In this document: one piece after another, positions 1-23,961 of the stretch | Numbering within the stretch: the first letter of the stretch is position 1 | How the letters are laid out: every line of letters begins with the position of its first letter | Translations under genes and position numbers: made by a program | Notes under the pieces: model-generated | The model's input: only the letters and a program-made list of their open reading frames with translations | The model's database searches: none | What the model was told of the DNA's origin: nothing | IMG/VR virus record: IMGVR_UViG_3300046002_004872 | Span: 1-23,961 of that record | Strand: one strand, 5' to 3' | From: a virus | DNA length: 23,961 nt

Positions 1-81
1 GAAACAGCAACTGCCGATCCCAAACTAGAACGCGCAATGCTGCCGAAACCGGAAAGAAGGACGAAGCGTGGCCCTAACTAA
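1..81 (+). CDS. C-terminal end of an upstream gene (partial; capsid-region protein)
   Basis: The first base opens an uninterrupted reading frame of 26 codons that ends in TAA at 79-81. The peptide begins ETATADPKLERAML and ends in a basic tail (KPERRTKRGPN). Its 5' end lies outside the window. Its position directly before the head-tail adaptor is where HK97-like phages carry the major capsid gene or a short gene following it. The piece is too short to tell which. It overlaps the next gene's GTG start by 14 bases, in keeping with the tight packing here. Confidence 0.6.
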   Translation, partial: ETATADPKLERAMLPKPERRTKRGPN

Positions 82-676
82 CGCCTATTGCACACTTGCC
101 GAATTGAAGGCATCGCTTGCGATTACAGACAGCGTGGACGACGTTCCACTTGAAGCCGCGATCACAGCGACCAGTCGCATGATTGATGACTACACCGGGC
201 GCTTCTTTTACCAGAACGGAACGACGCAATCACCAGTCGCCCGTTATTACACACCACTCGATCCCTGGACAATGAACATGGACGACAGCGTTTCAATTAC
301 GCAAGTGGCTACAGACGATAACTTCAACCAGACATGGGATACCGTTTGGTCAACTAGCGACTACATGCTCGAGCCAGTAAATAACCCACAGCGCGGATGG
401 CCAGTAAATCGAATCCTTGCAATTGGCCGATATGTTTGGCCGTATTATTTACCACAAGCATGCAAAATTACAGGCGTCTGGGGATGGACAGCAGTGCCAT
501 CCGAGATCAACATGGCAACCTTGATCCAAGCAGCTCGCTTATTTACACGCCGCCAATCACCGTTCGGAATTGCAGGAAGTCCAGACTTAGGCACAGTGCG
601 CCTGGCAGCAAAACTCGATGCAGACGTTGAAACCTTGCTTCGACCATTCCGCAAGAACAATGGGCTGGCTAAATAA
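68..676 (+). CDS. Head-tail adaptor (gp6-like head-tail connector)
   Basis: This 202-residue protein probably forms the ring that joins the portal to the tail in the virion neck. The N-terminal half has the character of gp6-like head-tail connectors: a helical start (TLAELKASLAI), an acidic stretch, then a helix ending IDDYTGRFFY at about residues 38-48, where family members carry a similar IxxxxGRxF motif. The C-terminal half is helical (LIQAARLFTRRQSPFG) and ends in a basic tail. The start is GTG, chosen because GGAAAGAAGG lies just upstream and the N terminus fits the family; it overlaps the previous gene by 14 bases. The next gene begins in a TAATG overlap. Synteny (adaptor, terminator, tube, chaperone, tape measure) supports the call. 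Motif recognition is from memory, not a search. Confidence 0.8.
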   Translation: MALTNAYCTLAELKASLAITDSVDDVPLEAAITATSRMIDDYTGRFFYQNGTTQSPVARYYTPLDPWTMNMDDSVSITQVATDDNFNQTWDTVWSTSDYMLEPVNNPQRGWPVNRILAIGRYVWPYYLPQACKITGVWGWTAVPSEINMATLIQAARLFTRRQSPFGIAGSPDLGTVRLAAKLDADVETLLRPFRKNNGLAK

Positions 677-1080
677 TGCCAATGCAACCAAGCCAAGTCC
701 GAGATGGACTTAAGACAAGACTGCAAACAATTACAGGACTTCGAGTTTATGAAGTAATTCCAGAACCACTAACACCGCCATGCGCCGTCGTCGGTCAATT
801 AGATTTCACATTCGATATCGATAACGCTCGGGGATTAGATCAGGCAAATGTAGATATTTATGTGATTGTCCAACGCTTCTCAGAGCGAGCAGGCCAGGAC
901 AAGCTAGATGGATACCTTGCAGGAACAGGAGCAACATCTATCAAAACAGCAATAGAGGGAGATAGAACACTAGGCGGAACATGCCAGACATTGCGAGTAG
1001 TCGGCGCAGAGTCCGGAACATACGATTCGCAATCCGTCACATTTCTCTCTTACCGATACCGCCTAACAATCTGGGGATAA
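676..1080 (+). CDS. Tail terminator / tail completion protein
   Basis: This 134-residue protein starts on the last base of the adaptor stop codon (TAATG). It begins with an amphipathic helix (VRDGLKTRLQTITGLRVY) followed by beta-rich sequence and ends in an alternating strand (YRYRLTIWG). That layout is typical of the small tail-terminator proteins that cap the tube and join the tail to the neck. Position supports the call: in siphovirus gene order the tail terminator lies between the neck proteins and the major tail protein. An HK97 gp10-type tail completion protein is the main alternative. No catalytic residues are expected. Family membership rests on size, order and secondary-structure pattern rather than a diagnostic motif. 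Confidence 0.65.
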   Translation: MPMQPSQVRDGLKTRLQTITGLRVYEVIPEPLTPPCAVVGQLDFTFDIDNARGLDQANVDIYVIVQRFSERAGQDKLDGYLAGTGATSIKTAIEGDRTLGGTCQTLRVVGAESGTYDSQSVTFLSYRYRLTIWG

Positions 1081-1090
1081 GGAGAACCAC

Positions 1091-1282
1091 ATGACATACA
1101 CAATAATCTCAAACCGAGAAGTCTGCGGCAAAATCAAAGGTGACACAATCACAGCAAAAGAATTGCAAGATGCAGGAATCAGCGCAGAAATCCTTATTGC
1201 TGGAAACCACATCAAAGCAAGTAACACAGCACCACAAATCCCATCCATCAAAACAGAAACAGAAGAAGGAGCGACAAAATAA
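1091..1282 (+). CDS. Small conserved-position protein before the tail tube
   Basis: A 63-residue protein with a strong ribosome binding site (AAGGAG, 6 bases before ATG). It begins MTYTIISNREVCGK and has a core resembling a small beta fold (GDTITAKEL, then AEILIAGNHI), followed by a polar, charged tail. Small proteins of this kind, with a hydrophobic strand and the phrase 'LI.GG.I..' near the end, are often found just before the major tail gene of actinophages; their role is unknown. The stop overlaps the next ATG by one base (TAATG), so translation is probably coupled to the tail tube gene. No function is assigned. Confidence 0.7.
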   Translation: MTYTIISNREVCGKIKGDTITAKELQDAGISAEILIAGNHIKASNTAPQIPSIKTETEEGATK

Positions 1283-1692
1283 TGGCTCGCATAGTTCTCA
1301 CTAACGCATTTATCTCCGTCGGCGGAGTGGATCTGAGCGATTTGGTCGCATCAGTCTCACTCAGCGAAACATTCGACATCGTCGAAACAACAGCATTCTC
1401 ATCAACAGCAGCAAAGACACGTGTTGCTGGATTAGAAGACAATTCAATTACCCTGGAATTTCACCAGGACTACGCAACAAGCGAAGTGGAGCAAACAATC
1501 TACCCACTTCTAGGAACAGCAGCAGCAGTAATCGTAAAGCCAAACGGCAGCGTTACTAGCGCATTCAATCCAAGTTATACCTGCTCTGCTATTATTTCAG
1601 AGTGGACTCCGATAAACGGATCCGTCGGTGAATTGGCAACAGCATCTGTAACTTGGCCAGTAACCGGAGCAATCACAAAGGCGGTCGCATAA
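1282..1692 (+). CDS. Major tail protein, copy 1 (tail tube)
   Basis: A 136-residue protein of the small actinophage tail-tube type. It starts MARIVLTNAFISVGG and has a beta-rich core with the conserved stretch TFDIVETTAF, a central EFHQDYATS segment and a C-terminal WPVTGAITKA strand. Tube proteins polymerise as stacked hexamer rings around the tape measure. The next gene encodes a close paralogue: my alignment by eye gives about 94 identical residues of 135 (about 70%) with one single-residue gap. Both copies share the TFDIVETTAF, EFHQDYATS, VEQTIYPLLGTA and NGSVGELATASVTWP blocks. Differences concentrate in the N-terminal 35 residues and around residues 85-105. Either copy could be the main tube subunit. 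Confidence 0.75.
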   Translation: MARIVLTNAFISVGGVDLSDLVASVSLSETFDIVETTAFSSTAAKTRVAGLEDNSITLEFHQDYATSEVEQTIYPLLGTAAAVIVKPNGSVTSAFNPSYTCSAIISEWTPINGSVGELATASVTWPVTGAITKAVA

Positions 1693-2099
1693 TGGCAAGA
1701 CTTGTATTAACAAACGCATCCGTTGTATTTGGAAGCACAGATTTAAGTTCGTATATTTCGAGCATTACATTAAACTCGACATTTGATATCGTCGAGACAA
1801 CTGCATTCGGAAACACAGCAAAAACTCGTGTGGCTGGATTGGCAGATAATTCTGTGACGTTCGAATTTCACCAGGACTATGCAACATCAGCAGTCGAGCA
1901 AACAATTTATCCGTTACTTGGAACAGCAGTCTCCGTCGTTGCAAAGCCAGTAGCAGGAACAACAACAACAGTGAATCCGCAATACACATTCTCCACGCTA
2001 GTTTCAGAATGGACTCCACTAAATGGATCCGTTGGTGAATTAGCAACCGCATCTGTAACTTGGCCGATCTCCGGCGCAATTACCAAAGCAACATCCTAA
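1692..2099 (+). CDS. Major tail protein, copy 2 (tail tube paralogue)
   Basis: A 135-residue protein about 70% identical to the preceding one. The true start is taken as the ATG overlapping the upstream stop (TAATG), because it gives MARLVLTNAS, matching the MARIVLTNA start of copy 1; the reading frame itself is open 39 bases further upstream. It lacks one residue of copy 1 at the SSTAAKTR/GNTAKTR position. Complete conservation of frame and length, and scattering of the differences over the whole protein, argue that both copies are functional and not a recent assembly artefact. They may form a mixed tube, or one may form a specialised section of the tail. Confidence 0.75.
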   Translation: MARLVLTNASVVFGSTDLSSYISSITLNSTFDIVETTAFGNTAKTRVAGLADNSVTFEFHQDYATSAVEQTIYPLLGTAVSVVAKPVAGTTTTVNPQYTFSTLVSEWTPLNGSVGELATASVTWPISGAITKATS

Positions 2100-2120
2100 A
2101 GAAAATAGGGGGAAATAAAG

Positions 2121-2399
2121 ATGGATGGATTAAATATAAAAGTTAAGACGACTGATGGCGTGGAAAAAACGTTCTCATTACGGCCACGCATCATCGTCGA
2201 CTTTGAACAAAAGTATGGAAAAGGCCTAGCAAAACTTATCGGCGAAGAACAAAAACTCGAACATATCTACTATCTCGGCTGGCTCGCACTTAGAGCAAAC
2301 GGAGTCGTAGTAAAACCTTTTGGCCCCGAGTTCTTAGATACGCTTGAAGGAGTTCAACTAGACACAGACCCAAATTCCGAATCCACAGAGATAGCCTGA
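2121..2399 (+). CDS. Tail assembly chaperone, short form (lambda gpG-like)
   Basis: A 92-residue protein preceded by AGGGGGAAATAAAG before ATG. It begins MDGLNIKVKTTDG, contains a helical middle (RIIVDFEQKYGKGLAKLIGE) and an aromatic helix (HIYYLGWLALRA), and ends in an acidic tail before TGA at 2397-2399. Such proteins bind the tape measure protein and recruit tail tube subunits during assembly; they are not part of the mature virion. The position between the tube gene and the tape measure gene is the classic one. Near its end lies the heptamer CCCAAAT in the correct register for -1 slippage, so this is the non-shifted product of a pair (see the fused form). Confidence 0.8.
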   Translation: MDGLNIKVKTTDGVEKTFSLRPRIIVDFEQKYGKGLAKLIGEEQKLEHIYYLGWLALRANGVVVKPFGPEFLDTLEGVQLDTDPNSESTEIA

Positions 2400-2536
2400 C
2401 CTATTCGATAGCAGCAGTTTCTGTGGAGACGGGAATAGATCCCGTCGCTTTATTAGATGCACCAGACGGCATCCTTGAAGCGATCGTGATTTACCTTAAA
2501 GAAAAAGCAAAGGCGGCAAACAAACATGGCCAATGA
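2121..2536 (+). CDS. Tail assembly chaperone, -1 frameshift fusion (lambda gpG-T-like)
   Basis: This is the predicted 138-residue fusion made when ribosomes slip back one base at C_CCA_AAT (2369-2375). Residues 1-85 are shared with the short form; 53 codons follow in the -1 frame (2375-2533), with stop TGA at 2534-2536. The -1 frame has no stop across the join. It encodes a protein-like sequence (SIAAVSVETGIDPVALLDAP, then a helix ILEAIVIYLKEKAKAANK), which matches the style of the second part of actinophage chaperones (SxAxxTGIDPxxLLxAPxxIL). That stretch has no start codon or ribosome site of its own. It overlaps the next gene by 11 bases. The two-product arrangement is a conserved hallmark of long-tailed phages. 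Confidence 0.85.
2369..2446 (+). promoter_or_regulatory. -1 ribosomal frameshift signal: slippery heptamer plus two stacked hairpins
   Basis: The heptamer CCCAAAT (2369-2375) fits X_XXY_YYZ in the chaperone frame (codons CCA AAT re-pairing as CCC AAA). Six bases later a stem begins: TCCACAGA (2382-2389) pairs with TCTGTGGA (2420-2427), extendable by three pairs including G-U to 2392/2417. Directly after it is a perfect 7-bp hairpin, GACGGGA (2428-2434) with TCCCGTC (2440-2446) around a 5-base loop. A 5-9 base spacer before a stem is the usual geometry of -1 frameshift stimulators. The pairings are seen directly; the effect on slippage is inferred. Confidence 0.75.
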
Positions 2537-3077
2537 CGTCGTAGTAATTAGCGGCATCAAAGAAACCACCGCCGCCTTAAAGAAGTTCGACAAGGATGCA
2601 GCTCGTCGCCTGAACAAAGTAATTAACGACGAGCTGCGCCGGGCCGAAGGCGATGCTAAAAACCAGATACCAACCAAGCCCCCAATGAGTGGATGGCGAA
2701 CAACAGCCGCAAAGAACCCACGCAAGACCACTAGAGGCGGTCAGGGCTGGCCAGCATGGGATCCGCAAGCAATTCGTCAAGGCATTATTAAAACTCGCGC
2801 AGAAGGCCGGGTGAGAGCCGATTACACTACAAGCGCAGGCGCACTCTTAAACAAGACCGCCTCGGGCGTTATCTTTGAAGTAGCAGGACGCAGGACACCA
2901 GGCGAAGGAACCGGACGCCAGCTCATCGGCAACATGAATGATCGCTTCCGCAAAGCCAGTCGCGGAGTATACGCCGTCATTGATCGCGATCGCCCCCGGA
3001 TTTATGCCAATATCAGATCAGCGATGAACGACGCACAGAAGATCCTGCAAGCCAATTTTAATAAAGAGAAGGGATAA
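2526..3077 (+). CDS. Basic minor tail / HK97 gp10-like protein
   Basis: A 183-residue basic protein lying between the chaperone and the tape measure gene. It begins MANDVVVISGIKETTAALKKFD, followed by a helix rich in Arg and Lys (ARRLNKVINDELRRAEGDAK), a proline-rich turn (IPTKPPMSGWR), a Gly/Arg-rich central part and a C-terminal helix (IRSAMNDAQKILQANFNK). The opening 'GI.E....L..FD....' and the helix ending AK(N)QIP are like HK97 gp10-type tail completion proteins, but those normally sit before the tail tube gene. Here the gene follows the chaperone. The start overlaps the end of the frameshifted chaperone by 11 bases, and no good ribosome site precedes it, so its translation may depend on ribosomes that frameshifted. 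Function uncertain. Confidence 0.6.
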   Translation: MANDVVVISGIKETTAALKKFDKDAARRLNKVINDELRRAEGDAKNQIPTKPPMSGWRTTAAKNPRKTTRGGQGWPAWDPQAIRQGIIKTRAEGRVRADYTTSAGALLNKTASGVIFEVAGRRTPGEGTGRQLIGNMNDRFRKASRGVYAVIDRDRPRIYANIRSAMNDAQKILQANFNKEKG

Positions 3078-3083
3078 CCGAGC

Positions 3084-5441
3084 ATGGCAATAGGCGCAGT
3101 AACCGCCCGGATTATCACCCAATACTCAGACAAGGGCAGCAAGGCAGCAAACCGCGATATCAACAAGCTCGGAAAATCTTTCGATAAATTTGCAGGCAAG
3201 GTAGGAAAAGCCTTCGGCATCGCAGCAGCAGCGAGCGCTGCATTCGCAATCAAGATCGGTACAGACGCCGTCAAGGGCGCGATGGAAGATCAGAAGCAGC
3301 AAATCGCTCTGGCCACTGCGCTACGCAATACAACAGGAGCAACAGAAGAAGCAATCGCCGCCACAGTTAAATACTTGGATGCTAAAGAATTAGCAATAGG
3401 CGTAGACAACAATGAATTAATCCCATCTCTGCAAACCCTGGTGCAAGCAACAAAAGATGTGACCCAGGCACAAACATTGCAAAATCTTGCCCTTAATATT
3501 TCAGCAGGAACCTCAAAAGATTTGCAAGCAGTTTCACTGGCCCTGGCAAAAGCCATAGGCGGAAATGTTGGTGCGTTAACCAGACTCGGCGTGCCACTTG
3601 ATGCAGCAGCAGTAAAATCAAAAGACTTGAATGCAATTCTTATTTCACTTGGAGAAACATTCTCAGGACAAGCAGATAAGCGTGCTCAAACCTTCGAATT
3701 TAGAATGATGCGTTTACAGTTAGCCTTTAATCAAGTCCTCGACCAACTCGGCTACGCATTCATTCCAGTCTTGGAAAAGTTTGCTCAAATTTTAATCACA
3801 AAAGTAATACCAGCAGTGCAAAAATTTGTTAATGAAAATGGCGATAAACTTGTTGCTGCTTTAACTAAAAGCCTCAACGCCATTGTCGGCTTCGGATTTG
3901 TATTATTCAAAATCTTTTCATTTGTAGAAAAAAATAAAGGAACCTTTGTAGCACTTGGCGCGATATTTGCCGCAACATTTGTAGCAAGCAAAGTCATAGC
4001 ATTTGTGACCGCGATACAAGGACTGGTCAAGGCTTACCAAGCGATCAGAGCAGCAGCACTTGGCGCAGCCGCAGCGCAGGCAGTAGCCACAGGCGGAATT
4101 TCACTTGCAGCCGGTGCCGCTGGCCTTGCCGCGTTTGCAGCAACACTTGGCGGTCTTTATGGTGCCGTAAGACTAGCAAATGGCCAGATGAACAAGTTAG
4201 ACGAAACAGGCAAAGAATTAGAATTCTCACTCGGTGGATTAAATGAAACGACCGAAGACTTTATGAAGAGCCTCGGTGGTCTTAACTTTGATCTTAACAA
4301 GGCAGGGAAAAGCACAAAGGCGCTCACAGCAGCAGACCTTAAACTTATTGCAACACAGAAGGCACTTGCAGCGCTTCGAAAGTTTGGAATTAAACCAACA
4401 ACAGAAACAGATCCGATACAACTCGAAGCAGCACGCCTGAATCTTTTAAGACAGGCAAACCTGCAAGAATCAGAGCGAGTCAAAACCCTTCTGGCAAACC
4501 TTGAAGCGCAACTCAAAGCAAACGAAGCAATTGTGCGTTATACCGATCTGCTTGGCGTTGTTGCAGACTCAAAGATTTCACCAGAAGAAGTTATCGTCTT
4601 ATCCCAGAAGTGGGGCATAAGTAAAGACGCCGTTGTTGCATACACCACCGCAATCTTCGCAGTCAACGATGGAAAGATTTCAACAAAGGAAGTCGATGCC
4701 CTTGCAGCACAATGGGGCATTACAAAGGCACAAGCGCAGATTTATCTTGACTTCTTTGCAGCGCTAAACGATGGCAAACTTTCAGATGAAGAGATAGACA
4801 AACTTGGTAAAAAATGGAACTTAACAAACAAAGAAGTTGCTGATTATTCAAAGAAAATTGCAGAAGGAGTAACACCTTCTGCGCTTTGGCCTACACCCGG
4901 CAACCAGGCAGCGCAATCATGGAGAAACGCGCTCGCAGCTCTAAATGCATACGTTACAGCTTCAGGAGCGAAGATCGCAGCATCAGAAGCACCAGCACCA
5001 GGAAAGATTACCCTACCCCCAAGCTTGAAAGGTGTTAGTCCAGGCGGCAACAAAAAACCGGGAACTACTTCCTCAGACCTTTCTTCAAAACTAAAAGATT
5101 TAGGCTTTCCGCAAATACCACTTCTTCCAAAGACAGCGATACCAACTCCTCCAAAAAGCGTACTAACTCCACAAACAGAGAAATTATTCAGAGAACTAGG
5201 TCTGCCAATCTTAGGATCTGGCGGCATCGTTTCCAGCCCCACAGCAGCGCTTATTGGCGAAGCTGGCCCAGAAGCCGTAATTCCACTAAACCGGATGGGA
5301 TCGATGGGCGGATCCACCGTCAATATTGTTGTCAACGGCAGCGTTACAACCGAAGGCGACCTTGTAAATTCAATTCGCAACGCGATCCTTCAGGGTCAAA
5401 ATAACGGCCAGGCGATTACAAAGAACGCGATCACACTCTAA
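3084..5441 (+). CDS. Tape measure protein
   Basis: At 785 residues this is the largest protein in the window and sets tail length; at roughly 0.15 nm per residue it predicts a tail near 120 nm. The N terminus is helical and basic (about residues 1-60), followed by alpha-helical sequence and strongly hydrophobic Ala-rich segments at about residues 265-365 (GFVLFKIFSFVEK, AIFAATFVASKVIAFV, LGAAAAQAVATGG), which are common in tape measure proteins and may insert in the host membrane during DNA delivery. Residues 493-594 hold three 34-residue repeats with an NDGKIS core. The C terminus has the very common tape-measure signature LIGEAGPEAVIPLNR. It is encoded after the chaperone, as expected. The stop overlaps the next start (TAATG). 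Confidence 0.93.
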   Translation: MAIGAVTARIITQYSDKGSKAANRDINKLGKSFDKFAGKVGKAFGIAAAASAAFAIKIGTDAVKGAMEDQKQQIALATALRNTTGATEEAIAATVKYLDAKELAIGVDNNELIPSLQTLVQATKDVTQAQTLQNLALNISAGTSKDLQAVSLALAKAIGGNVGALTRLGVPLDAAAVKSKDLNAILISLGETFSGQADKRAQTFEFRMMRLQLAFNQVLDQLGYAFIPVLEKFAQILITKVIPAVQKFVNENGDKLVAALTKSLNAIVGFGFVLFKIFSFVEKNKGTFVALGAIFAATFVASKVIAFVTAIQGLVKAYQAIRAAALGAAAAQAVATGGISLAAGAAGLAAFAATLGGLYGAVRLANGQMNKLDETGKELEFSLGGLNETTEDFMKSLGGLNFDLNKAGKSTKALTAADLKLIATQKALAALRKFGIKPTTETDPIQLEAARLNLLRQANLQESERVKTLLANLEAQLKANEAIVRYTDLLGVVADSKISPEEVIVLSQKWGISKDAVVAYTTAIFAVNDGKISTKEVDALAAQWGITKAQAQIYLDFFAALNDGKLSDEEIDKLGKKWNLTNKEVADYSKKIAEGVTPSALWPTPGNQAAQSWRNALAALNAYVTASGAKIAASEAPAPGKITLPPSLKGVSPGGNKKPGTTSSDLSSKLKDLGFPQIPLLPKTAIPTPPKSVLTPQTEKLFRELGLPILGSGGIVSSPTAALIGEAGPEAVIPLNRMGSMGGSTVNIVVNGSVTTEGDLVNSIRNAILQGQNNGQAITKNAITL
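4560..4865 (+). repeat. Three 34-residue EF-hand-like repeats inside the tape measure protein
   Basis: Three units start at residues 493, 527 and 561, an exact 34-residue period. Each has an acidic loop (ADSKISPEE, NDGKISTKE, NDGKLSDEE), then a helix containing W-G/N-I/L (QKWGISKD, AQWGITKA, KKWNLTNK) and a closing hydrophobic helix. The loop matches the second half of an EF-hand (D5-G6-x-I8-x3-E12), but the usual acidic residues at positions 1 and 3 are missing, so calcium binding is doubtful. Confidence 0.7.
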
Positions 5442-6697
5442 TGGCAGGTATTCCAGAGCTCGGCGCAGAGATTGACTTCGTCAACGGCCCGGCATTTATT
5501 GCCGTTGCTTTTACATTAAACGATCCATATAAAGGACAACTAGGCAAAGGCCAGCTTGCAGAAGGCGATGACATCGTCGACATTACAAGCATTATCTTGC
5601 GATCATCAATTCGAAGAGGACGCAACCGGATTCTCAATAAGTTTGAAGCAGGAACGGCCATTGTCGAAATTAAGGACGACACTGGCGACTGGAACCCGGC
5701 CAATGAAAGTGGGCCTTACTACGGCAAACTGATACCTCTGCGTAAGATTCGAATCTTCGCAGATTACGAAGGCATCCGCTACTACTTATTCTCAGGCTTT
5801 ATCACCAGCTACGATACGCAATTCGCAATTGGAGCCGATGAAGTTTCAAGAGTAATTCTTAACTGTGTCGATGGTTTTCGGCTTCTAAATAATTCAGCAA
5901 TCAGCACCGTTCTAGACACAGGGGCAGGGCAACTAAGCGGAACCCGGGTTGAAAGACTGCTCGATGCCAGCAACTGGCCTACATCACAAAGAGCAATAGA
6001 CGCCGGCAACAGCACTATGCAGGCAGATCCAGGAACGGCAAACAGAACCGTTCTGGAAGCAATTCAGACAGTAGAAGATAGTGAATTCGGTGGGTTCTTT
6101 ATGTCAGCAGAAGGAGATGCAACCTTCTACTCAAGAGACACAGTCAGCATATATGCAGACTCAACACCCACACTTTTCAGCGACGATGGATCGCAAATCG
6201 GATACGCTCAGATTGACATGGCTTTCGACGATACGCTTATTGTGAATGACGTTTCGGTTCAAAGACTAAACGGAACAAACCAGACCGTCAGCGATCAGAC
6301 ATCGATCGACACCTACTTCATCCACTCAGGAGCCAGAACTGGGATTCTTGTGCAGAGCGATACAGAATCTCTAGACCAGGCAAGTATGATCTTAGAATCA
6401 CGCAAAGACGCAACGCTTCGCATTGACTCAATGACGCTCAACCTAGTCGACGATGGGCAGGTTGCCAGAAACATCGCAGGCCTTGAATTGGAGATATTCA
6501 ACCTCGTCAACATTACAAAAGCGATGCCTGGATCCACATCCATCACCAGGGAATTATTTGTGCAAGGCGTGCAACATGACATAACAAGGACAACATTTAC
6601 CACTAAGATACTCACAAGCGAACCGATTATCCAGGCATTTATTCTAAACAGCGCAACACAGGGAGTCTTAGACACCGCCGGCGTTCTAAGCTACTAA
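5441..6697 (+). CDS. Minor tail protein (distal tail / baseplate-type)
   Basis: A 418-residue protein following the tape measure gene with a one-base overlap (TAATG). It is beta-rich with a repeated strand-turn pattern. The segment around residues 45-125 has the marks of minor tail proteins of actinophages (RSSIRRGRNRILNKFEAGTA, then DDTGDWNPANESGPY, then PLRKIRIFADYEGIRYYLFSG): a domain describing 'GR.....D.GT..V.L.N....F.P.N..SPY.G...P...vri'. This type is placed at the tail tip and helps form the hub that carries fibres. The C-terminal half has the motif ESLDQASMILESRKDATLRI and ends in strands. No enzymatic motif was seen. Family match is by recognition of these motifs. Confidence 0.82.
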   Translation: MAGIPELGAEIDFVNGPAFIAVAFTLNDPYKGQLGKGQLAEGDDIVDITSIILRSSIRRGRNRILNKFEAGTAIVEIKDDTGDWNPANESGPYYGKLIPLRKIRIFADYEGIRYYLFSGFITSYDTQFAIGADEVSRVILNCVDGFRLLNNSAISTVLDTGAGQLSGTRVERLLDASNWPTSQRAIDAGNSTMQADPGTANRTVLEAIQTVEDSEFGGFFMSAEGDATFYSRDTVSIYADSTPTLFSDDGSQIGYAQIDMAFDDTLIVNDVSVQRLNGTNQTVSDQTSIDTYFIHSGARTGILVQSDTESLDQASMILESRKDATLRIDSMTLNLVDDGQVARNIAGLELEIFNLVNITKAMPGSTSITRELFVQGVQHDITRTTFTTKILTSEPIIQAFILNSATQGVLDTAGVLSY

Positions 6698-6710
6698 ACA
6701 AGGAGAAGAT

Positions 6711-7487
6711 ATGGCAAAGCAGACCTTCACGACGGGCCAGGTGCTCACAGCAGCACAGATGACATCGCTGCAACAGACAGCAATGCTGGGTGGAGATACA
6801 ACCGCAAAGACAATTAGTTATACGCTCGTCGCAGCTGACGCAGGCACGACAGTCGCAATGTCAAATGCAGGTGCAACCACGATCACAGTAAACACTTCAT
6901 TATTTGCAGCAGGCGACATCGTTACTATTGTAAATCTTGGCGCAGGAGTTTGCACAATCACCGCAGGAACGGCAACTGTTAGCACTTCAGGATCCCTTGC
7001 TCTTGCCCAGAATCAAGGCGGCGTTCTTAGATTTACAAGCGCAAGCGCAGCTATCTTCTTTCAGTTTGCAACACCAGCATCTGGTGACATTGAAGGCGTA
7101 AGTGTAACTAGCCCAATAACAGGCGGCGGAACAAGCGGTACTGTCACTATTGGCTTTGATGCCAAAGCTGCTAACACTTTAACTTTTAATGCTCAAACAG
7201 GTACTACCTATACCCTCGTGGCTGCCGATGCATCTAATAAGTTAGTTACAACATCTAACGCCTCGGCTGTAACAGTAACGATCCCACCTAGCGTTTTTGC
7301 AGCCGGTGAGCAAATCAACGTGCAGTCAATCGGTGTAGGCCTTACAACTTTTGCTCAAGGCGCTGGAGTAACTATTACATCAACAGGTGCTGTAGCAACT
7401 GCTCCAGTGCTACGCGCTCGTTATTCAGCCGCTACTGTCATTTGCACAGCCTCTAATACATTTACAATTATTGGCGATCTATCGTAA
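6711..7487 (+). CDS. Fibre-like structural protein with internal duplication
   Basis: A 258-residue, Ala/Thr/Gly-rich, almost Cys-free protein with a strong ribosome site (AAGGAGAAGAT before ATG). It begins MAKQTFTTGQVLTAAQMTSLQ, a start seen in many phage tail appendage proteins. Two related beta-rich units follow: SYTLVAADAGTTVAMSNAG at about residues 36-54 and TYTLVAADASNKLVTTSNAS at about residues 165-184. Each leads into a strand, then LFAAGD or VFAAGE and a repeat of ITVT-type strands. Between them is the linker PITGGGTSGTVTIGFDAK, a pattern found in fibre proteins. Codon choice changes within this gene: the first two thirds favour ACA/GCA/ATC, the last third ACT/GCT/TTT. It is probably a tail fibre or a fibre attachment protein. 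Confidence 0.7.
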   Translation: MAKQTFTTGQVLTAAQMTSLQQTAMLGGDTTAKTISYTLVAADAGTTVAMSNAGATTITVNTSLFAAGDIVTIVNLGAGVCTITAGTATVSTSGSLALAQNQGGVLRFTSASAAIFFQFATPASGDIEGVSVTSPITGGGTSGTVTIGFDAKAANTLTFNAQTGTTYTLVAADASNKLVTTSNASAVTVTIPPSVFAAGEQINVQSIGVGLTTFAQGAGVTITSTGAVATAPVLRARYSAATVICTASNTFTIIGDLS

Positions 7488-8047
7488 TGAGTTCAATTTT
7501 AGGAATCATCGCATCATCGATGAAAGGTGTCAGTGGGGCTTTTGAGTCTATTGCTAGCGCTAGCGGCACTGGATCATCTGACACTATTACTTTTAGTTCT
7601 ATTCCTAGCACATATAAACATTTACAAATTAGAGCAATGGGTCGCTCCACAGGTACAGATGCCAATCCAGCTATTAACTTTAATGGTGATTCTGGAAGCA
7701 ACTATGCTTATCATTATTTGTTTGGAACAGGTGCTAGTGTGATTGCCAGCGGATCTGCAAGCGTAACAAGAATTGGTGATGTTTTGTGGGCTACTAATTC
7801 TAGTAATGCTGCAAACACTATGGGTTTAACTCTTATTGATATTCATAATTATTCTTCAACTACTCAAAACAAGACTGTCAGGATATTTAGCGGAAGAGAT
7901 TTGAACGGTTCTGGCGGCAATGCAGTTTTAATGTCAGGTTTATGGATGAACACAAATGCAATAACTTCTGTGTCAATAAAATTAACAGAACTGACTAATT
8001 TTTGGACAACATCCTCTGTGTTTTCACTTTACGGAATTAAGGGGTAG
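7487..8047 (+). CDS. Fibre / receptor-binding-like protein, paralogue 1
   Basis: A 186-residue, Ser/Thr/Asn-rich protein starting on the last base of the previous stop (TAATG). A short hydrophobic lead (MSSILGIIASSMKGVSG) precedes a beta-rich domain with SDTITFSSIPSTYKHLQIR and ends in SVFSLYGIKG. The block (T)ITFSSIPSTY..L and the ending LYGIK recur in the two following genes, so the three are tandem paralogues. Location after the distal tail genes, low charge, and richness in Ser, Thr and Asn suggest exposed tail-tip or receptor-binding proteins. Single-domain jelly-roll-like folds would fit, but this is inference. Codon use is more T-rich at third positions than in the tail genes upstream. 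Confidence 0.65.
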   Translation: MSSILGIIASSMKGVSGAFESIASASGTGSSDTITFSSIPSTYKHLQIRAMGRSTGTDANPAINFNGDSGSNYAYHYLFGTGASVIASGSASVTRIGDVLWATNSSNAANTMGLTLIDIHNYSSTTQNKTVRIFSGRDLNGSGGNAVLMSGLWMNTNAITSVSIKLTELTNFWTTSSVFSLYGIKG

Positions 8048-8050
8048 CAG

Positions 8051-8545
8051 ATGCCATCAACATACGAGCCGATAGCGACTACTACGCTGGGAAGTGCAAA
8101 TAACTCAATTACCTTTTCTAGTATCCCCAGCACCTACACAGACCTACGCTTAGTTGTTGTTGGAACAACAAACTTAGACACAGTAGAAGTTAGAGTGCAA
8201 CTTAATAACGACACTACAAGCCTTTACTCCAATACTCAATTAACTGGTAATGGAAGCAGTGCTTCATCTAATAGATACTCATCAACCTATTTTCAGTTTA
8301 TTGGAAGTGCCAGTGCAACAATTCCTAATGTGGGAACAATGGACATAATGTCTTATGCAGGTTCAACATTTAAGACAGTTTTAACTACTTGGTCTGGTGA
8401 CTTAAACGGTTCAGGAACAGTAGAAAGAACAGTCTCTTTATATCGTTCGACTACTGCAATTTCTACTGTCAAAGTTTCTGCTTCTGGGTCTAATACTTTA
8501 TCAACTGGCACAACTGCTACTCTGTATGGGATAAAAAATGCCTAG
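8051..8545 (+). CDS. Fibre / receptor-binding-like protein, paralogue 2
   Basis: A 164-residue paralogue of its two neighbours. It starts MPSTYEPIATTTLGSANNSI, runs through ITFSSIPSTYTDLRLVVVG, has a central variable part rich in Ser, Asn and Thr, and ends TATLYGIKNA. It lacks the hydrophobic lead of paralogue 1 and instead shares the MPSTY start with paralogue 3. The stretch KTVLTTWSGDLNGSGTVERTV parallels KTVRIFSGRDLNGSGGNAV of paralogue 1, so homology extends beyond the terminal motifs. The stop lies 8 bases inside the next gene. Function is inferred from position and composition only. Confidence 0.65.
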   Translation: MPSTYEPIATTTLGSANNSITFSSIPSTYTDLRLVVVGTTNLDTVEVRVQLNNDTTSLYSNTQLTGNGSSASSNRYSSTYFQFIGSASATIPNVGTMDIMSYAGSTFKTVLTTWSGDLNGSGTVERTVSLYRSTTAISTVKVSASGSNTLSTGTTATLYGIKNA

Positions 8546-9077
8546 TACCTACACACTTATCAAAGGCGAGACAATCGGATCGGCTGCTGCCTCTTATACC
8601 TTTAGTGCTATTCCTAGTACCTTTACGGATTTATGTTTGAAATATTCAGTTAGGAGCAGTTCTGCTGGAACACACCAACAAGAAATGTTTATTTCTCTTA
8701 ATGGGGCAACTAGCGGAACTACAACATCTCAAACAGATTTATATGCTAGTAGTTCAACTATTGCTTCAAGCAGGTTTGATACTTCTTACCCAGGGTTTAA
8801 ATGGATAAACATTTATGAGCCTGGAAACAGTGCAACTTCTGACACATTTAACAATGCTGAAGTTTATTTCACAGACTACGCTGGTTCAAATCAAAAGGTT
8901 GCTTCGTCTTTTTATGTTTCAGAAAATAACACTTCAACAGATCTTCGATCTTGGATAGGTGTTAATGCTTTAAAATCTACAACTACTACAGCAATTACTT
9001 CAATCACTTTGGGTAATCAAGCTGGAAACTTTGTATCAGGATCAAGTTTTTATTTATACGGCATCAAATCTAGTTAA
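8538..9077 (+). CDS. Fibre / receptor-binding-like protein, paralogue 3
   Basis: A 179-residue paralogue beginning MPSTYTLIKGETIGSAAASY, with YTFSAIPSTFTDLCLKY matching the ITFSSIPSTY..L block of the other two, and ending SSFYLYGIKSS. The middle diverges most (DFNNAEVYFTDYAGSNQK type sequence) but keeps the D-YAGS element also present in paralogue 2 (MDIMSYAGSTFKTV). It overlaps the previous gene by 8 bases; ATG follows GGGATAAAAA. A likely exposed tail appendage subunit. Three tandem related genes can arise by duplication and then diversify to recognise different receptors. Confidence 0.65.
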   Translation: MPSTYTLIKGETIGSAAASYTFSAIPSTFTDLCLKYSVRSSSAGTHQQEMFISLNGATSGTTTSQTDLYASSSTIASSRFDTSYPGFKWINIYEPGNSATSDTFNNAEVYFTDYAGSNQKVASSFYVSENNTSTDLRSWIGVNALKSTTTTAITSITLGNQAGNFVSGSSFYLYGIKSS

Positions 9078-9086
9078 GGAGAAAAC

Positions 9087-9320
9087 ATGACAAGACCAAC
9101 ACGCGTTGAAGTAAACTGCACAACAGGGGAAACTTCAATTATTGAGCTAACCGATGATGAAGTAGCACAACGCGAAGCAGATGCAGCAGCAGCAGCCGCC
9201 GATCGCGCCGCCGCCGAAGCCGAAGCCGAAGCAAAGGCAGCGCTTAAGGCATCGGCAAAGGCCAAGCTCATCGCCGGCGATCCGTTAACGGCCGAAGAAG
9301 CAGACACCCTGATCCTTTAA
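9087..9320 (+). CDS. Small Ala/Glu-rich coiled-coil protein
   Basis: A 77-residue protein with a strong ribosome site (AAGGAGAAAAC before ATG). It begins MTRPTRVEVNCTTGETSIIE, then LTDDEVAQREADAAAAAADR and a continuous Ala/Glu/Lys helix to about residue 60, and closes with GDPLTAEEADTLIL. Proteins with a 'V(D)C.TGE.....LT.EE...RE' start and an Ala/Glu-rich helix are common near phage tail fibre genes; some are called tail fibre assembly or tail-associated, without direct proof. High GC in the Ala/Glu run contrasts with the T-rich fibre genes just before it. Confidence 0.65.
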   Translation: MTRPTRVEVNCTTGETSIIELTDDEVAQREADAAAAAADRAAAEAEAEAKAALKASAKAKLIAGDPLTAEEADTLIL

Positions 9321-9478
9321 TGGGATACCAGGACGGCGACTGCACCCGGGAACCAACCCGGACGATCGACGATGCCGTCGACGAAATAGAAGCATCGGGG
9401 ATTCAAAAGAAACCAGGAGAGAAAAATGGCTTCCTCAAAACAACTGCTCGTCAATTCAACCGCCCAGATTCTTATTGA
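9320..9478 (+). CDS. Possible 52-residue protein (uncertain)
   Basis: This small frame starts in a TAATG overlap with the preceding stop and runs 52 codons to TGA at 9476-9478. It begins MGYQDGDCTREPTRTIDDAV. It overlaps the following well-supported gene by 53 bases, more than is usual here. The only argument for it is the coupled start and the otherwise gene-free 105 bases between neighbours. No family is recognised, and it could be non-coding. Confidence 0.35.
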   Translation: MGYQDGDCTREPTRTIDDAVDEIEASGIQKKPGEKNGFLKTTARQFNRPDSY

Positions 9479-9686
9479 ATCCTACGGAGAGAACCGCCGA
9501 GTCATTCTACGAAACAGCAATGACCATCCTTGCTTTCTTGGCGGAGCCGATGTCACTAGCAGCACAGGCATGCAATTCCAGAAAGACACCAGCCTAGATT
9601 TTCTTGTTCCTATTAAAAGCGTTATCTACGCCGTCACCAATGGTAACAACACCACCACCGTATCCGTTCTCTATTTGGAGCCATAA
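9426..9686 (+). CDS. Small beta-rich protein of the fibre region
   Basis: An 86-residue protein with a strong ribosome site (CAGGAGAGAAAA before ATG). The sequence alternates short hydrophobic strands (QILIESYG, RRVILRNSN, PCFLGGADV, LDFLVPIKSVIYAVT, TTTVSVLYLEP) and has no long helix, suggesting a small beta sandwich. Similar short proteins with 'N....R..V.L.N....P.fLGg..VT...G' occur in phage structural regions, where they may be small decoration or fibre-associated subunits. The exact role is not known. It sits between the fibre genes and the lysis/envelope genes. Confidence 0.65.
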   Translation: MASSKQLLVNSTAQILIESYGENRRVILRNSNDHPCFLGGADVTSSTGMQFQKDTSLDFLVPIKSVIYAVTNGNNTTTVSVLYLEP

Positions 9687-9687
9687 G

Positions 9688-9885
9688 ATGACAGTCCAGG
9701 ATTACGCAGCTCTGGCCGTTTCACTTCTTACAATTGGCGGAGCATTTATCGCGATGACCAGATGGCTCGTTAAACATTACTTGCAAGAATTAAAACCAAA
9801 CGGGGGCAGCTCAGTCAAAGACCAAGTCAACCGATTGGAAAAGCGCGTCGATGAAATCTATCTCCTTCTTTGCAAAGAAAAGTAG
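9688..9885 (+). CDS. Small membrane protein with one transmembrane helix (holin-region)
   Basis: A 65-residue protein; the start is the ATG following GGAG of the preceding gene's last codons, not an earlier in-frame ATG inside that gene. Residues about 7-24 (ALAVSLLTIGGAFIAMTRW) form a transmembrane helix, followed by a charged part and a C-terminal coiled-coil stretch (VKDQVNRLEKRVDEIYLLL). This one-helix plus short coiled-coil design is common in small membrane proteins near actinophage lysis genes. It may assist the holin, but there is no direct evidence. The last 35 bases overlap the next gene. Confidence 0.7.
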   Translation: MTVQDYAALAVSLLTIGGAFIAMTRWLVKHYLQELKPNGGSSVKDQVNRLEKRVDEIYLLLCKEK

Positions 9886-11098
9886 CGCACTAACAGTTTT
9901 AATCTTGGCCTTTGCCACGTCTTTATTTAATCCAGTAATTGCAAAAGCAGCAGATTCACTGGTTCAAAATGTGCAAATAACCTGCGCCAATTCAGCAGGA
10001 GAAACACACACCGCAATGACTGGTTGGAACGCTGATAACCCATACTTTGAAGGCAAGGGCGATATTGCCAGACTATTTTGCGAAGGCGGATTCGTAGGCG
10101 AGTGGACAATATATGTCAGCGATAACTACACAGGCAATGCCAGATATTACCAATCAATAAATCCGACACCAACACCAACACCAACACCAACACCAACACC
10201 AACACCAACACCAACACCAACACCGGAACCAACACCGACACCGACACCGGAACCAACACCGACACCGACACCAGAACCATCGCCTAACGCTTCACAAATT
10301 GCAGCAGAAGCAGATCGCATTAAGGCAGAAGAAGACGCCCGTATTGCAGAAGCGGCGCGAGCGCAGGCCGAAGCAAACAGAATCCAGGCAGAAGAAGCAG
10401 CTCGGATTGCAGAAGCAGATCGAATTAAGGCAGAAGAAGCAGCTCGGATTGCAGAAGCAGATCGAATTAAGGCAGAAGCAGATCGGATCAAGGCCGAAGA
10501 AGACGCTCGAATTGCAGAAGAAGCCAGGATTGCGGCCGAAGAAGCAGCTCGGATTGCAGAGGAAAATCGCATCAAGGCAGAAAAAGAAGCCAGGATTGCA
10601 GAAGAAAATGCCCGGATTGCAGAAGAAGAAGCCAGGATTGCAGAAGAAGATGCCCGGATTGCAGAAGAAGAGCGCATCAAGGCCGAAGAGGAAGCAAACA
10701 AATCGCAGGCTGAAAAAAATAAAGTTATAGTTGCCGAATTAATTGCGCAAGCATTAGAAAGTGGCAATCCGATAAGTGTTGAAAATTTAACACAATCGGG
10801 CGTTGAACTTTCAGACTTGCCACCGCAAACTTCAATTGAACTTAGCAATGGCGTCGTGATCAGCGCCGAAGTTGCAATCGAAGTCGAACTGCTACAAGAC
10901 CCGGCAGCATTTATCACAGAAGCATTCACGAACCCATTAGCAGCACTTTCTGCTTTGGGCAGCGTGGGAGCAGACATGACACCTGAAACACGTGAAAAGT
11001 CTGAAAAAGTTGTTCTCTCAGCAATCATCGCAGGCAATATTGCTACGCAAGCAGCAACTACAGCAGCAGCAATGGCCACTTACCGAAGGAATCCATAA
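9851..11098 (+). CDS. Secreted Pro-Thr/coiled-coil protein, probably envelope-spanning
   Basis: A 415-residue protein. Residues 1-33 form a signal peptide: basic start (MKSISFFAKKSS), hydrophobic core (LTVLILAFATSLF) and a likely cleavage after AKA. A small domain with two Cys (residues about 35-103) follows, then a Pro-Thr run at about residues 105-144, then about 140 residues of imperfect repeats of the type RIAEADRIKAEEA that should form a long coiled coil. The C-terminal 125 residues include an acidic domain and end in an Ala/Thr/Val/Ile-rich segment followed by YRRNP, possibly a membrane anchor. It sits between two small membrane protein genes and the holin/endolysin. The start overlaps the previous gene by 35 bases and only this ATG gives a signal peptide. 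Phage-encoded exported proteins of this shape are unusual; host origin, lysis or superinfection control are all possible. Confidence 0.7.
   Translation: MKSISFFAKKSSALTVLILAFATSLFNPVIAKAADSLVQNVQITCANSAGETHTAMTGWNADNPYFEGKGDIARLFCEGGFVGEWTIYVSDNYTGNARYYQSINPTPTPTPTPTPTPTPTPTPTPEPTPTPTPEPTPTPTPEPSPNASQIAAEADRIKAEEDARIAEAARAQAEANRIQAEEAARIAEADRIKAEEAARIAEADRIKAEADRIKAEEDARIAEEARIAAEEAARIAEENRIKAEKEARIAEENARIAEEEARIAEEDARIAEEERIKAEEEANKSQAEKNKVIVAELIAQALESGNPISVENLTQSGVELSDLPPQTSIELSNGVVISAEVAIEVELLQDPAAFITEAFTNPLAALSALGSVGADMTPETREKSEKVVLSAIIAGNIATQAATTAAAMATYRRNP
10163..10278 (+). repeat. Hexamer tandem repeat encoding a Pro-Thr linker
   Basis: About 19 hexamer units of CCAACA, interspersed with CCGACA and CCGGAA, encode (PT)n with regular PE interruptions. 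The first half is nearly pure CCAACA, so slippage could change its length. It is in frame with the secreted protein and lies between its N-terminal domain and coiled coil. Confidence 0.9.
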
Positions 11099-11268
11099 TG
11101 AAAAAATTCTTCTCAGATATCGCCAATCAACTCTGGACGCTGCTAGGAATGTTTATCGCCTGGGTAGTTCTTGAAGGATCCGCAAAAGTCGTCGTCGGTT
11201 ACGCAATCGGAGTGGCGTTTATTTTATGGATCATCACATTTAACTTAAGAAGCGAAAAAGAGGAATAG
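11098..11268 (+). CDS. Small two-helix membrane protein (holin-like)
   Basis: A 56-residue protein that starts in a TAATG overlap with the secreted protein and ends directly before the ATG of the r1t-like holin. It begins MKKFFSDIANQ and has two hydrophobic segments, about residues 12-26 (LWTLLGMFIAWVVLE) and 31-49 (VVVGYAIGVAFILWIITF), separated by a short charged turn, with a charged tail (RSEKEE). The layout is that of a class II holin or holin partner; it could be the holin or an antiholin. No sequence family is recognised. Confidence 0.7.
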   Translation: MKKFFSDIANQLWTLLGMFIAWVVLEGSAKVVVGYAIGVAFILWIITFNLRSEKEE

Positions 11269-11514
11269 ATGGACACGCTCAAGAACGTATTCATGCGAAT
11301 TATGGCTGTAATTGCTGCCGAATCTTTAGGCGTTATCGGCGCCGGCACGCTTGTCGGAATTGAAGTCTGGCAGGCGGCGGTTCTAGCCGGCGCTTTAGGC
11401 GTAGCTCGTGTCGTTGAAGCCTTAGCCCGTTTTTATTTAGCGGATGGTAAACTCACAACTGCGGAAATTAACGCAGCATTCGCAAAAGTAGATAAGAAGG
11501 CGAGTTTAGAATGA
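11269..11514 (+). CDS. Holin (r1t-like)
   Basis: An 81-residue membrane protein of the type annotated as holin in many actinophages. It begins MDTLKNVFMRIMAVIAAES, has hydrophobic segments at about residues 10-30 (IMAVIAAESLGVIGAGTLVG) and 33-50 (VWQAAVLAGALGVARVVE), and a basic/acidic tail with LADGKLTTAEINAAF. The GVIGAG and GVARVVE elements are like those of r1t-type holins I recall. It would form membrane lesions that release the endolysin to the cell wall. It overlaps the endolysin start by four bases (ATGA). Confidence 0.8.
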   Translation: MDTLKNVFMRIMAVIAAESLGVIGAGTLVGIEVWQAAVLAGALGVARVVEALARFYLADGKLTTAEINAAFAKVDKKASLE

Positions 11515-12020
11515 GTGAACTGAAAAAATTTCTAGAAGTAGCCAAAGCAGAAGTCGGCTACATCGAAGGGCCAGCAGATAACCAAACCAAATATCAAAAG
11601 GCAAACCAAGCATGGTGCGGCGCATTTGTAAATTGGTGCGCAAAACAAGCCGGCGTCAAGATTCCAAATTGTGTTTACACTCCATCCGGAGCAACAGCAT
11701 TCATGGATAAAAAGACCTGGACAATTGCAGAACAAGCGGATCCACAGCCAGGAGATATCGTCTTCTTTGACTTTCCAGGAGACGCCCTCGATCGCATTTC
11801 ACACGTTGGAATCGTGATCAGCAATAACAGTAACGGCACAGTAACCACAGTAGAAGGCAACACCAGCCCAGATAAGAAGGGCGACCAGCGCAACGGCGGC
11901 GAAGTTTGCGTAAAGATACGTGGATATAAGAAAAAGAATCGCGGCAAGGTTCAACCATCGTTGCCAGTATTTATCGTAGGATTTGGCCGCCCTCAATTTA
12001 AGGAGATCACAAATGGATAA
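11511..12020 (+). CDS. Endolysin, CHAP domain
   Basis: A 169-residue cysteine amidohydrolase/peptidase (CHAP) that would cut peptidoglycan peptide or amide bonds after holin action. Seen in the sequence: EVGYIEGPADNQTKY near the start, catalytic Cys36 in the AWCGAFVNWCAKQAG motif, PQPGDIVFFDF at residues 78-88, catalytic His98 in DRISHVGIV, and the acidic third residue, probably Glu115 in VEGNTS. A single-domain protein without a visible wall-binding domain, unless the basic C terminus (YKKKNRGKVQPS) serves this role. No signal peptide, so the holin is needed for export. It overlaps the next gene by 8 bases. Confidence 0.92.
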   Translation: MSELKKFLEVAKAEVGYIEGPADNQTKYQKANQAWCGAFVNWCAKQAGVKIPNCVYTPSGATAFMDKKTWTIAEQADPQPGDIVFFDFPGDALDRISHVGIVISNNSNGTVTTVEGNTSPDKKGDQRNGGEVCVKIRGYKKKNRGKVQPSLPVFIVGFGRPQFKEITNG

Positions 12021-12207
12021 GAAGAAACTTGAAGCAATTGCAATGACATACCTGCGAGCAGGAGCAGCAGCAATCGCAGCTCTTTATCTTGCAGATCCGA
12101 ATCGCCCGATCAAGGAATATCTTGCAGCAGGAATCGCAGCAGTAGCAGGCCCACTATTGAAGGCCATAGATCCAAGAGCAACCGAATTCGGACGCGGAAC
12201 AAAGTAG
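12013..12207 (+). CDS. Small membrane protein (holin-like)
   Basis: A 64-residue protein with a strong ribosome site (AAGGAGATCACAA before ATG) inside the end of the endolysin gene; an earlier in-frame ATG would add 10 residues and is less likely. Two short hydrophobic segments, about residues 14-27 (LRAGAAAIAALYLA) and 36-50 (YLAAGIAAVAGPLLK), are followed by AIDPRATEFGRGTK. Small phage proteins with this AxxAAIAALYLAxPN...KEYLAAGIAAxAGPxLKAIDPxxxEFGRG pattern are widespread and often sit beside lysis genes. It may be a holin partner or regulator. Confidence 0.7.
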   Translation: MDKKKLEAIAMTYLRAGAAAIAALYLADPNRPIKEYLAAGIAAVAGPLLKAIDPRATEFGRGTK

Positions 12208-12210
12208 TCC

Positions 12211-12474
12211 ATGAATCGGGGGGAAATTCTTGAAGAAGCAGCTCGACTCACAGCCAAAGACCGCCAGAACATCTACGGCGATCCAAGAAACAATCACGTA
12301 AGAATTGCAGATTTATGGACGACATATCTCGAGCATCAGATAACCCCACAACAAGTGGCCATATGCATGGCGCTAGTTAAAATTGCACGCTTGATGGAGA
12401 CAGAGACAGAAGACTCCTTCGTAGATTTAGCGGCATACGCAGCGATCGCTGGCGAGATTGCGACAAACGAATGA
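12211..12474 (+). CDS. DUF6378-like protein
   Basis: An 87-residue protein with the phrases KDRQNIYGDPRNNHVRIADLW, ITPQQVAICMALVKIARL and DSFVDLAAYAAIAGE, which I recognise as the phage DUF6378 pattern. Its residues HxRIAxLWxxYL, then VxxCMxLVKxARL, then D.xVDLAxYxAIxxE resemble all-alpha nucleotide-pyrophosphohydrolase-like folds, but activity is unproven. The ATG lies three bases after the previous stop; the gene overlaps the glycosyltransferase-like gene by four bases (ATGA), tying it to the sugar cluster transcript. Confidence 0.8.
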   Translation: MNRGEILEEAARLTAKDRQNIYGDPRNNHVRIADLWTTYLEHQITPQQVAICMALVKIARLMETETEDSFVDLAAYAAIAGEIATNE

Positions 12475-13148
12475 AGGAAATGATTATCCTCGTACCAACC
12501 AGAGGACGCCCGAGCAACGCGGTCGAATTGCTGGGAGATCACGAAAAACTTTCGACACATTCAGACATCCTCTTCGTTATTGATGCAAACGACCCAGAGC
12601 ACGACGCCTACGAATTGCAAGTCGGCAAAGACAAATGCATGACGATTGAGAACGAAACCCGGGGCATGGCTTATCCAATCAACAAAGCAGCAAGCGCAAT
12701 TGTAAAGAAGGGCGAATATAAATACTTCGCCTTCCTCGGCGATGACCATCGCCCACGCACAGCCGGCTGGGATGGCCTTCTTATCCAGGCGATGGCGAAG
12801 CGGCCGTCAATGGCCTACGGCAACGACTTGCTGCAAAGGGAACGACTTCCAACCATGATCGCAATGACAAGTGACATCGTTAAAGCGCTCGACGGAATGG
12901 TTCCGCCAAAGATGAAGCATTTATACCTTGATAACTTCTGGAAGAAACTAGGCGAAGATTTAGGTGCGCTGACTTATCTCGATCACGTTATCGTTGAGCA
13001 TATGCACCCAATTGCTGGCAAAGCCGAATGGGATGAAGGATACAAGGAAGTCAACGCAACCGAAATCTACGCATTCGACGCGCTCGCTTACCAGAACTAC
13101 ATTCAGAGCGAAGCCTACGAATTACTCAAGCGCAAACTAAGGCCATGA
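12471..13148 (+). CDS. GT-A type glycosyltransferase-like protein
   Basis: A 225-residue protein. The N terminus has a nucleotide-sugar transferase opening (MIILVPTRGRPSN at about residues 4-16), then a strand (ILFVIDANDPEHDAYE) and the acidic motif GDDH at residues 90-93 in FAFLGDDHRPRTAGWD, where GT-A enzymes have the metal-binding DxD. The C-terminal half (DVIVEHMHPIAGKAEWDEGY type) fits an acceptor side. It is linked by ATGA overlaps to both neighbours. It probably transfers a sugar to an unknown acceptor such as a virion protein, DNA base or host glycan. The residues resemble GT2-like transferases of phages, with no exact family assigned. Confidence 0.7.
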   Translation: MKEMIILVPTRGRPSNAVELLGDHEKLSTHSDILFVIDANDPEHDAYELQVGKDKCMTIENETRGMAYPINKAASAIVKKGEYKYFAFLGDDHRPRTAGWDGLLIQAMAKRPSMAYGNDLLQRERLPTMIAMTSDIVKALDGMVPPKMKHLYLDNFWKKLGEDLGALTYLDHVIVEHMHPIAGKAEWDEGYKEVNATEIYAFDALAYQNYIQSEAYELLKRKLRP

Positions 13149-13858
13149 AGCAGCTCATCGCATACTCCTTATACGGCAGCGAAGAGCGATACACGATCGG
13201 TGCGATCAAGAACGCAATTCTGGCAACCAGGCACTTCAAAGGATTCACACTTCGCTTTTACACCGGGGCCTCGGTTTCAGAATCCATCAAGCAAACCCTT
13301 CGCCTCTTGCCCCACGTGCAGATCGTAGATCAAGGAGGGCCAGAAGACCACAGGGCCAAACTCTGGCGCTTTCAGGCTTTAACGGATCAGGAATTCGACG
13401 TCGTTCTCAGCCGCGACGCAGACGCCAGGCTCACGCACCGGGAACGGATTGCACACGAAGAGTTTCTAGCAAGCGGCCTCGATTTCCACATTATGAAAGA
13501 CCATCCCACAGGCCACAATTACAAGATTAGCGCCGGCATGTTTGCAGCTCGTACCAGCGCAATCCCGGCGGATTTAGCGATCGCAGAAGGCCAGAATTAT
13601 TACACGCAAGATCAAGACTGGCTTGCGACTGAACTTTGGCCACAGATCAAGGACAGCGCCCTGATCCACGATGAGAGCTACGAAACCCCCACCGAAGGCA
13701 AGAGCAAGCGCCGCCCATTCCCGATTGCAAAGAAGGCGACCCTTCACCACATCGGGGCAGCCCTAGAAGCAGATGATCGCTTCGTCTTTAGCGTTGACCA
13801 GGCAATGGCAAAGAGCGAATCAGGAAGCGACAGATATCTGGCAGAATGGCTCTTATGA
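13145..13858 (+). CDS. Second glycosyltransferase-like protein with a DxD motif
   Basis: A 237-residue protein beginning MKQLIAYSLYGSEERYTIGA, with a strand and helix characteristic of a nucleotide-sugar binding fold (LRFYTGASVSESIKQTLR) and DxD at residues 91-93 in LSRDADARL. The middle has HEEFLASGLDFHIMKDHP, and later a region ISAGMFAARTS that fits the acceptor loop of GT-A enzymes ('..GmfA.r...'). C-terminal sequence includes HHIGAALEADDRFVF. It is not similar enough to the preceding protein to call it a paralogue. ATGA overlaps at both ends suggest a single translation unit. Likely a metal-dependent glycosyltransferase. Confidence 0.7.
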   Translation: MKQLIAYSLYGSEERYTIGAIKNAILATRHFKGFTLRFYTGASVSESIKQTLRLLPHVQIVDQGGPEDHRAKLWRFQALTDQEFDVVLSRDADARLTHRERIAHEEFLASGLDFHIMKDHPTGHNYKISAGMFAARTSAIPADLAIAEGQNYYTQDQDWLATELWPQIKDSALIHDESYETPTEGKSKRRPFPIAKKATLHHIGAALEADDRFVFSVDQAMAKSESGSDRYLAEWLL

Positions 13859-14718
13859 AGATTCTTATAACAGGAGACGCCGGCTTCGTCGGCCGCGCCT
13901 TTCACAGAGCGCTAGATAACAAAGGCCATGAGATCACCGGCATCGACATCGCAAACGGCATCGATTGCAGGGATTTCTTCAAGAAGGACGACACCAGATA
14001 CGACGTAGTTATTCACCTCGCAGCAATCGTCGGGGGCAGGGCCACGATTGAAGGCAACCCTTTGGCCGTTGCCAGCGACCTCGCAATCGACAGCGACATG
14101 TTCCAGTGGGCAGTAAGAACCAAACCAAAGCATCTTGTTTATTACAGCAGCTCGGCGGCATACCCAATTTATTTGCAAAAAGCCGCCTACAAGCAAAGAC
14201 TTCGAGAAGGCGACATCAATCTCGACCACATTCGCACGCCAGACTTGAGCTACGGATGGGCAAAATTAACAGGCGAAACTTTGGCACAATACGCAAGAGC
14301 AGAAGGAATCAAAGTCAACATCCTGCGACCATTTAGCGGATACGGCAGCGACCAGGCGCTCGATTACCCATTCCCATCCTTAATCGCACGCGGCAAAGCC
14401 AAACTTGACCCATTTGAAGTATGGGGAACAGGCGAGCAAGTCCGCGACTTTATTCACATCGACGACGTTGTTGCAGCTACATTCGAAGCGATCACAAACA
14501 ACATTCAAACCTTAAACCTTTGCACTGGGCGACCGGTTTCATTTATCCAGCTCGCAGAGATGATCATGTTGGCGCAGGGATACTTGGCCCCAATTAAGAA
14601 GCATCCAAGTAAACCAAGCGGAGTCGAATACCGAGTAGGCGACCCCACAAAAATGTTGAAGATTTATGAACCAAAGATCAGCCTAGAAGAAGGAATCGCC
14701 AGAGCACTTGCAGAATAA
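13855..14718 (+). CDS. NAD-dependent nucleotide-sugar epimerase/dehydratase
   Basis: A 287-residue extended short-chain dehydrogenase. The ATG overlapping the previous stop (ATGA) gives MKILITGDAGFVGRAF, with the Rossmann glycine motif GxxGxxG at residues 7-13. IDIANGIDCRD and HLAAIVGG (strand 4 'HLAA') follow, then YYSSSAAYP with the catalytic Ser/Thr, and the catalytic pair Tyr133-x3-Lys137 in SYGWAKLTGE. Later VWGTGEQVRDFIHIDDVV is the common C-terminal sugar-binding motif of GDP-fucose-synthase- and UDP-glucose-epimerase-like enzymes. It would supply an activated sugar for the two transferases upstream. Substrate cannot be told from sequence. The gene ends at a strong terminator. Confidence 0.88.
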   Translation: MKILITGDAGFVGRAFHRALDNKGHEITGIDIANGIDCRDFFKKDDTRYDVVIHLAAIVGGRATIEGNPLAVASDLAIDSDMFQWAVRTKPKHLVYYSSSAAYPIYLQKAAYKQRLREGDINLDHIRTPDLSYGWAKLTGETLAQYARAEGIKVNILRPFSGYGSDQALDYPFPSLIARGKAKLDPFEVWGTGEQVRDFIHIDDVVAATFEAITNNIQTLNLCTGRPVSFIQLAEMIMLAQGYLAPIKKHPSKPSGVEYRVGDPTKMLKIYEPKISLEEGIARALAE

Positions 14719-14758
14719 AAAACCCCCCATCGCTGTCTACAAAGCGATGGGGGGTTTT
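14719..14758. terminator. Bidirectional intrinsic terminator
   Basis: A perfect 16-bp stem, AAAACCCCCCATCGCT (14719-14734) with AGCGATGGGGGGTTTT (14743-14758), around an 8-base loop. There are A-runs on the left and T-runs on the right, so it works for transcripts arriving from both sides: the rightward sugar cluster (ends 14718) and the leftward operon (ends 14767). Confidence 0.93.
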
Positions 14759-14766
14759 CTTCGTCC

Positions 14767-15009
14767 CTAGATCAGATCGGACGGATCCCGAATCGGGCGC
14801 ATTATTCGAGCGATCTGCCGGTTGCCCCAAAATACAAGCAACCAGGTAGGAAGAGTGGGAACACGCAGCTCCTTCCGGGGCAGCAACACAATCAGGAAAG
14901 ACCACAAACCAAAGAAGAAGCCAAAGGTAAACCAAAACCAGATCCGTCGGCCATAGGCCAGCGCCAGGATTCCAGCAACAGGAGCAATGGCCAGATTCCA
15001 CCAGCTCAT
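14767..15009 (-). CDS. Small membrane protein, last gene of the leftward operon
   Basis: An 80-residue protein. The start at MSWWNLAIAPVAG was chosen because it makes an ATGA overlap with the upstream ribbon-helix-helix gene; the frame is open further upstream but would overlap that gene fully. Hydrophobic segments at about residues 5-20 (NLAIAPVAGILALAYG) and 23-44 (IWFWFTFGFFFGLWSFLIVLL), then a basic amphipathic part (PRKELRVPTLPTWLLVFWG) and a polar tail with RQIARIMRPIRDPSD. It is not recognised; a Trp/Phe-rich small membrane protein. The neighbour has DNA-binding character, so an operon role in host takeover is possible but untested. Confidence 0.7.
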   Translation of the reverse strand: MSWWNLAIAPVAGILALAYGRRIWFWFTFGFFFGLWSFLIVLLPRKELRVPTLPTWLLVFWGNRQIARIMRPIRDPSDLI

Positions 15010-15137
15010 CGCACGTAGGCCTTCAGAGCATCCACGATGACTTCGCTGACCGACTTTGAATCGGCGGCAGCTTTGACCTTTACAGCAGCCCACAGAGAAT
15101 CCGACACCCGAACCGAACGCGCCTTCTTAACGGCCAT
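15006..15137 (-). CDS. Ribbon-helix-helix DNA-binding protein
   Basis: A 43-residue protein, too short for most gene finders. It has the MetJ/Arc/CopG pattern: a basic beta strand (RSVRVSDSLW), helix 1 (AAVKVKAAAD), a short turn with S-V-S (KSVSE), and helix 2 (VIVDALKAYV). Such proteins form dimers whose strand pair reads an operator. It could control the leftward operon or the divergent control region at 15636-15875, which has several palindromes. The start ATG overlaps the upstream gene's end by 11 bases; the stop overlaps the next ATG (ATGA on the minus strand). RHH repressors in phages are common; the target is not shown by the sequence. Confidence 0.82.
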   Translation of the reverse strand: MAVKKARSVRVSDSLWAAVKVKAAADSKSVSEVIVDALKAYVR

Positions 15138-15285
15138 TAGAAATCACCTCGTCGATCATTACCGAGCAAGAGCCATAGCCAGAACCAGTCCAGCAGACAT
15201 CGCGAGTGCCATAGGTCAAGGCCACTAGTGCAACCAGGGCGACGACAAGGGCGACGCGACGGCGACGGACAAACTTGCGATCCAT
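15127..15285 (-). CDS. Small exported or membrane protein with two Cys
   Basis: A 52-residue protein read from the minus strand. It starts MDRKFVRRRRVALVVALVAL; the four Arg before a short hydrophobic stretch (residues about 11-24) form an N-in membrane helix or signal anchor. The outside part holds VCWTGSGYGSCSV, with Cys31 and Cys40, perhaps forming a disulfide, and ends with EVISNGR. The ribosome site is AAGGGATGAAA before ATG. It overlaps the preceding gene region by four bases' distance and the RHH gene by 11 bases. Not recognised. Confidence 0.65.
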   Translation of the reverse strand: MDRKFVRRRRVALVVALVALVALTYGTRDVCWTGSGYGSCSVMIDEVISNGR

Positions 15286-15287
15286 TT

Positions 15288-15461
15288 TCATCCCTTCACC
15301 TGGCGTAAAACTTCTAGATAAGAAGGAAGAGCAGACAAGACATTTACTAAGACCGCCTCCATCAATTCAGGATCCTGCGACTCTGAAGCATCAACCAGAT
15401 TCCGACCAGCAAGATCCATCGCATCGCTGATATCAATAAACAAAGACTTTATTGCACCCAT
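15288..15461 (-). CDS. Small helical protein of the leftward operon
   Basis: A 57-residue protein on the minus strand, beginning MGAIKSLFIDISDAMDLAG and ending LEVLRQVKG, almost all helix by residue pattern (SESQDPELMEAVLVNVLSAL in the middle). A good ribosome site, GAGGTGAAATAA, overlaps the end of the upstream gene, whose TAA lies directly before this ATG. No family recognised. The tight spacing on both sides shows it is part of the five-gene leftward unit. Confidence 0.65.
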   Translation of the reverse strand: MGAIKSLFIDISDAMDLAGRNLVDASESQDPELMEAVLVNVLSALPSYLEVLRQVKG

Positions 15462-15635
15462 TTATTTCACCTCAAATTCTGAATTCTTGCGAAGACAAAA
15501 GACGCAGACATTCATCCAGTAACGCTCGCCATTTGGATGTTGATATTGACGCTTGTAAAGTGCCTGCCAGCGACCATCGCAGGCATCGCAATCAGGAAGA
15601 CCCGGAACCTTTGTGTTTGAAATTTTTGAAATCAT
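15462..15635 (-). CDS. Small zinc-ribbon-like protein, first gene of the leftward operon
   Basis: A 57-residue protein, minus strand. The ATG giving MISKISNTKVPG was chosen because CGGGGGTAATAAA lies just before it. Cys16-x2-Cys19 (CDAC) and Cys44-x2-Cys47 (CVFC) are spaced as a four-Cys zinc ribbon, with an aromatic, charged loop between (QALYKRQYQHPNGERYW). Such mini-ribbons bind nucleic acid or partner proteins. It is the leading gene of the operon, next to the divergent control region. Confidence 0.65.
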   Translation of the reverse strand: MISKISNTKVPGLPDCDACDGRWQALYKRQYQHPNGERYWMNVCVFCLRKNSEFEVK

Positions 15636-15875
15636 TTTATTACCCCCGTAGACTGAGACATTCGCTCTTTGCCCACACCCATAACTTAGGGCTTGTCTAT
15701 ACAAGAAGCAATACAGACACACACATTTATCCTGTGAGTTTTATCCACAGGCAAGGCAAACTGAGCGTGAACGCCAGCGCCCTGGCGGATCAACGGCGTG
15801 GCTAACCGACAAACAGGCCCGATACCCCCCACAATTGGCAACGACAAGGCATAGCGCCACAAGACTGGGGGAATA
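15636..15875. promoter_or_regulatory. Divergent control region between leftward and rightward operons
   Basis: This 240-base stretch lies between the two divergent units and has no credible gene. It contains a 5-bp palindrome CTTGT-ctat-ACAAG (15692-15705) and an inverted repeat CCTGTG-N9-CACAGG (15731-15751). The second half overlaps TTATCCACA (15741-15749), identical to the DnaA-box consensus. On the minus strand TTGCTT (15711-15706) and TAAGTT (15688-15683) are 17 bases apart and could be a weak leftward promoter with the first palindrome in its spacer. No convincing rightward promoter was found. Promoter calls are tentative. Confidence 0.6.
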
Positions 15876-16034
15876 ATGGAAATACAGCTTATCATTGGAG
15901 CAGGGATCGCAGCGACGGGAATCATCACCGCTTTATTATTGCGATGGCAAAACGATCCACTCGAGAACGAAATCCGAGAAGCACTGCAATACGAAAGCAA
16001 ACAGAAGCGGATCAAGAAGGCGCTCAAAAAATGA
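15876..16034 (+). CDS. Small membrane-anchored protein, first gene of the rightward operon
   Basis: A 52-residue protein starting after CTGGGGGAATA (ribosome site) at the first ATG. It has an N-terminal hydrophobic helix, residues about 3-22 (IQLIIGAGIAATGIITALLL), then a positively charged helical tail (NEIREALQYESKQKRIKKAL). It overlaps the following gene by four bases (ATGA). One membrane helix with a basic cytoplasmic tail. Not recognised. As the leading gene of the early operon it may act early in infection, by inference. Confidence 0.65.
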   Translation: MEIQLIIGAGIAATGIITALLLRWQNDPLENEIREALQYESKQKRIKKALKK

Positions 16035-16369
16035 ATTTAGATCGACGCCCACTCTTTGCAGTACACACTAATGAGCAGGGAAAGATTTCGATCTACCTAG
16101 AAGAGCAAAATGCAGTTCTGGATTTGCTAGAAGAAGCAGGCAGGGAAGCAAATGGCGACTACATCGCAGCTTTGAATCAAGCAGCTCATACAAATCAAAT
16201 CTCACCAGACAACAGCGAGTGGCTCGAGTATGAAAGAATGCGACAATTACTACCGGCGACAGTTTTGCTAATTGCATCGATGACAGAGAACGAAGCACTC
16301 GATCTCGCACAGGACATTGTGCGCAACGTTGCAACTCGAAGAAAACCACGATTGGAAATCGTAAAGTAA
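16031..16369 (+). CDS. Unknown 112-residue protein
   Basis: Start taken at the ATG that overlaps the upstream stop (ATGA), giving MNLDRRPLFAVHTNEQGKI; the frame is open 87 bases upstream but that part is the upstream gene. A short beta start (ISIYLEEQNAVLDLLEE) is followed by helices with hydrophobic faces (LLPATVLLIASMTENEALDL, AQDIVRNVAT). It ends directly before the next ATG. The residue pattern suggests a small alpha/beta protein; it has no motifs I recognise. Confidence 0.65.
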   Translation: MNLDRRPLFAVHTNEQGKISIYLEEQNAVLDLLEEAGREANGDYIAALNQAAHTNQISPDNSEWLEYERMRQLLPATVLLIASMTENEALDLAQDIVRNVATRRKPRLEIVK

Positions 16370-16720
16370 ATGGCAAATCCAAACGGACGCAAGGGCGCAC
16401 TCTTTGAAACAGATGTGATGCGATGGCTGCGTTCGGTTGGAGCAATTGCGGAACGATTGACCAAAGCCGGTAGCAAAGATGAAGGCGACATCGTCTGCAT
16501 CGTTGCAGGCAAAACTTATATTCTGGAATTAAAAAATCAAAAGAGCATTTCACTCCCAGTGTTTTGGGAAGAAGCAATTACTGAAGCAGGGAATTATGCA
16601 AAAGCCAGAGGACTCGAGCAAACTCCCCCGGCTTATGTGATAATTAAGAGACGCAATGCAGGAATTGAAAAAGCCTGGGTTGTAGAGAATTTAGAGCAGT
16701 GGATAAAGCGCAATGATTAG
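16370..16720 (+). CDS. PD-(D/E)XK nuclease (Holliday-junction-resolvase-like)
   Basis: A 116-residue protein with the fold signature of small restriction-like nucleases. After the N-terminal NGRKGALFETDVMRWLR (Glu13 in helix 1) comes AGSKDEGDIVCIVAGKTYIL with Asp40, and then ELKNQK with Glu53-x-Lys55, i.e. D-x12-ExK. A basic C-terminal part with AYVIIKRRNAG and WVVENLEQWI closes the core strand. Such nucleases (VRR-Nuc or Holliday-junction-resolvase-like) process branched or damaged DNA in phage replication. It abuts the preceding gene exactly and overlaps WhiB by 8 bases. Recognition is by motif spacing. Confidence 0.82.
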   Translation: MANPNGRKGALFETDVMRWLRSVGAIAERLTKAGSKDEGDIVCIVAGKTYILELKNQKSISLPVFWEEAITEAGNYAKARGLEQTPPAYVIIKRRNAGIEKAWVVENLEQWIKRND

Positions 16721-17177
16721 AACAATCGAAAACTTTCCAATCGTGCGAATCTTTGAAAGCCCTGCATGCGCCGAAATCGGCGATCCTGATTATTTCTTCC
16801 CAGAAGGGAAAGTCCAAGAGGCAGAGCGCCTCCCAAACCTTCGCAGAATATGCGCTGGTTGTATTGAAAGAAAGGAATGCTTGGCATACGCCATCAAAGA
16901 AGAGATCCAACATGGCATCTGGGGCGGCAAGACGCCGTCCGAGAGGGGCTTAACCTTGAAACGAGATGAAATAAGACTTCGCAAGCAACGCGTCGTTAAA
17001 CTTCGTGATCAAGGAATCTCGACAAACGAAATCGCCAAAAAAGTAGGCATCAGGGTGACCCAGGTTTACCGGATCTTTACTGAAGCAAACAGGGCGAGAA
17101 AGCGAGAAGACCAATCAAACCAGATCAGAAATATTCAATCCGTCGATTCATCTTCATCATTGGAATCTCAACGGTGA
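16713..17177 (+). CDS. WhiB-family regulator with a C-terminal HTH
   Basis: A 154-residue protein. Cys19, Cys47, Cys50 and Cys56 (spacing C-x27-C-x2-C-x5-C) are the iron-sulfur ligands of WhiB proteins, followed by GIWGGKTPSERG (Gly-Ile-Trp-Gly-Gly turn at residues 68-72) and a basic DNA-binding stretch. WhiB proteins occur only in Actinobacteria and their phages and normally act on the housekeeping sigma factor or promoters. Unlike typical short WhiB proteins of about 80-130 residues, this has an extra helix-turn-helix at residues about 92-122 (KLRDQGISTNEIAKKVGI, then VTQVYRIF), as in sigma-region-4-like or resolvase-like DNA recognition. It overlaps the next gene by four bases (GTGA). Confidence 0.9.
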   Translation: MIRTIENFPIVRIFESPACAEIGDPDYFFPEGKVQEAERLPNLRRICAGCIERKECLAYAIKEEIQHGIWGGKTPSERGLTLKRDEIRLRKQRVVKLRDQGISTNEIAKKVGIRVTQVYRIFTEANRARKREDQSNQIRNIQSVDSSSSLESQR

Positions 17178-17563
17178 CTAGCGCAATCGCGGCAACAGCC
17201 CTAACACCAGCCCCGGCGACACCGCCGATCGTCTACGAGCAAAGGACACCGATGCAAGACATCGACCCAAAACTGCTCGCCAAAGAGTTACTGGAACCAC
17301 GCCAGTACGCATGCTTCACGCGAATAATTAGCAAGGAGAGCGCGTGGAGATCCGTCAATAACCCCGAAAGCTCTGCAAAGGGCGTAGGGCAACTCCTTGC
17401 TGGCACATACAAAAATCTAGGCATGCGACATCCGGAATCCAGAGTAAGCCAGACGATCGCAGCCCTAGCCTACATAGGACGCAGATACGGATCCGGTGGC
17501 CCCTGTGGCGCTTGGAAACATTGGACAAAGAAAAAAATAGAAACCGGCTATGGCTGGTATTAG
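17174..17563 (+). CDS. Lysozyme-like / SLT-type protein in the early region
   Basis: A 129-residue protein. GTG start at 17174 is chosen because it makes a GTGA overlap with WhiB; an internal ATG at residue 27 is possible. After an Ala/Thr/Pro-rich start (about 1-20), RIISKESAWRSVNNPESSAKG has Glu55 in an ES motif as in transglycosylase/lysozyme domains, and VGQLLAGTYKNLG is the 'GlmQl...T' element; GGPCGAWKHW closes the domain. It would cut the glycan strand of peptidoglycan. No clear signal peptide. Its location far from holin and endolysin is odd. Confidence 0.72.
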   Translation: MTSAIAATALTPAPATPPIVYEQRTPMQDIDPKLLAKELLEPRQYACFTRIISKESAWRSVNNPESSAKGVGQLLAGTYKNLGMRHPESRVSQTIAALAYIGRRYGSGGPCGAWKHWTKKKIETGYGWY

Positions 17564-17571
17564 GGGGAAGA

Positions 17572-17886
17572 ATGACAATAGAGATAGAGCATGGCGTCGT
17601 TGATTTTGACGACGGAGTAGGCCAATGGCTGCGCCAATACAAAGAAGCGCAGGCAGAAGCCAAGAAGTGGGGAGAAGTGGCCGACATTGCCCGATCGCAC
17701 TTAGAAGCAGCGATGGGCGATGCCGAGCTTGCAATGTATCAAAATCGCCCCGTCGTTAGATGGACAAAAGTCGAAACTACACGCTTCGATACCAAGCGAG
17801 CTAGGGAAATTCTTCCCCAGCAAGTTATACAAACTCTCGAAACCGTTTCAACAAGCAGACGATTTACGATCGTGGAGCAGGACTAA
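17572..17886 (+). CDS. YqaJ C-terminal-domain-like accessory protein
   Basis: A 104-residue protein; the ATG after TAGGGGGAAGA is used, not the earlier one inside the upstream gene. Helical first half (VGQWLRQYKEAQAEAKKWGE, VADIARSHLEAAMGDAELA) and a second half with RPVVRWTKVETTRFDTKRAR and STSRRFTIVEQD. The ending 'R.V.W..V.T.RFD.KRF/A.....P.......T.SRRF.v' is what I remember from the C-terminal part of YqaJ-type recombinase proteins in actinophages. The catalytic domain is missing, but a Cas4-type exonuclease gene follows one small gene later, so this may be a separate helper to it. Family assignment is tentative. Confidence 0.6.
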   Translation: MTIEIEHGVVDFDDGVGQWLRQYKEAQAEAKKWGEVADIARSHLEAAMGDAELAMYQNRPVVRWTKVETTRFDTKRAREILPQQVIQTLETVSTSRRFTIVEQD

Positions 17887-17978
17887 TGAGCCTGCCCACA
17901 ATTATCCCAAACCCAGGCATTACAGAGCCGCCCATCTTCACACCCTACGAAGACGACGAAGAAGAGGACGACGACTAA
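17886..17978 (+). CDS. Very small acidic protein (30 residues)
   Basis: A 30-codon frame beginning in a TAATG overlap and ending directly before the ATG of the exonuclease. It starts MSLPTIIPNPGITEPPIF and ends in a run of Asp and Glu. Conservation of spacing on both sides suggests it is translated; the acidic tail could mimic DNA or bind a basic partner, but this is guesswork. Confidence 0.5.
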   Translation: MSLPTIIPNPGITEPPIFTPYEDDEEEDDD

Positions 17979-18716
17979 ATGTTCGTATCACCGCACGCAC
18001 CAGGCAAGGCACTCGGGGATGAATTGGCAGCAATTATCACGAAGGCAGGCACATGGACATCAAGATCAAAGCAGGTATATATCGGGCCATCCGAAATAGG
18101 CCATTCATGCACCAGGCGCATCGCTTACAAGCTCCTCGATTGGGATAAAGCAAACGAGATGCCCGGCGGCGGAAACTGGGCAGCACAAGTCGGAACAGCG
18201 ATCCATGCGCACCTGGCCGAAATCTTCGGCAAACTTGAAGACTTTGAAGTCGAACAAAAGGTAACCATTCGGGCCAATCTTTCAGGCACAGTGGACTTAT
18301 TCGACAAGCGGCGCGGAATTGTTATGGATTGGAAAACTACAGGCAGCTCAGGGCTAGACAAGCGACGCAAAGAAGGAGCAACTGAGCAGCAGCTCGTGCA
18401 AGTACAACTCTACGGCTACGGTAAAGCGCAAGAAGGCGCCGAAGTGAATAAAGTCGCCCTGATTTATTTACCGACAAGCGGCAGCCTCGATGACTTGCAT
18501 GTAGAACTTCACGATTACGATGAATCAATTGCGATCGCAGCACTTGGCAGACTCGACACCGTCTACGGATTGCTTGCAACCGTTGATGTAGAGAACAGCC
18601 CGGAGCTTTGGCAATTGATTCCAGCAAGCCCCGATCGGCTTTGCAATTACTGCCCATACTTTCAGCCTTTCAGCACAAACTTAGCAAAGGCCTGCAACGG
18701 AGATACCACTCCATGA
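17979..18716 (+). CDS. Cas4-type / PD-(D/E)XK exonuclease with an iron-sulfur cluster
   Basis: A 245-residue nuclease of the RecB/Cas4 type found in many actinophages. Core motifs: GTVDLFDKRRGIVMDWKTTG, with Asp106 and D117-x-K119 (the metal and catalytic residues), and a downstream QVQLYGYG helix ('QxxxY') typical of RecB nucleases. Four Cys, C44 (SCTRR) and C222-x2-C225 and C239 (CNYCPYF, then AKAC), are placed like a 4Fe-4S cluster. It probably degrades DNA ends to provide ssDNA for recombination, together with the ssDNA-binding-like protein downstream. Overlaps next gene by four bases (ATGA). Confidence 0.88.
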   Translation: MFVSPHAPGKALGDELAAIITKAGTWTSRSKQVYIGPSEIGHSCTRRIAYKLLDWDKANEMPGGGNWAAQVGTAIHAHLAEIFGKLEDFEVEQKVTIRANLSGTVDLFDKRRGIVMDWKTTGSSGLDKRRKEGATEQQLVQVQLYGYGKAQEGAEVNKVALIYLPTSGSLDDLHVELHDYDESIAIAALGRLDTVYGLLATVDVENSPELWQLIPASPDRLCNYCPYFQPFSTNLAKACNGDTTP

Positions 18717-18826
18717 TCGAGAAGACTATCTCGGACATCGTAAAAGAAATCGCGGAAAACAATCCGCCTACAGCGTTGGAAAACCAACAACCAAGCAATA
18801 CCAAGATAAAGGGGGAAAGAGAATGA
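18713..18826 (+). CDS. Very small protein of 37 residues
   Basis: A short frame with ATGA overlaps at both ends, which strongly suggests it is translated. It begins MIEKTISDIVKEIAENNP, an amphipathic helix, and ends with a polar KIKGERE. Its last codons hold the ribosome site AAGGGGGAAAGAG for the next gene, so its translation may also unfold that site. Function unknown. Confidence 0.65.
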   Translation: MIEKTISDIVKEIAENNPPTALENQQPSNTKIKGERE

Positions 18827-19290
18827 ACTTCTCTGAACTAGCAACAGGCGGCGACCAGCCAAAGGTCGCAGATTTAGCAAACCAATTGCTGATCATCGAA
18901 CCGACAGAATACAAAGCAAGCATCACCACAGTACATGGCGAAACAGATGCGATCGAAGTTAACGTGACCAACCTCGACACTGGGGAAATTCACGATGGGC
19001 TTTTATTCTTCAACGTCGCACTCAAGAACGCACTCAAGAACAAAGTCGGCCAGAAGGTTCTAGCACGCATTGGACAGGGAACAGCAAAACCAGGAAAGTC
19101 AGCGCCCTGGATTTTAATCGATGCAACAAGCAACCCGGCAGATTTAGCAAAAGCAAACGCCTTCGTTGGCAACGCTGGAGCGAAGCAAGCGGCCGCGCCA
19201 GCTGCAGAGCCAAAGCAAGTGGTCACAGCCGAAGCATTGACGCCAGAGGTAATGGCACTCTTGGCACAGCTCGGAGCAAAGCCGGCATAA
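18823..19290 (+). CDS. ssDNA-binding-like protein
   Basis: A 155-residue protein beginning MNFSELATGGDQPKVADLAN, then LLIIEPTEYKASITTVHGET, DAIEVNVTNLDTGEIHDGL, and VGQKVLARIGQGTAKPGKSA before WILIDA. It has the beta-rich pattern of OB-fold proteins that I recall from actinophages beside Cas4-type exonucleases, where they are called ssDNA-binding proteins. The C-terminal part is a flexible Ala/Pro/Lys linker followed by a helical end (LTPEVMALLAQLGAKPA). It likely coats single strands made by the exonuclease. Ribosome site is GGGGGAAAGAG; overlap of four bases with the previous gene. Confidence 0.68.
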   Translation: MNFSELATGGDQPKVADLANQLLIIEPTEYKASITTVHGETDAIEVNVTNLDTGEIHDGLLFFNVALKNALKNKVGQKVLARIGQGTAKPGKSAPWILIDATSNPADLAKANAFVGNAGAKQAAAPAAEPKQVVTAEALTPEVMALLAQLGAKPA

Positions 19291-19414
19291 CATAGGAGAT
19301 TCCCGAGCAACACCTTCCACTCGGGGAAGGCGCGTGGGCCAGGCGGCCATAGGGGAAATGGATCGGTTCGATTCCGATCACACGCACAAAGAGATAACAA
19401 ACTAGGGGGTAACA
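19291..19414 (+). ncRNA. Structured gap with a tRNA-like element lacking an anticodon arm
   Basis: No gene fits this 124-base gap. Bases 19332-19386 look like a shortened tRNA: a stem GCGTG (19332-19336) with CACGC (19381-19385), a short arm GGCC-AGGC-GGCC (19337-19348), no anticodon arm, and a T-arm GATCGG-TTCGATT-CCGATC (19361-19379) whose loop TTCGATT matches the T-loop consensus. Upstream are two alternative 6-bp hairpins, CCCGAG/CTCGGG (19302-19307 with 19320-19325) and CCTTCC/GGAAGG (19313-19318 with 19325-19330). A full tRNA (about 72 bases) cannot be built because the part between the arms is too short. It might be a tRNA-like regulator, a decayed tRNA or an attachment-type fragment. 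Confidence 0.45.
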
Positions 19415-19615
19415 ATGGAAGACCAGAACGCGATGCTCAATGCGATTCTAGATCAGATCGAGATATGGCAACGACGGCCCACGCCAGAGTCATACAAAGA
19501 CCTATGCTGTGCCATCGAAAGAGAGCGCGGATTCAAAGAAGGCCTTCGACTTAGCGGAGCCATTGTCCGTAGCTTCTTGATCAAGATTGAAGAAGAGCAA
19601 GCAGACGACGAATGA
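19415..19615 (+). CDS. Small acidic helical protein before the primase
   Basis: A 66-residue protein with a ribosome site AGGGGGTAACA before ATG. It starts MEDQNAMLNAILDQIEIWQR and is mostly helix, with a central CC (LCCAIERERGFKEG) and an acidic tail (IEEEQADDE). It overlaps the primase-helicase by four bases (ATGA), which suggests coupled translation and possibly a role beside that enzyme. No family recognised. Confidence 0.7.
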   Translation: MEDQNAMLNAILDQIEIWQRRPTPESYKDLCCAIERERGFKEGLRLSGAIVRSFLIKIEEEQADDE

Positions 19616-21678
19616 GCAATGCAATTCTTACGACAGCGCTCCGCTTTGCAGCAGCTGGAATTAGCGCCGTTCCAGTAGCAGCCGACGGATCTAAACGCCC
19701 CGGATTGCCAGCATGGACGGCCTACCAGAAGAAGCGACCAACACCCGAAGAATTAATGGGCTGGTTTGCTAAGAAGCAAGACGGCGTCGGCATTATCTGC
19801 GGATCCGTATCTGGCAACCTCGAAATGTTGGAACTTGAAGGCAGAGCCGTCGCTAAGAAACTTCACATCGAACTGCGTGAGATATTCGAAAGTAGCGAGC
19901 ATGGACATCTTTGGACAAAGCTCGTCAACGGATACATGGAAGCAACACCTTCCGGCGGAATTCACTGGCTCTACCGAATAAGCGACGGCAAAGTGCCAGG
20001 CAATACCAAGATCGCACAGGCAGCCGGTGAAGACGGCGGATGCCTAGCAGAAACACGCGGTGAAGGTGGATTCGTGATCACAGCGCCATCTGGCGGCAAG
20101 TGCCACCCTTCAGGCAACGCCTGGCAGATCAGCGCAGGATCCATTGAAACAATTCCAACCTTCACGATGGCAGAGCGCGAGATTATTCACCAGTACTTCG
20201 CACTTTACGATGAAGTACCAAAGGCTGAATGGATAGAAGAAGAGACGAAGCCACGCAAAGACGGCATCGAGACACCAGGAGATGCTTATAACGAAACCGT
20301 CACCTGGGAAAGCATTCTCGAACCCCTGGGATGGACAAAGGTTTATAGCAAAGGCGAATCGACCGCCTGGCGACGTCCAGGCAAGTCCGAAGGCATATCA
20401 GCGACGACAAACTTCAACGGCAACGGCAAACTCTTCGTCTTTAGCACCTCGACAATTTTCACAGCTCAGAGCAGTTATTCAAAATTTGCCGCCTACACAC
20501 AGATAGAGCACAAAGGTGACTTCAAAGCAGCTGCATCACATCTGCGATCGCAGGGCTTCGGGGCAAAGACTGAACTGCGCACTGATTGGCAACAAATCGA
20601 AGCCCATAACCCGAGCCACGTGCAACTCCACGATGAGAACGAAGAGATCGCAACCAGCTCGTGGATTCCACAGGACATCACCGATATGCAACTCGAAGAT
20701 GAACCCGGGCCATCGATTCTAAAGCGCGAAGACGGCAACCATATCCTTTATGCAAACAAGATAAACGCCATCTTTGGAGAGAGTGAAAGCGGCAAGACTT
20801 GGATCGCCATCGAAGCGGTGCGCCAAGAATTAGCCAAAGGTCACTGCGTCTTTTACATGGACTTCGAAGACAGCGCTCGCGGAATTAGAGGTCGCCTCAA
20901 GACCATGGGCGTGGCAACTTCAGGGCTGCGACATTTCAGATACGCAAACCCAGACGAAGGAATCACACGTGGCATCGTCGAAGTCATCCAAAGCGAGATT
21001 CAGATCCACAAACCATCCTTGATCGTTATCGACGGCGTCAACGCAGCGATGAACTTGCTCGGCCTAGACTTGGAGAAGAACAAGGATGCCACCACATTCT
21101 CCCAGCTCATCCTTCGCCCACTTCGAATGGAAAACGCGGCCATCTTGACTATTGACCACGTCACGAAGAGCAAGGACACCAGGGGCAACTACGCCATCGG
21201 AGCACAGGCAAAGAGAGCAGACATCGACGGCGTAGCGATTGCAGTCGACGTGGCGATGCCATTTGGCAGGGGCTTGGACGGTTGCCTGAATCTAAAAGTA
21301 ACCAAAGACCGGCCAGGATTTGTCCGCGCCATCTGCCAGGACGCCAAAGACCTCGGTGTCGCAAACTTGAAGAGCAACAAAGACGGAACGATTACCGTCA
21401 CGATTAGCGGCGGCACGATCGTGGTGACGACGAAGGAGCAGAAGCTTCAGGAACTTTCCAACTTCTTCGAACAAACCGGAACCGAGATGGGCCAGAACGA
21501 CATCCGCAAAGGGCTTCGACAAGAAGGAATTGAGATCGGCAACCAGGAACTAGGGCAGGCTTTGGAACAGCTCATCGCTGGTGGCTTCGTCGAATTTAGG
21601 AAACAAGGGCAGAAGTATCTCTACAAATTTAAGACACAATTCATGATCGGCGACGTCAATGCATGGGAAGCGGAGTAA
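19612..21678 (+). CDS. Prim-Pol / RepA-like helicase fusion (replicative primase-helicase)
   Basis: A 688-residue protein. N-terminal part (about residues 1-200) is a bifunctional primase/polymerase (Prim-Pol) domain: AAAGISAVPVAADGSKRPGL, DGVGIICGSVSGNLEMLELEG (the acidic motif position) and SGGIHWLYRI with the conserved His. A middle linker (about 200-370) includes AWRRPGKSEGISATTNFNG. From about residue 370 is a RecA/RepA-like ATPase (AAA_25 type): Walker A GESESGKT at residues 389-396, Walker B LIVIDG with Asp474, and a sensor ILTIDHVTK. A C-terminal winged-helix part (EQKLQELSNFFEQTGTE to IAGGFVEFRKQGQ) may bind DNA. It would prime and unwind phage DNA. The candidate origin lies directly downstream. 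Confidence 0.9.
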   Translation: MSNAILTTALRFAAAGISAVPVAADGSKRPGLPAWTAYQKKRPTPEELMGWFAKKQDGVGIICGSVSGNLEMLELEGRAVAKKLHIELREIFESSEHGHLWTKLVNGYMEATPSGGIHWLYRISDGKVPGNTKIAQAAGEDGGCLAETRGEGGFVITAPSGGKCHPSGNAWQISAGSIETIPTFTMAEREIIHQYFALYDEVPKAEWIEEETKPRKDGIETPGDAYNETVTWESILEPLGWTKVYSKGESTAWRRPGKSEGISATTNFNGNGKLFVFSTSTIFTAQSSYSKFAAYTQIEHKGDFKAAASHLRSQGFGAKTELRTDWQQIEAHNPSHVQLHDENEEIATSSWIPQDITDMQLEDEPGPSILKREDGNHILYANKINAIFGESESGKTWIAIEAVRQELAKGHCVFYMDFEDSARGIRGRLKTMGVATSGLRHFRYANPDEGITRGIVEVIQSEIQIHKPSLIVIDGVNAAMNLLGLDLEKNKDATTFSQLILRPLRMENAAILTIDHVTKSKDTRGNYAIGAQAKRADIDGVAIAVDVAMPFGRGLDGCLNLKVTKDRPGFVRAICQDAKDLGVANLKSNKDGTITVTISGGTIVVTTKEQKLQELSNFFEQTGTEMGQNDIRKGLRQEGIEIGNQELGQALEQLIAGGFVEFRKQGQKYLYKFKTQFMIGDVNAWEAE

Positions 21679-21684
21679 ACAGCC

Positions 21685-21824
21685 TGTGGATAACTTAACT
21701 GTTCCGCCGTTCCGCACCGTTCCGCACCGTTCCCCGGAACACCTCGGCAAGAGCGACCAAACCGTTCCGCTGTTCCCCCCCTATAAGGGGGAACGCGGAA
21801 CGGTGGAACAGCAGCCAAAGGAAC
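21685..21824. repeat. Iteron-like array and large hairpin (candidate replication origin)
   Basis: The gap after the primase-helicase holds a DnaA-box (TGTGGATAA, 21685-21693, reverse of TTATCCACA). Three contiguous 10-bp repeats follow: GCCGTTCCGC (21706), ACCGTTCCGC (21716), ACCGTTCCCC (21726), preceded by a partial copy with GTTCCGC at 21701, and another ACCGTTCCGC at 21761. GTTCC also occurs at 21772 and, inverted as GGAAC, at 21736, 21790, 21797, 21805 and 21820. ACCGTTCCGC-T-GTTCCCCC (21761-21779) pairs with GGGGGAACGCGGAACGGT (21787-21804): 18 bp with one bulged T and a 7-base loop. There is no T-run after it, so it is a poor terminator. Origin, operator, or both are possible. Confidence 0.6.
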
Positions 21825-21831
21825 AGAATAA

Positions 21832-22206
21832 ATGATGAATTCAAACTTTACCCCCATCTTTTGCACAGGCTGTGGAAAACTTCTCTGGCAAGGTTTCACC
21901 GTCGGATTTCAGATCAGACTTGACCCCGGAACTTTGACCATTCAAGAAGAGATTATTAAACGAATCCAGGGCAGCCGAACATTTGAACTACATAGGACGG
22001 CCGTATCATTTGAAGCGGATCTGCGATCGGTGAATGCCATCCAGAGAAGCCAGGGCAGGCAGCCATTAATTCTAGCCAGCCATACTTGCAGTAAGACGAT
22101 GGAGATATTCAGACTCAAGGGCCAAGAACCGGACGCCGATGAGATCCCGGATTATTGGAATAGAAGGAAGAAGCCAGAGCTCGAATACGAAGGGATACCG
22201 TTCTGA
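21832..22206 (+). CDS. Zinc-finger-like protein downstream of the candidate origin
   Basis: A 124-residue protein. It begins MMNSNFTPIFCTGCGKLLWQ, with Cys11-x2-Cys14 and a later HTCSK (around residue 83-87) that could complete a metal site. Between are LDPGTLTIQEEIIKRIQGSR and RTAVSFEADLRSVNAIQRS. I recall similar actinophage proteins with a CxxCG..L..G....R.DP..LT start whose function is unknown. Basic helix-rich composition fits DNA or RNA contact. The start could be either of two adjacent ATG codons. It overlaps the next gene by one base (TGATG). Confidence 0.7.
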   Translation: MMNSNFTPIFCTGCGKLLWQGFTVGFQIRLDPGTLTIQEEIIKRIQGSRTFELHRTAVSFEADLRSVNAIQRSQGRQPLILASHTCSKTMEIFRLKGQEPDADEIPDYWNRRKKPELEYEGIPF

Positions 22207-22943
22207 TGGACTGCACAATCTGCGCAAAGAAGACCGAGCGAGCAGGAGCCTGCAACCGGTGCTCAATCAAAGTCCGCACCCAGATTGCAGAACTTCCACA
22301 GCTTCACAAAGAGGCCAAGCAATTCCTTCAGCCATCCAGGACAGGATCAGGGGCAGTTAGCACCGAGCGCAGCATTGGAATCAACATCGCAGCCTTAGAT
22401 TTCACGATGGCAACCGAACTGCTCCGAACCCTTCACTCATGGGAAAGTATGATCCGCTTCGATCGCAAACTGACACCGCCGGCCTTGATCATGAAAGAGC
22501 AAACAACAGACGGCGAAGTCTTGGCAACGGTCACCTTTCACCTAACACATTTGGACTGGTCAATCCAGCAAACATGGGCAGCAGACTTCGCCCACGAAAT
22601 CCAGATCATTCATGCCAAAGGAAGGGCAGCTGCAAAGCGCTTCTCAGAACAGCCCCGGCGAATCCCATGTCCAAGCGATGAGTGCAGTAAGTACGTGGTG
22701 ATCGATGCCGATAACTTAACAGCCGAAGTCGCCTGCTTCGGATGCAAGCAGCAATGGACGGTGTTGCGGTTGATAGCATTGGCAATGAGTAACCCGAGCA
22801 AAACCTTCTACCTCGATGTTGAAGCAATTGCAATGTGGCTAGGAATTACAGAGCGCGAAGTTTATAGAACGATAAAGAAGAACGACATCCAGAGAAGAGG
22901 AAGTCTTTATGACATCGCAGCAATTATTAAGGCACGATCATGA
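22206..22943 (+). CDS. Zinc- and HTH-containing DNA-binding protein
   Basis: A 245-residue protein of a type common in actinophages. It has an N-terminal C3-x2-C6, then C16-x2-C19 (DCTICAKKTERAGACNRCS), and a second Cys4 cluster, C155-x4-C160 (CPSDEC) with C177-x2-C180 (CFGC). A helical middle (HTLHSWESMIRFDRKL type) and a C-terminal helix-turn-helix (AIAMWLGITEREVYRTIKKN) with IQRRGSLYDIAAI follow. The design is that of a phage transcription regulator or DNA-processing scaffold. It may act at the divergent or origin regions. Target unknown; the HTH is a good pattern match by eye. Confidence 0.75.
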   Translation: MDCTICAKKTERAGACNRCSIKVRTQIAELPQLHKEAKQFLQPSRTGSGAVSTERSIGINIAALDFTMATELLRTLHSWESMIRFDRKLTPPALIMKEQTTDGEVLATVTFHLTHLDWSIQQTWAADFAHEIQIIHAKGRAAAKRFSEQPRRIPCPSDECSKYVVIDADNLTAEVACFGCKQQWTVLRLIALAMSNPSKTFYLDVEAIAMWLGITEREVYRTIKKNDIQRRGSLYDIAAIIKARS

Positions 22944-23035
22944 TGAATGATTTGACAAAACTGTCAATCAAATCTGATACGCTTGCGCTCAGCAGATGCA
23001 ATCATTCCTGGAACAATAAGGCAATGGCATGTTGA
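22940..23035 (+). CDS. Possible 31-residue protein (uncertain)
   Basis: A short frame with ATGA overlap to the upstream gene, starting MMNDLTKLSIKSDTLALS and ending at TGA 23033-23035, 7 bases inside the next gene. It fills an otherwise gene-free 85 bases, but the same bases hold a good promoter candidate, and no family is recognised. It may be a chance frame. Confidence 0.3.
   Translation: MMNDLTKLSIKSDTLALSRCNHSWNNKAMAC
22952..22980 (+). promoter_or_regulatory. Promoter candidate with overlapping inverted repeat
   Basis: TTGACA (22952-22957, a perfect -35 consensus) is followed after exactly 17 bases by TGATAC (22975-22980). The -35 box is the left arm of a perfect inverted repeat, TTGACA-AAAC-TGTCAA (22952-22967), an obvious repressor site. 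It lies just upstream of the last cluster (23029 onward), which would be transcribed from it. Confidence 0.55.
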
Positions 23036-23229
23036 ATATAACAATTAGCATCGGCGATGTTCATACAGATATGACGACTGACAATAACTTATCATTCGAC
23101 GCAATCGAGTCATTACTAAACCGAGCAGTAACAGCAACGCTACAATCATATCTATCGCTGCCGGAGAAGGATAGGCTCGCCCTTTACGGATCGGATTACG
23201 ATGACGACGCCGATGGAGATACCGACTGA
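23029..23229 (+). CDS. Small acidic protein
   Basis: A 66-residue protein starting MLNITISIGDVHTDMTTDNN. Core: LSFDAIESLLNRAVTATLQS (helix), LPEKDRLALYGSD, and an acidic C terminus of alternating Asp. It overlaps the endonuclease VII gene by 29 bases. No ribosome site is obvious beyond AAGGCAATGGC. No family recognised. Confidence 0.6.
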   Translation: MLNITISIGDVHTDMTTDNNLSFDAIESLLNRAVTATLQSYLSLPEKDRLALYGSDYDDDADGDTD

Positions 23230-23590
23230 AAGAACATGCACCAGATGTAAAGAAACTAAACCACTGCACTTCTTCTGTAAAGATAGAAGAAGAGCAGATG
23301 GAGTGCGTGAATCATGTAAGCATTGCAGGAGTGTTGATCGCAGGATTATTCATAAGGCGAATAAGAATCGCCAGGCAATACTAGAAGAACAGAACCATGC
23401 GTGCGCTATCTGTGGCGTTCATGTTGAAGAGAGCGCAACGAAATTTGTAATGGATCACGATCATCAAACGAATCAAGTGCGTGGAATACTTTGTAGCAAC
23501 TGCAACGTTGGACTTGGATACTTCAAAGACCAGCCAGGCAGACTTGGTCAAGCAATCAAATACCTCATGGATTACGATGGCCTTACCTAG
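23201..23590 (+). CDS. Recombination endonuclease VII-like (HNH, treble clef)
   Basis: A 129-residue protein. Zinc ligands of the nuclease core are Cys68-x2-Cys71 (ACAICG) and Cys98-x2-Cys101 (LCSNCN). Between them is DHDH (residues 85-88) in VMDHDHQTNQVRGIL, the catalytic metal-binding part, followed by NVGLGYFKD, which is the endonuclease VII signature. An additional N-terminal pair, C13-x2-C16 and C39-x2-C42, may form another zinc knuckle. T4 endonuclease VII resolves branched DNA before packaging. Start at the first ATG; a second ATG four codons later is possible. It overlaps the next gene by 14 bases. Confidence 0.9.
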   Translation: MTTPMEIPTERTCTRCKETKPLHFFCKDRRRADGVRESCKHCRSVDRRIIHKANKNRQAILEEQNHACAICGVHVEESATKFVMDHDHQTNQVRGILCSNCNVGLGYFKDQPGRLGQAIKYLMDYDGLT

Positions 23591-23885
23591 ACCATGCAAA
23601 GACTGTGGAGCCATTGCACGCGCAGCTCGATGCGAAGAATGCGATCGCATATTCAAACGAATCAAAGAAGCAACAAGGCCATCACGTGCGCAACGCGGAT
23701 ACGATTACCAGTGGCGACAGATCAGTAAAGCATTAAGACAAGAGCAACCCTGGTGCAGCGCATGCGGCCGGACATCAGACTTAACCGTTGATCACATAAA
23801 ATCGCTGGCCGAAGGCGGCCTGACAATCAGATCCAATCTTCAAGTTCTCTGCCGAAGTTGCAATTCGAGCAAGTCAGATCAATAA
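23577..23885 (+). CDS. HNH endonuclease (terminase-adjacent type)
   Basis: A 102-residue protein; the ATG inside the end of the previous gene gives MALPRPCKDCGAIARAARC. An N-terminal zinc knuckle has C7, C10, C19 and C22 (CKDCG, RCEECD); then YDYQWRQISKALRQEQPWC, C60-x2-C63 (CSACG), DLTVDHIKSLAEGG (Asp72-His73), Asn87 in SNLQVLC, and C92-x2-C95 (CRSC) with the last Lys99 in NSSKSD. This is the HNH motif (D-H, N, N/K). Proteins of this type beside the terminase take part in packaging of HK97-like phages. The window ends 76 bases later, where a terminase small subunit would be expected. Confidence 0.9.
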   Translation: MALPRPCKDCGAIARAARCEECDRIFKRIKEATRPSRAQRGYDYQWRQISKALRQEQPWCSACGRTSDLTVDHIKSLAEGGLTIRSNLQVLCRSCNSSKSDQ

Positions 23886-23896
23886 CCACACACAGA

Positions 23897-23926
23897 CCCC
23901 CCACCCGGCATATTCCGGTAGGGGGT
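23897..23926 (+). terminator. Weak hairpin after the HNH gene (tentative terminator)
   Basis: CCCCCCACCCGG (23897-23908) can pair with CCGGTAGGGGG (23915-23925) with a bulge on each side, around a 6-base loop. It is followed by TAAAAC, not a T-run, so terminator strength is doubtful. A second small hairpin, CGGGG with CCCCG, lies at about 23943-23960. Confidence 0.3.
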
Positions 23927-23961
23927 AAAACCTCAGATTGAACGGGGGGAGTTCACCCCGA

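Follow-up and report, generated by a model that had tools for sequence, protein, structure and literature searches.

Immediately downstream of its primase-helicase gene, the virus record IMGVR_UViG_3300046002_004872 (positions 1 to 23,961; these 23,961 bases are here called the window) carries a dense cluster of short repeats and a hairpin (21685-21824), which raises the questions of (i) what function this region serves; (ii) whether it is recognised by the protein encoded just upstream; and (iii) whether repeats and protein are inherited together. An earlier note on this DNA had suggested that this phage region is an iteron origin of plasmid type, and we consider it very probable that the region is an iteron-plus-hairpin replication origin that is recognised by the phage's own primase-helicase and exchanged as a cassette. 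We infer binding of this origin by the initiator's winged helix from the anatomy of the region, its conservation, the co-inheritance of repeats and winged helix, the exchange of the cassette, and the similar arrays of distant replicons. As the window carries a WhiB gene, it probably derives from an actinobacterial phage.

The primase-helicase reading frame, which closes at 21678 directly before the region, as had been described, combines a Prim-Pol domain (residues 9-171; Pfam PF09250, E 3.8e-13) with an AAA_25 RecA-fold helicase domain (residues 379-521; Pfam PF13481, E 8.2e-9) and matches a PHROG primase/polymerase. Its last 80 residues are predicted by AlphaFold2 to form a winged helix (pLDDT about 90 in the core), and Foldseek matches this model to winged-helix proteins in the PDB, including Hop2, Fur and BlaI; the winged-helix end suggested in the earlier note is thus a good-confidence prediction, and it is with exactly this domain that the repeat word is co-inherited (see below). 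The full-length AlphaFold2 model was poor (pLDDT 51) and was excluded as evidence. In an alignment with relatives, the class-specific residues lie directly ahead of the predicted recognition helix and at its start. A scan of bacterial and archaeal genomes returned matches solely to the Prim-Pol end of the protein.

Features of the candidate origin and its neighbourhood in the window (23,961 bases)
Feature	Position	Strand	Basis
Primase-helicase initiator	19612..21678	+	Pfam, PHROG, winged-helix model
Exchange cassette inferred from L061/L062 breakpoints, from helicase end (..ISGG) to before next gene's leader	21413..21818	+	DNA alignment
Predicted winged-helix domain (residues about 608-673)	21433..21630	+	AlphaFold2, Foldseek, tree test
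Predicted recognition helix (residues 644-656)	21541-21579	+	Winged-helix model
DnaA box TTATCCACA (reverse complement of TGTGGATAA)	21685..21693	-	Exact match
Iteron array	21701..21740	+	GTTCC cores 21701, 21709, 21719, 21729 and inverted GGAAC 21736
Hairpin, 18 pairs, bulged T21771, 7-nt loop 21780-21786	21761..21804	+	Pairing and covariation
Hairpin tip CCCCCTATAAGGG, C-run/CTNTANAG/G-run type	21777..21789	+	Common to repeat classes
Two further inverted cores, GGAAC 21805-21809 and 21820-21824	21805..21824	-	Sequence
Next gene, small Cys-pair protein without known function; right-flank control	21832..22206	+	PHROG 10480, E 2.4e-8

Forward GTTCC cores start at 21701, 21709, 21719, 21729, 21764 and 21772, and reverse GGAAC cores at 21736, 21790, 21797, 21805 and 21820, which bears out the repeats in both directions that had been reported; three contiguous 10-mers occupy 21707-21736, the third being imperfect, and the reported DnaA box is perfect. 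The array is not a product of chance, since its 11 cores per 150 bp compare with no more than five in any 150-bp segment of 100 Markov surrogates and at most four elsewhere in the window. The proposal of one helical turn per repeat holds only in part: 10-bp spacings are present, but cores are spaced 8, 10, 10 in 21 loci, as here, 8, 11 in 20 more loci of the window's class, and 8, 11 or 10, 10 in other classes. The array is GC-rich (33-42% AT) and its flanks are moderately AT-rich (up to 65% at most), so that a clear unwinding element is not seen.

The hairpin, previously described as 18 bp with one bulged base, was found as such; its arms (21761-21779 and 21787-21804) contain two iteron copies in each direction, and single strands of this region fold far better than shuffled sequences (z = -4.8 and -5.4). 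Among relatives, 99.5% of alignment cells are paired and three pairs have changed on both sides; the pairing is maintained by compensatory changes. Both this strong fold and the position of the hairpin between co-directional genes would suit an RNA element, either a terminator or an mRNA stabiliser, with the repeats being incidental. However, several cores lie outside the stem, and the direct repeats and both arms switch word together with the winged helix, making an RNA element a very improbable explanation. As a terminator the hairpin was ruled out, the region having no T-run and no match in a terminator scan, and as a known RNA family by the absence of an Rfam match. A coding function for the array was likewise ruled out, as reading frames differ between classes and the distance from the stop codon to the hairpin varies by non-multiples of three.

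The unit of array and hairpin follows the same primase gene in almost all of the relatives examined (about 100, from IMG/VR), with a constant layout in which spaced direct repeats are followed, after a gap, by a hairpin with the same word in its arms. The word itself falls into five classes (GTTCCGC, GTTTCCC, GTTCC(C/T), (C/T)GAACCT and GCGCCGA), as defined by our own motif sets. The hairpin tip (C-run, CTNTANAG, G-run) is nearly unchanged across classes, a variant in L077 and L106 being paired differently, and in each of the 12 relatives that were read whole it occurs at a single place; the unpaired base on the 5' arm is kept in most loci with a GTTCC word. A DnaA box is present in 21 of 21 loci of the window's clade and 17 of 17 of a sister clade, and in none of the 58 loci of a third clade; in those genomes of the first two clades that were measured, it precedes the hairpin tip by about 90 nt. 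When viral contigs were searched with the DNA pattern of two hairpin classes, all 57 matches had this primase upstream (in a few contigs, just the last part of the gene), and no orphan arrays in satellites were found among them.

In five relatives (L011, L012, L046, L074 and L132) the primase and the array are separated by inserted genes; the array unit is intact in all of them, and in L011, L012 and L046 the DnaA box has moved with the array. The inserted genes (L011:2637-3164, L074:7961-8869, L046:4831-5649, L132:5988-6635) are all different, and by motif the proteins in L046 and L074 resemble PAPS-reductase/DndC-type enzymes.

To follow the repeat word through the family, we counted class changes on trees of 79 relatives. 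On the winged-helix tree the repeat class changes four times, which is the minimum for five classes, whereas residues 1-590 give a tree that requires 13 changes and the next gene one that requires 12; the winged-helix tree has 87 columns, and all trees are quick ones with weak support for some groups. Consistent with these counts, among pairs of relatives at least 95% identical over residues 1-590, the 31 pairs of different class have winged helices at most 45% identical, and the 179 pairs of the same class have winged helices at least 55% identical. By these comparisons, the repeat class follows the winged helix and neither flank.

Part of this co-inheritance could be due to linkage, as winged helix and array are neighbours. 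If adjacency alone were responsible, the association of classes would say nothing of recognition, and indeed the two lie 0-100 bp apart in most relatives and the exchanged segment includes both. The downstream gene is equally close to the array, yet it does not follow the repeat class (12 changes); furthermore, many repeat copies change coherently, and the pairing is kept in loci with inserted genes. We therefore think it hardly likely that linkage without recognition accounts for the pattern.

The exchange is seen most directly in L061 and L062, which are about 99% identical over residues 1-590 and 35% identical in the winged helix, and in which every repeat differs. Their DNA is near-identical up to the end of the helicase, is replaced over about 400 bp comprising winged helix, array and hairpin, and is near-identical again from just before the next gene, the breakpoints thus falling at the domain boundary and just before that gene; within the replaced segment, the 17-bp hairpin tip is kept in register. 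By sequence, winged helix, array and hairpin thus behave as one cassette of about 400 bp that has been repeatedly exchanged between related phages, and such an exchange would change origin specificity while primase and helicase are kept.

Similar arrays follow homologous helicases in more distant replicons: the small actinobacterial plasmids p-XQ-29-C of Streptomyces (37% identity over 245 residues; hairpin z -4.7), where the AAA_25 protein is the sole recognisable replication protein, and pKRAD02 of Kineococcus, and the cultured phages MinS1 (Microcystis), P8625 (Verrucomicrobia) and Dagobah (Streptomyces), the last with the tip TCTCTTTAGAGA, as in the window's family. The array is not universal for this helicase family, since none was found in two other viruses with the helicase, Dulem virus 38 and KimJongPhill. 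In the Microbacterium phages Leaf and Hendrix (L184:5300-5560, L186:5250-5420), repeats of the ATTTCTCAG and GAATTCTCAG types follow a primase/polymerase gene, together with CCTGTGGATAAC or CCTGTGGACAAC; these are possibly analogous origins.

Co-inheritance demonstrates pairing rather than replication, and the winged helix might instead bind the array as an operator for the primase and the following genes, with replication starting elsewhere. The last iteron core abuts the start of the next gene, where it may overlap the ribosome-binding site, and an origin signal is absent from the GC skew: cumulative curves of 12 near-complete relatives, a check suggested in the earlier note, gave no consistent turn at the array, the one-strand gene maps of these genomes making skew uninformative. 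The array is, however, located after rather than before its own gene, the region contains no promoter-like site of the type scanned for, and the position of the conserved DnaA box is fixed. As the small plasmids share the same anatomy after homologous helicases and the box position is fixed in two clades, we regard an operator as unlikely and a plasmid-type iteron origin as the best reading, against which count the lack of a skew turn, the lack of a clear unwinding element and the missing DnaA box in one clade.

P4 alpha consists of a TOPRIM primase and an SF3 helicase, and P4 has a second repeat region; here, no TOPRIM, SF3 or second repeat region was found, and the 12 near-complete relatives lack a crr-like second array, containing only scattered single copies of the motif. 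P4 alpha, with ori and crr, is similar in being a primase-helicase with a C-terminal winged helix that binds repeats (PMC4234260). Origins lying directly downstream of such genes have published precedents (PMC4234260, PMC7581432). The pRN1 origin is a stem-loop after a gene for a Prim-Pol/SF3/winged-helix protein, and both pRN1 ORF904 and phage BIP-1 resemble the window's family in that a single protein comprises Prim-Pol, helicase and C-terminal winged helix, and in having an origin hairpin directly after the gene, whose structure is kept while its sequence diverges (PMC4234260). The window shares with this type the Prim-Pol, the predicted C-terminal winged helix and the stem-loop directly after the gene; in contrast, pRN1 has an SF3 helicase and no iterons, whereas the window's protein has only AAA_25/RecA-like helicase matches and is followed by iterons.

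SaPI Rep and SCCmec Cch2 are self-loading helicases with a C-terminal DNA-binding domain and short iterons directly downstream, as in the window (PMC7581432). They belong to another helicase family, the primase is separate in SCCmec and many SaPIs, and the passages of that paper used here describe no bulged hairpin with a constant tip; the window's protein is neither a DUF927 nor a D5-type helicase. In RSF1010 (IncQ), which has iterons and two ssi hairpins and serves as a model in which priming at a hairpin follows the binding of iterons (PMC4234260), an iteron binder, a helicase and a hairpin-recognising primase likewise act at one origin. These are three separate proteins (RepA, RepB' and RepC) with two hairpins, unlike the one fused protein and one hairpin here, and the window's helicase has no sequence match to a solved RepA.

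In the RepA of Vibrio cholerae PLEs, the DNA-binding domain and the origin are swapped together and must match, and for PLE RepA and ICP1 Odn the two covary and have been repeatedly swapped, much as in the phages studied here (PMC8263062). PLE RepA is, however, a RepA_N initiator of a satellite, a domain not among the Pfam matches of the window's initiator, and the need for a cognate origin, shown there by experiment, is presumed here. A search of 14 records for an Odn-like further copy of the winged helix found none. With tandem repeats at the initiator gene, to which the initiator would bind, and a DnaA box near them, the window resembles iteron-type plasmid origins; it differs from classical Rep_3-type plasmids in that the initiator is a fusion of Prim-Pol and AAA_25, and in having, as a distinct conserved part, a hairpin whose tip is independent of class. 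Combining a RecA-fold helicase with iterons and hairpin, the locus fits none of the compared families completely.

In the mechanism that we propose, the C-terminal winged helix would bind the GTTCC iterons, as the co-inheritance suggests, and binding at the spaced direct repeats would load the RecA-fold helicase ring, perhaps helped in the window's clade by host DnaA at the adjoining box. Opening of the DNA would then expose the bulged hairpin. Its C-rich tip, which is independent of class, is the likely place for Prim-Pol or the ring to engage the single strand and for priming to begin, as suggested by the stem-loop of pRN1 and the ssi sites of RSF1010.

The locus thus gives a group of uncultured, probably actinobacterial phages a concrete candidate origin and initiator, and connects iteron origins with RecA-fold primase-helicases found both in phages and in small plasmids. 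It also offers about 100 natural pairs of winged helix and presumed DNA site; these cover five specificities, and near-isogenic combinations like L061/L062 are among them, so that the recognition rule, and likewise the reason why origins are swapped, can be tested directly. PLEs switch origin to escape Odn (PMC8263062). By analogy, we tentatively suggest that the five classes might be origin-specificity types kept diverse by selection, a cassette switch avoiding interference from co-infecting relatives or from origin-targeting nucleases or satellites; if this were true, winged helix and repeats would constitute a natural, readable DNA-recognition code.

Several further features of the window were observed. 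Four relatives (G002, G003, G004 and G006) end at GGGGGGAGTTCAC, as does the window (23930-23961, about 2.2 kb to the right of the hairpin), and three of them share a start sequence; these shared ends and starts suggest a cos-type end. On its left side, the window seems to be missing about 9 kb; there are relatives of roughly 33 kb. Tandem paralogues encode two similar tail-type proteins (1282-1692 and 1653-2099) and three similar proteins (7487-8047, 8051-8545 and 8538-9077). The protein encoded at 9851-11098 has a long Pro-Thr repeat and, after it, a coiled-coil repeat of the EEARIAEE type, and 12471-14718 reads as a glycosyltransferase-like cluster with a sugar-nucleotide epimerase-like protein.
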